A DNA stretch of 64,000 bases from Jiangella asiatica (GTDB lineage Bacteria > Actinomycetota > Actinomycetes > Jiangellales > Jiangellaceae), in assembly GCF_004349065.1 (NCBI RefSeq), contig NZ_SMKZ01000004.1, positions 124,001-188,000 of the forward strand. Direction: 5' to 3'. A model generated the notes under the pieces. That model made no database searches. It saw nothing but the letters and a program-made list of their open reading frames with translations, and was not told where the DNA came from. Both the position numbers and the translations under genes were made by a program. Positions 1 to 64,000 of this stretch are shown one piece after another (the stretch's first letter is position 1; each line of letters begins with the position of its first letter).

Positions 1-43
1 TGTCGACGACGACCAGGCCAGCGGGGTCAGAGGTCGTCCTCAT
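1..43 (-). CDS. truB: tRNA pseudouridine(55) synthase TruB, N-terminal fragment (cut by window edge)
   Basis: Only the first 14 codons lie in the window. An ATG at 43 opens a frame reading [14 protein letters not shown], which matches the start of TruB, where a short leader precedes the GLVVVDKP segment. It overlaps the end of rbfA by 17 bases in another frame, suggesting translational coupling. TruB makes pseudouridine 55 in the T-loop of tRNAs. The rbfA-truB order is the usual one. The call rests on a short stretch plus the neighbourhood. Confidence 0.7.
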
Positions 44-467
44 CGTCCTCGGCCGGCTTCTTGTACGGGTCGGGGTCGCCGGCGTACTGGGCTTCGGCGG
101 CGGCCCGGGCTACCTGTTCGTCGGACTCGCGGGCCGCGCGCAGCAGGTCGTCGATGTTCGCGGCGTTCTCCGGAATGGCGTCGGCGACGAACTCCAGCGT
201 GGGCGTGAACCGCACGCCGGTGCGCCGGCCGACCTCGGAGCGGACCAGCCCTTTGACACTTTCCAGCGCGGCCGCCGTGGCGGTGCGCTCCTCCTCGTCA
301 CCGTAGACGGTGTAGAAGACGGTCGCGTCGCGCAGGTCGCCGGTGATGCGGGCGTCGGTGACCGTGACGAAGCCCAGCCGGGGGTCCTTGACCCGCCGCT
401 CGAGCGTCTCGGCCGCGATCTCGCGGATCCGGTCGGCCAGCTTGCGTGCCCGCGCAGGATCGGCCAT
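27..467 (-). CDS. rbfA: 30S ribosome-binding factor RbfA
   Basis: Encodes 146 residues. RbfA binds the 30S subunit near 16S rRNA helix 1 and helps late small-subunit maturation and cold adaptation. The N-terminal KH-like region carries [20 protein letters not shown], the family's signature, and a later [15 protein letters not shown] strand; the last ~25 residues are an acidic tail (AEDDEDDL). A good Shine-Dalgarno (AAGGAG) sits 7 bases before the ATG. It follows the DUF503 gene by 30 bases and overlaps truB, so it is part of the nusA-infB operon. Confidence 0.95.
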
Positions 468-497
468 GGACGTACTCCTTCTGATCTACCGGCTGAA

Positions 498-797
498 CTA
501 CCGGTCGTCTTCGTCGTTGTGGATGCGGCGGCCGGTGGACAACAACTCGATCTCCGGCCGCCGGGCGACGTGCTGCTCGACCGCGTCCAGGACCTCGGCG
601 CACCGGCGTTCCTCTGCCGAGACGACGGCGACACCGATCTCCGCGCGCCGATGCAGGTCCTGATGGTTCACCTCGGCGACGGCGACCTCGAACCGCCGCC
701 TGAGCTCGGCCACGATCGGCCGCACGTAGGCGCGCTTCTGCTTCAGCGAGCGCACGTCACCCAGCAGAAGGTCGAAGGTGATCGTTCCGACGAACAC
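498..797 (-). CDS. DUF503 family protein (YlxP-like)
   Basis: Encodes 99 residues starting MFVGTITFDLLL and containing SLKQKRAYVRPI, both typical of the DUF503/YlxP family, followed by the EVNHQDLHRRAEIG and SAEERRCAEVLDAVE segments. The family is small, probably ferredoxin-like in fold, and in actinobacteria and firmicutes sits between infB and rbfA, as here. It is presumed to act around ribosome assembly but has no settled function. The last residues (HNDEDDR) form an acidic tail. Confidence 0.88.
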   Translation of the reverse strand: MFVGTITFDLLLGDVRSLKQKRAYVRPIVAELRRRFEVAVAEVNHQDLHRRAEIGVAVVSAEERRCAEVLDAVEQHVARRPEIELLSTGRRIHNDEDDR

Positions 798-831
798 CGA
801 TTCTCCAAGAAGCCCTCACGAGGGAGTTCTC

Positions 832-870
832 CCGCCCGCACAGGCAAGCATCCCCTGCCTGTGCGGGCGG
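832..870. terminator. Perfect 15-bp hairpin between infB and DUF503
   Basis: Left arm 832-846 and right arm 856-870 are perfectly complementary over 15 bp, mostly G-C, with a 9-base loop. The right arm ends 5 bases from the infB stop codon. No T-run follows on the minus strand, so it may be a partial terminator, a processing site or a 3'-end stabiliser lowering expression of DUF503-rbfA-truB relative to infB. A smaller CCCT/AGGG hairpin follows just before the DUF503 start. Confidence 0.7.
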
Positions 871-875
871 AAGCC

Positions 876-3830
876 TCAGCCGCGCGGCTTCTCCTTCATC
901 TCGTACGTCTCGATGCTGTCGCCCACCTGGATGTCGTTGAAGTTCCCGAGGCTGATACCGCACTCGAACCCTTCGCGGACCTCCGTGACGTCGTCCTTCT
1001 CGCGCCGCAGGGACGCGACAGTGAGGCTCTCGCCAACCACAACGCCGTCACGGACCAGCCGCGCCGACGCGTTGCGCCGGATGAGGCCGTTGGTGACCAT
1101 GCAGCCGGCGATGTTGCCGACGCGGGACGAACGGAACACCTCGCGGATCTCGGCGGTACCGAGCTGGACCTCCTCGAACTCCGGCTTGAGCATGCCCGTG
1201 AGGGCCGCCTCGATCTCCTCGATCGCCGAGTAGATGACCGAGTAGTACCGGATCTCCACACCCTCGCGGTCGGCCAGGTCCTCGACCGTCCGGCTCTGCG
1301 GCCGGACGTTGAAGCCGATGATGATGCCCTGGTCGATGGAGGCGAGGTTGACGTCGTTGGCCGTGATGGCACCGACGCCGCGGTGGATGATGTTGAGGCT
1401 GACCTCGTCGCCCACGTCGATCTTGAGCAGGGCGTCCTCGAGCGCTTCGACCGAGCCGGACACGTCGCCCTTGAGGATCAGGTTCAGCGTCTCGACCTTG
1501 CTCTCGGCCATGAAGCTCTCGAGCGTGACCCGCTTGCGCGCCTTGGCCAGTGCCGCGTTGCGCTCCATCGCCTCGCGCTTCTCGGCGATCTGGCGCGCGG
1601 TGCGGTCGTCGTCGGCGACGAGGAACTTGTCGCCGGCACCGGGCACCGCGGTCAGGCCGAGCACGAGGACCGGACGCGCGGGCTGGGCCTCCTCGACCGG
1701 CTTGCCGTACTCGTCGAGCATGGCCCGGACCCGGCCGTAGGACTGGCCGGTGACGATGGCGTCGCCCGGGCGCAGCGTGCCTCGCTGCACCAGGACGGTG
1801 GCCACCGGGCCGCGGCCGCGGTCGAGGTGACCCTCGATCGCCACGCCGCGGGCCGCCATGTCCGGATTGGCCCGCAGGTCCAGCGCCGCGTCGGCGGTCA
1901 GCAGGACGGCCTCGAGCAGCTTGTCGATGTTGATGCCCGGCTTGGCCGCGACGTCGACGAACATGGTGTCGCCGCCGTACTCCTCGGCCACCAGGTTGTA
2001 CTCGGTGAGCTGCTGGCGGATCTTCGCCGGGTTGGCACCCTCGACGTCGATCTTGTTGACCGCGACGACGATCGGGACGCCGGCGGCCTGGGCGTGGTTC
2101 AGCGCCTCGATGGTCTGCGGCATCACGCCGTCGTCTGCCGCGACGACCAGGATGACGATGTCGGTCACCTGGGCACCACGGGCACGCATGGCGGTGAACG
2201 CCTCGTGACCCGGGGTGTCGATGAACGTGATCGCCCGCGGCTGGCCCTCGTGCTCGACGGACACCTGGTAGGCACCGATGTGCTGGGTGATGCCACCGGC
2301 CTCGGACTCGACGATGTTCTCCTTGCGGATGGCGTCCAGGAGCTTCGTCTTACCGTGGTCGACGTGGCCCATGACGGTGACCACCGGCGGCCGGGGCAGC
2401 AGCGACTCGTCGCCGCCCTCCTCGGCGTCGAAGTCGATGTCGAACGACTCCAGCAGCTCGCGGTCCTCGTCCTCCGGCGACACCATCTGGATGTCGTAGC
2501 CGAGCTCCTCGCCCAGCAGCTTGAAGGTGTCCTCGTCCACCGACTGGGTGGCCGTCACCATCTCGCCGAGGCCGAAGAGCACCTGCACGAGCTGCGCGGG
2601 GTCGACGTCGATCCGCTCGGCGAAGTCGGCCAGGGACGCGCCGCGAGGCAGCCGGACGGCTTCGCCGTTGCCGCGAGGCAGCCGCACACCACCGATGGTG
2701 GGCGCCTGCATGTTGTCGTACTCCTGGCGCTTCTGCCGCTTGCTCTTGCGGCTCTTCGCCGGCTTCCCGCCAGGACGGCCGAACGCGCCGGCCGTGCCAC
2801 CACGGCCGCGGCCGCCGGGACCGGGACGGCCACCGCCGCCACCGAACCCACCGCCGCCGCCGGGACGGCCGCCGCCACCGGGGCCGCCGAACCCACCGCC
2901 GCCACCAGGACGACCACCGCCGCCACCGGGACGGCCACCGCCGCCACCGGGACCGCCACGGCTCGGACGCGCGCCACGGTCGCCGCCGCCACCGCCACCG
3001 CCGCCACGCTCGGAACCGGGACGGCTGGACGGCCGCGGCGGCATCATGCCCGGGTTGGGCCGAGGACCGCCGGGACCGGCCGAACCGCCCGGACGCGGCG
3101 CCGGCGCACCGGACCCACCGCGCCCTTCGGCGTCGCGGCGCTGGCCGGGCCGCTGCATGCCGGTGGAACCACCGGACGAGAACGGGTTGTTGCCCGGACG
3201 CGGACCGCCGCCGGGGCGGGGCCGGCCCATGCCGGTGCTCTCGCCACCGAACGGGTTGTTGCCCGGACGCGGACCGGACGTGCGCGACGCCGGGCCGGGC
3301 TTGGGGGCACCCTGACGCGGGCGCTCCTGGCCGGGGCGCGGCGCGCCCTGGGCCGGCCGCTGGCCCTGGTCACCCTGGCGCTGGCCGGGGCTCGGTGCCC
3401 CCGGACGCGGCGCCGGGCCGGGCTTGGGACCACCCTGACGCGGACTCGGGCTCGGACCCGGGCGCGGTGCCGGGCGTGCCGGTGCGGCCGGTGCCTGCGT
3501 TTCGGCGGCCGGTGCGGCCGGTGCCTGCGTTTCGGCGGCCGGTGCGGCCGGTGCCTGCGTTTCGGCCGCCGGTGCGGCCGGTGTCGGCGCGGCGGGTGCC
3601 GCTGCCGGCGTGCTCGGGCGTGCGGACACGCCAGGTCGACCAGGCGCACGCTTGGTGGGCCTGGTGGATGCTTGGTTGGCGAACGCCTCCCGCAACCTGC
3701 GGACGACGGGAGCCTCGACGGTCGACGATGCCGACTTGACGTACTCTCCGAGGTCGCCCAGCTTGCCGAGGACGTCCTTGCTCGTCACACCGAGCTCTTT
3801 GGCGAGCTCGTGTACCCGGACCTTTGCCAC
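876..3830 (-). CDS. infB: Translation initiation factor IF-2
   Basis: Encodes 984 residues. IF-2 is the GTPase that brings initiator fMet-tRNA to the 30S subunit and promotes 50S joining. The N-terminal IF2_N helix ([15 protein letters not shown]) is followed by a very long Pro/Ala/Gly/Arg-rich region (about 50-370), a second IF2_N segment ([17 protein letters not shown]) and the GTPase domain with GHVDHGKT near 488-495, DTPGHEAF, and NKID; domains II-IV follow to the C-terminus. The GTG start has an AAGGAG 6-7 bases upstream. The low-complexity part includes three exact-length 30-bp repeats and Gly-rich GGGGGRPG blocks. Confidence 0.97.
3481..3570. repeat. Three tandem 30-bp copies inside infB
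   Basis: Positions 3481-3510, 3511-3540 and 3541-3570 are near-identical 30-bp units (one mismatch seen in the third), with a partial fourth copy after them. Each encodes a 10-residue Ala/Pro-rich unit containing [10 protein letters not shown] in the disordered N-terminal part of IF-2. The unit length is a multiple of three, so copy-number change would keep the frame. Confidence 0.9.
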
Positions 3831-3920
3831 TGCTCTCCTTCTCGGCCCGGGCGTGTCGGCTCGGACCGGCTAGGTGGTGCGCGTGCTCATCGCTGCGTGC
3901 TCATCGAGCGCTCGTGAGCG

Positions 3921-4259
3921 TCACGTCGTGTCTCCTTCTGCCTGGCCGGCCGGCCGTTTCGGCCGTCCGGATCGATCCTCTTGCCCGGCGAGCCGCCGAC
4001 GCAGCTCTGTGACGTCGAGCGGCCCCTCGCGGCGCAATGCGCGCGAGAACGCCCGACGTCGCTCGGCTTGGTCGAGGCATTCCGGGTTCGGGTGCAGGTA
4101 CGCACCGCGGCCCGGAAGCCGGCCGTCGTGGTCGGGAACCAGCGCACCAGGTGCACCGGCACCGCCCGCGACGACGCGGAGCAGTTCGGACTTCACCGCA
4201 CGGGACCGGCAACCTATACAGGTGCGTACAGGTGACCGGCCGGGCGCGCGGTCTTTCAC
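3921..4259 (-). CDS. ylxR: YlxR family (DUF448) RNA-binding protein
   Basis: Encodes 112 residues with the YlxR signature RTCIGCR near the start, then GRGAYLHPNPEC and RRAFSRALRR. The family is a small nucleic-acid-binding fold encoded between nusA and infB in most Gram-positive bacteria. The listed start is a GTG with no Shine-Dalgarno; a TAAACT box (4266-4271 on the minus strand) lies 6 bases before it, which would fit a leaderless internal transcript. A second in-frame GTA/Val precedes RTCIGC but is not a start. The tail after residue 85 is Arg/Gly-rich and probably disordered. Confidence 0.9.
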   Translation of the reverse strand: MKDRAPGRSPVRTCIGCRSRAVKSELLRVVAGGAGAPGALVPDHDGRLPGRGAYLHPNPECLDQAERRRAFSRALRREGPLDVTELRRRLAGQEDRSGRPKRPAGQAEGDTT

Positions 4260-4293
4260 TCGAACAGTTTAGCGTCTATCGGGAGCGAAACGG

Positions 4294-5295
4294 TCACGCG
4301 GGAGCACCGGCGGCCCGATCCGAGGTTTCCGGCTCGGTATCGGACCTGATGTCGATGCGCCATCCGGTCAGCCTGGCGGCCAGCCGGGCGTTCTGTCCCT
4401 CGCGGCCGATGGCCAGGGACAGCTGGAAGTCGGGCACCGTCACGCGGGCCGATCGTGCCTGCTCGTCGACGATCTCAACGCGCTGCACCCGGGCCGGCGA
4501 CAGCGCGTGCGCCACCAGCTCGGCGGGGTCGTCGGACCAGTCGACGATGTCGATCTTCTCGCCGTGCAGCTCGGTCATGACCGCACGCACCCGCGAGCCC
4601 ATCGGGCCGATGCAGGCGCCCTTGGCGTTGACGCCCGGGACGGTGGAATGGACCGCGATCTTGGTGCGGTGCCCGGCCTCGCGCGCGATGCCGGCGATGC
4701 GCACCGTGCCGTCGGCGATCTCCGGCACCTCGAGCGTGAAGAGCTTCTTGACCAGGTTGGGGTGGGTCCGCGACACCGTGACCACGGGTCCGTGCGGCCC
4801 CTTGCGCACCTGGACGACGTAGCAGCGGATGCGGCTGCCGTGCTCGTAGCGCTCGCCCGGCACCTGCTCGGCCGGCGGCAGCACCGCCTCGAGCTTGCCG
4901 AGGTTGACCATGACGGTGCGCGGGTCGCGGCCCTGCTGGATGGTGCCGGAGACGATCTCGCCCTCGCGGTCGAGGAAGTCGCCGAAGGTGTTCTCGTCCT
5001 CGGCGTCGCGCAGCCGCTGCAGGATCTCCTGCTTGGCCGTGGTGGCCGCGATCCGGCCGAAGCCCTCGGGAGTGTCGTCCCACTCGCGCACGACGGTGCC
5101 GTCCTCGTCCACCTCCTGGGCCCAGACGGTGACGTGACCGGTCTTGCGGTCGAGCTCGACGCGGGCCCGCGGCTGGTGGCTCTCCGTGCGCTGGTAGGCC
5201 AGCAGGAGGGCACGCTCCGTCGCCTCGACCACGAGATCGAAGGAGATGTCCTTCTCCCGCTCCAGCGCTCTCAGGAGCGAAAGGTCGATGTCCAC
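4294..5295 (-). CDS. nusA: Transcription termination/antitermination protein NusA
   Basis: Encodes 333 residues from the GTG at 5295, giving [12 protein letters not shown], the usual actinobacterial N-terminus; an in-frame ATG at 5343 would overlap rimP by 38 bases. NusA binds RNA polymerase and modulates pausing, termination and rRNA antitermination. Order of domains: RNAP-binding N-terminal domain (1-115), S1 domain (about 120-185, [14 protein letters not shown]), then two KH domains ([15 protein letters not shown] and [18 protein letters not shown]). It lacks the C-terminal acidic repeats of proteobacterial NusA, as is normal in this phylum. It follows rimP by 10 bases. Confidence 0.96.
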
Positions 5296-5305
5296 GGGTC
5301 TCTCG

Positions 5306-5797
5306 TCACTCCTCGTCGCTGTCGGTGTCGTCGTCGCCGCCACGGCGGAACTCGACCTGGATCTTGGCCTTGCGGACGTCGCCGTAGGCGACCTCGCGCT
5401 CGCCGGCGCCGTCGACCTCGAGGACGGCGGTCTCGGCGCCGGCGGAGACGACTCGCCCGGTGACGTCGCCGCCCTCGTGCAGGACCGCCCTGACCAGCCG
5501 GCCGGTGGCCCGCCGCCAGTGCCGCGGCAGGGTCAACGGCCGCGACACGCCGGGTGAGCTCACCTCGAGGGTGTACGGCCTGTCGCCCATGACGTCGGAG
5601 TCGTCGAGCGCGCGAGAGATGAGCCGGGAGGCCTCGGCGCAGCGGTCGAGGTCGACCCCGCCGTCGGCGTCGACGACGATCCGCAGCCGGCTGCGCCGGC
5701 CGGCCTGGGTGAGGTCGAGAGCCTCCAGGTCGAGGCCTTCTGACACCACGACCGGCTCGATGACCTGCTGCAGAAGGTCACGGGTATCGGAAGTCAT
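5306..5797 (-). CDS. rimP: Ribosome maturation factor RimP
   Basis: Encodes 163 residues. RimP assists 30S assembly. The N-terminal alpha/beta domain contains [18 protein letters not shown] and [21 protein letters not shown]; the centre has the family hallmark [14 protein letters not shown]; the C-terminal SH3-like domain ends [12 protein letters not shown] followed by an acidic tail. It is the first gene of the rimP-nusA-ylxR-infB operon and is divergent from the lipoprotein gene at 5884, with 86 bases between them. Confidence 0.95.
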
Positions 5798-5883
5798 CCG
5801 TGCCCTCCTCGATGTCGAGTTGTCTCATCTACTGGTCCTGCTACTTGACGTCCCTGCCGCCAAGAGTAGCCAAGACTACAGCG

Positions 5884-6432
5884 ATGGCCGGGCAGGTTAC
5901 GGTGTCCCACGTGATCGAGACGGTGGACGCGCGGCGCAGGCGGCTGCTCGTGACGCTCCTGGGTGCTCCTGTCGCGGCGACGCTGGCCGGCGCGGCGCTG
6001 ACCGGCTGTTCCGCCGACCCCCGCCCCAAGGCCGCGCCCGGGGCCCGTGCCGAGCTGGACGCGGACGTGAAGGTCCGCTGGAGCGCGGCCGACGGCGAGC
6101 AGGCGCTGCTGGCCCTGCACGCCGCCACGGTCGCCGCCCATCCAGGGCTCGCCGAGCGGCTGGCGCCGCTGACCGCGCATCACGACGAGCACCTCGCGGC
6201 GCTGCGTGACGACGGGCCGCTGCCGTTCGGCGCCCGCGACGACACCGCGCCGGCCGCTCCGGAGGTCCCGGCCGACCCCGCGGCCGCTCTGGCCGCCGTC
6301 GTCGAGGCCGAGCGTGCCGCCGGCGACGCCCGGTTGACGGACTGCCTGGCCGCAGCGGGCCCGCGGCTGGCGGCGGTGCTGGCCGCGATCGCCGCGGCCG
6401 AGGCCGGGCACGGGGTGGTGCTCGCGTCATGA
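5884..6432 (+). CDS. Putative lipoprotein with a ferritin-like helical region
   Basis: About 182 residues from the ATG at 5884; a GTG at 5902 is an alternative start. A twin-arginine-rich N-terminus (RRRRLL), a hydrophobic stretch and a lipobox LTGC indicate an exported lipoprotein. The body is Ala-rich helix with HAATVAAHPGLAERLAPL and HHDEHLAALRDD, the spaced acidic and His residues of a ferritin-like bundle. It overlaps the next gene, a DUF4439 protein, by 4 bases (ATGA). The pairing of the two is seen in other actinobacteria next to rimP; the function is not known. Confidence 0.7.
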   Translation: MAGQVTVSHVIETVDARRRRLLVTLLGAPVAATLAGAALTGCSADPRPKAAPGARAELDADVKVRWSAADGEQALLALHAATVAAHPGLAERLAPLTAHHDEHLAALRDDGPLPFGARDDTAPAAPEVPADPAAALAAVVEAERAAGDARLTDCLAAAGPRLAAVLAAIAAAEAGHGVVLAS

Positions 6433-6860
6433 GCACCGTCGACGCCTCGGTCGAAGCCGCTCAGGCCGCACTGGCCGGCGAGCACGCCTGCGTGTACGGC
6501 TACGGCGTCGTCGGCGCCCACCTGCCCGACGACGGCGTCCCGGCCCGCCGCGCGCTGGCCGCGCACCGGGACCGCCGCGAGGCGCTGGCCGCACAGCTGC
6601 GCGCGGCCGGTGCGGAACCCGTGGCCGCCGAGCCCGGGTACGCGCTGCCGGAGCCGGTGAGCGACGAGTCCGGTGCCCGGCGGCTGGCGGCCACCATGGA
6701 GCAGCGGCTCGCGGGCCTCTACGCCGACCTGGTGGCGGCCGCGGCGACGCCGGAGCTGCGCGAGCTGGCCGCCCGCGGCGTCGTCACGGCCGCCGTCGAC
6801 GCGCTGACGTGGGGTGCGGCCCCGGTCGCGTTCCCCGGCCTGGACGGCCGAGTGGGCTGA
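6429..6860 (+). CDS. DUF4439 (ferritin-like) domain protein
   Basis: Encodes 143 residues. The segment ALAGEHACVYGYGVVGAHL near residue 14-32 and the conserved His/Glu-rich helices (AHRDRREALAAQL, YALPEPVSDESGARRLA) are those of DUF4439, a soluble four-helix ferritin-like domain. It is translationally coupled to the preceding lipoprotein gene. Its last 77 bases overlap the 3' end of the convergent EamA transporter gene. Whether it binds metal is unknown. Confidence 0.82.
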   Translation: MSTVDASVEAAQAALAGEHACVYGYGVVGAHLPDDGVPARRALAAHRDRREALAAQLRAAGAEPVAAEPGYALPEPVSDESGARRLAATMEQRLAGLYADLVAAAATPELRELAARGVVTAAVDALTWGAAPVAFPGLDGRVG

Positions 6861-7803
6861 CCCCGTCGTCGGCGGTCGTGGTGGGTCGGCTCCGCCGCAG
6901 CGACGTCAGCAGCACGGCAACGCCGATCAAGACCGCACCGGCCAGGCCCCCGGCACCCAGCCGCTCGTCCAGGACGACGACACCGAGCACGGCCGCCGTC
7001 AACGGCTCCAGCAGCGCGATCAGCGCCGCGGACCCGGTAGCGACCGAGCGGAGCCCGGTGAAGAACAGGCCGTACGCCAGCGCCGTCGGCGCTAGCCCCA
7101 GGAAGACCAGCAGGCCCAGCGTCGACGGTTCGAGGTCGACGGCGACGCCGCCGGTCACCGCGGCCAGCGGCAGCAGCACCAGACCGCCGACGCAGAACGA
7201 CAGGCCGGCGGTCGGCAGCGGGCCGAGGTCGTCGACGGGACGGGCGCCGAGCATGGTGATGGTCGCGAAGCCGGCCGCCGAGCCCAGCGCGCACGCGGTG
7301 CCGGCCAGCACCGCCGCCGGGTCGCCGGCCGCCGGCGTGCCGACCAGCAGTGCCAGTCCGGCGACGGCGGTCGTGACCGCCACCCCGGTCCGCGCGTCCG
7401 GTCGCTGCCGACCCAACAGTCCCTCCGCGGCCACGACGAGCACCGGCGACGACCCGAGCGTGATCAGGGTGGCCAGGCTCACCGAGGTCAGCGAGACCGC
7501 GGCGAAGTAGCAGCTCTGGTACATAGCGGCGAGCAGACCCAGCGCGACCAGCCGGCGCGCGCCGCGGCCGTGCAGGCGCAGGCGGTGCAGCCGGCCGGTG
7601 AGCAGCAGCCAGCCGACCACCAGCCCGCCGCCGATCGCCAGACGGTACGCGGCGACGCCGAGCGGCGCGAGGCCGGTGCGGTCGATGATCAGGGCGCCGC
7701 AGAGCCCGCCGGTCCCCCACAGCAGGCCGGCACCGATGACGGCCAGCAGATGGGTCCGCGAGAGGACAGGCGCGGACGGTTCGATGGTTCGGGTGTGTTC
7801 CAC
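6784..7803 (-). CDS. EamA/DMT-family transporter
   Basis: Encodes 339 residues. The protein has two EamA repeats of about five membrane helices each: the first starts LLAVIGAGLLWGTGGLCGAL and the second around GTACALGSAAGFATITMLG, ending LLEPLTAAVLGVVVLDERL, a typical EamA motif. Such proteins export small metabolites such as amino acids; the substrate cannot be inferred. The GTG start has GGAG 7 bases upstream. After the last helix a basic, Pro-rich tail of ~40 residues (ending RRRRP) is encoded in the stretch that overlaps the opposite DUF4439 gene. Confidence 0.9.
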   Translation of the reverse strand: MEHTRTIEPSAPVLSRTHLLAVIGAGLLWGTGGLCGALIIDRTGLAPLGVAAYRLAIGGGLVVGWLLLTGRLHRLRLHGRGARRLVALGLLAAMYQSCYFAAVSLTSVSLATLITLGSSPVLVVAAEGLLGRQRPDARTGVAVTTAVAGLALLVGTPAAGDPAAVLAGTACALGSAAGFATITMLGARPVDDLGPLPTAGLSFCVGGLVLLPLAAVTGGVAVDLEPSTLGLLVFLGLAPTALAYGLFFTGLRSVATGSAALIALLEPLTAAVLGVVVLDERLGAGGLAGAVLIGVAVLLTSLRRSRPTTTADDGVSPLGRPGRGTRPGPHPTSARRRRP

Positions 7804-7861
7804 GGATCAGCTCCAGCGACGAGTGCCGACATGACGCGCGGGAGCGGGACACGACGACAAA

Positions 7862-7890
7862 GCCGGCCGCCCTCGACAGGGCGGGCCGGC
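7862..7890 (-). terminator. Intrinsic terminator downstream of proS, with two more hairpins beside it
   Basis: GCCGGCC-GCCCT (7862-7873) pairs with AGGGC-GGGCCGGC (7878-7890) around a 4-base loop, with one bulged base. Read on the minus strand it is followed by CTTTGTC, so it fits a rho-independent terminator for proS, whose stop is ~70 bases upstream. Between it and proS are two further short hairpins, GCGCG/CGCGC and CCCCGC/GCGGGG (about 7890-7925), making a stack of three. Confidence 0.75.
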
Positions 7891-7962
7891 GCGCTGAAAC
7901 GCGCGCCCCGCTAGAGAGCGGGGGGCGGGGTGACCAGGAACAACCGATGCACGAGCGAGATT

Positions 7963-9723
7963 CTACGGCACGACCAGCCGGGCCAGATGCGACGCCGCGT
8001 CGGCCACCGCGACGTTCTCGCGCTCACCGGTCGTGCGGTCCTTGACCTCGACGACGCCGTCGGCCAGGCCACGTCCGACGACGACGATGGTCGGCACCCC
8101 GATCAACTCGGAGTCCTTGAACTTCACGCCGGGGCTGACGCCGCGGCGGTCGTCGTACAGCACCCGGACCCCGGCCGCGTCGAGCTCGCCGGCCAGCCGG
8201 TCGGCGGCCTCGAACACGGCGTCGTCCTTGCCGGTGGCGACCAGGTGGACGTCGGCCGGCGCGACCTCGCGCGGCCAGATGATGCCGGCGTCGTCGTGGG
8301 AGTTCTCGACGATCGCCGCCACCGCGCGGGACACGCCGACCCCGTAGGAGCCCATGGTGACCGGGACGAGCTTGCCGTTCTCGTCCAGGACCTGCAGGCC
8401 CAGCGCCTCGGCGTACGTGCGGCCGAGCTGGAAGATGTGCCCCATCTCGATCCCGCGCGCCGTCTCCAGCGGGCCGGACCCGTCGGGTGCGGGGTCGCCG
8501 GCGCGGACCTCGGCGGCCTCGATGGTGCCGTCCGGGGTGAAGTCGCGCCCGGCCACCAGGTCGATGACGTGCCGGCCGGGCTCGTCGGCGCCGGTGACCC
8601 AGCGGGTGCCCTCGACCACGCGCGGGTCGACGAGGTACCGGATACCGGAGGGGTTCTTCTCCCCCAGCACGCCCGGGCCGATGTAGCCGCGGACCAGCGC
8701 CGGGTGGGCCGCGAAATCGGCCTCGGTGAACGGTTCGACGACGGCCGGCTCGACCTGCGCCTGCAGCCGCTTCTCGTCGACCTCGCGGTCGCCTGGTAGG
8801 CCGATCGCCAATGGTTCCCGCGAGCCATCTGGATGGCGCACGACGACCAGTACGTTCTTCAACGTGTCGCCGGCCTGCCAGCGCCGGTCGTCGCGTGGGA
8901 AGTGCGCGTTGAGGTGGTCGACGAGGGTCTCGATGGTCGGCGTGTCCGGCGTGTCCTCGGCGTGGGCGGCGGGCACGTCGTCGTAGGCCACCGGCGGCGG
9001 CACGGGAGTCGTCACGGCCTCGACGTTGGCCGCGTAGCCGCCGGGCGAGCGGACGTAGGTGTCCTCGCCGTTCACGGCCGTGACCAGGAACTCCTCGCTG
9101 GCCGAGCCGCCCATGGCGCCGGAGGTGGCCTTGACGATGACGTACTCGAGGCCGAGCCGGTCGAAGATCTTGATGTAGGCGCCGCGGTGGGCGAGGTAGG
9201 ACTTCATGAACGCCTCGTCGGAGACGTCGAAGGAGTACGAGTCCTTCATGACGAACTCGCGGCCGCGCAGGATGCCGGCGCGCGGCCGGGCCTCGTCGCG
9301 GTACTTCGTCTGGATCTGATACAGCGACAGCGGCAGGTCCTTGTACGACGAGTACAGGTCCTTCACCAGCAGCGTGAACATCTCCTCGTGCGTCGGCCCG
9401 AGCAGGTAGTCGCCGCCCTTGCGGTCCTGGAGCCGGAAGATGTTGTCGCCGTACTCCTCCCATCGGTTGGTGGCCTCGTAGGGCTCGCGCGGCAACAGCG
9501 CCGGGAAGTGGACCTCCTGCGCGCCGATGGCGTCCATCTCCTCGCGCACGATCTTCTCGACGTTGCGCAGCACGGTGTAGCCCAGCGGCAGCCAGGAGTA
9601 GATGCCGGGTGCGGCGCGACGGACGTACCCGGCGCGAACGAGCAGCTTGTGGCTCGGCACCTCGGCGTCGACCGGGTCGTCGCGCAGGGTTCGCAGGAAC
9701 AACGTCGACATGCGCAGGATCAC
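7963..9723 (-). CDS. proS: Prolyl-tRNA synthetase (bacterial type with editing domain)
   Basis: Encodes 586 residues from the GTG at 9723, which has GGAG 6 bases upstream; a TTG at 9735 and ATG at 9711 are less likely. It charges tRNA-Pro. Class II motifs are visible: motif 1 region [20 protein letters not shown], motif 2 [12 protein letters not shown] and motif 3 [14 protein letters not shown]. Between motifs 2 and 3 is the ~180-residue INS domain that deacylates Ala-tRNA-Pro, and the C-terminus holds the anticodon-binding domain ([10 protein letters not shown] onward). A terminator follows at 7862-7890. Confidence 0.97.
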
Positions 9724-9792
9724 GGAGAGCTCCAACCGGCTCGCGAGGCGGTAGTAACGAAGGACGAGGATAACCGCCGGCTCAGCGGCCGG

Positions 9793-11010
9793 TCACGGGG
9801 ATTCCAGCAACGTCAGCCCGGCGGCGGCCGCGCCCCGGCTCCCGACGACCTCGCTGGTGCGATCCAGTGCCTCCTGGAGCCTGGCAGCCGTCGCCGTCCC
9901 GGTGTCGCCGCTCGCCAGGGCCGCCGGCACGTCGAGCACCTCCACCGGCGGCTCATAGGTCTGGTACAGCGGCAGGTACTCAGCGCCGGTGACGGCGAAG
10001 CCGCCGGTCGCGGGGTCCTCGGCGAAGGTGAACCGGGTCAGCAGGCCTTCCGCCTTCGGTCCCTCCGGCTCGGCGTGGTTGGCCATGAGGTTGCCCATGC
10101 CGTACACGACCCACTCGCCGCCGATGTTCTCCAGCGGCTGGACGACGTGGGCGTGGTGGCCGAGCAGCAGGTCGATGTCGGGCGAGGCGATGAGGTCCGG
10201 CGCCAGCGCGCTCTGCTGCTGGTTGGGCTCGTGGACGTACTCGTCGCCCCAGTGCATCGCGACGACGACGACCTCGGCGCCCTCGGCTCGTGCCCGGGCG
10301 GCGTCGGCGAGGATGCGCCCCCGGTCGATCTCGTTGCCCCGCCAGGTCTCGCCGTCCGGCGCCGGGATGCCGTTGAACCCGAACGTGTAGGACAGCAGCG
10401 CGACGGCGACCGGCCCGGCCGCCGTGGCGACGTCGACGACGGTGAGCTGCTCAGCCTCCGCGGGCGTGCGGGCCGACCCGGCGTGGGCGAGCCCGGCCGC
10501 GTCGAGGGTGTCGAGGGTGCGGTCGACGCCGGCCGCGCCCTGGTCGTAGGTGTGGTTCGACGCGGTCGTGCAGGCGTCGTAGCCGGTGTCGGCCAGCGCG
10601 GTCGCCACCTGTGGCGGGCCGGAGAACATCGGGTAGCCCTCGTACGGCCCGCCGGCCGGGGCCAGCGGCACCTCGAGGTGGCAGACGGCCAGCCCGGCGG
10701 CGGTGACGATCGGCGCGATGTTCGCCAGCTGCGGTGCGAAGTCCAGCTGCTCCCCCGACCCGGCGTCGCGCTCGGCCTGCGCCCACAGCCGCTCGTGCAG
10801 GAGCACGTCACCGGTGGCGACCAGCGTGAACTCACGCGGCTGCGGCGTCGGCGTGGGCGTCGGGGTCGGCGTCGGAGTGCCGCTGGTGGACGGCGTCGGG
10901 GACAGCGCCGCGCTCGGATCGTCGTCGCCGCCGCACCCGGCGAGTGCGGCCAGGACGGCGGTGGCGAGCGCGGCGACGGTGTGGACGCGCCGGCGGCTGT
11001 GATCGGTCAT
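9793..11010 (-). CDS. CapA-family metallophosphatase-like lipoprotein
   Basis: Encodes 405 residues from the ATG at 11010. A signal sequence ends in a lipobox (LAALAGCGG), followed by a Thr-Pro repeat linker (TPTPTPTPTP). The body is the PGA_cap/CapA fold of the calcineurin-like superfamily: VATGDVLLHERLW, CHLEVPLAP, ASNHTYDQG, AMHWGDEY and LGHHAHVVQPLE supply the usual metal-binding Asp, Asn and His residues. CapA relatives act on surface polyglutamate or capsule; here no capB/capC neighbours exist, so the substrate is open. A CACAAT box at 11040-11045 may be its -10. Confidence 0.88.
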   Translation of the reverse strand: MTDHSRRRVHTVAALATAVLAALAGCGGDDDPSAALSPTPSTSGTPTPTPTPTPTPQPREFTLVATGDVLLHERLWAQAERDAGSGEQLDFAPQLANIAPIVTAAGLAVCHLEVPLAPAGGPYEGYPMFSGPPQVATALADTGYDACTTASNHTYDQGAAGVDRTLDTLDAAGLAHAGSARTPAEAEQLTVVDVATAAGPVAVALLSYTFGFNGIPAPDGETWRGNEIDRGRILADAARARAEGAEVVVVAMHWGDEYVHEPNQQQSALAPDLIASPDIDLLLGHHAHVVQPLENIGGEWVVYGMGNLMANHAEPEGPKAEGLLTRFTFAEDPATGGFAVTGAEYLPLYQTYEPPVEVLDVPAALASGDTGTATAARLQEALDRTSEVVGSRGAAAAGLTLLESP

Positions 11011-11067
11011 CGCGCCCAAGTCTGCGCGGCCGCGCCGGCATTGTGCCAGCCATCGAGCGATATCGTC

Positions 11068-11913
11068 TCAGAACATGACCGTGGCGAACCGGCCCACCTC
11101 GGTGAAGCCGACCCTGCGGTAGGCACCACGGGCGGCGGTGTTGAAGTCGTTGACGTACAGCGACACGGTCGGTGCGATCTCGCGCAGGGCGAAGCCCGCG
11201 ACGGCGGCCATCCCGCCCACCGACAGGCCCTCGCCGCGGCGGTCCGGCCGGACCCAGACGCCCTGGACCTGGCAGGCGTGCGGCGTCACCGCGCCCACCT
11301 CGGCCTTGAAGACGATCTCGCCGTCCTCGAACCGCGCGAACGCCCGCCCGGCCCGGACCAGCTCGCTGAGCCGGGCCCGGTAGTACACGCCGCCGTCGGT
11401 GCCGTTCGGTGAGACGCCGACCTCCTCGGTGAACATGGCGATCGCGGCGGGCAGCAGCTGGTCGAGCTCGTCCGGGCGGACCCGTCGCACCAGCGGGTCC
11501 GGCGCGACCGCCGGCGCCGTCGCCAGCGCCATCACCGGCTGGCAGGCACGCACCTCGCGGGCCGGGCCCCACTCCGGGCGCAGGAGGTCCCACATGGTCA
11601 GCACGGCATCGGCCGGCCCGACGATCGAGGAGCAGCGGCGCCCGCGGCGCAGCGCGAGGTCGGCGAAGGTGCGCGCCGCCGGTGCGGTGGCGCCCACCGG
11701 CACCAGGTTGGCACCGGAGTAGCACATGGAGCGCAGCCGCTCCTCCTCGAAGTACCCCCACAGCTCACCGGCCAGCCGCGACGGGGCCAGGCCGGAGGCG
11801 TGCACCCGGGAACCGACGAAGACGTCGAGCTGGGGTGCGCGATCGAGAACGGTGACGACCTGGTCGAGGTCGGCCTGGCTCAGCGGCCGCACCGCCGTCG
11901 ACGTACCGAGCAC
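11068..11913 (-). CDS. GNAT acetyltransferase with N-terminal DUF4081
   Basis: Encodes 281 residues from a GTG with a strong GGAGG 8 bases upstream. The first ~130 residues are the DUF4081 domain; the C-terminal half is a GNAT fold with VQGVWVRPDRRGEGLSVGGM (acetyl-CoA pyrophosphate loop) and SLYVNDFNTAARGAYRRVGF. This two-domain protein next to ispG and the site-2 protease is conserved across actinobacteria. The acetyl acceptor is unknown. It lies 98 bases downstream of ispG; that gap has a small GCTGCT/AGCAGC hairpin at 11960-11976. Confidence 0.88.
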   Translation of the reverse strand: MLGTSTAVRPLSQADLDQVVTVLDRAPQLDVFVGSRVHASGLAPSRLAGELWGYFEEERLRSMCYSGANLVPVGATAPAARTFADLALRRGRRCSSIVGPADAVLTMWDLLRPEWGPAREVRACQPVMALATAPAVAPDPLVRRVRPDELDQLLPAAIAMFTEEVGVSPNGTDGGVYYRARLSELVRAGRAFARFEDGEIVFKAEVGAVTPHACQVQGVWVRPDRRGEGLSVGGMAAVAGFALREIAPTVSLYVNDFNTAARGAYRRVGFTEVGRFATVMF

Positions 11914-12011
11914 GTCGTCCCTCCTCCCCCGACAGCCCGGGGGCCGGCAACCCCCTCAAGCTGCTAGTGAAGCAGCACCCGGCCGTTCTGTCAGGCCGAG
12001 AACGCCCGCTG

Positions 12012-13163
12012 TCACCCGACCGTGACGGTCGGCCCGGCGTCGGACTCGGACGGCTCCATCGTCTCGGCGATGCGCATCGCCTCCTCGATGAGGGTCTCGA
12101 CGATCTCCGACTCCGGCACGGTCTTGATCACCTCGCCCTTCACGAAGATCTGGCCCTTGCCGTTGCCGGAGGCGACGCCGAGGTCGGCCTCGCGGGCCTC
12201 ACCCGGGCCGTTGACGACGCAGCCCATGACAGCCACCCGCAGCGGGATCTCCATGCCCTCCAGGCCGGCGGTGACGCGGTCGGCGAGGGTGTAGACGTCG
12301 ACCTGGGCGCGGCCGCACGACGGGCAGGAGACGATCTCGAGCTTGCGCGGGCGCAGGTTGAGCGACTGCAGGATCTGGTTGCCGACCTTGACCTCCTCGA
12401 CCGGAGGCGCGGACAACGAGACCCGGATGGTGTCGCCGATGCCCTTGGACAGCAGCGCGCCGAACGCGACCGCCGACTTCACCGTCCCCTGGAAGGCAGG
12501 GCCGGCCTCGGTGACGCCCAGGTGCAGCGGCCAGTCGCCGCGCTCGGCGAGCAGCTCGTAGGCGCGGACCATGACGACGGGGTCGTTGTGCTTCACCGAG
12601 ATCTTGAAGTCGTGGAAGTCGTGCTCCTCGAACAGCGAGGCCTCCCACACCGCGGACTCCACCAGCGCCTCCGGCGTGGCCTTGCCGTACTTGGCCAGCA
12701 GCCGGGGGTCCAGCGAGCCGGCGTTGACGCCGATGCGCAGGGAGACGCCGGCGGCGGCGGCGGCTCGGGCGATCTCGCCGACCTTGTCGTCGAACCTCTT
12801 GATGTTGCCCGGGTTGACCCGCACCGCCGCGCAGCCGGCGTCGATGGCGGCGAAGACGTACTTGGGCTGGAAGTGGATGTCGGCGATGACCGGGATCTGC
12901 GACTTCTTGGCGATGACGGGCAGCGCCTCGGCGTCGTCGGCGCTGGGCACGGCGACCCGGACGATGTCGCAGCCGGCCGCGGTGAGCTCCGCGATCTGCT
13001 GCAGTGTCGCGTTGATGTCGGTGGTCGGCGTGGTCGTCATGGACTGGACGCTGACCGGCGCGTCACCGCCGACCTCGACCTTGCCGACGCGGATCTTCCG
13101 GGACGGGCGCCGCGGCGCCAGCACCGCAGGCGGCAGCTGGGGCATCCCCAGGGCGACACTCAT
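12012..13163 (-). CDS. ispG: 4-hydroxy-3-methylbut-2-en-1-yl diphosphate synthase (flavodoxin), IspG/GcpE
   Basis: Encodes 383 residues. IspG converts MEcPP to HMBPP in the MEP isoprenoid pathway using a [4Fe-4S] cluster. The cluster ligands are visible: Cys280 and Cys283 in SCPSCGR, Cys315 and the following Glu322 in CVVNGPGE. The TIM-barrel part includes [19 protein letters not shown] and [15 protein letters not shown]. An AGGAGAGG sequence precedes the ATG. It sits 21 bases after the site-2 protease gene and two genes after dxr, so two MEP enzymes share the operon. Confidence 0.97.
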
Positions 13164-13184
13164 GTGGAACCTCTCCTATACCTC

Positions 13185-14507
13185 TCAGCCCAGCAGCCGG
13201 ACGGGGTTGACCAGGTCGGCGTAGATCAGCAGCGCGCTCATGCCGATGAGCACCACCGCGACCCCGTAGGCGAGCGGCAGCGCCTTGGCGACGTCGACGG
13301 GCTGCGGCTCGGGACGGCGGAACACCCGGGCGAAGGCCCGCTTGACGGCCTCCCAGATGGCGCCCGCGGCGTGCCCGCCGTCCAGCGGCAGCAGCGGCAC
13401 CAGGTTGAACAGGGCGATCGCCATGTTGAACGACGCCAGCATCATGACGAACGTGGCCACCCGCTGGCCGCCGGTGAACTCGTCGGCGGAGGCGATCTCG
13501 CCGCCGATGCGTCCCGCGCCGACGATGCTGACCGGCGTCTCCGCACTGCGCTCGGCACCGCCGAACGCGGCGTCCCACACATCGACCATGCGCTGCGGGA
13601 TACGCGACATGGCCTCGGCGGTGTTGCTGATGAACCCGCCGGTCCACGCCAGCGTGCCCGCGACGTCCTCGCGCTCGAAGTGCTGGAACGTCGGCTGGAC
13701 GCCGAGGAAGCTGGTCTCCAGCACGTCGCCGGGCTCGCCGTCGGGGTCGGGCCGCTCAGCCAGGATGAGGCTGGCCTGCAGCGTCCGCTCGGCGCCGTCG
13801 CGCTGGACCACGATGTCGACGGTGTTCGGCCCGGCCGCGGCGATCGCGTCGGAGACCTCCGGCCACGTGGACACCTCGGTGCCGTCGACGGCGAGGATGC
13901 GGTCGCCGGGCAGGATGCCGGCCTCGGCCGCGGGCGCGGCCGGCCAGCCGGTGCAGTCGTCGCCGGCCTCCTCGGCCTGCGACGCCGGGACGACGCACTC
14001 GCTGACGACGCTGACCACCGGGTCGTACACCGGCTTGTCGGGGTTGCCGAACGTCATGAGCACGCCGCCGGCCAGGATGATGGCCAGCACGATGTTCATG
14101 GCCGGGCCGCCGAGCATGACGATGAGCTTCTTCCACCAAATCTTGCGGTAGAAGACGCGGTCCCCGTCGTCCGGGCCGATCTCCTCGCGCGAGGCGTTGC
14201 GCGCGTCGCGGGCCATGGTCTGGAACAGGCCGGTGCTGGACTGGCGCAGCTCGTTGGCGTTGCCGCCGGGCTCGGGCGGGAACATGCCGATCATGCGAAC
14301 GTAGCCGCCGAGCGGAACGGCCTTGAAGCCGTACTCGGTCTCGCCGCGCCTGCGTGACCACACCGTGCGGCCGAACCCGATCATGTACTGGGTGACCTTG
14401 ATGCCGAACAGCTTGGCGGGCACGAGGTGCCCGATCTCGTGCAGCGCGATGGAGACCATGAGGCCGACGGCGAACAGCAGGATGCCGACGACGGCGAGCA
14501 GGTCCAT
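13185..14507 (-). CDS. rip1: Site-2 (M50) intramembrane metalloprotease, RseP/Rip1 type
   Basis: Encodes 440 residues. Zinc site HEIGH at residues 23-27 in the first membrane helix and NLVPLLPLDGGH near the C-terminus (Asp is the third ligand) define the M50 family. A periplasmic PDZ domain (AGILPGDRILAVDG) lies between, and at least four hydrophobic segments are seen. Such proteases cut anti-sigma factors within the membrane; mycobacterial Rip1 is the nearest model. It starts 1 base after the dxr stop and is followed by ispG, the conserved actinobacterial order. Confidence 0.93.
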   Translation of the reverse strand: MDLLAVVGILLFAVGLMVSIALHEIGHLVPAKLFGIKVTQYMIGFGRTVWSRRRGETEYGFKAVPLGGYVRMIGMFPPEPGGNANELRQSSTGLFQTMARDARNASREEIGPDDGDRVFYRKIWWKKLIVMLGGPAMNIVLAIILAGGVLMTFGNPDKPVYDPVVSVVSECVVPASQAEEAGDDCTGWPAAPAAEAGILPGDRILAVDGTEVSTWPEVSDAIAAAGPNTVDIVVQRDGAERTLQASLILAERPDPDGEPGDVLETSFLGVQPTFQHFEREDVAGTLAWTGGFISNTAEAMSRIPQRMVDVWDAAFGGAERSAETPVSIVGAGRIGGEIASADEFTGGQRVATFVMMLASFNMAIALFNLVPLLPLDGGHAAGAIWEAVKRAFARVFRRPEPQPVDVAKALPLAYGVAVVLIGMSALLIYADLVNPVRLLG

Positions 14508-14508
14508 G

Positions 14509-15711
14509 TCAGCGTTCCTCTTCCGATCCGACGAGCTCGCGGGCCCGGGATCTCGCCCAGCCCTCGGCCGCCACCACGTCGTCGACGCTCAGCGCGTCAC
14601 CTCCACCGTACTCGTCAAGGATACGGGCGATAGTGTCCACGATGCCCAGGAACGGCAGCCGCCCGTCGACGAACGCGGCCAGGCACTCCTCGTTGGCGGC
14701 GTTGTAGACGGCCGGCGCGAGCCCGCCGCGCAGGCCGGCGGCCCGGGCGAGCTCCACCGCGGGGAACGCCGCGTCGTCCAGCGGCATGAACTCCCAGGTC
14801 GACGCCGTGGTCCAGTCGCAGGCCGGCGCGGCGTCGGCCAGCCGGTCCGGCCACGACAGTGCCAGCGCGATCGGGATGCGCATGTCCGGCGGACTGGCCT
14901 GGGCGAGCGTGGAGCCGTCGATGAACTCCACCATCGAGTGCACGATCGACTGCGGGTGCACCACCACCTCGATGGCGTCGAACGCCACGTCGAACAGCAG
15001 GTGCGCCTCGATCAGCTCCAGGCCCTTGTTGACCAGGTTCGCGGAGTTGATGGTGACGACCGGGCCCATGGACCACGTCGGGTGGGCCAGCGCCTGCTCC
15101 GGCGTGACCTCGGTGAGCTCGGCACGGGCGCGGCCGCGGAACGGACCGCCGCTCGCGGTCAGCACCAGCTTGCGGACCTCGCCGGCCCGGCCGCCGCGCA
15201 GGCACTGCGCCAGCGCGCTGTGCTCACTGTCGACCGGGACGATCTGGCCGGGCGCCGCGGCGGCCTTGACCAGCTGGCCGCCGGCGATCAGGGACTCCTT
15301 GTTGGCCAGCGCGAGCGTGCGACCGGCCTTCAGCGCCGCCAGTGTGGGTGCCAGGCCGATGGAGCCGGTGATGCCGTTGAGTACGACGTCGCACTCGGCG
15401 GTGGCCAGCTCCGTGACGGCGTCGGGGCCGGCGAGCACCCGCGGGACCCGGTACTCCCCCGACTCGTACCCATGTCGCTGCGCCTCGGCGTAGAACGCGA
15501 GCAGCAGGTCCTCCGCCGCGCCGGCGTGCGCGACGGCGACGGTCTCGACGCCCAGCCGCAGCGCCTGGGCCGCGAGCGCGGCCGGATCGGAGCCGCCCGC
15601 CGCCAGCCCCACCACGCGCACCCGGTCCGGGTTGCGCAGCGCGACGTCGACCGCCTGGGTGCCGACGGAGCCGGTGGAGCCGAGCAGGACGACGTCGCGG
15701 GGACTCTGCAT
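14509..15711 (-). CDS. dxr: 1-deoxy-D-xylulose 5-phosphate reductoisomerase
   Basis: Encodes 400 residues. Dxr makes 2-C-methyl-D-erythritol 4-phosphate, the first committed MEP step. The NADPH-binding GSTGSVGTQ lies at residues 10-18; the catalytic acidic cluster is in [11 protein letters not shown], and the flexible loop [21 protein letters not shown] is intact. The C-terminal helical domain ends [11 protein letters not shown]. It is the promoter-proximal gene of the dxr-protease-ispG group; upstream DNA to 15800 is divergent from the ABC importer operon. Confidence 0.96.
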
Positions 15712-15806
15712 GCGCCCATTGTCCCCCGGCGGTCTTTCCGGCGACCGGGCCGGCCGGAGATCACATCGTCCGTTGAGCGCACCCGGTCACGGGAAGATCT
15801 GTAGTT

Positions 15807-15914
15807 TGGTCTCAATCAGGCATAGACCACAGGCAGTTCGCTCCGCGACAGGTCCAGACCATTGACGTCGTGGCGGGCCAGTGGTAGACCAACCGGCCAA
15901 CAGGTCTATGGTCT
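15807..15914. promoter_or_regulatory. Cluster of GGTC/GACC operator-like motifs with a candidate promoter
   Basis: The dxr/ABC-importer intergenic region holds four related motifs: TGGTCT (15807-15812) with AGACCA (15824-15829) 11 bases apart; GGTC-CA-GACC (15851-15860); TGGT-AG-ACCA (15882-15891); and two direct GGTCT copies (15903-15907, 15910-15914). A plausible promoter TTGACG-N17-TAGACC (15862-15890) overlaps the third site and would drive the + strand importer. The arms resemble GntR-family operators such as the DasR site TGGTCTAGACCA, but spacing differs. Between 15915 and 16028 I see only the leader and the ribosome site GAGG. Confidence 0.6.
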
Positions 15915-16028
15915 GTGGGCGAGCCAGGCGCCGGAGCCGGCCTCGCCGGCACCGCTCCGGGGGTCGCCGGGCCTGGGCCGACGACGTACCTCTACCGTTC
16001 ACCCCTCGACCGATTGCGAGGTACCCGC

Positions 16029-17891
16029 ATGACGACATCCGTCATCCGGACCCGGCCGGGCAGGCTCAGCAGCCGTCCGGGCAGGTTCGCGGCCGGTGTG
16101 GCCGCCGCGGCGCTGGCCGCCACCGGCATCGTCGCCGGTACACCCATGGCATCGGCCGACGACGAGCCGACATCGATCACCATCGCCGTCGCTCAGGAGG
16201 TCGACTCCCTGAGCCCGTTCCAGGCGGTCCGGCTGATCACCACCAACATGCATCGGTGGATGTACGACTTCCTCACCAACTACGACCCCGAGACCGGCGA
16301 GACCATCCCGGCGCTGGCCGAGGAGTGGGAGACGTCCGAGGACGGGCTGACCTGGACGTACCACCTCCGCGAGGACGCCACCTGGACCGACGGCGAGCCG
16401 GTCACCGCGGAGGACGTCGCCTGGACGTTCAACACGATGATGACCGACCCGGCCGCCGCCGAGGCGAACGGCAACTTCGTCGAGAACTTCGCGTCCGTGA
16501 CCGCCACCGACGAGCACACCGTCGAGATCGTGCTCAACGAGCCGCAGGTCACCATGCTCGCCCTCGACGTGCCGATCCTGCCCGAGCACATCTGGTCCGA
16601 GATCTCCGACTTCGGCGAGTTCAACAACGACCAGGAGTTCCCCATCGTCGGGAGCGGGCCGTTCATCCTCACCGACTACCAGCCGAACGTGTCGATCACG
16701 CTGGAGGCGAACCCGGACTACTGGCGCGGCGCGCCACAGTTCGACCAGCTGATCCTGCGCTACATCGACGACCCCGACGCCCAGGTGGAGGCGCTGCGCA
16801 CCGGCGAGGTCGACTTCGTCTTCAACCTCACGCCAGCGCAGTTCGACTCCCTGGACGGCCAGGAGAACATCACCGTCAGCAACGCGCAGGGCAAGAGGTT
16901 CCAGGCCATCACGTTGAACCCCGGGGCCCGGCTGCAGGACGGCACGCCCTTCGGCGACGGGCACCCGGCGCTGCAGGACCCCGTCGTACGCGAGGCACTG
17001 GTGCACACCATCGACCGGGACGCGATCTACGAGGTCGCCTACGGTGGCTACGGCGAGGCCAACGGCGGCTACATCCCGTCGCGGTACGACACCTACCATT
17101 GGGAGCCGAGCGAGGACGAGGCGACGGCCTTCGACATCGACGAGGCCAACCGGCTGCTGGACGAGGCGGGCTACGCGCCGGGCGGCGACGGCATCCGGGT
17201 CGGCCCGGACGGCCGGCCGCTGTCGTTCAGGTTCAACGTGCACGGCGACAACCCGCAGTACATCCAGGCCGCGGAGATGATGGCCGAGTGGGCTCGCGAG
17301 GCGGGCATGGAACTGCTGGTCGAACCGGTGTCCGAGGTCGGCTCGCTGCTGGACGAGGGCACCTACGAGATCCTGACCACGGGCTGGAACGTCAACCCCG
17401 ACCCCAACTACGTCCTGTCGATCAACCTGTGCAGCGGGCTGCCGACGGAGCTGGGCGGGCCTTACCTGTCCGACGCGTACTACTGCAACGACGAGTACGA
17501 CCAGCTGTACGCGCAGCAGCTGTCGGAGCTGGACGTCGACGCCCGCGCCGAGATCGTCCACGAGATGCAGCGGGTGCTCTACGAGGACAACATCTTCGTG
17601 GTGTGGGGCTACGCCGACCAGCTGGAGGCCTACCGGTCCGACGTCATCGCCGAGATGACCCCGCAACCGGACCCCGGCGGCAACTTCTACGGCCAGGACG
17701 GCTACTGGAGCTGGTGGTCCGCTGTCCCGGTCGGTGAAGAGGACAGCGCGGCCGAGGGATCCGGTTCCGACGACGACGGCGGCTCGAACACCGGTCTCAT
17801 CATCGGCATCGCCGCCGCTGCCCTGGTGATCATTGCGCTGGTGGTGCTGGCGTTGAGACGCCGCGGCGCCACCGCGGACGACCGCGAGTAG
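16029..17891 (+). CDS. Opp/Dpp-type ABC importer, substrate-binding protein with C-terminal membrane anchor
   Basis: Encodes 620 residues from the ATG at 16029 (GAGG about 9 bases upstream); an open frame extends to 15915 but lacks a signal sequence in front. A Sec-type signal peptide ends around MASADD (residue ~43) without a lipobox Cys. The SBP_bac_5 domain spans about 48-560 (ETIPALAEEWETSEDGLTWT, VREALVHTIDRDAIYEVAYG). After a Ser/Asp/Gly linker there is a hydrophobic helix (TGLIIGIAAAALVIIALVV) and RRRG, so the protein is tethered by a C-terminal helix rather than by lipid. Ligand: peptide or oligosaccharide, not decided by sequence. Confidence 0.9.
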   Translation: MTTSVIRTRPGRLSSRPGRFAAGVAAAALAATGIVAGTPMASADDEPTSITIAVAQEVDSLSPFQAVRLITTNMHRWMYDFLTNYDPETGETIPALAEEWETSEDGLTWTYHLREDATWTDGEPVTAEDVAWTFNTMMTDPAAAEANGNFVENFASVTATDEHTVEIVLNEPQVTMLALDVPILPEHIWSEISDFGEFNNDQEFPIVGSGPFILTDYQPNVSITLEANPDYWRGAPQFDQLILRYIDDPDAQVEALRTGEVDFVFNLTPAQFDSLDGQENITVSNAQGKRFQAITLNPGARLQDGTPFGDGHPALQDPVVREALVHTIDRDAIYEVAYGGYGEANGGYIPSRYDTYHWEPSEDEATAFDIDEANRLLDEAGYAPGGDGIRVGPDGRPLSFRFNVHGDNPQYIQAAEMMAEWAREAGMELLVEPVSEVGSLLDEGTYEILTTGWNVNPDPNYVLSINLCSGLPTELGGPYLSDAYYCNDEYDQLYAQQLSELDVDARAEIVHEMQRVLYEDNIFVVWGYADQLEAYRSDVIAEMTPQPDPGGNFYGQDGYWSWWSAVPVGEEDSAAEGSGSDDDGGSNTGLIIGIAAAALVIIALVVLALRRRGATADDRE

Positions 17892-18926
17892 ATGGCTGAT
17901 TCGGCATTCCCGACCGCGCCGGTCCCGCAGCTCGCCCAGAGCATGCGGGACCGGTCCGGTGTGCGACGCAGGCTCCGCTACTACGGCGAGAAGGTGGCCG
18001 GCTCGCTGGTGTCCCTGTTCGCCGTCATCCTGACCAGCTTCTTCCTCTTCCGGATCATCCCCGGCGACCCCGTGCGCACCATGACGCACGGCCGCCCGGT
18101 CAGCATCGAGCAGCAGGAGCAGCTGCGCCGCGACTTCGGGCTGGACAAGCCGCTGGCGCAGCAGTTCCTCGACTACCTGACCGGCGTGCTGCGGCTGGAC
18201 CTGGGCGACTCGTTCCAGTTCAACCGCCCGGTGACCGACCTGATCGGCGACCGATTGTGGCCGACGGTGCTGCTGGTCGGCACCAGCGTGGTGATCTCCG
18301 CGGCGCTGGGGCTGTGGCTCGGCGTCCGGTGCGCGTGGAACCACGGCAGCCTCGGCGACCGCGTCAACACCGGGGTGGCGCTGACCCTGTGGTCGGTGCC
18401 GAGCTTCTGGCTCGGCCTGATCCTCATCGTGATCTTCGCCTCCGGTGCCGGCTGGTTCCCCACCAGCGGCATGGAGAGCACCGGCGTGTCCGGCTGGGAA
18501 CGCATCCCCGACATCGCCCATCACATGGTGCTGCCCCTGGTCACGCTGGTCGCCGTGGTGTACGCGCAGTACCTGATGATCATGCGGTCGTCGCTGCTGG
18601 ACGAGATGGGCAGCGACTACATCGTCACCGCCCGGGCCAAGGGGCTGCGCGACGTGATCGTGCGGCGCCGGCACGCGGTGCCCAACGCGCTGCTGCCGAC
18701 CATCACGCTGATCTTCGTCAACCTGGGCTTCGTGGTGTTCGGCGCGGTCCTGGTCGAGACGATCTTCTCCTGGCCGGGCCTGGGGCAGCTGTTCTACTCC
18801 GGTCTGGCGGTCCCGGACCTGCCGCTGGTGCAGGGGTTGTTCATCCTCTTCTCCGCGGCGGTGATCCTCATGAACCTGCTGGCCGACCTGCTGTACCCGG
18901 TCGTGGACCCGCGGGTGCGGCCATGA
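17892..18926 (+). CDS. ABC importer permease, OppB/DppB type
   Basis: Encodes 344 residues; the ATG directly follows the stop of the binding-protein gene with no gap. Six membrane helices are expected; the N-terminal RIIPGDPVRTM motif, WSVPSFWLGL, and the cytoplasmic EAA loop around YIVTARAKGLRDVIVRRRHAVPNALLP are those of the OppB/DppB branch. The first ~30 residues form a longer than usual cytoplasmic leader. It forms the channel with the next permease. Confidence 0.93.
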   Translation: MADSAFPTAPVPQLAQSMRDRSGVRRRLRYYGEKVAGSLVSLFAVILTSFFLFRIIPGDPVRTMTHGRPVSIEQQEQLRRDFGLDKPLAQQFLDYLTGVLRLDLGDSFQFNRPVTDLIGDRLWPTVLLVGTSVVISAALGLWLGVRCAWNHGSLGDRVNTGVALTLWSVPSFWLGLILIVIFASGAGWFPTSGMESTGVSGWERIPDIAHHMVLPLVTLVAVVYAQYLMIMRSSLLDEMGSDYIVTARAKGLRDVIVRRRHAVPNALLPTITLIFVNLGFVVFGAVLVETIFSWPGLGQLFYSGLAVPDLPLVQGLFILFSAAVILMNLLADLLYPVVDPRVRP

Positions 18927-19849
18927 GCGCCGGAACGCCGGCGACGGTGGCCGCGGCCGGCCCACGGCGGCTGGCCTGGGCAAGGCGCCGTCGAACGGTC
19001 GCCCGATTCTGGCGGCAGTACCGGCAGAACCGGGCCGGCCTGTTCGGCCTGGTCGTGCTGGCGCTGTTCGTCCTGACGGCGCTGCTGGCACCGGTGATCA
19101 CGGCCGACAACGCACTGAGCGTCACGCAACCTCCCGGTAGCCCGCTGGACGGACCGAGCGGGGACTTCCCGCTGGGCACCGACCGGTCCGGCCGCTCGAT
19201 GATAGACCTGCTCATCTGGGGCTCGCGGGTGTCGCTGACCGTCGGGTTCTGGGCGACGTTCATCTCCATCGCCTTCGGCACCCTCTTCGGCATCCTGGCC
19301 GGCCACTTCGGCGGGTGGGGGTCGATGGTGCTGATGCGGGTCACCGACTGGTTCTTGGTGATGCCGTCGCTGGTGCTCGGCGTGGTGCTGGCCGCCGTCA
19401 TGGGCCGCAGCCTCACCACGATCATCGTCGCCATCGGCGTCACGTCCTGGCCGACGACGGCGCGACTGGTGCGCGCGCAGACACTCGCCGTCGAGGCCCG
19501 CCCCTACATCGAGCGGGCCCGGGCGCTGGGCGGCGGCCACTGGCATGTCATGAGCCGGCACGTACTTCCCAACGTGATGCCGATCGTGCTGGCGCAGACG
19601 ACGCTGATGGTCGGCCAGGCCATCCTGATCGAGTCCACGTTCGCCTTCCTCGGCCTCGGCGACCCGACGACGGCGTCGTGGGGGGCAACCATCCAAGCCG
19701 CCCGCGACGTCGGCGCCGTCAGCTCCCGCATGTGGTGGTACATCCTGCCGCCCGGCATCGCGATCGTGCTGGTGGTGCTGGCGTTCACGCTGTGCGGGCG
19801 GGCCATCGAGGGCGTGCTGAACCCGAAGCTGAGGGAGCGTCAGTCGTGA
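18923..19849 (+). CDS. ABC importer permease, OppC/DppC type
   Basis: Encodes 308 residues; its ATG overlaps the previous stop (ATGA). Features: N-terminal helix after RFWRQYRQNRAGLFGLVVLA, the OppC-type FPLGTDRSGRSMIDLLIWG motif, EAA loop ARPYIERARALGGGHWHVM, and the conserved IESTFAFLGLGDPTTASWG. Together with the OppB-type permease it forms the heterodimeric membrane channel of this importer. Confidence 0.93.
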   Translation: MSAGTPATVAAAGPRRLAWARRRRTVARFWRQYRQNRAGLFGLVVLALFVLTALLAPVITADNALSVTQPPGSPLDGPSGDFPLGTDRSGRSMIDLLIWGSRVSLTVGFWATFISIAFGTLFGILAGHFGGWGSMVLMRVTDWFLVMPSLVLGVVLAAVMGRSLTTIIVAIGVTSWPTTARLVRAQTLAVEARPYIERARALGGGHWHVMSRHVLPNVMPIVLAQTTLMVGQAILIESTFAFLGLGDPTTASWGATIQAARDVGAVSSRMWWYILPPGIAIVLVVLAFTLCGRAIEGVLNPKLRERQS

Positions 19850-20841
19850 GCGTGCTCGCAATCTCGGACCTGACGGTGACCTACCGGACGGCCGGCGGCG
19901 ACGTACCCGCCGTCCGCGGGATCGACCTGAGCCTCGGTGCCGGGCAGAAGCTGGGCCTGGCCGGCGAGTCCGGCTGCGGCAAGTCGACCATGGCGCTGGC
20001 GCTGCTGCGGCTGCTGCCCAAGACCGCCCGGATGACCGGCAGCATCATGTTCGACGGCGAGGACGTGCTGACGATGTCGTGGGGGCGGCTGCGGGCGGTC
20101 CGCTGGGCCGGCGCCTCGATCGTCTTCCAGGGCGCGATGCACTCGCTCAACGCCGTACAGCGCATCGGCAGCCAGATCGCCGAGCCGATCCTGCTGCACT
20201 CGAAGGTCGGCGAGGCCGCCGCCCGGCGGCGGGTGGGCGAGCTGCTCGAGCACGTCGGGCTGCCGGCCCGGCGCGCCGACGCGTACCCGCACGAGCTCTC
20301 CGGCGGGCAGCGGCAGCGGGTCATGATCGCGATGGCGCTGGCCTGCGACCCGTCGTTGATCATCGCCGACGAGCCGACGACGGCGCTGGACGTCATGATC
20401 CAGGCGCAGATCCTGAAGCTCATCGAGTCGCTGGTGGCGGAGAACGGCATCAGCCTGGTCATGATCAGCCACGACCTGTCGGTGCTCGCCGACACCTGCG
20501 ACCGGCTGGCCATCATGTACGCGGGACGAATCGTCGAGGAGGGGCCTGCCGCCGAGGTGTTCCGCGCGGCCCGGCACCCCTACGGCGCGGCGCTGGCCGC
20601 CGCGTTCCCGACCATCGGTGACCCGTCGTCGCGGCGCAGCCCGCGCGGCCTCGCCGGCGACCCACCGGATCCCGCCGACCTCCCCGCCGGCTGCACGTTC
20701 CACCCGCGCTGCCCGGTCCGGCTGGACTACTGCGACCGGATCGACCCGCAGCTGTGGCCGGCCGGCGACGGTGCCCGCGCGGCCTGCGTCCACGTCCTGC
20801 CCGACCAGGGACTCTCGCTTGTACAGAAGGAGCCCGCGTGA
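19846..20841 (+). CDS. ABC importer ATP-binding protein, OppD/DppD type
   Basis: Encodes 331 residues from a GTG overlapping the previous stop (GTGA), with GGGAG upstream. Walker A GESGCGKST, signature LSGGQRQRVMIAMALA, Walker B LIIADEPTTALD and the H-loop ISHDLSV are intact. The C-terminal oligopeptide extension contains GCTFHPRCPVRLDYC, a Cys cluster common in OppD/OppF ATPases that can bind an iron-sulfur cluster. It pairs with the next ATPase. Confidence 0.94.
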   Translation: MSVLAISDLTVTYRTAGGDVPAVRGIDLSLGAGQKLGLAGESGCGKSTMALALLRLLPKTARMTGSIMFDGEDVLTMSWGRLRAVRWAGASIVFQGAMHSLNAVQRIGSQIAEPILLHSKVGEAAARRRVGELLEHVGLPARRADAYPHELSGGQRQRVMIAMALACDPSLIIADEPTTALDVMIQAQILKLIESLVAENGISLVMISHDLSVLADTCDRLAIMYAGRIVEEGPAAEVFRAARHPYGAALAAAFPTIGDPSSRRSPRGLAGDPPDPADLPAGCTFHPRCPVRLDYCDRIDPQLWPAGDGARAACVHVLPDQGLSLVQKEPA

Positions 20842-21818
20842 CGACTGCGATCCTGGCCGCGCGGGAGGTGCGCGTGGAGTTCGAGGCCCGGCGAGGTGGT
20901 GGCCGGGCGCGCGCCGTCGACGGCGTCAACCTCGACGTGGCGGAGGGCGAGATCGTCGCGCTGGTCGGCGAGTCCGGGTGCGGCAAGACGACACTCGCGC
21001 GCACGCTGCTCGGCCTGGAGCGGCCGACGGCGGGCCAGGTGCTGCACCGCGGGACTCCCCTGGCGTACACGAGCCGGGCGCTCAAGGCGTACCGGCGCGC
21101 GGTCCAGCTGGTGCTGCAGGACCCCAGCGGCTCGCTGAACCCTCGGCACACCGTCTACGACGCCGTCGCCGAGGGCCTGCGCGTCCACGGCGACGTGACC
21201 GACGAGCGCGACCGGGTCGCCGACGCGCTGTCGCGGGCCGGGCTGCGGCCGCCGGAGCGCTTCTTCCTGCGCTTCCCGCACGAGCTATCCGGCGGCCAGC
21301 GGCAGCGCGTGGTCATCGCCGGCGCGCTGATCCTCGACCCGCAGGTGATCGTCGCCGACGAGCCAGTCGCCTCGCTGGACGCGTCGGTTCGCGGCGAGAT
21401 CCTCGCGCTGCTGCTGCGGCTGCGCGACGAGCTCGGGCTGGCGGCGCTCGTGGTCACTCACGACCTCGGGCTGGCGTGGAACATTGCCGACCGGGTCGCC
21501 GTCATGTACCTCGGGCGGATCGTCGAGACCGGGCCAGTGGAGAAGATCCTCACCGCGCCGGAGCACCCGTACACCCAGGCGCTGCTGTCGGTGCTGCCGG
21601 AAGCTCCCGGCGAGCCGGTCGTGCTCCGGGGCGAGCCGCCGGACCCGACGCGCGTCCCCGGCGGCTGCCGCTTCCACGTCCGCTGCCAGGTGCTCGCGTC
21701 GGGTGCCGCGGACGAGGCCGGTGTGGGCGAGCGATGCCGCGGCGAGGACCTGGCGATCCTCGGCGGTGGCGAAGACAGCGACGTGGCCTGCCACTACGCG
21801 CTGGCTCAGCGGGACTGA
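20838..21818 (+). CDS. ABC importer ATP-binding protein, OppF/DppF type
   Basis: Encodes 326 residues from a GTG overlapping the previous stop, with AAGGAG upstream. Walker A GESGCGKTT, signature LSGGQRQRVVIAGALI, Walker B VIVADEPVASLD and THDLGL are intact. The C-terminal oligo_HPY segment has CRFHVRCQVL. It ends the five-gene operon; its last 13 bases overlap the 3' end of the convergent TetR gene. Confidence 0.94.
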   Translation: MTTAILAAREVRVEFEARRGGGRARAVDGVNLDVAEGEIVALVGESGCGKTTLARTLLGLERPTAGQVLHRGTPLAYTSRALKAYRRAVQLVLQDPSGSLNPRHTVYDAVAEGLRVHGDVTDERDRVADALSRAGLRPPERFFLRFPHELSGGQRQRVVIAGALILDPQVIVADEPVASLDASVRGEILALLLRLRDELGLAALVVTHDLGLAWNIADRVAVMYLGRIVETGPVEKILTAPEHPYTQALLSVLPEAPGEPVVLRGEPPDPTRVPGGCRFHVRCQVLASGAADEAGVGERCRGEDLAILGGGEDSDVACHYALAQRD

Positions 21819-22417
21819 GACGGCTCCGGCAGCCCGGCGCGGAGCAGCTCGAACGCCTCGACGATCAGCTCCTTGATGCCCCGGTCGGTCTTGCCGGAGA
21901 TCCACAGGTCCAGCGCGGCCTTGAGCGCCTGGGCGGCCGAGCCACCGGTCAGGCGTGGGTACAGGTCACGGTCGGGGTCGGTGCCGGTGCGCTCGGCGAC
22001 CACCTCGGCCACCCGCCGGCGCATGCCGTCGAGGGCGGCGAGCTGGCTGGCCACCACCGACGGGTTGGCCATGATCATTTCCGACTGGGCCTTCCACCGC
22101 GCCTTTGCCTCCGGCCGGTCGTCGACCGAGTCCAGCAGGACGGCCAGCAGCGCGTCCCAGATGGGCTCGTCGGCCGGACGGTCGCGCAGCTTGTCGGTGA
22201 GCGCGTTCGCCCAGTCGACGACGCCGGCGACGATGGCCTCCTCGCGGCTGGAGAAGTAGTTGTGGAACGTCCGCGGCGAGACGTCGGCGGCGGCGGCGAT
22301 GGCCTCCACCGTCACGTGGTCGACCCCGTGCTCGATGGCCAGCCGGTTGGCCGCGGCGCTCAGGGCCGCGCGGGTGGCGGCCTTCTTGCGCTCGCGTAGA
22401 CCCACGGAGTCAGACAT
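21806..22417 (-). CDS. TetR-family transcriptional regulator of the MMPL locus
   Basis: Encodes 203 residues from the ATG at 22417. Helix-turn-helix VTVEAIAAAADVSPRTFHNYFSSREEAIVAG is typical TetR_N; the C-terminal ligand domain is not recognisable to a subfamily. I chose this start because a TAGGAT -10 box (22425-22430) ends 7 bases before the ATG, giving a leaderless mRNA. It lies downstream of two MMPL transporters whose promoters share an operator that resembles sequence near its own promoter; it most likely represses them and itself. Confidence 0.88.
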   Translation of the reverse strand: MSDSVGLRERKKAATRAALSAAANRLAIEHGVDHVTVEAIAAAADVSPRTFHNYFSSREEAIVAGVVDWANALTDKLRDRPADEPIWDALLAVLLDSVDDRPEAKARWKAQSEMIMANPSVVASQLAALDGMRRRVAEVVAERTGTDPDRDLYPRLTGGSAAQALKAALDLWISGKTDRGIKELIVEAFELLRAGLPEPSQSR

Positions 22418-22424
22418 GCCGGTC

Positions 22425-22453
22425 ATCCTATCAAATCTTGCAGAAGCCGAAAA
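22425..22453 (-). promoter_or_regulatory. Promoter and partial operator of the tetR gene
   Basis: TAGGAT (minus strand, 22425-22430) is 7 bases from the ATG at 22417, placing the transcript start on the ATG. A GCAAG half-site (TTGC on the plus strand, 22438-22441) lies just upstream, with a degenerate partner (GAAA at 22449-22452) 7 bases away, the same geometry as the operators of the two MMPL genes. The -35 (TTTTCG) is poor. Confidence 0.55.
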
Positions 22454-22457
22454 CATT

Positions 22458-22512
22458 CGCTCCCAGCAAACTTTCTCGGGAGCGCCCCGCCGAGCCAATG
22501 GCGCGGCGGGGC
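22458..22512 (-). terminator. Two tandem hairpins between the MMPL gene and tetR
   Basis: GCCCCGCCG (22484-22492) pairs perfectly with CGGCGGGGC (22504-22512), and CGCTCCC (22458-22464) pairs perfectly with GGGAGCG (22478-22484). On the minus strand they follow the MMPL stop at 22529 and end in AATGTTTTCGG. They probably terminate or attenuate MMPL transcription ahead of tetR. Confidence 0.7.
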
Positions 22513-22528
22513 ACACTGTCCCACATTC

Positions 22529-24733
22529 CTACGGCACGTGAACAGGTTCCTCGACGGCCGTGTCGCGGGCCAGCCGGCGGGTCAGCCGCTCCCCCTCGAC
22601 GTCGACATCCGGGAGCACCCGGTCCAGCCAGCGCGGCAGCCACCACGCGCGCCGTCCGAGCAGTGCCATCACGGCGGGCACGATGGTCATGCGGACCACG
22701 AAGGCATCGAAGGCGACCGCGATGGCCAGCGCGAAACCCATCTGCTTGATCATCTCGTCGTGGGCGAAGATGAAGCCCGCGAAGACGCTGATCATGATGA
22801 CGGCCGCCGCGGCGACGACCCGCCCGCCGTGCTGGAAGCCGGTGACGATGGACTGCCGAGGCGCCGCGCCGTGCACGAACTCCTCCCGCATCCGCGTCAC
22901 CAGGAAGACCTCGTAGTCCATCGCCAGCCCGAAGACGACGCCGATCAGGAAGATCGGCAGCATGCTGATGATCGGTCCGGTCTGCTCCACGCCGATGAGG
23001 TCGGCGAGGAACCCGTTCTGGAACACCGCGACGGTGACGCCGAACGTCGCCATCATCGACAACAGGAAGCCCAGCGCGGCCTTCAGTGGCACCAGGAGCG
23101 ACCGGAACACCATCGTCAGCAGCACGAACGACAGCCCCACCACGAGCGCCAGGTAAGGCACCAGCGCGTCGTTCATCGTCTCGGAGAAGTCGATGGTGAT
23201 GGCGGTGGTGCCGGTCACCATGACCGCGGCCCCCGCGTCGGCCTCGATGTCGCTCGCGGTGTCCCGGATCGCGCCGACCAGGTCCTCCGTCGCCGCGCTG
23301 GACGGCGAGCCCTGCGGAATCACCGTCATGAGGGCGGTGTCGCGGTCCGGATCGAGGGCCGGCGGCACGACCGCGGCGACGTCGTCAAGCCGCCCGACGA
23401 CGCCGGCGACCTGCTCGGCGGCCCGCTGCGGGTCGGCGGACTCGCTGGTGTCGACGACCACGAGCAGCGGGCCGTTGAAGCCGGGGCCGAACCCGTCGGC
23501 CAGCAGGTCGTACGCCTTGCGCTGGGTGGTCTCGGTGCCGGCGGAACCCTGGTCGGGCAGGCCGAGGCGCAGGTCGAGTGCCGGAATGGCGACGGCGAGC
23601 ATCCCGACGACGGCGACGAGCAGCACCGGGATCGGCCGGCGCGTCACCAGCCGGGCCCAGCGCTGACCGAGGCCCGGCCGGCCTTCGTCGGACTCCGGGT
23701 CGCGCGCCTTCAGCCCGGGCACCCGGCCGGCCAGCACCCGGCGGCCGGCGAAGCCCAGCAGCGCCGGCAGCAGAGTCAGCGCGATGAGGACGGCGACGAG
23801 CACCGTCGCGGCCGCGGCCAGGCCCATCTCGGTGAGCATCGGGACACCGACCACCGACAACCCGGCCAGTGCGATGACGACGGTGAGCCCGGCGAACACG
23901 ACCGCGGAGCCGGCGGTGCCCAGCGCCCGGCCGGCCGCCTCCTCGCCCTCACGACCCAGGGCCAGCTCGTGCCGGTAGCGGGAGACGATGAACAGCGCGT
24001 AGTCGATGGCGACCGCGAGACCCAGCATCATCGCCAGGATCGGCGTGGTGGAGCCCATGTCGATGAAGCCGGTCAGCGCAGTGATGCCGGCGACGCCGAT
24101 GCCCACGCCGAGGACGGCGGTCAGGAGAGGCAGGCCCGCGGCCACGAACGAGCCGAACGTGATGACCAGGACGAGCGCGGCGACGGCGACACCGATCAGC
24201 TCGGTCGCGCTCGTGGCCGGCACCTCCTCGACGACGTCGCCGCCCACCTCGACGGTGAGCCCGGCGTCCCGGCCGGCCTGCACCGCGTCGTCGAGCGCGT
24301 CCTTCGCCTCGTCGGTCAGGTCACCGAACATCACGTCGTAGTTGACCTGGGCGTAGGCGACGGTGCCGTCGGGCGAGACCGCCTGACTCTGGAACGGGTC
24401 GGCGACGGTGGCCACCTGAGGTGCGTCGGCCAGCTCGGCGACGACGCTCTCGACGGCCTGCTGGTTGGCGGGGTCCGTGAGGGTCTGGCCGTCAGGAGCG
24501 GCGAAGACCACTCGGCCCTGGGCGCCGTCGGCGGCGGCCTCGGGGAACCGCTCGGCCAGGACGTCGAGCGCCTCCTGCGACTCGGTGCCCGGGATGGTGA
24601 ACGAGTCGGACGTCTGGCCGGAGAGCGTGGCGGCACCGGCGCCGAAGGCGCCGAGCAGCACCACCCAGATCAACGCGACCAGGCCGCGACGGCGGAACGA
24701 GAACCGGCCGAGCCGGTAGAGAAGCGTTGCCAT
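22529..24733 (-). CDS. MMPL-family RND transporter (first of a tandem pair)
   Basis: Encodes 734 residues. Starts MATLLYRLGRFSFRRRGLVAL, then a first membrane helix, an extracellular loop, and two MMPL domains with about 12 helices in total; DYALFIVSRYRHEL and AMDYEVFLVTRMREEF are the conserved Asp-Tyr motifs of the proton-relay helices. Such pumps export lipids, drugs or other hydrophobic compounds using the proton gradient. A likely leaderless start lies 8 bases after the -10 box. It closely resembles the upstream MMPL gene, so the two arose by duplication. Confidence 0.93.
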   Translation of the reverse strand: MATLLYRLGRFSFRRRGLVALIWVVLLGAFGAGAATLSGQTSDSFTIPGTESQEALDVLAERFPEAAADGAQGRVVFAAPDGQTLTDPANQQAVESVVAELADAPQVATVADPFQSQAVSPDGTVAYAQVNYDVMFGDLTDEAKDALDDAVQAGRDAGLTVEVGGDVVEEVPATSATELIGVAVAALVLVITFGSFVAAGLPLLTAVLGVGIGVAGITALTGFIDMGSTTPILAMMLGLAVAIDYALFIVSRYRHELALGREGEEAAGRALGTAGSAVVFAGLTVVIALAGLSVVGVPMLTEMGLAAAATVLVAVLIALTLLPALLGFAGRRVLAGRVPGLKARDPESDEGRPGLGQRWARLVTRRPIPVLLVAVVGMLAVAIPALDLRLGLPDQGSAGTETTQRKAYDLLADGFGPGFNGPLLVVVDTSESADPQRAAEQVAGVVGRLDDVAAVVPPALDPDRDTALMTVIPQGSPSSAATEDLVGAIRDTASDIEADAGAAVMVTGTTAITIDFSETMNDALVPYLALVVGLSFVLLTMVFRSLLVPLKAALGFLLSMMATFGVTVAVFQNGFLADLIGVEQTGPIISMLPIFLIGVVFGLAMDYEVFLVTRMREEFVHGAAPRQSIVTGFQHGGRVVAAAAVIMISVFAGFIFAHDEMIKQMGFALAIAVAFDAFVVRMTIVPAVMALLGRRAWWLPRWLDRVLPDVDVEGERLTRRLARDTAVEEPVHVP

Positions 24734-24741
24734 GACCAGCC

Positions 24742-24773
24742 ATCCTAGTCGGAACTTGCCTAGTCCGCAAGTT
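24742..24773 (-). promoter_or_regulatory. Promoter and TetR-type operator of the first MMPL gene
   Basis: Minus-strand TTGCGG (24765-24770) and TAGGAT (24742-24747) are separated by 17 bases. A perfect 7-bp inverted repeat, AACTTGC (24753-24759) and GCAAGTT (24767-24773) with a 7-base spacer, overlaps the -35 and the spacer. The -10 lies 8 bases from the ATG at 24733, so the mRNA is probably leaderless. A bound repressor here would block polymerase directly. Confidence 0.78.
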
Positions 24774-24866
24774 TTCTCAGACAGAATATTTGCTCAAAAT
24801 GCACGAACGGGCAGCCGGACGTTGCCGTCCGACCGCCCGCTCTCCTGCACAGGCTGTGGCCTCAGC

Positions 24867-27083
24867 TCAGCTCTTCACCGTCTCCAGCTCCGGCTCCGGC
24901 TCGCGCCGGCCCTTGAGATACTGGGTGAGCTTCTCGCCCTCGACGTCGACGTTCGGCAGGATGCGGTCCAGCCACCTCGGCAGGAACCACGCCCGGCTGC
25001 CCAGCAGCGTCATGACGGCCGGCACGATCGTCATGCGGACCACGAAGGCGTCGAACGCCACCGCCGCGGCCATCGCGAGCCCGATCTGCATGATCACGTC
25101 CTCGCCGCCGAAGATGAAGCCGGAGAACACGCTCATCATGATGATCGCCGCGGCGGTGACGACTCGGGCGCCGTGCTGGAACCCGACCACCACAGACTCC
25201 GTCGGACCGGCGCCGTGGACATGCTCCTCACGCATCCGCGTGACCAGGAACACCTCGTAGTCCATCGCCAGGCCGAACACGATGCCGATCAGGAAGATCG
25301 GCAGCATGCTGATGATCGGGCCGGTCTGCTCGATGCCCAGCAGGCCGTTCAGCCAGCCCCACTGGAACACCGCCACGAGCGCGCCGAACGTGGCGCCCAT
25401 GGTGAGCAGGAAGCCCAGCGCCGCCTTGAGTGGCACCAGGACGGACCGGAACACCACCGTCAGCAGGATCAGCGACAACCCGACCACCAGCAGCAGATAC
25501 GGAAGCAGTGCGTCCGCCATCCGCTCGGTGAAGTCGATGTTGATGGCCGTCGTACCCGTGACGGCGAGCGTCGCCCCACTCTCGTCGGCCAGGCTCTCGC
25601 CCTGGTCACGGATCGTCGCCACCAGGGCTTCGGTCTCCGTGCTGCCCGGCGCCGTCTCGGGCACCACGTTGATGATGGCGGTGTCGCCCGCCTCGTTGTA
25701 CATGGCGGGCGAGACCGAGACCACGCCGTCGAGCTCGCCGAGCGTGGCGACGACGCCGTCGGCCGCGGCCTGCGGGTCGTCACTGGTCGTCCCGTCGACC
25801 ACGATCGTCAGCGGGCCGTTGAAGCCAGCGCCGAACCCCTCCACCGTCAGGTCGTAGGCCTGCCGCTGCGTGCTGTCCGGCGGCGAGCTGCCCTCGTCGG
25901 GAAGCCCGAGCCGCAGGTCGAGCAGCGGAGCGGCCAGGGCGAGCATGCCCACACCCGCCACTACGAGCACCGGGATCGGCCGGCGGGTGATGAAGTTCGC
26001 CCAGCGCCGGCCCATGGTCGGCTTGCCGTCGTCACCCTCCGGGTCGCGCGCCTTACGCAGGCCGGGAATCCGGCCGCCCATCACCCGTCCCTTGGCGAAG
26101 CCCAGCAGGGCAGGCAGCAGGGTCAGCGCGATGATGACGGCCATACCGACCGTGACCGCCGCGGCGAGGCCCATCTCGGTGAGCATCGGGATGTTGACCA
26201 CGAACAGGCCGGCCAGCGCGATCATGACCGTCAGCCCGGCGAACACCACCGCCGAGCCCGCGGTGCCAACCGCCCGGCCGGCGGCCTCCTCGCCGTCGCG
26301 CCCGATGGCCAGTTCGTGGCGGTAGCGCGACACGATGAACAGCGCGTAGTCGATGCCGACGGCCAATCCAATCATCAGCGCCAGCGTGGGTGTGCTGGAG
26401 CCGATGTCGATGAAGCCGCTGGCGGCCGTGATCGCGGAGATGCCGATCATGATGCCCAGGATCGCCGTCAGCAGCGGCAGCCCCGCAACGATCAGCGAGC
26501 CGAAGGTGATGATGAGGACCACCGCGGCCACGCCGATGCCGATGAACTCGGTGCCGCCGCCCGGTTCCTCCTCGCTCATGGCCGCCTCGCCGCCGAGCTC
26601 GACGGTCAGGCCGGCGTCGCGGCCGGTGTCGGCCGCCGCCGTCAGCGCCTCTTTCGCCTCGTCGGTCAGGTCGAAGAACTGGACGGTGTAGGTGACCTGC
26701 GAGAACGCGATGCGCGCGTCCTCGGACACCGCGCCGACCTCGAACGGGTCGGGCACGTCGGCGACCTGCGGCGCCGTCGCGAGCTCCGCCAGGACGTCCT
26801 CGACGGCCGCCTGGTTCTGCGGATCGGTGAGAGTCTCGCCCTCAGGCGCAGCGAACACCACCCGCGCCTGCGCCCCGTCGGTGTTACCGCCGGGGAATCG
26901 CTCATCGAGCAGATCGAGAGCCTCCTGGGACTCCGTGCCCGGGATGGAGAACGAGTCCGACGTCGGCCCGGACAGCGTGGAGGCACCGACCCCGAAGAGG
27001 ATCACCAGGGCCAGCCAGATCGCCCCGACCACCCTACGGCGTCGGTAGGAGAACCGGCCGAGCCGGTAGAGGAATGTCGCCAC
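24867..27083 (-). CDS. MMPL-family RND transporter (second of a tandem pair)
   Basis: Encodes 738 residues from the GTG at 27083 (GGAG about 8 bases upstream); a TTG four codons earlier is the less likely start. Layout matches its neighbour: MATFLYRLGRFSYRRRRVV, two MMPL domains, GIDYALFIVSRYRHEL and AMDYEVFLVTRMREEH. The C-terminus (FLPRWLDRILPNVDVEGEKL) also matches. It is separated from the next MMPL gene by 133 bases containing that gene's own promoter. Substrate unknown; mycobacterial MmpL proteins are larger and lipid-specific, so that analogy is weak. Confidence 0.92.
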   Translation of the reverse strand: MATFLYRLGRFSYRRRRVVGAIWLALVILFGVGASTLSGPTSDSFSIPGTESQEALDLLDERFPGGNTDGAQARVVFAAPEGETLTDPQNQAAVEDVLAELATAPQVADVPDPFEVGAVSEDARIAFSQVTYTVQFFDLTDEAKEALTAAADTGRDAGLTVELGGEAAMSEEEPGGGTEFIGIGVAAVVLIITFGSLIVAGLPLLTAILGIMIGISAITAASGFIDIGSSTPTLALMIGLAVGIDYALFIVSRYRHELAIGRDGEEAAGRAVGTAGSAVVFAGLTVMIALAGLFVVNIPMLTEMGLAAAVTVGMAVIIALTLLPALLGFAKGRVMGGRIPGLRKARDPEGDDGKPTMGRRWANFITRRPIPVLVVAGVGMLALAAPLLDLRLGLPDEGSSPPDSTQRQAYDLTVEGFGAGFNGPLTIVVDGTTSDDPQAAADGVVATLGELDGVVSVSPAMYNEAGDTAIINVVPETAPGSTETEALVATIRDQGESLADESGATLAVTGTTAINIDFTERMADALLPYLLLVVGLSLILLTVVFRSVLVPLKAALGFLLTMGATFGALVAVFQWGWLNGLLGIEQTGPIISMLPIFLIGIVFGLAMDYEVFLVTRMREEHVHGAGPTESVVVGFQHGARVVTAAAIIMMSVFSGFIFGGEDVIMQIGLAMAAAVAFDAFVVRMTIVPAVMTLLGSRAWFLPRWLDRILPNVDVEGEKLTQYLKGRREPEPELETVKS

Positions 27084-27216
27084 CGAGGACTCCAAGTCAC
27101 GTTTGAGAAGAGCGATGTCAGGACACCACGGCGAACCTGTGAGCGTGCTGAGAGCCAGGTGAGCGCGGCCCCACTCCGGTGTGAGACTGCGCTCGGCCGA
27201 TGGTTCGCGAGAACTG

Positions 27217-27246
27217 ACACTAACTCACATCTTGCATCTTCCGCAA
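27217..27246 (-). promoter_or_regulatory. Promoter and TetR-type operator of the second MMPL gene
   Basis: Minus-strand TTGCGG (27241-27246) and TAGTGT (27217-27222) are 18 bases apart. TTGC (27232-27235) and GCAA (27243-27246) with a 7-base spacer reproduce the operator of the other MMPL gene in the same place, overlapping the -35 and spacer. A further half-site AACTTGCG lies at 27263-27270. The untranslated leader to the GTG at 27083 is about 130 bases. Confidence 0.68.
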
Positions 27247-27309
27247 TTCTTCCTGGTGAGAAAACTTGCGATGTTCGTCACCTACCTGTCGCCGGGTTCC
27301 CGCCCGGAG

Positions 27310-27386
27310 ATGATCACGTTCAGCACGAAATCTCGTGTCGCACCATGCTTGCGATCCTGGTGACGCGCGGGAACGCCTGGTGATGG
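27310..27386 (-). repeat. 77-bp dispersed repeat, copy A
   Basis: Aligns without gaps to copies at 27653-27729 and 53961-54037 (about 11-12 differences per pair by hand). This copy is in the opposite orientation to the other two. The best-conserved part is the last ~40 bases, GGTGCGACACGAGAT through CGTGCTGAACGTGATCAT. It carries a nearly palindromic CACGAGATTTCGTG and a 20-bp-spaced duplication of TCACCAGG. It lies about 60 bases upstream of the second MMPL promoter. Confidence 0.9.
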
Positions 27387-27436
27387 CCCTTTGAACGCGA
27401 TCGGCGTGCACTACGGTGGTGTGATAGATCGGCGCG

Positions 27437-27652
27437 ATGCAGGGGCGGAGGCGCATGACCGCGGAATCCGGCGCGGGGTGGGGTGGCCGACGCCGCCCAC
27501 CGGCTGCGCGCCGTCCCGAACTGGCCGCCGCACGCGAGGACGCCTTCGACGCCATCGCCCACCTGCTGGGCCGCGAGGCCGACGGGATCGAGGCACTGCT
27601 ACGGTCCACCGACGGCGACGGTGTCGTGCCTGCGCCGTCTGGCCAACGGGCC
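27437..27652 (+). pseudogene. Small orphan coding remnant between two inverted repeat copies
   Basis: An open frame begins MQGRRRMTAESGAG and contains REDAFDAIAHLLGREADGIE, a stretch with the G/C-rich third positions of real genes here. It then runs into repeat copy B, where the sequence no longer looks like protein. No family is recognised and there is no convincing ribosome site. It may be the truncated start of a lost gene, or cargo of the element bounded by the two repeats. The rest of 27084-27742 holds the promoter and repeats listed separately; I see nothing else in it. Confidence 0.25.
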
Positions 27653-27729
27653 CCATCACCAGGGCCTCTCGTGCGTCATCAGGCTTGTAGGCATGGTGCG
27701 ACACGAGATCACGTGCTGAACGTGATCAT
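27653..27729 (+). repeat. 77-bp dispersed repeat, copy B
   Basis: Inverted relative to copy A, same orientation as copy C, no gaps in the three-way alignment. In this copy GATCACGT and ACGTGATC form a perfect 8-bp stem with a 5-base loop near the end. It finishes 13 bases from the stop codon of the LD-carboxypeptidase gene, so on the minus strand it is in the 3' untranslated region of the peptidase operon and may act as its terminator. Confidence 0.9.
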
Positions 27730-27742
27730 TCCCCAAGGTGGT

Positions 27743-28693
27743 TCAGAGCAGGGCGGGGACGTCCAAGGCCAGCGTCGCGGTGGAGGCGTCGAGGGTCGCG
27801 GGGATGCCGAGCGGGACGGTGATGGTGGACGGGCCGTGGCCGAAGCCGAGGCCGGCGACGACGGGGACGCCCAGCCCGCCGAGCCGGTCCAGCATCAGCT
27901 CCTCCACCGGCTCGCAGTCGTGCCAGGAGCCCAGCGCGATGCCGGCGACCCCGTCGAACCAGCCGGCGCGCAACAGGTGGGTGAGGAAGCCGTCGAGCCG
28001 GTACGCCTTCTCGTCGACGTCCTCCAGCAGCACGATCGCCCCGGCGGCGGACGGCAGCCCGGTGGGCGTGCCGAGCTCGGCGGCCACCAGCGCGAGACAC
28101 CCGCCGACGGTCACCCCGGACGCGACCCCCGGTACCAATCCATGGGCGCCCGGCGACGTCAGCACCCGGGCGGTCTCCGATTCCGGGGAGAACAACGCCT
28201 CCCGCAGCATCGACGACGTCGGTGCGTCCGTCGTGAAGGTCTCGGTGGCGACCATGGGGCCGTGCACGGTCGCCACCCCGAGCCGGGTGGCGAAGGCCGA
28301 GTGCAGCGCCGTGATGTCGCTGTAGCCGACGAACACCTTCGGGCCGGCCTCGCGGACCACCTGCGCCATCCGTGACCAGTCGAGCAGCTCGCAGATCCGC
28401 TGGACGCCGTAGCCGCCGCGAGCGCACAGCACCGCCGCGACCGATGGGTCGCACCAGGCGGCCTCCAGGTCCGCGGCCCGGTCGGGGTCGCTGCCCGCCA
28501 GGTACCCGAACGACGCGTGCGTGTCCAGGACGTGCGGCATGACGACGACGTCCAGGTCCCAGCCGCGCAGGATCTCGCAGCCGCGGTCGAGGCGGTCCTT
28601 CGGCACCGGGCCACTGGGCGCAACGATCGCGACCCGGTCTCCGGGCACCAGCCGCCGTGGCCGGACCAGCGGCGCGATCCCGGGCGCCGTCAT
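27743..28693 (-). CDS. LD-carboxypeptidase / microcin-immunity-like peptidase (family S66)
   Basis: Encodes 316 residues; the ATG overlaps the S9 peptidase stop (ATGA). S66 enzymes cut L,D bonds in murein tetrapeptides during wall recycling, or inactivate peptide-nucleotide antibiotics (MccF). Motifs: ARGGYGVQRI, the nucleophile region FVGYSDITALH, LLEDVDEKAYRLDGFL (Glu) and GLGFGHGPST (His), giving the expected Ser-Glu-His set. It is the last gene of the MarR-headed peptidase operon. Confidence 0.92.
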   Translation of the reverse strand: MTAPGIAPLVRPRRLVPGDRVAIVAPSGPVPKDRLDRGCEILRGWDLDVVVMPHVLDTHASFGYLAGSDPDRAADLEAAWCDPSVAAVLCARGGYGVQRICELLDWSRMAQVVREAGPKVFVGYSDITALHSAFATRLGVATVHGPMVATETFTTDAPTSSMLREALFSPESETARVLTSPGAHGLVPGVASGVTVGGCLALVAAELGTPTGLPSAAGAIVLLEDVDEKAYRLDGFLTHLLRAGWFDGVAGIALGSWHDCEPVEELMLDRLGGLGVPVVAGLGFGHGPSTITVPLGIPATLDASTATLALDVPALL

Positions 28694-30627
28694 GCCGCGG
28701 TGAACCCGAAGACCCGGGCGTACAGGGCGAGCTCGGCCTCCAGCGCCGCCACTTTGGTCTCCTTGCGGCGGAACCCGTGCTGCTCGCCCTCGAAGGTGAT
28801 GTACTCGTGCGGCGAGCCGAGCTCGGCCACCCGCGAGACGAACCGCGCTGTCGGCCCGGGCGGGCATACCTCGTCCTCCAGCCCCTGCAGCAGCAGGAAC
28901 GGGACGGTGAAACGCTCGGGCACGTTGATGGGCGACCGTGAACGGTAACGCCCGGCGGTCTCGGGCCACGGACCCACCAGCGACTCCAGGTACTGCGACT
29001 CGAAGTCGTGCGTCTCGCCGGTGCGGAACGCGACCAGGTCGAGCACCGGGTACATGATCGTCGCGCAGGCGAAGGTGTCGGTGAACGCAAGGGCGGCCGC
29101 CGACGTCCAACCGCCGGCGCTGCCGCCGCGGAGGGCCAGCCGGGCCGGGTCCGCGGCGCCCTCCTCGACCAGCGCCCGGGCCACCGCGACGCTGTCCTCG
29201 ACGTCGACGACGCCCCAGTTCTCCCGGAGCCGGTTGCGGTAGTCACGGCCGAAGCCGGTGGAGCCCCCGTAGTTGACCTCGACGACGCCGAGGCCGCGGC
29301 TGGTGAAGAACGCGATCTCCAGGTCCTGCACCATCGGCACCCGGCCGGTCGGCCCGCCGTGGACGAAGACGACGAACGGCGGCCGCTCGCCGTCGGGCCC
29401 GGCGAACCCCTCGCCGGTGGGCGGATAGACGATGGCGTGCACCTCGCGACCCTCCGGCCCGGCGAAGGTCCGCGCCTCCGGCCGCGGCAGCGCGGTCGCA
29501 GGCACCTGAGACGACGCCGGCGCGACCACCGTCGCGTCCGAACCGGTCACCGTCACCACGTCGAACGGTGTGCTCGGGGACGCCGCCACGCCGACCACGG
29601 AATCGCCGGCGACGGCTAGCGTCGGCGCCCACTCGGTGTGGTCGTCGTCGACGAGGTCGTGCAGCAGCCCGGTGCCGGGGTCGAGGACACTCAGCGACGT
29701 CGCCGCGCGGCCGTGGATCACCGCGATCTGGCCGTCGGGCAGTGGCGCGAACCAGCGCAGGCCCAGCTGCCACAGCGGCCCGGCGAACTCCTCCTCCCGC
29801 TCGCACAGGTTGACCGGCGCCGTCGCCCCGTCCGAGGAGACCCTGTGCAGGTTCCACCAGCCGGTACGGTCGGTGGCGACCAGCAGCGACTCCGGCGACT
29901 CCCATTCCGCCTGCGCGATGGACTCCTCCGGTCCGCCGGCGACGGTGACCGGGTCGCCCACCTTCCCCTCTGGCGTCAGGTCCGCCACCCGCAGGAGCGT
30001 GCCGTCCCACGGCATGCTCGGGTGCTCCCAGCCGATCCAGGACAGCCGACGGCCGTCCGGCGACGGGCGCGGGCAGGCCAGGAAGTGGGTGTCGGTGACG
30101 AGCACCCGGACCTCGCCGGAGCCGTCCAGCGGGACCGCGACGATGGCGCGGCGCACGTCGGTGGGCTCAGGGCCGGTGTGCTCCTCGCGGACGCACCACA
30201 CCTCGCGGCCGTCCGGCGACAGCACCGGCTCGACGTAGCGCAGCCCCGACGGCAGCGCCGGCTCCGGGGTCAGCGGCACGGGATCCGGCCGCGCGCCGTC
30301 CGGCCAGTACCGGTACAGCCGCTGGTCGGAGAACTCGGCGAACACCACCGAGACCCCATCGGTGTCGCCGGGCACCAGCAGGTAGGCCATGCCGCCGTAC
30401 TCGTGCACCCGGGTCCGGACGTTCCACGGCGCCGGCAGCACCACCTCGGCCGCACCGTCCGCCCCCGAGCGCATCAGCGCGACCCGGCCGCCTTCGGCCG
30501 GCATCGGCCGCAGCCACCAGACGCGGTCGCCGTCGTGGCCCACCCAGCCGGGCCGCACGTCGTGCTCGGCGACGAACTCCGCCACCACGGGCGAGCTCCA
30601 GGTTCCGTACGGTGCGATCTGCGGCAC
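28690..30627 (-). CDS. Prolyl oligopeptidase-family (S9) peptidase
   Basis: Encodes 645 residues from the GTG at 30627, which has GGAG 9 bases upstream; the frame is open further but the extra sequence is not protein-like. An N-terminal beta-propeller with WD40-like blades (SPDGREVWCVREE, SPDGRRLSWIGWEHP) precedes an alpha/beta hydrolase domain. Catalytic residues appear as Ser503 in GGSAGGW, Asp585 in LEDEV and His617 in EQHGF. No signal peptide, so cytoplasmic hydrolysis of short peptides is likely. It starts 17 bases after the M20 stop. Confidence 0.93.
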   Translation of the reverse strand: MPQIAPYGTWSSPVVAEFVAEHDVRPGWVGHDGDRVWWLRPMPAEGGRVALMRSGADGAAEVVLPAPWNVRTRVHEYGGMAYLLVPGDTDGVSVVFAEFSDQRLYRYWPDGARPDPVPLTPEPALPSGLRYVEPVLSPDGREVWCVREEHTGPEPTDVRRAIVAVPLDGSGEVRVLVTDTHFLACPRPSPDGRRLSWIGWEHPSMPWDGTLLRVADLTPEGKVGDPVTVAGGPEESIAQAEWESPESLLVATDRTGWWNLHRVSSDGATAPVNLCEREEEFAGPLWQLGLRWFAPLPDGQIAVIHGRAATSLSVLDPGTGLLHDLVDDDHTEWAPTLAVAGDSVVGVAASPSTPFDVVTVTGSDATVVAPASSQVPATALPRPEARTFAGPEGREVHAIVYPPTGEGFAGPDGERPPFVVFVHGGPTGRVPMVQDLEIAFFTSRGLGVVEVNYGGSTGFGRDYRNRLRENWGVVDVEDSVAVARALVEEGAADPARLALRGGSAGGWTSAAALAFTDTFACATIMYPVLDLVAFRTGETHDFESQYLESLVGPWPETAGRYRSRSPINVPERFTVPFLLLQGLEDEVCPPGPTARFVSRVAELGSPHEYITFEGEQHGFRRKETKVAALEAELALYARVFGFTAA

Positions 30628-30644
30628 GGCGCTAACTCCTGACG

Positions 30645-31946
30645 TCAGCCGACGGTGGTGAGGAAACGGTCGAGCACCCGGACGCCGAACTCCAGCGCGT
30701 CGACGGGCACCCGCTCGTCGACGCTGTGGAACATCGCGCCGTAGTCGAGGTCCGGCGGCATCCGCAGCGGCGAGAAGCCGTAGCCGACGATGCCCAGCCG
30801 GGAAAACTGCTTGGCGTCGGTGCCGCCGGACATGCACATCGGCACGACGTGCCCGCCCGGGTCCTCCGCGACCAGCGCCGCCGCCATCGCGCGGAACGTC
30901 GGCGAAGCCGGGTCGGCGGACAGCGGGATCTCGGCGTGCTCGTACTCCCACGTCACATCGGGTCCGACCAGTTCGGCGACGGTGGCCTCGAACTCGTCGC
31001 GCGCACCTGGCACGATCCGTCCGTCGACGTGGCCGACGGCGGTCTCGGGGATGACGTTCACCTTGTAGCCGGCGTTGAGCATGGTCGGGTTGGAGCTGTT
31101 GCGCAGGACCGGCTCCACCAGCTCCCGGGCCGGCCCGAACCGCTCGAGCAACCGGTCGACGTCGGCATCCCCGTCCAGGTCGACCTCGACCCCCAGCGCG
31201 GCGCCGATCGCCTCGACGGAGGCCCGGACGGTCGGCGTCAGCCGGATCGGCCACCGGTACTCGTGCAACCGGTGCACGGCGCCGGCCAGCGCGCCGACCG
31301 CGTTGTCGGCGTTGACCTTCGAGCCGTGCCCGGCCCGGCCGGTGGCGGTCAGCCTCATCCAGGCAGTGCCGCGCTCGCCGGCGGCGATGGGGTACAGCCG
31401 GCGGTCGCCCACGTGGAAGGTGTAGCCGCCGGACTCACTGATGCCCTCCGTGCACCCATCGAACAGCTCCGGGTGCTCGGCAACCAGCCAACCCGAGCCG
31501 TGCTCCGCGCTGCCCTCTTCGTCGGCGGTGAAGGCCAGGACGATGTCGCGACGCGGCCGCCGGCCCTCGCGCATCCAGGCCCGGACGACGGCGAGCATCA
31601 TTGCGTCCATGCCCTTCATGTCGACCGCGCCGCGGCCCCACAGCACGCCGTCGCGAACCTCGCCCGCGAACGGCGGCACCGACCAGTCTGCCGCCTCGGC
31701 CGGCACGACGTCGAGGTGGCCGTGCACCAGCAGCGCGTCCAAATCCGGTTCCGTGCCGGTGATGCGGGCGACGACGTTGGCCCGGTTAGGCGCCGACACC
31801 AGTACCTTGGCGTCCACGCCCACGTCGGCGAGCTTCGTGGCGACGTACTCCGCGGCCGGCAGCTCCCGCCCGGTGCCGTCGCCGGGATTGGTGGTGTCGA
31901 TGCGGATGAGCTCGGAGGCGAGGGCGACGACGTCGGGCTCAGCCAT
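30645..31946 (-). CDS. M20/M25/M40-family metallopeptidase
   Basis: Encodes 433 residues. Zinc-site motifs are complete: HGHLDVVP (His77, Asp79), GRGAVDMKG (Asp109) and ADEEGS (Glu143 catalytic, Glu144 ligand), with a late His in AMFHSVDERVP. The dimerisation domain lies at about 190-330. M20 enzymes hydrolyse dipeptides or N-acyl amino acids in the cytoplasm. Its start overlaps the M55 gene by 8 bases. Confidence 0.93.
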   Translation of the reverse strand: MAEPDVVALASELIRIDTTNPGDGTGRELPAAEYVATKLADVGVDAKVLVSAPNRANVVARITGTEPDLDALLVHGHLDVVPAEAADWSVPPFAGEVRDGVLWGRGAVDMKGMDAMMLAVVRAWMREGRRPRRDIVLAFTADEEGSAEHGSGWLVAEHPELFDGCTEGISESGGYTFHVGDRRLYPIAAGERGTAWMRLTATGRAGHGSKVNADNAVGALAGAVHRLHEYRWPIRLTPTVRASVEAIGAALGVEVDLDGDADVDRLLERFGPARELVEPVLRNSSNPTMLNAGYKVNVIPETAVGHVDGRIVPGARDEFEATVAELVGPDVTWEYEHAEIPLSADPASPTFRAMAAALVAEDPGGHVVPMCMSGGTDAKQFSRLGIVGYGFSPLRMPPDLDYGAMFHSVDERVPVDALEFGVRVLDRFLTTVG

Positions 31947-32775
31947 AGAGGTTCTCGATCCCGTTCGAAATGAGGGTGGTCACGGCCTTGAAGCAGCGGA
32001 TCATGTCGTACGCCGAGCCGGCGACGTAGCGGACCCGGCGCTCGGCCACCCGCTCCACCGTCGGCACCATCCCCGCGAAGTCGGCGAGCTGGGTGGCGTC
32101 GACCTCGACCTCGACGGTGTAGGGGCCGCGGTCCGTGGCCGGCTCGTGCCGGACGGCCAGGGCAGTGGCGGCCTTGGCCGCCGCGCTGATGTCGGCGAAC
32201 GTGCGCGCCGGCGGGCGGCACCGGGCGGCGTAACGGGACACGTAGTCCTTGACGGCGACGGTGCGCGCGTGTGGCGCGTAGGTGACGGCGTCGGCGCAGG
32301 CCTTGTCATCGCCGGTGACCAGGACGACCGGGGTGCCGTACTCCGCGGCCACCAGCGCGTTCAGCCGGCCCTCGCTGGCCGGCTCGCCGTCGACCCAGAC
32401 CCCGGTGACGGAGTTGGGCAGGTAGGTGTGCGCCAGGACGCCCTCCGCGCCGGCGCCGGCGTGGTACCCGAGGAAGACGACGCCGTCGACGTCGCCGGCC
32501 TGTAGGCCCTCGACCATGGTCAGCGCCTTGTGCCGTCCGGTGATCATGGTGGCGCGCTCGTCCAGCCGCTCCAGCAGGAGGTTGCGCATGGTGGCGTGCG
32601 CCTCGTTGACGAGGACCTCGTCGGCGCCGCCGTCGAACAGCCCGGCGATGGCGCCGTTGACGTCAGAGGTGAACATCGACCGGCAGCGCTGCCACTGCTC
32701 GGTGCCCGGCTCGACGTCTGCCGGCCAGGTGACGCCGGTCGCGCCTTCCATGTCGGCCGATATGAGCACCTTCAT
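31939..32775 (-). CDS. M55-family D-aminopeptidase (DppA-like)
   Basis: Encodes 278 residues. The residues that bind the two zinc ions in Bacillus subtilis DppA appear at nearly the same positions: Asp8 and Glu10 (SADMEG), His60 (NEAH), His105 (GYHAG), Glu135 (SEG), with the catalytic His116. DppA removes N-terminal D-amino acids such as D-Ala from short peptides, a way to use wall peptides. It is 6 bases after the MarR stop, so it shares its transcript. Confidence 0.94.
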   Translation of the reverse strand: MKVLISADMEGATGVTWPADVEPGTEQWQRCRSMFTSDVNGAIAGLFDGGADEVLVNEAHATMRNLLLERLDERATMITGRHKALTMVEGLQAGDVDGVVFLGYHAGAGAEGVLAHTYLPNSVTGVWVDGEPASEGRLNALVAAEYGTPVVLVTGDDKACADAVTYAPHARTVAVKDYVSRYAARCRPPARTFADISAAAKAATALAVRHEPATDRGPYTVEVEVDATQLADFAGMVPTVERVAERRVRYVAGSAYDMIRCFKAVTTLISNGIENLYG

Positions 32776-32781
32776 AGCGGG

Positions 32782-33342
32782 CTACCGTAACTGGTCGGCC
32801 TGAGCCCGCGGTGGCCGGTCCTGCGCCCCGAACCGCTCGGTGAGCTGACCCAGGAGCGCCTTGAGCAGCCCGGCCAGCGTGTCGAGCTCGTCGTCGGCGA
32901 GTCCGTCGAGCAGCGTCTCTTCATGCCGCAGCAGCTCGGCGACGACGCGTTCGTTCAGCTCGCGGCCGGCGTCGGTGAGCGCGACGACGACGGAGCGGCC
33001 GTCGCGCCCGGAGCGTTCACGCCGCACCAGCCCGCTGGCCTCCGCCCTGGCCACCCGCTGTGACACGGCGCCGGCGGTGACGAAGCTGCGCGCGGCGATC
33101 TCGCCCGCGGTGAGACGGTACGGCGGGCCGCTGCGGCGCAGGGTGCTGAGCAGGTCGAGGGTGGGATTGTCGATGCCCAGCCGCTCGAGGGTACGGCGGC
33201 GGTCCTCGGTCAGGAGCTGGCCGAGCCGCCAGATCCGGGTGATGACGCCGATGGACCCGACTGGCACCTCCGGCAGCTCGCGCCGCCAGGCCGCCTGGAT
33301 GCGGTCGGTGCCGTCGTCGTTGTCGTTGTCGCGCTCGCCCAT
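32782..33342 (-). CDS. MarR-family transcriptional regulator
   Basis: Encodes 186 residues. The winged-helix region is LTAGEIAARSFVTAGAVSQRVARAEASGLVRRERSGRDGRSVVVALTD-like in layout, with the wing motif SGRDGRSVVVAL. It is the first gene of the MarR-M55-M20-S9-S66 operon and is divergent from an SDR gene; the 50-bp gap has a perfect TTTAGT/ACTAAA palindrome that it probably binds to control both directions. Inducer unknown. Confidence 0.92.
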   Translation of the reverse strand: MGERDNDNDDGTDRIQAAWRRELPEVPVGSIGVITRIWRLGQLLTEDRRRTLERLGIDNPTLDLLSTLRRSGPPYRLTAGEIAARSFVTAGAVSQRVARAEASGLVRRERSGRDGRSVVVALTDAGRELNERVVAELLRHEETLLDGLADDELDTLAGLLKALLGQLTERFGAQDRPPRAQADQLR

Positions 33343-33365
33343 GTCGCGTTACCCTTCTGACGGCA

Positions 33366-33382
33366 TTTAGTTTAGCACTAAA
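33366..33382. promoter_or_regulatory. MarR operator: perfect 6-bp-arm palindrome
   Basis: TTTAGT (33366-33371), 5-base spacer, ACTAAA (33377-33382), an A/T-rich island in GC-rich surroundings. It is 10 bases upstream of the SDR start and overlaps that gene's AAGGAG ribosome site (33381-33386); it is 23 bases upstream of the marR start. Binding would hit both transcripts, and for the SDR also the translation start region of the promoter. Confidence 0.82.
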
Positions 33383-33392
33383 GGAGTTTTAC

Positions 33393-34127
33393 ATGACTGG
33401 ACGGACCATCGTCGTCACCGGCGGCGGCACCGGCATCGGCCGGGCCGTGGCAACGGCGTTCGCCCGCGACGGCGACACCGTCGTCGTCACCGGGCGCCGG
33501 CGGGAGGTGCTCGACGGCGTCGTGGCCGAGCTGGGCGGCGCGGCGCGGGCAGTGGACTTCGACGCAGCGGACCCGGCGGCGGTGACGGCGGCCCTGGCCG
33601 CGCTACCGCCGACCGTGGACGTGCTGGTCAACGCAGCCGGCGGCAACACCGGCTTCGACCGGCCGGCTGCGGTCGCGGGCGACCTGGCCGCCCAGGCGGC
33701 GGCGTGGCGGGCGAACTTCGACGCCAACGTGCTCACCGCCGTGCTGGTGACGGCGGCGCTGCTGCCGCGACTGCCGGCCGGCGGGCGCGTCGTCACCATC
33801 GGGTCGATCGCGGCGCGCCGGGGCGGCGGCGACTACGGCGCCGCGAAGGCCGCCATCGAGGCGTGGACGGCGTCGCTGGCCGCAGAGATCGGGCCGCGCG
33901 GCGTCACCGCCAACGTGGTGGCGCCAGGGCTCACGATGGGCACGGAGTTCTTCCGTGGCCGGCTCAGCGACGCGCGGCGGCAGCGCCTGGTGGACGAGAC
34001 GATGACCAAGCGCGAGGGCACCACCGACGACGTCGCCGCGGCCGTGCGGTACCTGGCCGCGCCCGGCGCCGGGCACGTCACCGGCCAGGTGCTGCACGTC
34101 AACGGCGGGGCGTACCTCGGCCGCTGA
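33393..34127 (+). CDS. SDR-family oxidoreductase
   Basis: Encodes 244 residues. Classical short-chain dehydrogenase: cofactor motif TGGGTGIGR (residues 9-17), Arg in TGRRREV suggesting NADP, NAAGG, catalytic Ser in TIGSIAARRGG, and Tyr-x3-Lys in DYGAAKAA. The substrate-binding loop contains LTMGTEFFRGRL. It is divergent from marR across the shared palindrome and ends 8 bases from the convergent DivIVA-VOC gene. Substrate not predictable. Confidence 0.93.
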   Translation: MTGRTIVVTGGGTGIGRAVATAFARDGDTVVVTGRRREVLDGVVAELGGAARAVDFDAADPAAVTAALAALPPTVDVLVNAAGGNTGFDRPAAVAGDLAAQAAAWRANFDANVLTAVLVTAALLPRLPAGGRVVTIGSIAARRGGGDYGAAKAAIEAWTASLAAEIGPRGVTANVVAPGLTMGTEFFRGRLSDARRQRLVDETMTKREGTTDDVAAAVRYLAAPGAGHVTGQVLHVNGGAYLGR

Positions 34128-34135
34128 CGCCGGGG

Positions 34136-35284
34136 TCAGGGCGCGACGACCTCGACCTCGTAGCCGTCCTCGTTCTCCATGTAGGCCGCGTAATGGTGCG
34201 GCCCGCCGGCGTGCGGGTGCCGGTCGGCGAACATGAGCCGCCAGCCGTACGCCGGCGCCTCGGAGACGATGCGGTCGACCATCCACTGCTCGGGCACCGC
34301 CAGCGCCAGGTGGTTGAGGCCCGGCGCCTTGCGGTCGTAGGCGACCCAGCTGAGGTCTGGCGAGCACTCGAGCACGACGTACGGCCCGCCGCCCGGCGCC
34401 TGCCAGGAGCGGCCGTTCTCCCACGCCTGGAACAGCGTCCAGCCCAGCCGCTCGAACAGCCAGCCGAACGAGCGGGTGGCGGAGTCGAGGTCGCGGACCC
34501 AGATCTCGATGTGGTGCAGGCCGGTGGACGGCGTGCTGGACGGCGCGATCGAGGAGTCGTCGACGGCGGGCTCCGGGGCGCGGGCCGGCGTCTGCGCGTA
34601 CTGCTCCTTGGACGTGCCGAACGACGGGTCCAGCGCCCGCAGCACGGGGTCGAGCTCGTTCACGGCGGAGTCGGTGAGCGGATCGTACGCCTGGGTGTCG
34701 TAGCTCGCGGTGGAGCCGTGCGCCGTGCCGTGGGACGTGCCGTGCGACGTCTCGTAGTACGACGGGTACGTGGGGTTGCTCTGCGTCGGCGGACCGGCGG
34801 GACTGCTGGGCGGCGCGGCGTAGCCGGCCGCCGCGGGCGGCGGCAGCACCGGCGGCGCGACCGGCGGCGATGCCGGCGGTTGCGACACCGGCGGGGGCCC
34901 GACCGACGGGGGCCCGACCGGCGGGGGCCCGACCGGCGGCGCCGACACCGGTGGCGCTCCGACCGGCGCGCCACCCATGGTCGCGGTCTGCGGGTTGTAC
35001 GCCTGTGCCGAGACCTGCTGTGACGCCTGCGCAGCCTTGCGCATGCGCCGCAGCTCGGCGGCGGCGGCGTCGAGCCAGTCGTCGACGTCGTCCATGACGT
35101 AGCCCTCACGCATGCGGACGACCTTGAACTCCTCGGCTTCGATCTGCTCCGGAGTCACCGAACGGCCGGCGGCTCGACCCTCCAAGGCGTCGATCACCAG
35201 GTCGACGAAGTCGTCGACCGCATCCAGGTCGTATCCCTCACGCATGCGGGTGGTACGGAACTCAGGCTCGCGACTGACGGCCAC
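34136..35284 (-). CDS. Two DivIVA domains fused to a VOC/glyoxalase domain
   Basis: Encodes 382 residues. Two DivIVA-type repeats lie at about 8-35 (FRTTRMREGYDLDAVDDFVD) and 52-82 (FKVVRMREGYVMDDVDDWLD); a Pro/Gly/Val-rich linker (105-170), a His/Ser/Thr stretch (178-192) and an acidic region follow. Residues 255-382 form a VOC domain with all four likely metal ligands: His258, Glu306, His325 and Glu378. DivIVA proteins mark poles and septa in actinobacteria; VOC domains are metal-dependent enzymes or binding proteins. The fusion is in one uninterrupted frame. Location at the pole plus small-molecule chemistry is a guess. Confidence 0.85.
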   Translation of the reverse strand: MAVSREPEFRTTRMREGYDLDAVDDFVDLVIDALEGRAAGRSVTPEQIEAEEFKVVRMREGYVMDDVDDWLDAAAAELRRMRKAAQASQQVSAQAYNPQTATMGGAPVGAPPVSAPPVGPPPVGPPSVGPPPVSQPPASPPVAPPVLPPPAAAGYAAPPSSPAGPPTQSNPTYPSYYETSHGTSHGTAHGSTASYDTQAYDPLTDSAVNELDPVLRALDPSFGTSKEQYAQTPARAPEPAVDDSSIAPSSTPSTGLHHIEIWVRDLDSATRSFGWLFERLGWTLFQAWENGRSWQAPGGGPYVVLECSPDLSWVAYDRKAPGLNHLALAVPEQWMVDRIVSEAPAYGWRLMFADRHPHAGGPHHYAAYMENEDGYEVEVVAP

Positions 35285-35417
35285 CAGGTGTCACTCTCCT
35301 CCCGAACAGCGAACGGCCGGCCCCGGGGTGCCACGTTCCGGCGAGGTCGAGTCCAGCCGACTCGATCGCCAGGACGCCGATATCCCCCGAGACCGGCCGA
35401 GCCAAGCGCAATGCATA

Positions 35418-36539
35418 CTAATCACCAACGGTAGCCAACTGGCCACACGCCCCGTCGATGTCGCTACCTCTGGTGTCGCGAATCGTCACCGGAATGCCCC
35501 GTTCCTCCAGCGCAGCGACGAACGCTGCCTGGGCTTCCGGGCGCGACGCGGTCCACTTGGAACCCGGTGTCGGGTTGAGCGGGATGGGGTTGACGTGCAC
35601 CCAACCGCGGCCGCGCTGGTTGAGCAACCTGCCCAGCAGGTCGCCCCGCCAGGCGTGGTCGTTGATGTCGCGGATCAGCGCGTACTCGATGGAGACACGC
35701 CGCCCGGTGGTCTGGTAGTACCGGTAGGCGGCGTCCAGGGCTTCGCCGACCTTCCACCGGGTGTTGATGGGCACGAGCTCGTCGCGCAGCTCGTCGTCGG
35801 GCGCGTGCAGCGACAGCGCCAGCGTGACCCCGAGCCCTTCCGCGGCCAGCTTGTCGATGGCCGGCACCAGGCCGACGGTGGAGACGGTGACGCCGCGACG
35901 CCCGATGCCCAGGCCCGCCGGCGCCGGCTCGACCAACCGGTGCACGGCGGTCAGGACGGCCCGGTAGTTGGCCAACGGCTCGCCCATGCCCATGAAGACG
36001 ACGTTGGTCACCCGCCCGGGTCCGCCGGCGACCTCGCCCCGGCTCAGCATCCGTTCGGCTACCACGACCTGTTCGACGATCTCGGCCGCCGACATGTTCC
36101 GGGTGAGCCCCTGCTGGCCGGTGGCGCAGAAGGGGCAGTTCATGCCACAGCCGGCCTGGCTCGACACGCACAGCGTCACGCGCGGGCGGTCGCCGCGATA
36201 GCGCATGAGCACGCTCTCGACCAGCGCCCCGTCGAACAGCCGCCACAGCGTCTTGCGGGTGTCGCCGCCGTCGGTCTCGAGGTGACGCACCGGCGTGGCC
36301 AGTGTAGGCAGCATCTCCGTGGCCAAGGCGTCGCGCACCGACGCCGGCACGTCGGTCATCTCTCGCGGATCTGACACGTACCGGGCGAAATAGTGTCGCG
36401 ACAGCTGGTCGGCCCGGAACGGCTTCTCCCCCAGCTCGGCCACGGCCTGGCGACGGTCGGGAACGTCGAGGTCAGCAAGATGGCGCGGCGGCTTGCCACG
36501 CCGTGCGGGAACGAGCGTGAGCTCACCGGGTCTGGGCAT
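35418..36539 (-). CDS. rlmN: 23S rRNA (adenine2503-C2)/tRNA A37 methyltransferase RlmN
   Basis: Encodes 373 residues from the ATG at 36539 ([21 protein letters not shown]), matching other actinobacterial RlmN starts; an ATG four codons earlier is possible. Radical-SAM cluster motif [20 protein letters not shown], and the methyl-carrying Cys late in the protein (IDGACGQL) are present. It methylates A2503 of 23S rRNA at C2. It lies 133 bases after the DivIVA-VOC gene start and before cdsA in the conserved block. Confidence 0.95.
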
Positions 36540-36683
36540 GATGTCGCCCATTGTCCCACGTTCGGCGGAGGGGAGTCGTACGTCGCCTCCGAGCTGCCCG
36601 ATCGGCTGACCCTGAAAGCACCGAGCGGACCCCGTCGCCGTCGCACCGACCTCTCCCGCGCCCGCTTTCCGTTGATGGCGTGC

Positions 36684-37631
36684 TCAGGCGGTGACGACGT
36701 ACTCCAGGACGAGCCAGATGAGCGGCGCGGACGGCAGCAAGGAGTCCAGCCGGTCCATCAGGCCGCCGTGCCCGGGCAGCAGCGAGCTCATGTCCTTGAT
36801 GCCGATGTCGCGCTTGATGAGCGACTCGCCGAGGTCGCCCACGGTAGCGCCGATGACACCGACCGCGCCGAGGACGATGCCGGTCCACCACGGCGCGTCG
36901 AACGCGAACACCGCGACCGCGACGGCGACCGCGGTGCTCAAGATCACGGAGCCGCAGAAACCCTCCCACGACTTCTTCGGGCTGACGCTCGGCGCCATCG
37001 GGTGCCGACCGAACATGACACCGGCCACGTAGCCGCCGGTATCGGACGCGACGACCACCGCGAGCAGCGCGAGCACGCGCCAGTCGCCGTCGTCGGGACG
37101 GGCCATCAAAATGGCGAAGCCGGCCAGGAACGGGACGTAGACGCTGGTGAAGATGCCCGCGGTGACGTCGCGCAGGTAGCCCGGCGCGGGATCGCCCAGC
37201 CGCCAGACGCACACTGCCGCCACGGTCAGGCCCAGACCCACCATGAGCGGCGACCCGCCGCCGAGGTATGCCCCGACCAGCATGAGCACGGAGCCGAGCA
37301 CCACCGGAACGATGGGCACGGCCACCGCGCGGGTGCCGAGCGCGGTCGCGAGCTCCCACACCGCGACCACCATGACCAGCACGACCAGCGCGACGAACGC
37401 CGGCCGGACGAGGAACAGCGTGCTGAGCACGACGGCCGCGAGCCCGAGGCCCACCAGCGTGGCCGCGCGCAGGTCGCGCCCGGCCCGGCCGTGCCGGCGG
37501 GCCCGGTTGCCGGCACCGCCGCCCGCACCCGCCGCACCCGAGACGTCGCCCGTAGCGTCGCCGCCCGCACGCGCGGCCCGCGCGGCCCTGCCCCGGGAGA
37601 CGCCGCCCCCGGCCCCGTCAGTCATCACCAC
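36684..37631 (-). CDS. cdsA: Phosphatidate cytidylyltransferase
   Basis: Encodes up to 315 residues; GTG at 37631 or ATG at 37625 may be the start. CdsA makes CDP-diacylglycerol for phospholipid synthesis. After a ~55-residue Ala/Gly/Arg cytoplasmic leader there are about eight membrane helices; SPKKSWEGFCGS and the signature GDLGESLIKRDIGIKDMSSL through PGHGGLMDRLDSLL hold the catalytic Asp residues. It is 6 bases after frr. Confidence 0.95.
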   Translation of the reverse strand: MVMTDGAGGGVSRGRAARAARAGGDATGDVSGAAGAGGGAGNRARRHGRAGRDLRAATLVGLGLAAVVLSTLFLVRPAFVALVVLVMVVAVWELATALGTRAVAVPIVPVVLGSVLMLVGAYLGGGSPLMVGLGLTVAAVCVWRLGDPAPGYLRDVTAGIFTSVYVPFLAGFAILMARPDDGDWRVLALLAVVVASDTGGYVAGVMFGRHPMAPSVSPKKSWEGFCGSVILSTAVAVAVAVFAFDAPWWTGIVLGAVGVIGATVGDLGESLIKRDIGIKDMSSLLPGHGGLMDRLDSLLPSAPLIWLVLEYVVTA

Positions 37632-37637
37632 GTGTTC

Positions 37638-38195
37638 TCAGACCTCGAGCAGCTCGGCTTCCTTGTGCTTGAGAAGCTCGTCGATCTGCTCGACGTACGA
37701 CTTGGTGACGGACTCCAGGTGCTTCTCGGCCCGGGCGACCTCGTCCTCGCCGACCTCGCCGTCGCGGGCGAACTTGTCGAGGGTCTCCTTGGCGTGCCGG
37801 CGCACGCTGCGGATGGACACCCGGGCACCTTCGGCCTTCTCGCGCGCGAGCTTGATGTACTCGCGGCGGCGCTCCTCGGTGAGGGCGGGCAGCACGACGC
37901 GCACGATGTTGCCGTCGTTGGTGGGGTTGACCCCGAGGTCGGAGTCGCGGATGGCCCGCTCGATGGCGGCGAGCGAGCCCTTGTCGTAGGGCTGAACGGT
38001 GATCATGCGGGCGTCGGTCACGTGGAACGACGCGAGCTGGTTGACCGGGGTTGGCGCACCGTAGTAGTCGACCACGATCTTGTTGAACAGCGACGGATGG
38101 GCTCGCCCGGTCCGGATCGAGGCGAAGTCCTCCTTGCCGACCGACACGGCCTTCTCCATCTTCTCCTCGGCTTCGAGGAGGGTCTCGTCGATCAC
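37638..38195 (-). CDS. frr: Ribosome recycling factor
   Basis: Encodes 185 residues; two adjacent GTG codons (38198 and 38195) are candidates and the second has the better 5-base spacing from GGAG. RRF splits post-termination ribosomes with EF-G. The three-helix bundle and beta/alpha/beta head are recognised by [38 protein letters not shown] and [26 protein letters not shown]-type segments (all in order). It follows pyrH with a hairpin between. Confidence 0.96.
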
Positions 38196-38263
38196 CACTA
38201 CTCCTTCGCGTTGCGTGTGCCGTCGATCCTAGGGGTTCCGGCGGTCGCGGACGCCCCGGCCGG

Positions 38264-38296
38264 CTCGTCGGGTTCCCGTGCGGGGCACCCGACGAG
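38264..38296 (-). terminator. Hairpin at the 3' end of pyrH
   Basis: CTCGTCGGGT (38264-38273) pairs perfectly with ACCCGACGAG (38287-38296), and CCC/GGG pairs inside the loop. The stem abuts the pyrH stop codon at 38297. There is no U-run, so attenuation between pyrH and frr or mRNA 3'-end processing is more likely than full termination. Confidence 0.7.
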
Positions 38297-39094
38297 TCAG
38301 GCTTCGACGACGGTCTCGACGTTCGAGGCGACCACCGTACCGATCTGTTCGCCCCGGATGGCCCGGGCGATGCCATTGTCCACGCCCAGTCCGAACACGA
38401 TGATCGGCAACTGGTTGTCCATGCACAGGCTGAACGCGGCCGGGTCGGCGACGTTGAGTCGCTGCCGCAGGACGTCGGCGTAGGTGATGCTGCGGTACTT
38501 GCGCGCGTTCGGATGGGTCCGCGGATCGGCCTCGTAGACGCCGTCGACGCCGTTCTTGCCCATGAGGAGCCGATCGCAGTTGATCTCGAGGGCGCGCTGG
38601 GCGGCGACGGTGTCGGTGGTGAAGTACGGCATGCCGGCGCCGGCGCCGAAGATGACGACACGGCCCTTCTCCAGGTGTCGCGCCGCGCGGCGCGGGATGT
38701 ACGGCTCGGCGACCTGGCCCATGGTGATGGCGGTTTGTACCCGGGTGTCGACGCCGCGGTGCTCCAGGAAGTCCTGCAGGGCCAGGCAGTTCATGACGGT
38801 GCCCAGCATGCCCATGTAGTCGCCGCGGGCGCGGTCCATTCCGTGGTGCTGCAGCTCCGCGCCGCGGAAGAAGTTGCCGCCGCCGACGACGACGGCGACC
38901 TGCACGCCGTCCTGGACGACCTCGGCGATCTGGCCGGCGATGCGCTTGACGACCTCCGGGTCGACGCCGACCGCGCCGCCGCCGAAGACCTCGCCGGACA
39001 GCTTCAGCAGCACTCGCCGGCCAGGCTGCGCCGCCGGGCCGGCGCTGGACGCGGCCGAGGCCGGCACCGTCTGGGTTCCATTCGTCTCCGTCAC
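38297..39094 (-). CDS. pyrH: Uridylate kinase
   Basis: Encodes 265 residues from the GTG at 39094, with AGGAGG 9 bases upstream. PyrH phosphorylates UMP to UDP. Amino-acid-kinase-fold motifs: [43 protein letters not shown]-type region and the C-terminal GEQIGTVV. The first ~25 residues ([14 protein letters not shown]) are an extra Thr/Ala/Ser leader. It follows tsf by 53 bases. Confidence 0.95.
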
Positions 39095-39147
39095 GGTGCC
39101 GGCCTCCTGAGATCGCGTACTGGACTCGTCCTGGTCGGGTCGGTGGG

Positions 39148-39972
39148 TCAGGCCTCGAAGCGGACGAACCGCTTCACCGTCACGCCGGCCGCGTCGAGCA
39201 CGGCGCCGACGGACTTCTTGCTCTCCTTGACCGACGGCTGGTCGACCAGCACGGTCTCCTTGAAGAAACCGTTGAGCCGGCCCTCGATGATCTTCGGCAT
39301 GGCCTGCTCGGGCTTGCCCTCCTCGCGGGCCGTGGCCTCGGCGATGCGCCGCTCGTTCTCGACCACGTCGGCCGGCACGTCGTCGCGGACGGCGTAGGTC
39401 GGACGCAGCGCGGCGACCTGCATGGCGGCGTCGCGAGCGGCCTGCACGGCGGTCTCGGAGCCGTCGGAGACGTACTCGACGAGCACACCCACTTGCGGCG
39501 GCAGGTCGGCGGAGCGCTTGTGCAGGTACGTGGCCACCTCGCCGTCGACGACGGCGACGTTCGTGATCTCGATCTTCTCGCCCATGACGGCCGCGGCTGC
39601 GTCGACGGCCTCGCCGACCTTGCGGCCGTCGGGCAGCGCCGATCCGATCAGCGTCTCGACGTCGGCCGGCCTCACGGCGGCGGCGACGGCGACGATGTCG
39701 GCGGCGAGCTCCTGGAAGTCGGCGTTCTTGGCCACGAAGTCGGTCTCGCAGGCCAGCACGATGATGGCCGGGCCCTCGGCGGCGACCAGGCCGTTGGACG
39801 TGGTGCGCTCGGCGCTGCGCTTGGCGGCCTTGGCCGCGCCCTTGATCCGCAGCGTCTCGATGGCCTGGTCGAAGTCGCCGCCGGTCTCCTCCAGCGCCTT
39901 CTTCGCGTCCATCATGCCCGCACCCGTGGCATCGCGCAGCCGCTTGACGTCGGCCGCAGTGATGTTCGGCAT
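39148..39972 (-). CDS. tsf: Translation elongation factor Ts
   Basis: Encodes 274 residues from the ATG at 39972 ([20 protein letters not shown]); a GTG two codons earlier is possible. EF-Ts exchanges GDP on EF-Tu. The N-terminal UBA-like domain with the conserved MDAKKALEE, the EF-Tu-contacting [11 protein letters not shown] motif and the C-terminal dimer domain ending [20 protein letters not shown] are present. It follows rpsB after a strong hairpin. Confidence 0.97.
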
Positions 39973-40016
39973 CCTCACACTTCTCTCTTGTCCGTCTGTC
40001 CGGTGGTCGTTCGGTC

Positions 40017-40058
40017 ACGGCCGGGGCGCGACGGCTGCGTCACGCCCCGGCCGTGACC
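40017..40058 (-). terminator. Hairpins between rpsB and tsf
   Basis: A perfect 14-bp stem (40017-40030 with 40045-40058) with a 14-base loop lies between the rpsB stop (40097) and the tsf start (39972). A second short palindrome, ACCCCGCG/CGCGGGGT, is next to it (about 40074-40091). Neither has a U-run. They may set the rpsB:tsf ratio by attenuation or processing. Confidence 0.72.
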
Positions 40059-40096
40059 GCGGTCGTCGTGTACCCCGCGACCGCGGGGTTCAGTCG

Positions 40097-41110
40097 TCAG
40101 GCCTGCTGCGGGGCGGGCTCGTCGGCCTGCTGCGCGGCGGAGTCGGCGTCGGCGGGCGCCTCGGTCGCCTCGGTCGCCTCGACCGGAGTCTCCGCGACCT
40201 CGGCCGGAGCCTCGGTTGCCTCGACCGGAGCCTCGGTGGCCTCGGTGGCAAGGGCTTCGGTCGCCTCGGCGGGTGCCTCCCCGGCCGCAGGGGCCTCGGC
40301 GGTCTCGGCAGGTGCCGCGGCGGCCTCGGACTGCGTCTGCTGCAGCAGCTCCTTCTCCCACTCGGCCAGCGGCTCGTCCGAGGCCAGCTCGGCGCCGTCG
40401 CCGGCGTCGCCGCGCTGACCCTGACGGCCCAGCAGGCCGTCGGCGACGGAGTCGGCCACGACCCGGGTCAGCAGGCTGACCGCGCGGATGGCGTCGTCGT
40501 TGCCCGGGATCGGGAAGTCGACCTCGTCGGGGTCGCAGTTCGTGTCGAGGATCGCCACGATCGGGATGCCGAGCTTGCGCGCCTCGTCGACGGCCAGGTG
40601 CTCCTTCTTGGTGTCGACGATCCACACCGCGCTGGGCACCTTGGACATGTTGCGCACGCCGCCCAGGGTGCGCTCGAGCTTGTCCTTCTCACGCTTGCGC
40701 ATGAGAAGCTCCTTCTTCGTCAGACCGGAGCCGGCAACGTCGTCGAAGTTGAGCTCCTCGAGCTCCTTGAGCCGCTGCAGCCGCTTGTTCACGGTCTGGA
40801 AGTTGGTCAGCATGCCGCCCAGCCAGCGCTCGGTCACGAACGGCATGTTCACCCGGGTGGCCTGCTCGCGCACGGCCTCCTGAGCCTGCTTCTTGGTGCC
40901 GACGAACAGCACCGTCCCGCCGTGCGCCACGGTCTCCTTGACGAACTCGTAGGCGCGGTCGATGTAGGACAGCGACTGCTGCAGGTCGATGATGTAGATG
41001 CCGTTGCGCTCGGTGAAGATGAACCTCTTCATCTTCGGGTTCCAGCGGCGGGTCTGATGCCCGAAGTGCACGCCGCTTTCGAGCAGCTGACGCATGGTGA
41101 CGACGGCCAT
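40097..41110 (-). CDS. rpsB: 30S ribosomal protein S2 with long acidic/alanine tail
   Basis: Encodes 337 residues. The S2 core (about 1-245) is normal: [34 protein letters not shown], and [39 protein letters not shown]. From about 250 the chain continues with ~85 residues of Glu/Ala/Thr/Pro repeats ([19 protein letters not shown]), which most S2 proteins lack or have much shorter. GGAGGAG precedes the ATG. First gene of the rpsB-tsf-pyrH-frr-cdsA-rlmN series. Confidence 0.97.
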
Positions 41111-41550
41111 GGCCTCGTCTCCTCCTCTCGCGCCGGTCGTGATGACCGCCCGGCGCGTTGTTCCGGTTCATCGCGGCGGTGGTCGGCCGTCGCGCCTGGT
41201 GCCCACTGGCCCACCGCCACCCGCCGTCCACACCGGACGCCGAGACCGACGACGAAGGCCGCGCTCAGGGCACGCGAATTTGACCCAGGGAGACCTGGGC
41301 CATAGATCAGTGTACGGGAGAAACCTGTGTGCAGCCCACCGGCATGCAGCGGAAATCTATGCTCGGAAAACTACGCACAAAATTCTCCAGCGAATGGCCG
41401 TACACCCGGTGGCACGATCCGATGGCACTCGACCTCTATGGGCGAGCCAACAGGCTCGACCATCGCCACCTGACGGAGTCGGCCGAACGGCTCGGCTCGC
41501 GCCCCGCGCGGTCGCCCGGCGGTTGGGTGAGCTGACCCCACCCTGAGCCG
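41111..41550. other. Intergenic region upstream of rpsB
   Basis: No convincing gene. The part 41290-41400 is richer in A/T than its surroundings and should hold the rpsB promoter; AGTGTA at 41309-41314 reads TACACT on the minus strand and could be a -10, but I cannot pair it with a good -35. CCCAGG (41284-41289) and CCTGGG (41294-41299) form a small hairpin in the leader, and CGAGCC/GGCTCG (about 41441-41457) another. A 68-codon frame at 41329-41535 has no ribosome site and is not called. Confidence 0.5.
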
Positions 41551-42503
<953 letters not shown>

Positions 42504-42507
<4 letters not shown>

Positions 42508-43529
42508 GCGCGGTCACCTCCGGCGTAGAACGTGGCGACGCGGTGTGCCTCGCCGTGATCGGCGCTCACCGCGGCGAGCGGCGGCACCTCGGTGGCGCAG
42601 CGGGCGTCGGCGCGGACCGGGCACCGCGGGTGGAACGCGCATCCCGCCGGCAGGTCGACGGGGTCCGGCGGCAGGCCCGGCATGGTGACCAGGTCGTCGC
42701 GCTCGCGCGCCGGCCGCGGGTCGTCGACCACCGGCAGCGCACCGAGCAGGCCGCGGGTGTACGGATGCTCGGGCCGGTCGAACAGGTCGTCGACGGCGCC
42801 CTCCTCGACGCACCGGCCGGCGTACATGACCAGCACGTGGTCGGCGATCCCGGCCACGACGCCGAGGTCGTGGGTGATCCAGACGACCCCCATGCCGTGC
42901 TCCTCCTGCAGGCGCGCGACCAGCTCGATGATCTGCGCCTGGACGGTGACGTCGAGCGCCGTCGTCGCCTCGTCGGCGATGAGCACCCGGGGGTTGCCCG
43001 CCAGCGCGATCGCGATCATGACCCGTTGCCGCATCCCGCCGGACAGCTGGTGCGGGAAGGCCCGCAGCCGGCTGGCCGCGTCCGGGATGCCCACCTCGGT
43101 GAGCAGCTCCGCGGCGCGTGACCTGACCCCCTCGTCGGACACCTTCTCGTGCGCCCGCAGCGCCTCGCCGATCTGCCGCTCGACGGTGAGGACCGGGTTG
43201 AGCGAGGTCATCGGGTCCTGGAAGACCATGCCGATGCCGGCGCCGCGGACGCGGCGCAGCTGCTCCTCGGTGCGGCCGATCAGCTCGTCGCCGCCGAACA
43301 CGGCGCTGCCGCGGACCTCGGCGACGGCGTCGGGCAGCAGGCCGAGCAGGGCCAGCGAGCTGACGCTCTTCCCGGAGCCGGACTCGCCGACGACGGCGAG
43401 CGTGCAGCCGGCGTGGACGTCGAACGACAGCCCGTTCACGACCCGGGCCGGGCCGCGGCGGGTGCGGAAGGAGACCTGCAGGTCGCGGACGCTGAGCAGC
43501 GGGGCGCCGTCGGTGGGCGGCGAGCTCAC
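42504..43529 (-). CDS. Second Opp/Dpp ABC importer, ATP-binding protein (OppD/DppD type)
   Basis: Encodes 341 residues from the GTG at 43529 that overlaps the permease stop (GTGA). Walker A GESGSGKSV, signature LSGGMRQRVMIAIALAG, Walker B VLIADEATTALD and THDLGVV are seen. The tail carries GCAFHPRCPVRADARC. Forms an ATPase heterodimer with the OppF-type protein. Confidence 0.94.
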
Positions 43530-44389
43530 GGCGTCACCCCAGTTCCCGCCATGGCGGATCGCTGCCGCGGGTCGAGCACGTCGCGCAGCGCGTCGCCCAG
43601 GACGTTGAAGGCCAGCACGGTCACGAAGATCGCCAGACCGGGGAAGACCGCCATCCACCAGGCCTGCTCGATGAAGCCGCGGCCCTCGGAGAGCATCCGG
43701 CCCCACGACGGGTCCGGCGGCTGGGTGCCGAGGCCGACGAAGCTCAGCGCGGCCTCGGAGAGGATGGCGAACGCGAGGCTGATCGAGGTCTGCACGATGA
43801 TCGGTGCGGTCACGTTGGGCAGCACGTGCCGGCCGACGATGCGCAGGTCGCCGGCGCCGGCGGAGCGGGCCGCCCGCACGTAGACCTCCTCGCGGACACT
43901 GAGCACGCTGGCCCGGGTGATGCGCGCGAAGATCGGCGTGTAGACGATGCCGATGGCGATCATCGCGTTGGTGGAGCCGGGCCCGAGGATGGCCAGCACC
44001 GCGATGGCCATGAGCATCGCCGGGAACGCGAACAACACGTCCGACAGCCGCATCAGCACGTCGTCGACCCAGGTGCCGTAGTACCCGGCGACGAGGCCGA
44101 TCAGGACGCCGGCGACCAGCGAGATCCCGACCGCGACCGCGCCGACCTTCAGGGACACCGCGGCGCCCTCGATGACCCGGGACAGCACGTCGCGGCCCAG
44201 CTCGTCGGTGCCGAACCAGTGGGCGGTGCTGGGGCTCTGCAGGCGGTTGGAGACGTCGGTGGCGGTCGGGTCGTGCGGGGCGAGCGAGTCGCCGAGGACG
44301 GCGGTGACGACCAGCGCGACCAGGACGGCGCCGGCGACGATCGCCGTCGGGCTGCGGAACAGCAGCGCCAGGGTTTCGCGGCCCCTCAT
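43526..44389 (-). CDS. Second Opp/Dpp ABC importer, permease (OppC/DppC type)
   Basis: Encodes 287 residues from the ATG at 44389, overlapping the OppB-type stop (ATGA). HWFGTDELGRDVLSRVI, the EAA loop EEVYVRAARSAGAGDLRI, and LSEAALSFVGLGTQPPDPSWG identify the OppC/DppC class. Six membrane helices expected. Confidence 0.94.
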   Translation of the reverse strand: MRGRETLALLFRSPTAIVAGAVLVALVVTAVLGDSLAPHDPTATDVSNRLQSPSTAHWFGTDELGRDVLSRVIEGAAVSLKVGAVAVGISLVAGVLIGLVAGYYGTWVDDVLMRLSDVLFAFPAMLMAIAVLAILGPGSTNAMIAIGIVYTPIFARITRASVLSVREEVYVRAARSAGAGDLRIVGRHVLPNVTAPIIVQTSISLAFAILSEAALSFVGLGTQPPDPSWGRMLSEGRGFIEQAWWMAVFPGLAIFVTVLAFNVLGDALRDVLDPRQRSAMAGTGVTP

Positions 44390-45339
44390 CGCGCGCTCCG
44401 GTACGAGATGCGCGGGTCCAGCCGCGCGTAGGCGAGGTCCACGACCAGGTTCACGACCAGGAAGATGACGGCGAACAGCAGGACCGTGCCCTGGAGCAGT
44501 GGGTAGTCGCGCGACTCGACGGCCTGAAAGGCCAGTTGACCCAGGCCCGGCCACGCGAACACGTACTCGACGACAACGACGCCGGACAGCAGGTAGGCCA
44601 GCTGCACGCCGGCCACCGTCACCAGCGGGACCAGCGCGTTGCGCAGCACGTGCCAGGTCAGCACGTCGCGGGCGCGCATGCCCTTGGCCCGGGCGGTGCG
44701 CACGTGGTCCTGGCCGAGCGACTCCAGCACCGACGAGCGGACGAACCGGGTGAGGATCGATCCACTGGAGACGCCAGCGGTGATGGCCGGCAGGATCAGG
44801 TGCCGCGCCCAGTCCACCGGGTCCTCCGTGAACGGCGTGTAGCCGGACGACGGCAGCCACCCCAGCGTCCCGGCGAACAGCAGGATCAGCAGGATGCCCA
44901 GCCAGAAGTCCGGGACACTCAGCCCGGCCTGGCTGGACAGGCTGGCGAACCAGTCCACCGGGCTCCGCGGGTGCAGCGCGGAGATGGTGCCCAGCGGGAT
45001 CGCGATGAGCAGCGCCACCACGATCGCGGCGCCGGCCAGCGACAGCGTCGCCGGCGTGCGCGCCAGGATCTGCGACAGCACGGTCTCGCCGGTGCGGAAG
45101 CTGACGCCGAGGTCGCCGGTGGCGGCGCCGGCGAGCCAGTTGACGAACTGCAGCGGCACGGGGTCGTCGAGGCCCGCCCGCTCGCGCAGGGCCGCGTAGG
45201 TCTCCGGGTCGGCCTGCTGGCCGAGCGCCGCCCGGATCGGGTCGCCCGGGACCAGCTGGATGATCGCGAAGACCAGGATGCTCACGCCGAGCAGGACCGC
45301 GACCGACTGCAGCAGGCGCCGCAGCACGTAACGGGTCAC
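44386..45339 (-). CDS. Second Opp/Dpp ABC importer, permease (OppB/DppB type)
   Basis: Encodes 317 residues. Starts MTRYVLRRLLQSVAVLLGVS, with IIQLVPGDPIRAALG, VPDFWLGILLILLF, EAA loop DHVRTARAKGMRARDVLTWH and the late VEYVFAWPGLGQLAF. Overlaps the binding-protein gene by 4 bases. Pairs with the OppC-type permease. Confidence 0.94.
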   Translation of the reverse strand: MTRYVLRRLLQSVAVLLGVSILVFAIIQLVPGDPIRAALGQQADPETYAALRERAGLDDPVPLQFVNWLAGAATGDLGVSFRTGETVLSQILARTPATLSLAGAAIVVALLIAIPLGTISALHPRSPVDWFASLSSQAGLSVPDFWLGILLILLFAGTLGWLPSSGYTPFTEDPVDWARHLILPAITAGVSSGSILTRFVRSSVLESLGQDHVRTARAKGMRARDVLTWHVLRNALVPLVTVAGVQLAYLLSGVVVVEYVFAWPGLGQLAFQAVESRDYPLLQGTVLLFAVIFLVVNLVVDLAYARLDPRISYRSAR

Positions 45340-46916
45340 TCCGGCAGCCTCACCGTTTCAAAGTTGATCGCCTTGTCCGGACGGATCTCGTAGCCTTCCA
45401 GCCCTGGTGCCCAGGCCTGCACGACGTCGGGGTTGTACAGGTACAGGTAGCTGACGTCGTCGACGATGAGCTCCGCGGCCTGGTCGTACAGCGCCTTGCG
45501 GGCCTCCTGGTCGGTCTCGGCGGCGGCCTGGTTCAACAAGGTGTCGACCTCGGGGTTGCAGTAGCCCTGGAAGTTCGACGTGCCCTCGCAGACGTGCTGG
45601 GCGTGGTAGAAGCCGAACGGGTCCAGGTTGCCCAGCCAGCCGAGCAGAAACGCGTCGTAGTCGCCGGCGGCCTGGCGGTCCAGCCAGGTGGCGAAGGCCT
45701 CCTGCTCGATGCCGATCTCCACGCCCACTTCGGCGAGCTGCGCCTGGATGACCTGCGCGGCCTGAACAGTCTCCGGGTACTCGTCGGTGACCATGAGGCC
45801 CATCGGCTGGGGCGTGGCGGCCGCGGTCTGCTCGATGAGATCGGCGGCCTGGTCGGGGTCGTGCTCGAACGGCGCGTACTCGTGGTACCAGAGGCTCTGC
45901 TCCGGGATCGCTGTCTGGTTCGTGGTCGCCGCGCCGAACCGGGCCGCCTCGGTGACCTCCTCGCGGTCGATGCCGTACGCGACGCCACGGCGGAAGTCGC
46001 GGTTGTCGAACGGCGGGCGGGTCTGGTTCATGGCGAGGTACCAGTAGTCGACGCTCGGCGTGACGCCGAGCTCGACCTCCTCGTCGTCCTGCAGGCCCTC
46101 GATGTCCTGCGGCGGGACGTTGTCGGTCCAGTGGATGTCGCCGGAGCGCAGCGCCGTCAGGGCGGCCGCCGGCTCGCTCACGTAGCGGAACTCCACACCC
46201 TCGACGGTGGCGGGGTCTCCCCAGTAGTCGTCGTAACGGGCGAGGGTGACGCCGCCGGCTCCGGTCTCCTCGAGCGTGAACGGCCCGGTACCGACGGCAG
46301 TGGTGGCGAGGTCGGTCTGCTGGCCCGCGCCCTCGGGGATGATCGCCATGCCCTTGAAGCCGCCGATGTTGTCCAGCAGCGCCGGTGTGGGGGTCGAGAG
46401 GGTGATGACGACCGTCTGCGGGTCCGGCGCGTCGATGTTCGCCACGCTGGCGAAGCGGTAGGCGTTCGCCAGCTGCTCGTCGATGATGCGCCGGTAGGAG
46501 TAGACGACGTCGGCGGAATCGAAGGCGCTCCCGTCGTGGAAGGTCACGCCTTCGCGGAGGGTGAAGGTCCAGGTGAGGGCGTCGTCGCTGGTGGTCCACT
46601 CGGTGGCCAGGCTGGGCTGGAACTCGCCCTCCGCGTCCGGGACGACGAGGGTGTCGTATACGTTCTCCAGCACCTGGAAGCTGGCGTAGGCCTGCGTCTT
46701 GTGGGGGTCGAACTGGTCAGGCTGGGCCGAGATGGCCGCGACGAGGGTGCCGGCGGGTGCGTCACCGTCACCGCCGCCTTGGTCGGCGCCGGAGGTGCCG
46801 TTCCCGTCGTCGACGTCCACCTCCTCGCCGCCGCCGCCGCAGGCGCTGACAAGCGCCGCGATCCCGAGAGCGGCCGCACCGGCCCGCGCCGCCATCCACC
46901 GTCGTCCTCGCGTCAT
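45336..46916 (-). CDS. Second Opp/Dpp ABC importer, substrate-binding lipoprotein
   Basis: Encodes 526 residues from the ATG at 46916; a GTG at 46940 is an alternative. Lipobox LVSACGG gives a lipid-anchored protein, followed by an acidic, Gly-rich linker. SBP_bac_5 fold: LATEWTTSDDALTWTFTLRE, RRGVAYGIDREEVTEAARFG, and YDAFLLGWLGNLDPFGFYHA near the C-terminus. In contrast to the importer at 16-22 kb the anchor is N-terminal lipid. First gene of its operon. Peptide is the default ligand; not proven. Confidence 0.93.
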   Translation of the reverse strand: MTRGRRWMAARAGAAALGIAALVSACGGGGEEVDVDDGNGTSGADQGGGDGDAPAGTLVAAISAQPDQFDPHKTQAYASFQVLENVYDTLVVPDAEGEFQPSLATEWTTSDDALTWTFTLREGVTFHDGSAFDSADVVYSYRRIIDEQLANAYRFASVANIDAPDPQTVVITLSTPTPALLDNIGGFKGMAIIPEGAGQQTDLATTAVGTGPFTLEETGAGGVTLARYDDYWGDPATVEGVEFRYVSEPAAALTALRSGDIHWTDNVPPQDIEGLQDDEEVELGVTPSVDYWYLAMNQTRPPFDNRDFRRGVAYGIDREEVTEAARFGAATTNQTAIPEQSLWYHEYAPFEHDPDQAADLIEQTAAATPQPMGLMVTDEYPETVQAAQVIQAQLAEVGVEIGIEQEAFATWLDRQAAGDYDAFLLGWLGNLDPFGFYHAQHVCEGTSNFQGYCNPEVDTLLNQAAAETDQEARKALYDQAAELIVDDVSYLYLYNPDVVQAWAPGLEGYEIRPDKAINFETVRLPE

Positions 46917-47096
46917 GCTGTCACCCGTACCCTCTGTCACCGCGGCTTCACGTCAGGTCACATTCACCGGTTCGACTTCCGACCCTGTCGTGTGACCCCG
47001 TGGGTGCGTCCAATCGATCGGGCCCTGCCGGTGTCTTCGTTATCGTTTCGTGACCCAGCCGTGAGCAAGGTCGTGGGCGTGTCGGGATCGGGTGCG

Positions 47097-47135
47097 TTGT
47101 CCACAGGGTGCTGGGATCCGAGCCGGTTGTCCCCA
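47097..47135. promoter_or_regulatory. Two DnaA-box-like 9-mers upstream of the M23 gene
   Basis: TTGTCCACA at 47097-47105 is an exact match to the actinobacterial DnaA box, and TTGTCCCCA at 47127-47135 differs by one base; both face the same way, 30 bases apart. They lie in the gap between the divergent binding-protein and M23 genes. A similar pair exists at 53835-53872. Chance matches are possible. Confidence 0.5.
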
Positions 47136-47187
47136 AATCGGGTTCTGGCCGATGCGCCGGGGCGGGCTGGCGACCAGCCTCGGTGGC

Positions 47188-48378
47188 ATGAACCTGATCG
47201 TCGCCGCCACCACCCTCGCCGTCGTCCTCGCCGGGTGGCCGGCCGCATGGGTGCTGCCCATCGGCCCGCCGGCCGGGCCGGCACCCGTCGTCCACGGATT
47301 CGACCCTCCCGACCAACCGTGGCTGGCCGGCCATCGCGGAGTCGACCTGGCCGGCACGGTCGGCGCGGAGGTCAGGGCCGCCGGTCCCGGCGTGGTCGCC
47401 TATGCCGGCCCGCTCGCCGGGCGCGGTGTCGTCGTCGTCGATCACGGCACCCTCCGCACCACGTACGAGCCGGTGACGGCGTCCGTCACGCTCGGCGACG
47501 CCGTAGCCGCCGGCCAGCCGGTCGGCACGCTGGCGGCCGCGGGGAGTCACTGCGCCCCGGCCGCGTGCCTGCACTGGGGCGCCCGCGAGGGCCAGCGCTA
47601 CGTCGACCCGCTCGCCCTGGTCGGCACCGGCGCCGACATCCAGCTACTGCCACTGGACGAGCGCACCCTGTCCGGCGACCCACCGCCCCCGGCATCAACC
47701 GCCCTGGGCTGGCCCGTCGCATCGCCGCACGTCACGTCCCCGTTCGGGATACGGGTCCATCCCGTTACCGGGGTCCTCAAGCTGCACGACGGCACCGATT
47801 TCGCCGCGGCGTGCGGTACTCCCATCCGCGCCGCCGCGGCCGGCCGCGTCACCGACGCCGGCGAGCGGGGAGCGTACGGGCTGCAGGTCACCGTCGACCA
47901 CGGCCGCCTCCGCGGCACGCCGGTCACCACGTCCTACGGCCACCTGTCGGCCGTCACCGTCGCCGCCGGCCAGACCATCCCCGCGGGACATGCCGTGGGC
48001 CGCGCCGGCGACACCGGACTGTCCACCGGGTGCCACCTGCACTTCATGCTCTACGCCGCCGGCCAGGTCACCGACCCGATGCCCTGGCTTCCCGCCGGAC
48101 AGGCAGCCTCTCCCCCGACGCGGCTGGCCTCCGGCCCGTTGCCGCGGCCATCCGACGGCGCCGGTCACCACCCCAGCTCACCACGGCCCCGCAGGCCAGA
48201 CCCGTCGCTGCCCCACACCCGCCCTCGATCCTCAGCGTCGCAAGTTACCTTGCCAACCCTCCCGAAGAAGCGTAGCGTCGGTGCACGACGAACCCCACAT
48301 CGCGCCCAGCGCACGCAAGCACGGCGTCAGCGACGAGGACATCCTCCATGCCTACCGCTGCGCCATGCGCAGCGATGA
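47188..48378 (+). CDS. M23-family (LytM) protein with two peptidase domains
   Basis: Encodes 396 residues if read to the first stop; the family match ends near residue 305. A signal-like hydrophobic N-terminus (MNLIVAATTLAVVLAGWPAA) is followed by two M23 domains. The first (40-145) has H49-x3-D53 but ACLHW (127-130) in place of HxH, so it has lost a zinc ligand. The second (175-300) is complete: H200-x3-D204, His252 and H283-L-H285. It probably cuts, or helps activate cutting of, peptidoglycan cross-links outside the membrane. The Arg/Pro-rich last ~85 residues overlap the next gene by 98 bases and may be a frameshift product. Confidence 0.88.
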   Translation: MNLIVAATTLAVVLAGWPAAWVLPIGPPAGPAPVVHGFDPPDQPWLAGHRGVDLAGTVGAEVRAAGPGVVAYAGPLAGRGVVVVDHGTLRTTYEPVTASVTLGDAVAAGQPVGTLAAAGSHCAPAACLHWGAREGQRYVDPLALVGTGADIQLLPLDERTLSGDPPPPASTALGWPVASPHVTSPFGIRVHPVTGVLKLHDGTDFAAACGTPIRAAAAGRVTDAGERGAYGLQVTVDHGRLRGTPVTTSYGHLSAVTVAAGQTIPAGHAVGRAGDTGLSTGCHLHFMLYAAGQVTDPMPWLPAGQAASPPTRLASGPLPRPSDGAGHHPSSPRPRRPDPSLPHTRPRSSASQVTLPTLPKKRSVGARRTPHRAQRTQARRQRRGHPPCLPLRHAQR

Positions 48379-48514
48379 CGAAGACGACGGACTCACCATG
48401 GTCGTCGGCCCGAGTCGCGCCGCTCGGCTCCTCGAGCTCGGTGTGGTCCGATCGGCGGCAGGGCCGGTCGTCGTTCACGCCATGTCCGCCGGACGCAAAT
48501 ACCTGAGGTGGTGA
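48281..48514 (+). CDS. Toxin-like small protein (first gene of a putative TA pair)
   Basis: Encodes 77 residues from a GTG at 48281 (a weak GAAGAAG upstream). The sequence SARKHGVSDEDILHAYRCAM, TMVVGPSRAARLLELGVV and VVHAMSAGRKYL resembles a family of small actinobacterial RelE/BrnT-like toxins. It is out of frame with and overlaps the end of the M23 frame. The next gene starts at its stop codon and looks like the antitoxin. No activity can be claimed from sequence. Confidence 0.65.
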   Translation: MHDEPHIAPSARKHGVSDEDILHAYRCAMRSDDEDDGLTMVVGPSRAARLLELGVVRSAAGPVVVHAMSAGRKYLRW

Positions 48515-48516
48515 CC

Positions 48517-48795
48517 GTGACCATGCCCTACTCGTTCCAGTACGTCATCGAACACGCTGAAGAGCTCGCGCGCCGTTTCGAGGAGCACGAGCCGGATCCG
48601 AGCAAGTTCAAGGACGCCCGCCCGCTCGCGGCCATCTACCGGGCGGTCCAGGCGCGTGCGCAGGCCGAGCGCGACATCCTGGAGGCGGTCCGCGATGCGC
48701 GCGCCGCCGGGCTCGCCTGGTGGCTGATCGGCTCCTACCTCGGCACGTCCGGCGAGGCGGCCCGCCAGCGCTACGGCAAGCTGATCGCCGCCTGA
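48517..48795 (+). CDS. Antitoxin-like protein with C-terminal helix-turn-helix
   Basis: About 92 residues; GTG codons at 48508, 48511 and 48517 and the ATG at 48523 all fit, and 48517 has the best spacing (8 bases) from GAGG. N-terminal helix YSFQYVIEHAEELARRFEEHE, an Ala-rich helix AEAERDILEAVRDARAAG, then a DNA-binding-type segment WWLIGSYLGTSGEAARQRYG. Coupled to the upstream toxin-like gene. The toxin-first order is that of HigBA or BrnTA. Confidence 0.65.
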   Translation: MTMPYSFQYVIEHAEELARRFEEHEPDPSKFKDARPLAAIYRAVQARAQAERDILEAVRDARAAGLAWWLIGSYLGTSGEAARQRYGKLIAA

Positions 48796-48831
48796 GCCGT
48801 TTCGCCCGCGTTACGTCTTCGTGGCGCCTCG

Positions 48832-49278
48832 GCGCTGCGCGATGCGCTGTCCATCGGCAGTGGCCGCGCGTACGGCCCGGTCGCCGGCACGGCCGACTGC
48901 GGCAGGCTGCCGCCGGGTACTGGGAGCGACGCGGCCCGACCACCGATCCGGAGCTGGTGATGGCGGAGCCGGGCAGCAGGCCGCTCGTGTACGGCCTGCT
49001 GCTGGCGCTGGGCGACGACGTCGTCGCGCCGTCACCGAGCTGGGTGAGCTACCGGGCAACAGGCACGGCTGACCGGGCACCGACTGATCCACGTCCCGGC
49101 CGCGCCCGGTCAGGGTGGGGTCCGAGGCCGGACCTGCTGGCCGCCGTCGTCACGGCCGCCGTGCCGATGAGGGGACGTCCGCACGGTCGTGGTCACGATG
49201 CCGGACAACCCCACCGGCGATGTGCCGTCCCGGACCGTGATCGAGCAGGTGGCCGAGGTCGCCCGCCAGCGCAGCTGA
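48832..49278 (+). pseudogene. Truncated, multiply frameshifted class I aminotransferase remnant
   Basis: Successive frames give fragments that join into a PLP aminotransferase N-terminal half: ALRDALSIGSGRAYGPVAG, then RQAAAGYWERRG and PGSRPLVYGLLLALGDDVV with PSPSWVSY, then RLTGHRLIHVPAAPG, then RPDLLAAVVTAAV, and finally DVRTVVVTMPDNPTGDVPSR, ending at a stop at 49276-49278. At least four frame changes are needed (near 48895, 49068, 49120 and 49175). The Lys-containing C-terminal half is missing. It is a dead gene. Confidence 0.8.
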
Positions 49279-49317
49279 ACACCGACTCGCTCGACGTGCC
49301 TAGGTGCCGTGTGCTGG

Positions 49318-50247
49318 TCAAGCGCGCGGATGAGCCTGCCGGTAGGCCTTGCGCAGCCGATCGACCGACACGTGCGTGTAGATCTGGGTCGTGCCCAGCG
49401 ACGCATGCCCCAGCAGCTCCTGCACGCTGCGCAGATCGGCCCCGCCTTCCAGCAGGTGTGTCGCCGCCGTGTGCCGCAGCCCGTGCGGGCCGACGTCGGG
49501 TGCGCCGGGGATCGCGCGCAGCCGGCGGTGGACCACGGTGCGCGCGGCGCGCTGGTCGAGTCGGCCGCCACGGACGCCGACGAACAGCGCCGGCCCGGCC
49601 GCCGGCCTCGTCAGCCGCGGCCGGCCGTCGCGCAGCCACCGCTCCAGCGCCTCCGCGGCCGGAGCTCCGTACGGGACGGTGCGCTCCTTGCGGCCCTTGC
49701 CGAGGACGCGCACCACGCGCCGGCCGGCATCCACGTCGTCCACGTCGAGTCCGACCAGCTCGCCCACCCGGATGCCGGTGGCGTACAGGAGCTCGAGCAG
49801 CGCGTGGTCGCGCAGGTCGACCGGCTCGCCGGCCGCAGCATGGTCAGCCGCCGCGTCGAGCAGCGTCGCCGCCTCGCCAGCGCGCAGCACGTCCGGCAGC
49901 GTCCGGCGGGTCTTGGGCGTGGCCAGCGCGGAGCCCACGTCCTGCTCGAGGCGACCCGTCCGGTGCGCCCACGCCGTGAACGTACGGGCGGCCGAGGCAC
50001 GCCGAGCCAGCGTCGCCCGGGACCGGCCGCGCGTGTTGAGGCTTGCCAGCCAGCTCCGCAGCGACGCCAGGTCGAGCTGGCCGACCTCCGTGCGGCCCAG
50101 CCGGGCCAGGTGGCCCATCAGCCCGGTGACGTCACCGATGTAGGCGCGGATGGTGTGCTCGGACCGGTCGCGCTCGGCGGAAAGGTGCCGCGCGAACTCC
50201 GCGACCGCCTCCGCCAGCGGCTCCGGCAGATCCTCGACGGCGTCCAT
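49318..50247 (-). CDS. xerC: Tyrosine recombinase XerC
   Basis: Encodes 309 residues from the ATG at 50247. An N-terminal SAM-like domain ([23 protein letters not shown]-type region) and catalytic domain with Arg160 (TGIRVGEL), Lys184 (GKGRKERT), His255 and Arg258 (HGLRHT), His281 (LGHASLG) and the nucleophile Tyr290 (QIYTHV). Xer recombinases resolve chromosome dimers at dif; a Xer gene near dprA/yifB is common. No dif-like site was found nearby. Confidence 0.94.
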
Positions 50248-50427
50248 CCGTCCAGGATCACCCAGCGCATCGCCCGAACACCGGCGCCACGCTGATGGCG
50301 GCGAGCGGGCAGCGGCGACCGCCGTGGCCAACTCGCCCGGCCGGTGAAGCGCTCCGGCGAGCCACGATGCGTCTGACCACGGGCTGATCGACGCCTCGGC
50401 CGCAGCGCCCCACGTCCGCGACGGGCC

Positions 50428-50624
50428 TCAGTCGTCGAGGACGAATGTCACTTCCATGGCGACCTGGTGGGCGACGATCTCGCCATTCTGGATCTCGACC
50501 TTCTGGTCTTTGATCCAGGCACCGGAGACGTTGCGCAGCGTCTGGTTCGCGCGCGCGATGCCCACGCGTACCGGTCGTCGAAGCTGGTGTCGGATCGAGC
50601 GCTGATGTTGGTGATGCGTGCCAC
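50428..50624 (-). pseudogene. Dodecin gene with an apparent single-base frameshift
   Basis: From a GTG at 50624 the frame reads VARITNISARSDTSFDD, the start of a dodecin, then goes out of frame; the other frame resumes with RVGIARANQTLRNVSGAW and KDQKVEIQNGEI to AMEVTFVLDD and a stop. One missing base near 50570-50576 explains this; restored, the product is ~65 residues, the usual dodecin length. Dodecins store flavin. It may be a sequencing error or a real inactivation. A strong AGGAGG lies ~90 bases upstream (near 50715) with no fitting start. Confidence 0.8.
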
Positions 50625-50753
50625 CGAACCCTGGCGGTTCCCTTCCCCGATTTCCGGCAGCCGATGCCGCCACCTCCATAGATACCGCTCCGGGACGGCC
50701 CCTGTACCTCCTTTCGTGATCCGGATGACAGCCGGCCCGTCGCCCGCGGGGCC

Positions 50754-51884
50754 TCATGGGACCCTCGAACCCAGGCACCACCCACCAGGCACCTGGGTGA
50801 CCCAACCGCCGATGGCGAGCTCCCGCAGGGCACGGCGGACTCTCGCGCCCTCGAGACCTGTCGCCCGCACCAGCAGGTCCACGCTGGACGGTCCCTCTGC
50901 GGACATGTGCTCGCGCACCATCCGCTGCACCGGGAGCAGCCGGTCGAAGGGCCGCTCCTCGCCCTGCCGGAGTGGTGCCGCGTCAGCGGCGAGCTGTCCC
51001 ACCGCGTCCAGCACGTCGCGGGCATCCGTGACGAGGGTGGCGCCGTGATCGCGAACCAGGTCATGGCAGCCGACCGACAATGCCGAGGTCACCGGCCCGG
51101 GCATGGCCAGCACCTCACGGCTCAGCTTGTCCGCCCACCGAGCCGTGTTGAGCGCGCCAGAGCGGGCCGCGGCCTCCACGACGACGGTGCCGGCGGTCAA
51201 CGCGGCGATGATGCGGTTGCGCGCCAGGAACCACGACCGCATGGGCCGGCTGCCCGGTGGAACCTCGCTCACCACGACACCGCTTGCGGCGATGCGGTCC
51301 AGCAGGTCGGTGTGGCCTCGCGGGTAGGGCACGTCGACGCCACTGGCCAGCACCGCGATGGTGACGCCGCCGACGGTCAGGGCGCCACGGTGCGCGACCC
51401 CATCGATGCCGAACGCCGCGCCGGACACCACCGTCCACCCGCTCAGGGCCAGGTCCGCGGCGAGATCCGACGCCACCCGCTCGCCGTAGCGGCTGGCGTT
51501 GCGGGCTCCGACGATGGCCACCGCGTGGTCCACGGCACCGCTAAGGTCCACGTCGCCGCGGACGTACAGGCCGAACGGCGGCGGAACCCGGTCGGCGCCG
51601 AACGTCATGGTCGCCGCCATCGCGTTCAGCGGCGCCGGCCAACCGGGATCGCCGGGACAGAGGAAGTCGATGCCGAGCCGTTCGGCCCGGGCGAGCACCC
51701 CAGCACCGTCGACGCGCACCGCGCGTCGACGGAGGAGTCCGGTCTTGTCGAGTGCATCGTCACCGTCCCGCACGGCGTTCCACGTAGCCACCGCGCCGGC
51801 CTCCTCGAGCCGCACCGCCACCGTTTCCTCGCCCGGCTCGACGACGGCGGACAGCGCCGCCCGCGCCTCCCTGTCCCGGCTCAT
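50754..51884 (-). CDS. dprA: DNA-processing protein DprA
   Basis: Encodes 376 residues. DprA loads RecA onto incoming single strands during transformation; in actinobacteria its role is less clear. The Rossmann-like core has VAIVGARNASRYGERVASDLA, VSGAAFGIDGVAHRGAL, VLASGVDVPYPRGHTDL, SEVPPGSRPMRSWFLARNRI and EAAARSGALNTARWA. A C-terminal winged-helix domain (TGLEGARVRRALRELAIGGWV) follows. Overlaps yifB by 4 bases. No whiG is present between dprA and rpsB here. Confidence 0.95.
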   Translation of the reverse strand: MSRDREARAALSAVVEPGEETVAVRLEEAGAVATWNAVRDGDDALDKTGLLRRRAVRVDGAGVLARAERLGIDFLCPGDPGWPAPLNAMAATMTFGADRVPPPFGLYVRGDVDLSGAVDHAVAIVGARNASRYGERVASDLAADLALSGWTVVSGAAFGIDGVAHRGALTVGGVTIAVLASGVDVPYPRGHTDLLDRIAASGVVVSEVPPGSRPMRSWFLARNRIIAALTAGTVVVEAAARSGALNTARWADKLSREVLAMPGPVTSALSVGCHDLVRDHGATLVTDARDVLDAVGQLAADAAPLRQGEERPFDRLLPVQRMVREHMSAEGPSSVDLLVRATGLEGARVRRALRELAIGGWVTQVPGGWCLGSRVP

Positions 51885-53416
51885 GCCAGCTGCCCGAGAC
51901 GCAGTTCGACAGCCCGTTCCATGTCGTCGACGGTGGGCCGGTCGTGCCCGGCGAGGTCGCCGACCGTCCAGCCGACCCGGAGGATCCGGTCCGCGCCACG
52001 GATCGTGACGTGCCCCTGGCGCAGCTCCTCGTACACCGGGACGGTCACGTCGGCCGGCAGCCTCAGCTCACGACGCAGGTAGGGACCTGGGAGCTCGCCG
52101 TTGCACCGCCAGGGCGTCTCACGCAGCCGCCGCGCCTGCCGTTCCCTCGCCTCGGCCACCCGATCCGCGACCACCTTGCTGGGTTCGGCGGAATCCACCG
52201 CGGCGTCGATGTCGGCCATGCTCGGCGCGTCGACGCGCACGTGCATGTCGATCCGGTCGCGAACCGGCCCGGACAGCCGCTGGCCGTACCGCCGGACCGA
52301 GTCAGGACTGCAGGTGCACTGATGCATCGTGCTGCCGAAGTTGCCGCACGAGCAGGGGTTCTGCGCCAGGACCAGCAGGAACCGGGCCGGGAAGACGACG
52401 GTGGCCTCGGATCGGGCGAGCACGATCTCGCCGTTCTCCAACGGCTGCCGCAGCGAGTCGAGCACCCGCGGCGAGAACTCCGGCGCCTCGTCCAGGAACA
52501 GCACGCCGCGGTGCGCCAGGCTCGCCGCTCCCGGCTTGGGGATGCGGCTGCCGCCGCCGGCCACCGCCGCCGGCGTGGACGTGTGATGTGGGTCGGAGAA
52601 CGGCGGCCGGACGATCAGCGGGCGTCCCGACGGGAGCACCCCGGCCACCGAATGGATGGCGCTGACCTCGAGGGACTCCTCGATCGACAGATCGGGCAGC
52701 AGCGAGGGCAGGCGCCGCGCGAGCATCGTCTTGCCAGCGCCCGGTGGCCCGCTGAGCATCAGATGATGGTGGCCGGCGGCAGCGATCTCGATGGCGTCTT
52801 TGGCCGGCTTCTGCCCGGCTACGTCGGCGAGGTCGAGATCTACCGGGCCGGCGAGCTCCGCGTCGGCGGGCTGGAGCCCGTCGACGTCCTCGTCGGGGAT
52901 CGGCGCGCCCCGGAGGAATGCCAGCACCTGGCGGAGCGACCTGGCGCCGAACACCGTCATGCCGGGGATGAGCCGAGCCTCCGCGACGTTCGACTCCGGC
53001 ACGACGGCCCGGGTAAGGCCGGCGCGCACCGCGGTGACCACGGCCGGCAGCACACCGCGGACGGGTCGTAGCCTGCCGTCCAGCGCCAGCTCGCCGAGGA
53101 ACAGCACGCCGTCGAGACCGGCCAGCGGGACTTCTTCGGCGGCCGCCAGGATGGCCACCGCGACCCCGAGGTCGAAGTGACTGCCCCGCTTCGGCAACGC
53201 CGCCGGCGACAGGCTGACCGTGATGCGCTGAAGCGGCCACGGCTCGTGACTGGACATGACGGCGGAGCGGACGCGGTCGCGCGCCTCGTACAGTGACGCG
53301 TCGGGCAGCCCCACCAGGGCGAACCCGGGCATCCCGCCGAGGTGGACGTCGATGTCAACGACCGTGCCCCGCACGCCGATCAGAGTCACGCTGCGGCAGC
53401 GCGCCAGTCGCGTCAC
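51881..53416 (-). CDS. comM: YifB/ComM family Mg chelatase-like ATPase
   Basis: Encodes 511 residues. An N-terminal ChlI/Lon-S16-like domain (VDIDVHLGGMPGFALVGLP, SPAALPKRGSHFDLGVAVAIL) is joined to an AAA+ ATPase: Walker A SGPPGAGKTMLARR, Walker B GVLFLDEAPEFSP, and RFLLVLAQNPCSCGNFG plus CTCSP, a Cys-rich insert typical of the family. ComM-type helicases aid branch migration during DNA integration. It overlaps both yraN and dprA by 4 bases. Confidence 0.95.
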   Translation of the reverse strand: MTRLARCRSVTLIGVRGTVVDIDVHLGGMPGFALVGLPDASLYEARDRVRSAVMSSHEPWPLQRITVSLSPAALPKRGSHFDLGVAVAILAAAEEVPLAGLDGVLFLGELALDGRLRPVRGVLPAVVTAVRAGLTRAVVPESNVAEARLIPGMTVFGARSLRQVLAFLRGAPIPDEDVDGLQPADAELAGPVDLDLADVAGQKPAKDAIEIAAAGHHHLMLSGPPGAGKTMLARRLPSLLPDLSIEESLEVSAIHSVAGVLPSGRPLIVRPPFSDPHHTSTPAAVAGGGSRIPKPGAASLAHRGVLFLDEAPEFSPRVLDSLRQPLENGEIVLARSEATVVFPARFLLVLAQNPCSCGNFGSTMHQCTCSPDSVRRYGQRLSGPVRDRIDMHVRVDAPSMADIDAAVDSAEPSKVVADRVAEARERQARRLRETPWRCNGELPGPYLRRELRLPADVTVPVYEELRQGHVTIRGADRILRVGWTVGDLAGHDRPTVDDMERAVELRLGQLA

Positions 53417-53778
53417 TGGGCACCCCGCACGTGCAGGATGACCGGGGCGCCGGCGGGCCGGCGATGGACGGCGACGACGTCGACCCGCACCGGCGTGCCC
53501 CGCGCGGCATGCTCAGCCAGCCAACGCAGCGCCAGCCGATGCAGCCGCGCCAGCTTCTTCGCCGTGACCGCCTCCAGCCCGGAACCGAACCCGAACCCGC
53601 TGCGTGTCTTCACCTCGCAGACCACGACCGTCCCGCCGTCCATGGCGACGATGTCGATCTCGCCGATGTCGCAGCGCCAGTTGCGCTCGACCACGACGAA
53701 CCCGGCCCGCACCAGGTGTTCGGCGGCAACCTGCTCGCCGTACGCCCCGATGCTGTCCTTGACCCGCACCGGCCTCAC
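53413..53778 (-). CDS. yraN: YraN family (UPF0102) nuclease-fold protein
   Basis: Encodes 121 residues. The restriction-endonuclease-like motif GAYGEQVAAEHLVRAGFVVVERNWR followed by GEIDIVAMDGGTVVVCEVKTRSG supplies the Asp and Glu-x-Lys of the PD-(D/E)xK fold. Function unproven; it is always near rnhB and yifB. It is the first gene of the yraN-comM-dprA group. Confidence 0.9.
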   Translation of the reverse strand: MRPVRVKDSIGAYGEQVAAEHLVRAGFVVVERNWRCDIGEIDIVAMDGGTVVVCEVKTRSGFGFGSGLEAVTAKKLARLHRLALRWLAEHAARGTPVRVDVVAVHRRPAGAPVILHVRGAQ

Positions 53779-53834
53779 CTCCGGTACCGAGCCTCACCCG
53801 CGGGCGGGGCCGATCCAAGGCCGTTTCGGCGAAA

Positions 53835-53872
53835 TGTGGACAACCCGCGGCCTTCGTTCGGCCTGTGGACAA
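53835..53872. promoter_or_regulatory. Two DnaA-box 9-mers upstream of yraN
   Basis: TGTGGACAA at 53835-53843 and 53864-53872 (TTGTCCACA on the minus strand) both match the actinobacterial DnaA box exactly, in a 14-bp direct repeat TGTGGACAACCCGC with 29-bp spacing. They lie in the gap upstream of yraN, about 60-95 bases from its start; the same gap also holds repeat copy C. The rest of 53779-54086 looks empty. Confidence 0.55.
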
Positions 53873-53960
53873 CCCGCTGGTCAGATGGGTGCGCCGGCGT
53901 GCGCGCCACAGGGCGCAGAGCGTGCGCCGCAAAAGCCGTAGCACGTGCGCCGGGCTCCCG

Positions 53961-54037
53961 CCATCACGAGGCCATTGCGCGCCTCACGAGGCTTGCGAGC
54001 ATGGTGCGACACGAGATCTCGTGCTGAACGTGATCAT
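53961..54037 (+). repeat. 77-bp dispersed repeat, copy C
   Basis: Third copy, 26 kb from the inverted pair, same length without gaps. Here the conserved core contains a perfect 14-bp palindrome CACGAGATCTCGTG. It lies 49 bases beyond the stop codon of the DUF2469 gene, so like copy B it is 3' of a minus-strand gene. In all three copies a short frame ends SMVRHEI(S/T)C before TGA, but the identity continues past the stop. Confidence 0.9.
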
Positions 54038-54086
54038 TCCGAGCCCCGCGCGCCCAACGGGTCGGGGCGGGTTGCCGGTGGGCGGG

Positions 54087-54395
54087 TCAGGTCTTGGGGA
54101 TCTCGAGGTCGCTCTTGGCGAGTTCCTCGACGTTGACGTCCTTGAAGGTCACGACCTTGACGTTCTTGACGAAGCGGGCAGGGCGGTACATGTCCCACAC
54201 CCAGGCGTCGCTCATGGTGACCTCGAAGTAGACGTCGCCGCCCTCGCCGCGGACCTGGAAGTCGACGTTGTTGGTCAGGTAGAACCGCCGCTCGGTCTCC
54301 ACCACGTACGAGAACAGGCCGACCACGTCGCGGTACTCGCGGTACAGCGAGAGCTCCATCTCGGTCTCGTACTTCTCGAGATCCTCAGCACTCAT
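54087..54395 (-). CDS. DUF2469 domain protein
   Basis: Encodes 102 residues: MSAEDLEKYETEMELSLYRE, VVGLFSYVVETERRFYLTN and a closing FKDVNVEELAKSDLEIPKT. This is a highly conserved actinobacterial family of unknown function, encoded right after rnhB. It overlaps the rnhB stop by 11 bases. Repeat copy C is downstream. Confidence 0.95.
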   Translation of the reverse strand: MSAEDLEKYETEMELSLYREYRDVVGLFSYVVETERRFYLTNNVDFQVRGEGGDVYFEVTMSDAWVWDMYRPARFVKNVKVVTFKDVNVEELAKSDLEIPKT

Positions 54396-55083
54396 AGGTC
54401 GGGTCCCCTCTCAAGCTTTCGTCTCCAAGGGATACCACGCGCGCGACGTTGGCGTACGAGCGACGGTGAACCGGGCTCGGACCGTGCGTGGCGAGGGCCT
54501 GCTGGTGCTCGTCGGTGACGTAGCCCTTGTGTGCGTCGAACCCGTACTGGGGCCATTGTTCGTGCAGCTCGCACATGATGCGGTCGCGGGTGACCTTGGC
54601 GATGACGGACGCGGCGGCGATGCAGGCGGCGACCTGGTCGCCCTTCCACATCGCCAGGCCGGGCACGCCCAGGCCGCTGACCGGGAAGCCGTCGGTCAGC
54701 ACGTAGCTGGGCGTCAGGTCCAGGCGCGCCAGAGCTCGGCGCATCGCGGTGATGTTGCAGCGGTGCAGCCCGACGCGGTCGACCTCGTCGGGCGGGACGA
54801 TGATGACCGACCAGGCCAGCGCCCGAGCCAGCACCTCGTCGTAAGCGCGTTCGCGGGCGGCCGGCGTGAGCAGCTTGGAGTCGGCCAGTCCGGGGATCTC
54901 ACCGCGTTTGCCCGGCTTGAGCACGGCGGCGCCCACGACCAGCGGTCCCGCGCAGGCGCCGCGACCGGCCTCGTCGGTGCCGGCGACGGGCGTGAACCCG
55001 GACCGGGCCAGGGTCCGCTCGTAGGCGTAGATCCCGGCATCACGCCGCACCGGGATGCGTCGACGGGTGAGGGAAAGGGTCAT
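54385..55083 (-). CDS. rnhB: Ribonuclease HII
   Basis: Encodes 232 residues from the ATG at 55083. It removes ribonucleotides and RNA primers from DNA. Catalytic motif GTDEAGRGACAGPLVVGAAV (Asp-Glu), DSKLL, and later IAAASVIAKVTRD with MCELHEQWPQYGFDAHKGY, which provide the remaining acidic residues. An upstream in-frame extension is Arg-rich and not part of the enzyme. 35 bases after lepB. Confidence 0.95.
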   Translation of the reverse strand: MTLSLTRRRIPVRRDAGIYAYERTLARSGFTPVAGTDEAGRGACAGPLVVGAAVLKPGKRGEIPGLADSKLLTPAARERAYDEVLARALAWSVIIVPPDEVDRVGLHRCNITAMRRALARLDLTPSYVLTDGFPVSGLGVPGLAMWKGDQVAACIAAASVIAKVTRDRIMCELHEQWPQYGFDAHKGYVTDEHQQALATHGPSPVHRRSYANVARVVSLGDESLRGDPTYEC

Positions 55084-55118
55084 CTCACGTCTCAGCCTAG
55101 GACGGGACGGTCTGGAGG

Positions 55119-55970
55119 TCAGGGCGCGGGTACGCCGTCGAACGCGCCGTCGCTGCCGATGGTCCCCCACCTCGACAGCGGCCATGCGACGGCGAACGCC
55201 CGACCGACGACGAGGTCCTCCGGGAAGGTGCCGTGGATGCGCGAGTCGCCGGAGTTGGACCGGTGATCGCCCATGACGAACAGCTCCCCCTCGGGCACGG
55301 TCGTCTCGAATTCGTTGAGCGACGGGGAGTCGCCGGGGTACAGATACGCGGACTCGTCGATCGGCTGCCCGTTGACCGTGACGTGCCCGGCGTCGTCGCA
55401 GCAGGCCACGGTGTCGCCGCCGACGCCGATGACGCGTTTGATCAGGTGTTCCTCGGAGTCGTCGGGCAGCACGCCGACGAACTCGAAGATGTCCTTGACG
55501 GCCTCGCCGACCCCGCCACCGCCGTCGGGCGCCTGAGCGCCGAGCCAGCGGTCGGGGTCCTCGAAGACGACGACGTCGCCACGGTTGATGTCGCCGAACT
55601 GCAGGCTGATCTTGGAGACGAGGACGCGGTCGCCGACGAGGAGGGTGTCTTCCATGGACCCGGACGGGATCAGGAACGCCTGCACGAGGAAGATGCGCAC
55701 GACGGTGGCGATGATCAGCGAGAGCGCCACGACGATGGCGGTCTCCTTGACGAAGGCGCTCAGCCCGCGCCGCGCAGACCCCGCACCCGATGTAGCGCCA
55801 CCGGTACCCGCACCGCCGGAGCCCGCGCCACCAGCACCGCCTCCGGGTGCCGCACCGCGACCGGAGGCGCCGCCGGCACCGTACCCAGGGCCACCCCCGG
55901 CGCCTGGCACGATGCCGTCGCCGTAGGGCCTCTCGCCATCGCCTCCCCGAGGCTGGCTCTCCTCGGTCAC
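55119..55970 (-). CDS. lepB: Signal peptidase I
   Basis: Encodes 283 residues from the GTG at 55970 with AGGGAG 6 bases upstream; an ATG at 55997 is the alternative. A ~70-residue Gly/Ala/Pro-rich cytoplasmic leader precedes one membrane helix (TAIVVALSLIIATVVRIFLV). Catalytic Ser105 in PSGSMEDTLL and Lys178 in HLIKRVIGVGGDTV are present, plus GDHRSNSGDSR. It removes Sec/Tat signal peptides outside the membrane. Only one copy is seen here, where some relatives have several in tandem. Confidence 0.96.
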   Translation of the reverse strand: MTEESQPRGGDGERPYGDGIVPGAGGGPGYGAGGASGRGAAPGGGAGGAGSGGAGTGGATSGAGSARRGLSAFVKETAIVVALSLIIATVVRIFLVQAFLIPSGSMEDTLLVGDRVLVSKISLQFGDINRGDVVVFEDPDRWLGAQAPDGGGGVGEAVKDIFEFVGVLPDDSEEHLIKRVIGVGGDTVACCDDAGHVTVNGQPIDESAYLYPGDSPSLNEFETTVPEGELFVMGDHRSNSGDSRIHGTFPEDLVVGRAFAVAWPLSRWGTIGSDGAFDGVPAP

Positions 55971-56108
55971 GGCATCTCCCTGGGGTGTCCGGGACATGCC
56001 CGGAGAAGAGTCGAACGCGTCGGGTGGCACGTAGAGAACAATACGTGCCAGCCGCACGCTACCCGGCGATGGTGCCGGTCCGTGGCACCGGGTACCCCGG
56101 AGGGACGG

Positions 56109-56459
56109 TCAGGCCGTCTCGCGCTTCTCGCGAATCTTGGCGGCCTTGCCGCGCAGGCTGCGAAGGTAGTAGAGCTTCGCCCGCCGGACGTCGCCGCGCG
56201 TGACCAGCTCGATCTTCTCGATCACCGGGGTGTGCACCGGAAAGGTGCGCTCGACACCGACACCGAAGCTGACCTTGCGGACGGTGAACGTCTCGCGGAT
56301 GCCGGAGCCCTGGCGCCGGATGACCACGCCCTGGAAGACCTGGACGCGGGAGCGGTTGCCCTCGACGACCCGGACGTGGACCTTCAGGTTGTCACCGGCC
56401 CTGAAGGCGGGGATGTCGTCGCGGAGCTGCGCGGCGTCGACAGCGTCGAGCGTGTGCAT
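56109..56459 (-). CDS. rplS: 50S ribosomal protein L19
   Basis: Encodes 116 residues: [61 protein letters not shown], and [21 protein letters not shown]19 lies at the subunit interface. It has a 122-base gap after trmD; in it I see only a leader and a short ribosome site (AGGAAGAG). Confidence 0.97.
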
Positions 56460-56581
56460 GATGGAGTTCTCTTCCTCGCGGGCGCCACAGGTCGCCCACG
56501 GCGATCGGTTTCGGTGTGATCCCGGCTCTCGCGTCAGCGCTCCCCCTGTGGCAGGGCGTTCGCGAACCGGGCAACGGCAGA

Positions 56582-57352
56582 TCAGTCTGCCACAGATGGG
56601 GGCCGGACACGAAACCCAACCTCGTCGAGAACCTCGCGGTCACGCTGGTCGAGCTGGTCCGGGTCGATCCGCTCGAGCAGGTCCGGTCGGTGCCTCGCCG
56701 TGCGCCGCAGCGCCTCGTCGCGCCGCCACCGGGCCACCATGCCGTGGTGCCCGGACAGCAGCACCTCCGGCACATCCAGGCCGCGCCACGTCGGCGGCTT
56801 GGTGTAGACGGGGTACTCCAGCAGGCCGTCGGCGCCGTGCGACTCCTCCACCAGCGACTCAGGGTTGCCGACGACGCCTGGGAGCAGGCGCGCGACCGCC
56901 TCGACCACCACCAGCACCGCGGACTCGCCGCCGCCCAGCACGTAGTCGCCGATGGACAGCTCGGTGACCGGCAGCCGGGTCCTGGCGTCGTCGACGAACC
57001 GCGCGTCGATGCCCTCGTACCGCCCGCAGGCGAAGACGAGCCACGGCTCATCGGCCAGCTCGGCGGCGACGTCCTGGGTGAACGGCTGGCCGGACGGAGT
57101 GGGCACGATCAGGCGGGGTGTCGCCTCGCCCGCGACGGCGTCGAGCGCCGCGCCCCACACGTCGGGCTTCATGACCATGCCGGCGCCGCCGCCGTACGGG
57201 GTGTCGTCGACGGTGCGGTGCCGGTCGGTGGTCCAGTCGCGCAGGTCGTGGACCCGCACGTCGAGCACCCCGGCCGCACGGGCCTTGCCGACCAGAGACA
57301 GCTCAAGCGGCGCCAGGTAGTCGGGGAAGATCGTGACGACGTCGATCCTCAT
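56582..57352 (-). CDS. trmD: tRNA (guanine37-N1)-methyltransferase
   Basis: Encodes 256 residues from the ATG at 57352 ([13 protein letters not shown]). TrmD methylates G37 next to the anticodon. Trefoil-knot SAM site: [27 protein letters not shown], and [11 protein letters not shown]; the C-terminus has [34 protein letters not shown] hairpin overlaps the stop. 13 bases after rimM. Confidence 0.97.
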
Positions 57353-57365
57353 GTCGCGCCGGCCT

Positions 57366-57872
57366 TCACTCGAGCAGTCCGGCCGGCGGGTCGACGACGA
57401 CACGCGATGCGCCCAGGTCGACCTCCGGCACGATCTCGGTGACGAACGGGACCAGCGCCTCGCCGCCGTCCGGCCGGGCGACGGCGAGGAGGTCCTGGCC
57501 CGGCGCGTGGACGACCTCGCGCACGGCCCCGAGCTCGTCGCCGTCGACGGTGACGACGGTCAGCCCCACCAGCTGGTGGTCGAAGAACTCGTCGGGGTCG
57601 CCGGTGCGTGCGTCGGCGGCGATCTCCGCCAGCAACATCGTGCCGCGCAACAGCTCGGCGGAGGTGCGGTCCGTGACCGCGTCGAACCGCACCAGCAGCC
57701 GGCCGCTGTGCCATCGGGAGGCGAGCACGGTCAGCGGCCCGCGCGCGGCGGGCTCGGTGGCCAGCACGGCGCCGTCGGCGAAGCGCTCGTCGGGGGTGTC
57801 GGTGCGAACCTCGACGGTGACCTCACCGCGGACGCCGTGCGCGCGCCCGATACGCCCGACCGTGACGATCAT
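57366..57872 (-). CDS. rimM: 16S rRNA processing protein RimM
   Basis: Encodes 168 residues: [20 protein letters not shown] at the start, a PRC-barrel-like C-terminal domain with [15 protein letters not shown] and ending [20 protein letters not shown]. RimM binds S19 and helps 30S head assembly. It is 17 bases after the KH-protein gene and before trmD, the usual order. Confidence 0.95.
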
Positions 57873-57889
57873 CTGAGTCTGGCTGTGTG

Positions 57890-58126
57890 TCAGCGTCCGT
57901 CGATGTCGACGAAGTCGATGCGCACACCGCTGTCGGACAGCGATGAGATGACGGTGCGGAACGACGTGGCCGTACGACCGCCACGCCCGATGACCTTACC
58001 GAGGTCGTCGGGGTGGACGCGGACTTCGAGCAGCCGGCCGCGACGCAGCTGGCGGGTGCGGACGCTGACGTCGTCAGGATGGTCGACGACGCCAGCGACC
58101 AGGTGCTCCAGTGCCTCGGCGAGCAT
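57890..58126 (-). CDS. khpA: KH-domain RNA-binding protein KhpA
   Basis: Encodes 78 residues with the KH signature DDLGKVIGRGGRTATSFRTV. KhpA binds RNA, often with KhpB, and affects cell-size control in other Gram-positives. Its ATG overlaps the last base of the rpsP stop (TGATG), so the two are coupled. Confidence 0.93.
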   Translation of the reverse strand: MLAEALEHLVAGVVDHPDDVSVRTRQLRRGRLLEVRVHPDDLGKVIGRGGRTATSFRTVISSLSDSGVRIDFVDIDGR

Positions 58127-58731
58127 CAGGACTCGTCCGAGCTCGCCTCGTCGGCCGCCTTCGCGTCGGCCTTGGCCTCCGTCGGCTCCTCGGCTTTCGC
58201 CTCGTCAGCCTTCGCCTCGTCAGCCTTCGCGTCGGCCTTGACCTCCGTCGGCTCCTCGGCCTTCGCCTCGTCAGCCTTGGCCCGCTCGGCCTTGTCGGCC
58301 TTCTTCTCGGCCTTCTTGTCCTCGGCCTTGGCGGCGCTCTTCTTGGCCGGCTTCTTCTTCGGCGTGGTGGCGTCGGACTTCGGCTCTCCGTGCACCTCGG
58401 CGAGGGCGGCGTCGAACACCGCGCGCTTCTCGGGCTTCGGCTCGGCGACCTTCAGCGTGCCTTCGGCACCGGGCAGGCCCTTGTGCTTCTGCCAGTCGCC
58501 GGTGACCTTGAGGATGGCCAGCACCGGCTCGGTCGGCTGGGCGCCCACACCCAGCCAGTACTGCGCTCGCTCGGAGTCGACCTGGATGAGGCTCGGCTCG
58601 AGCTTCGGGTTGTACAGGCCGATCTGTTCGATGGCCCGGCCGTCGCGCTTCGTGCGAGCGTCGGCGACGATGATGCGGTAGTGCGGCGAACGGATCTTGC
58701 CCATTCGCTTCAGCTTGATCTTGACAGCCAC
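58126..58731 (-). CDS. rpsP: 30S ribosomal protein S16 with long Lys/Ala/Glu tail
   Basis: Encodes 201 residues; S16 is typically 80-150. The core (about 1-115) is standard: [40 protein letters not shown] and [12 protein letters not shown]-type region. From about 120 follows a low-complexity tail ([17 protein letters not shown], then repeated [12 protein letters not shown] units), with a tandem DNA duplication of about 60 bp around 58150-58290. First gene of the rpsP-khpA-rimM-trmD operon. Confidence 0.95.
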
Positions 58732-58863
58732 TGGGGTGGAGTCTCCTTGGAGTGGTGACGCACGGGTGAGCCGTCGTCACCTGGGTGGGGCGCCGGTCAC
58801 GACGATTCGATGGACCCGGTGCTCGCGGGTGAGAGGGCCGCGCGACCGCCGGTTCAGCAGGCC

Positions 58864-58893
58864 ATTGTGCCAGATCGCGGCGGTCGGACCCAA
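58864..58893 (-). promoter_or_regulatory. Candidate rpsP promoter
   Basis: On the minus strand TTGGGT (58888-58893) and CACAAT (58864-58869) are 18 bases apart, about 130 bases upstream of the rpsP start. CACAAT is the type of -10 seen at several actinobacterial promoters. This falls in the 180-base gap between the small ORF and rpsP; I see nothing else there. Confidence 0.5.
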
Positions 58894-58912
58894 CTCGCGT
58901 GCCCAGGGAGCG

Positions 58913-59092
58913 TCAGCACACCCGTGCACGCTGTGCCTGGGCGTACCGGGCCAGCCCCGATGCCAGTCCGGCCGAGCGCGCCGCCCAGCGCTCCGACCGC
59001 CGGGCGCGGCGCAGCTGAGCGACCAGGAGCTCGTGGCGCAGGCGCGCCGTCCGCTCGCGGTGGACGTGGTGTGCGGCGTCGATGTGCAGCAT
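58913..59092 (-). CDS. Small basic hypothetical protein (59 aa)
   Basis: Encodes 59 residues: MLHIDAAHHVHRERTARLRH then Leu/Arg/Ala-rich helix to AQAQRARVC. It has a strong ribosome site (GGAGG, 6 bases from the ATG) and begins 14 bases after the MFS stop, so it looks like the third gene of the ArsR-MFS operon. Very Arg-rich and probably helical; no family recognised. Small-protein calls of this kind are uncertain. Confidence 0.6.
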   Translation of the reverse strand: MLHIDAAHHVHRERTARLRHELLVAQLRRARRSERWAARSAGLASGLARYAQAQRARVC

Positions 59093-59106
59093 GGTGACCT
59101 CCGAGG

Positions 59107-60366
59107 TCAGCTCTGGACGATTCCGGTAAAGCGGTCGTCGTCGGTGTTCGGCGCGAGGGACGGCGCGGCCGACGGTGTGCGGGGCGCCTCGGCGGCGCCG
59201 CGTACGAGCAGCACGGCAGCGCAGGCGAGGATCGTGACGGTCATGACGGCGATCAGCACGCGGTAGTCGACGGAGGCGATGAGGGCGGCGCCGGTGGCGG
59301 TTCCTACGACCTGCGGCCCGTTGAGCGCGAGGTTCGTGGCCGCCGACACGCGGCCCTGCAGCCGTGGCGGCGTCAGGCGCTGACGCAGTGTCACCAGGCC
59401 CACCACCATCCAGACCACGCCGAGCCCGACCACCACCGTGCCCGCCGCGACGAGCACGACCGACGTGCTGAGCCCGCCGGCGATGCCGACGGCCAGGCAG
59501 GTCAACCCGACGCCGACGGCGGCCCGCTCGCCGATGCGCCGGACGAGCCGGCCCGCCGTCACGCCGGCGACGACGGCCCCGCAGCCCTGGATGCTGGCGA
59601 GGACGCCGAAGAACTCGGTGCTCATGCGCAAGCCGTCGTCGATGACGGCGAACGTGGTCGAGTTCGCCAGCCCGGTCAGTGCGAACGCGACGCCCACCAC
59701 CACGATGACTTGGCCGAGCACCGGGACGGAGCGGACGTGCCGCGCGCCCGCGGTCAGCTCGCGTCCGAAGCCCGCGCGCTCGCCGCGGCCGACCGGCGGG
59801 GTCTCCTGGACTTTCATGGTCACCAGCACCAGCGCCGCCACCAGCAGCAGCCCTGCCGTCAGGAGGGCGACGGCGCCGCCGCCGAACCACGCGTAGAGGC
59901 CAGCGCCGGCCAATGGCGTGAGCAGCCGGAGCCCTTGGTCGATGCTGCTCAGCAGCCCGTTGGCGCCGGCCAGCTCGTCGTCGTCGAGCAGGTCACGCAG
60001 CAGCCCCGACTGGGCCGCGCTGGTGACGTAGCCCACGCAGCCGTAACCGAAGATCACCGCGTAGACCAGCCAGATGTCGGCCGCGGAGTCGACGGCGAGC
60101 AGGCTCAGCACGCCGAGCGCGGCCACGAGGTTCACGACGACGACCAGCAGGCGGCGTGACATCCGGTCGGCCAGGTGACCGGCGAACGGCGCCAGGACGA
60201 CCGGCAGGCCGAGGGCGAGGAACACCAGGCCGGCCGAGGCGTTGCTGCCGGTCAGGTCCTTGGCCCAGATGGGCGCGGTGAGGTAGAGCGCGCTGTCGCC
60301 GGCGTTGCTGAACGTCCAGGCGACGGTGAGCCGGCGGAACGCCGGTCGCCTGAGCGCGCCGTTCAT
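59107..60366 (-). CDS. MFS transporter
   Basis: Encodes 419 residues with about 12 membrane helices. Recognisable: PAFRRLTVAWTFSNAGDSAL, the motif A-like GHLADRMSRRLLVVVVN between helices 2 and 3, and a second half starting GRELTAGARHVRSVPVL. Resembles the MFS_3/enterobactin-exporter branch. It overlaps the ArsR gene by 4 bases (ATGA). Efflux of a compound sensed by ArsR is likely. Confidence 0.92.
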   Translation of the reverse strand: MNGALRRPAFRRLTVAWTFSNAGDSALYLTAPIWAKDLTGSNASAGLVFLALGLPVVLAPFAGHLADRMSRRLLVVVVNLVAALGVLSLLAVDSAADIWLVYAVIFGYGCVGYVTSAAQSGLLRDLLDDDELAGANGLLSSIDQGLRLLTPLAGAGLYAWFGGGAVALLTAGLLLVAALVLVTMKVQETPPVGRGERAGFGRELTAGARHVRSVPVLGQVIVVVGVAFALTGLANSTTFAVIDDGLRMSTEFFGVLASIQGCGAVVAGVTAGRLVRRIGERAAVGVGLTCLAVGIAGGLSTSVVLVAAGTVVVGLGVVWMVVGLVTLRQRLTPPRLQGRVSAATNLALNGPQVVGTATGAALIASVDYRVLIAVMTVTILACAAVLLVRGAAEAPRTPSAAPSLAPNTDDDRFTGIVQS

Positions 60367-60983
60367 GGCGTCGGTTCGCCGGAGGATGCGTCGGCCGCGT
60401 CAGTGGGGCCGGCGATGTCGACGCTCGTCGCGCCGAGGATGTGCACGAACCGGGCGCCGGAGGGGCGGCTCGGGGCATCGTCACGGCGGCCGGAGAACCG
60501 CTCGGCCAGCCGGGTCGACAACGCGGTGAGCTCGTCGCTGACCTCCTGCATCTCCGCGGCCGTCAGCCAGAACGACGACGTCGTGATGGTGGACGCGCCC
60601 ACCCACTCCTCCGGCTGGGTACGGGCGGCGGCCAGCCAGCGGCGCAGCCGGTCGGCCTCTCGCTCCACGACGAGCCGAGCGAACGCCGACACCTCCCGCA
60701 CGGAGTCCGGGTCGTCGTAGTCGGGCGTGACGGTGCGGCTGCGGCTCACCAGGCGCCACGGCTTCTCGCGGCCGCGCCGCTCCCCCGGCTGGATGTAGCC
60801 GTACTTGGCCAGCATGCGCAGGTGGAACGAGCAGCTCGCGACGCTTTCACCGGTGAGCTCGGCGCACTGGGTAGCCGTCAGCTCCGGCTCCGCGCCGAGC
60901 AGGTCCATGAGCTTGAGGCGCAGTGGATGAGCCAGCGCCCGGACCCGCTGCGGGTTGCTGACCTTGAGGTCCTGATCCGGCAT
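60363..60983 (-). CDS. ArsR-type (HTH_20) winged-helix regulator
   Basis: Encodes 206 residues. N-terminal winged helix: RVRALAHPLRLKLMDLLG, LTATQCAELTGESVASCSFHLRMLAKYGYI and the wing ERRGREKPWRLV. No CxC metal motif, so not a classical metal sensor. The C-terminal ~110 residues are helical. A TACCTT box ends 7 bases before the ATG, so the mRNA is probably leaderless, and a perfect palindrome overlaps the promoter. It is the first gene of the ArsR-MFS-small ORF operon. Confidence 0.92.
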   Translation of the reverse strand: MPDQDLKVSNPQRVRALAHPLRLKLMDLLGAEPELTATQCAELTGESVASCSFHLRMLAKYGYIQPGERRGREKPWRLVSRSRTVTPDYDDPDSVREVSAFARLVVEREADRLRRWLAAARTQPEEWVGASTITTSSFWLTAAEMQEVSDELTALSTRLAERFSGRRDDAPSRPSGARFVHILGATSVDIAGPTDAADASSGEPTP

Positions 60984-60990
60984 GACACTG

Positions 60991-61032
60991 AAGGTATCTT
61001 GCTAAAAACCCTTTAGCAAGAGTTCTTTAGCA
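60991..61032 (-). promoter_or_regulatory. ArsR promoter and operator
   Basis: CTTGCTAAA (60998-61006) and TTTAGCAAG (61012-61020) form a perfect 9-bp inverted repeat with a 5-base spacer. A second TTTAGCA half-site lies at 61026-61032, 14 bases away in direct repeat. On the minus strand TTGCTA (61014-61019) and TACCTT (60991-60996) make a -35/-10 pair with 17-base spacing, so the operator spans the promoter; this fits autorepression. Confidence 0.85.
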
Positions 61033-61227
61033 TCGACGTGGAGCGTCTGGCAGGCCGTGCGCGCCGGTGGGCTGGTGTGATCAGGTGACGAGGCCCGTGA
61101 TGCCCGAGCCCCGAGCTCACAGCGGCCTGGCGTCCTGGTGATCCGGCGCGGGCTGGCAGCTCGCAGGTGCGCGACAGAACGCGCATGCATGGAACGGGTC
61201 GCACCGACCAGGAGCAGCGGCGTGACG

Positions 61228-62316
61228 TCAGTGGACGACGCGGCCGCGCAGGATGATGCGAACGGGGTCGAGGAGGGTCTCCGGTTCGACCCGGGGGTCG
61301 GCGGCGTAGACGCAGAGGTCGGCGCCGACGCCCTCGTCCAGCACGCCGCTGCCGCCCAGCAGGTAGGCGCGGGCCTTCCAGGAGGCCGCCGAGACCGCGT
61401 CCGGCGCCGGGATGCCGGCCGCGACCAGCTCCAGCACTTCGCGTGCGATCAGGCCGTGCGGCAGCTGGCCGCCGGCGTCGGTGCCGGCGAACACCGGGAC
61501 GCCGGCGTCATAGGCGTCGCGGACGTTCTGGTAGCGCCGCTGGTGCAGGGCGCGCATGTGGGCTGCGTAGGCGGGGTACCTCGCCTCGCCCCGGTCGGCG
61601 AACTTGGGGAAGTTGGCGATGTTGACCAGCGTCGGGACCAGCGAGACGCCGCGCTCGGCCATGCCCGCGACAAGGTCTGCGGACAGCCCCGTTCCGTGCT
61701 CGATGCCGTCGATGCCGGCGTCCAGCAGGTCGGGGAGGGCGTCCTCGCCGAACACGTGCGCCGTGACCCGGGCACCCAGCTCGTGGGCGCGCGAGATCGC
61801 CTGCTCCAGCGCCGACCGCGGCCAGCACGGCCCGAGGTCGCCCTTGTCGCGGTCGATCCAGTCGCCGACGAGCTTCACCCAGCCGTCGCCTCGGCGGGCC
61901 TCCTGCTCGACGTAGGCGACCAGCTCGTCAGGCTCGATCTCCCAACCGTAGTTGCGCAGATAGCGCTTGGTGCGGGCGATGTGGCGGCCGGCGCGGACGA
62001 TGCGCGGGAGGTCGTCGCGGCCGTCCATCCAGCGGGTGTCGGCGGGCGAGCCGGCGTCGCGGAGGAGCAGCACGCCGACGTCGCGGTCGGTGACCGCCTG
62101 CTGCTCGGCGACGTCGTCGGGGACGACGCCGTTCGCCGCCAGGCCGACGTGGCAGTGGAGATCGACCAGCCCGGGCAGCACCCATCCGGTGGCGACGGTC
62201 TCGGCGCCGGGCACCGACTCGTAGGTGACGGCGCCGTCGCGAACCCACAGGTCGTGGTGCTCCCCGTCCGGCAGCGCGACGCCCCGGACGTGCAGGGCCG
62301 GAGCTGTCGTAATCAC
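61228..62316 (-). CDS. Amidohydrolase family protein
   Basis: Encodes 362 residues. Metal-dependent amidohydrolase TIM barrel: DLHCHVG (first His-x-His), a candidate Lys (WVKLVGDW), HVFGED (His), GIEHGTG (His) and GTDAGG (Asp). A small beta domain frames the barrel. It overlaps the ffh stop region by 4 bases; an amidohydrolase beside ffh is common in actinobacteria. Substrate unknown (imidazolonepropionase-like or prolidase-like members exist). Confidence 0.9.
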   Translation of the reverse strand: MITTAPALHVRGVALPDGEHHDLWVRDGAVTYESVPGAETVATGWVLPGLVDLHCHVGLAANGVVPDDVAEQQAVTDRDVGVLLLRDAGSPADTRWMDGRDDLPRIVRAGRHIARTKRYLRNYGWEIEPDELVAYVEQEARRGDGWVKLVGDWIDRDKGDLGPCWPRSALEQAISRAHELGARVTAHVFGEDALPDLLDAGIDGIEHGTGLSADLVAGMAERGVSLVPTLVNIANFPKFADRGEARYPAYAAHMRALHQRRYQNVRDAYDAGVPVFAGTDAGGQLPHGLIAREVLELVAAGIPAPDAVSAASWKARAYLLGGSGVLDEGVGADLCVYAADPRVEPETLLDPVRIILRGRVVH

Positions 62317-63923
62317 CGCTTCTTCAGGAACTCGGCGATGTCGTCGGGCAACTCGAACCCACCCTCGGGCGAGGGAGCGTCGCCGCCGAAGGCGGACGGC
62401 ACCTGGCCGGGCTGGGCCTCCTGGGCACGGCGTTCGTCGGCGGCGGCGAGCTGTGCGGCCCGCTTGGCCGGGTTGCCCGACCGGGCGCCGCGCTTGCCCT
62501 TCTTGCCCTGCTTGGGCTGGCGGCCCTTGCTCTTCTTGCCCCCCATGCCCGGCAAGCCGGGGATCCCGCCGGCCATGCCCGGCATGCCGGGCATGTTGCC
62601 CAGGCCACCGAGCTTGCCCCGCGCGGCCTGGCTCATCATCTCCCGGGCCATGAAGAACCGCTCGATGAGCTGGTTGACCTCGCTGACCTGGCGGCCGGAG
62701 CCGCGGGCGATGCGGGCCCGGCGAGAGCCGTTGATGATCTTCGGGTTGTCGCGCTCGGCCGGGGTCATCGAGTGGACGATGGCCTGCACGCGGTCGAGCT
62801 CGCGCTCGTCGAAGGACTCCAGTGCCTCGCGCATCTGGCCGGCGCCGGGCAGCATGCCCAGCAGGCTCTTGAACGAGCCCATCTTCTTGATCGCCTGCAT
62901 CTGCTGCAGGAAGTCGTCGAAGGTGAAGTCCTTGCCACCCTTGGCCGAGAGCTTGCGCGCCATCTCCTCGGCCTGGTCGGCGTCGAACGCCTTCTGTGCC
63001 TGCTCGATCAGCGTCAGCATGTCGCCGAGGTCGAGGATGCGCGAGGCCATCCGCTCGGGATGGAAGACGTCGAAGTCGGTGAGCTTCTCACCGGCCGAGG
63101 CGAACATGACCGGCCGGCCGGTGACCGAGGCGACCGAGAGCGCGGCGCCGCCGCGGGCGTCGCCGTCGAGCTTGGTCAGCACGACACCGTCGAACCCGAC
63201 GCCCTCGAGGAAGGCGGTGGCCGTGGTGACGGCGTCCTGGCCGATCATGGCATCGACGACGAAGAGGGTCTCGTCAGGCTTGACCGCGTCACGGATGTCG
63301 GCGGCCTGCCGCATCATCTCCTCGTCGACGCCCAGCCGGCCGGCGGTGTCGACGACGACGACGTCGTACAGCTTGCTGGTGGCGTGCTCGATGCTGGACC
63401 TGGCCACCGCGACCGGGTCGCCGACGCCGTTGCCCGGTTCGGGCGCCCAGACCGCGACGCCGGCCCGCTCGCCCACCACCTGCAGCTGGGTGACGGCGTT
63501 GGGCCGCTGGAGGTCGGCGGCGACCAGGAGCGGCTGCTTGCCCTGGCTTTTCAGCCACATCGCGAGCTTGCCCGCCAGCGTCGTCTTACCGGCACCCTGC
63601 AGGCCCGCGAGCATGATGACCGTCGGCGGCTGCTTGGCGAAGCGGAGCCGTCGGGTCTCGCCGCCCAGGATGCGCACCAGTTCGTCGTTGACGATCTGGA
63701 TGACCTGCTGCGCCGGGTTGAGCGCCTGCGAGACCTCGGCGCCGCGGGCGCGCTCCTTGACCGCGGCGATGAAGTCCTTGACGACCGGCAGGGCGACGTC
63801 GGCCTCCAGGAGCGCGACGCGGATCTCGCGCGCGGTGGCGTCGATGTCTTCGTCGGAGAGTCGACCCTTGCCGCGCAGGTTCTTGAACGTCGCGGTGAGG
63901 CGGTCGGAGAGGGTGGCGAACAC
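62313..63923 (-). CDS. ffh: Signal recognition particle protein Ffh
   Basis: Encodes 536 residues. N domain (ALLEADVALPVVKDFI), GTPase G domain with GLQGAGKTTLAGKLA (107-121), DTAGRLGVDEEM and TKLDGDARGGAALS, then the M domain (about 325-445) with GSGRQVSEVNQLIERFF, and a Met/Gly/Pro-rich tail (GMPGMAGGIPGLPGMGG) with a basic stretch. It binds 4.5S RNA and signal sequences to target proteins to SecYEG. First gene of this transcript in the window. Confidence 0.97.
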   Translation of the reverse strand: MFATLSDRLTATFKNLRGKGRLSDEDIDATAREIRVALLEADVALPVVKDFIAAVKERARGAEVSQALNPAQQVIQIVNDELVRILGGETRRLRFAKQPPTVIMLAGLQGAGKTTLAGKLAMWLKSQGKQPLLVAADLQRPNAVTQLQVVGERAGVAVWAPEPGNGVGDPVAVARSSIEHATSKLYDVVVVDTAGRLGVDEEMMRQAADIRDAVKPDETLFVVDAMIGQDAVTTATAFLEGVGFDGVVLTKLDGDARGGAALSVASVTGRPVMFASAGEKLTDFDVFHPERMASRILDLGDMLTLIEQAQKAFDADQAEEMARKLSAKGGKDFTFDDFLQQMQAIKKMGSFKSLLGMLPGAGQMREALESFDERELDRVQAIVHSMTPAERDNPKIINGSRRARIARGSGRQVSEVNQLIERFFMAREMMSQAARGKLGGLGNMPGMPGMAGGIPGLPGMGGKKSKGRQPKQGKKGKRGARSGNPAKRAAQLAAADERRAQEAQPGQVPSAFGGDAPSPEGGFELPDDIAEFLKKR

Positions 63924-64000
63924 GTCGGCAGGAATCCTCGGAGGTCGGCGGGGTGATCGGGGTTCATGGCAAGGGTAACGCGCCGACTTTGTCGGTGACA

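Follow-up and report, generated by a model that had tools for sequence, protein, structure and literature searches.

A gene on the minus strand of the Jiangella asiatica DNA analysed here (a stretch of 64,000 nucleotides, hereafter the window) encodes a 382-residue protein in which two DivIVA-like domains, a linker predicted to be disordered and a VOC domain follow one another in a single reading frame. The fusion gene is real and is conserved in Jiangellaceae-type loci. The analysis establishes its domain composition, this conservation, its fixed position after pyrH-frr-cdsA-rlmN and an invariant His/Glu/His/Glu set in the VOC domain. The likely function of the DivIVA pair is to bring the VOC domain, as a putative metal-dependent enzyme or sensor, to the septum or pole.

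A single-frame fusion gene in Jiangellaceae-type loci

The gene spans positions 34,136–35,284 of the window, with a GTG start codon at 35,284 and a stop codon at 34,136–34,138. The sequence GGGAGGAGAGTGACACCTG ahead of the GTG is a plausible ribosome-binding site; a scan for promoters and terminators found nothing. One scan of genome contigs, which relies on exact short peptides, returned 15 loci, all of the Jiangellales type. Thirteen other full-length loci (L004, L005, L007–L016 and L018) have the identical fused order in a single frame; 11 belong to named species of Jiangella, Haloactinopolyspora and Phytoactinopolyspora, and the other two to metagenome-assembled genomes. L006 and L017 are two halves of one J. 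rhizosphaerae gene, with the contig ends inside the GC-rich linker, and this split looks like an assembly gap, not a broken gene.

The window protein and its 13 full-length relatives were aligned (alignment A1), and Pfam detects both DivIVA and Glyoxalase_4 in 14/14 members. A1 shows almost no variation in the DivIVA repeats or the VOC domain, and variation of both length and sequence in the linker. Pairwise Nei–Gojobori estimates by protein segment give dN/dS of about 0.05–0.27 in the DivIVA repeats and 0.06–0.21 in the VOC domain, in contrast to 0.4–1.15 in the linker. The DivIVA repeats, the VOC domain and one linker motif are under purifying selection.

A frameshift or an assembly fusion of two neighbouring genes would be a trivial explanation for such a chain, and it could draw on the GC-rich linker, within which the J. 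rhizosphaerae gene is cut between contigs. The fusion gene is nevertheless not an artefact, because the same fused order recurs in the 13 other full-length loci; as these share the frame, the explanation is ruled out and keeps a vanishingly small probability. The initial annotation had described one frame fusing two DivIVA motifs to a VOC domain, a description with which TIGR03544, Pfam and the 13 further loci agree. It had also asked whether a frameshift might hide two separate genes, which the conserved single frame answers, and whether other actinobacteria share the architecture, which is found in the 13 full-length Jiangellaceae-type loci and in one split gene.

Two DivIVA-like domains in one chain

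The DivIVA assignment is carried by sequence profiles. The NCBIfam DivIVA domain model TIGR03544 matches the fusion protein in two stretches (E 2e-13), and the Pfam DivIVA match (8.6e-7) lies just above the cut-off, at 29.4 against 28 bits; the DivIVA character of the N-terminal part, which the initial annotation had left to be checked, is thereby borne out. Domain 1 (residues 9–37, FRTTRMREGYDLDAVDDFVDLVIDALEGR; positions 35,174–35,260, minus strand) is the second TIGR03544 stretch, is conserved with a dN/dS of 0.05–0.11, and lacks the buttressing N-terminal helix. Domain 2 (residues 43–87; 35,024–35,158, minus strand) is the best stretch for both TIGR03544 and Pfam DivIVA and features the buttressing helix VTPEQI, the loop RMREGY and a helix at residues 66–90. 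The repeat motifs, GYDLDAVD and GYVMDDVD, depart from the strict GYDxxEVD-type pattern by A or D for E/Q and, in the second, V for D/N.

The AlphaFold models, at pLDDT 56 and 65, are low to moderate in confidence; the second (pTM 0.53) predicts helices at residues 20–35, 45–50 and 66–90. The top Foldseek matches of the N-terminal model are the Wag31 and GpsB N-domains, at E values of about 1 or more, and VIA-align places residues ~40–92 on DivIVA, GpsB and Wag31 at Z 3–4, amid unrelated rows. These structural matches are consistent with a DivIVA fold without proving it. A profile search with the DivIVA pair against PDB sequences gave chance FemX matches only.

PolyDIV proteins are actinobacterial proteins with 2–8 DivIVA-like domains in tandem (PMC9858780, 2023), and two such domains in one chain bring the fusion protein within that definition. 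Their genes lie mostly near the UMP kinase gene, and one PolyDIV cluster bears an added Ser/Thr kinase domain (PMC9858780). The initial annotation had held that DivIVA family proteins end in coiled coils and not in enzymes, a generalisation that the analysis does not support, given this kinase-bearing cluster. Its view that the fusion would be a new kind of architecture likewise goes too far, in view of the precedents of tandem-DivIVA PolyDIV proteins and their kinase-fused members. Within a PolyDIV chain the domains are predicted to pair with one another; the proteins are predicted to be monomers and are proposed to serve as protein-binding hubs (PMC9858780). The domains may act as such hubs rather than as markers of membrane curvature.

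Genomic context and lineage

The fusion gene lies directly downstream of rlmN in a pyrH-frr-cdsA-rlmN series, in the window and in the relatives whose contigs reach that far. In the window, all on the minus strand, these are rlmN (35,418–36,551; TIGR00048, E 4e-93), cdsA for phosphatidate cytidylyltransferase (36,684–37,631), frr for ribosome recycling factor (37,638–38,198; TIGR00496) and pyrH for UMP kinase (38,297–39,020 with an approximate start; TIGR02075, E 8e-88, within the open reading frame 38,297–40,018). In L016, pyrH-frr-cdsA is present and rlmN was not detected. The vicinity of UMP kinase, a feature of most PolyDIV clusters, thus extends to the window and to all relatives reaching that far. 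Between rlmN and the start codon lie about 125–135 nt in Jiangella and Haloactinopolyspora, a distance that reaches about 240 nt in Phytoactinopolyspora. Further along the window, a 30S ribosomal protein S2 (40,097–41,110, minus strand) resembles a 'sunset domain' variant, matching NCBIfam NF051451 over residues 1–335 (E 2e-161) below the curated cut-off (537.5 against 710 bits).

Downstream, also on the minus strand, lie genes for an M55 D-aminopeptidase (DppA-like; 31,939–32,775; Pfam PF04951, E 1e-93) and an M20 family peptidase (30,645–31,946). Jiangella, Haloactinopolyspora and several Phytoactinopolyspora retain both, and in three Phytoactinopolyspora loci (L014, L015 and L018) the M55 gene follows directly, after about 90–120 nt on the same strand. 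The earlier remark that the gene sits among cell-wall peptide and lipid genes is fair, since cdsA upstream and the M55 and M20 genes downstream are conserved in relatives.

In the Nonomuraea pyrH-frr-cdsA-rlmN region, a four-domain PolyDIV without a VOC domain lies about 1.7 kb past rlmN, which supports positional orthology with the fusion gene. The corresponding Nocardia locus has no DivIVA protein within 6 kb after rlmN, where open reading frames read, by sequence, as dxr and a site-2 protease. Read from the sequence, the fusion is laid out like the first domain pair in each of two PolyDIVs that were compared, with domain 1 unbuttressed and a VTxEx buttress on domain 2. Domain 2 shares 12/21 identities with the genome's own DivIVA (L002) versus 11 with domain 2 of its own PolyDIV, and the DivIVA domains of the fusion match true DivIVA at least as closely as they match PolyDIV; an independent origin from DivIVA is therefore possible. 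Orthology to PolyDIV is not proved, because the genome carries a separate four-domain PolyDIV (L003) on another contig. Against the DivIVA repeat family TIGR03543 the fusion protein scores 21 bits, below the 154-bit cut-off, as do the two four-domain proteins tested. We file the protein as PolyDIV-like with its lineage not proved, since the DivIVA-level scores and the presence of L003 count against simple descent. The PolyDIV gene of L003, a locus on contig C115, occupies positions 1462–2037 of that locus and encodes about 191 residues.

A glyoxalase-like domain on a disordered linker

The VOC domain (residues 255–382; 34,139–34,522, minus strand) is supported by Pfam, by its match to the solved structure 3ct8 and by the alignment. 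Glyoxalase_4 (PF13669) matches residues 257–368 at 5e-11, with 43.3 bits against a gathering score of 27. The nearest solved structure by sequence is 3ct8 (E 2e-22), which is also the best structural match (Z 10.4, rmsd 4.2 over 122 residues). His258, Glu306, His325 and Glu378, which the initial annotation numbered correctly and proposed as ligands, are invariant in the 14 fusion sequences. We take their positions to be those of the metal ligands of E. coli glyoxalase I. The data support a complete His/Glu/His/Glu (HEHE-type) putative metal site of the glyoxalase I kind.

Stand-alone VOC relatives of 136–142 aa, from a Streptomyces plasmid and from Nonomuraea, share 56–57% identity with the domain and the same four ligands. 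Plasmid records gave VOC matches only; the single annotated match opened is a stand-alone 142-aa VOC protein, none of the records covers 80% of the fusion query, and the DivIVA half alone went unmatched in them. The organism's own genome holds neither a close stand-alone paralogue of this VOC nor another copy of its family; the fusion may therefore be the sole one. The existence of stand-alone relatives with the same ligands, together with the lack of another copy in the genome, makes an ordinary actinobacterial VOC protein the probable source of the domain.

VOC-fold proteins may also bind ligands without catalysis: bleomycin- and mitomycin-binding proteins are modules of this type. VOC proteins that bind drugs, the mitomycin C-binding protein among them, are found in the structural matches of the domain, which would suit a non-catalytic scaffold or ligand-binding module and a divisome or elongasome adaptor that recruited an enzyme fold. 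For an enzyme-like protein at work in the septum, the gephyrin-like protein of Corynebacteriales offers a precedent (PMC10522489). However, four glyoxalase-type ligands invariant in 14 fusions and two stand-alone relatives are unexpected for a purely structural VOC module, and we consider an adaptor of this kind unlikely.

Another explanation is that the DivIVA pair only tethers the VOC domain to another protein, for example a PolyDIV or DivIVA paralogue, with no membrane or pole targeting, and that the domain performs ordinary cytoplasmic glyoxalase-like detoxification. The hub role proposed for the predicted PolyDIV monomers would fit such tethering, and so would the fusion as what may be the genome's only copy of this VOC family. 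Both repeats nevertheless retain the RLREGY-type loop residues of actinobacterial DivIVA, which argues against a mere tether, and we regard this explanation as possible though doubtful.

The Pro/Gln/Gly-rich part of the linker (about residues 90–200; 34,685–35,015, minus strand) is predicted to be disordered from its low pLDDT, and its length varies in the family; dN/dS in this part is 0.4–0.9. The initial annotation gave the linker ~100 residues; the disordered segment is longer, at about 160 (residues 90–254). Within this otherwise drifting segment, the 21-residue motif DPLTDSAVNELDPVLRALDPS (residues 201–221; 34,622–34,684, minus strand) has a dN/dS of 0.05–0.18 and is conserved in 13 of the 14 sequences, being missing in the metagenome-assembled locus L016. 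The motif, which the initial annotation did not mention, is likely a partner-binding peptide.

Discussion

The explanation that we favour, with reasonable though limited confidence, is that a PolyDIV-type protein with one domain pair gained a VOC domain at its C-terminus, joined by a long disordered linker, and that the pair places this putative metal-binding domain at the septum or pole. As is predicted for other PolyDIVs, the two DivIVA domains of a single chain would fold against each other, and their exposed RMREGY loops would dock on the membrane or on DivIVA or divisome partners at the septum or pole. The flexible linker would present the VOC domain at the docking site, and its conserved DPLTDSAVNELDP motif would serve as the peptide that binds a fixed partner. 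The VOC domain probably dimerises as VOC proteins do, would bind a divalent metal, and may act on or sense a small molecule such as an alpha-oxoaldehyde, a thiol conjugate or a cell-envelope metabolite. Intrachain pairing, septal or polar docking, metal binding and VOC activity are thus features that we infer.

More tentatively, the protein could be a lineage-specific metalloenzyme or metabolite sensor, tethered to a septal or polar scaffold, that couples a small-molecule signal or detoxification to wall growth or division, possibly together with the neighbouring M55 enzyme acting on D-alanyl peptides. If the VOC domain does act at the septum or pole, it would tie small-molecule metabolism covalently to a scaffold of cell shape, beside the known PolyDIV–kinase fusion. 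PolyDIV proteins are widespread in Actinobacteria, and a fusion to an enzyme fold with an intact putative metal site gives the question of what this family organises a testable starting point.

The exact combination of tandem DivIVA domains with a VOC domain is apparently undescribed in the literature searched. That search found no paper on a DivIVA–glyoxalase fusion, the sole paper with both terms concerning Streptococcus suis phasevarions, and no paper mentioning Jiangella together with DivIVA; the main text of PMC9858780 does not mention glyoxalase. The kind of protein is already known, as a PolyDIV with an added folded domain.

Among solved VOC structures, 3ct8, a putative glyoxalase of Bacillus halodurans, has the same fold, with 33–34% identity in structural alignments. 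It retains the equivalents of His258, His325 and Glu378 but appears to lack that of Glu306, which is Val in the sequence alignment. DivIVA domains are absent from 3ct8 and from the actinobacterial VOC proteins that stand alone, at about 140 aa. Glyoxalase I (E. coli 1f9z; GloA2 4mts) also shares the fold, at Z 7.5 and 7.3, and the His/Glu/His/Glu pattern, although its identity to the fusion domain is about 20% and it is not joined to DivIVA.

The N-terminal domains of DivIVA/Wag31 and GpsB resemble those of the fusion in sequence (RMREGY loop) and in predicted helices. In contrast to these proteins, the fusion has the domain twice, carries a C-terminal VOC domain and lacks a long coiled coil or tetramerisation tail, and so departs from the DivIVA/Wag31 layout of a single N-domain, long coiled coil and oligomerisation tail. 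With PolyDIV proteins it shares tandem DivIVA-like domains in one chain, an actinobacterial host, a nearby pyrH and an extra folded domain for which there is precedent. It differs from them in its single DivIVA pair, in its long Pro/Gln-rich linker, which contains a conserved motif, and in its added domain, which is a VOC domain and not a kinase.
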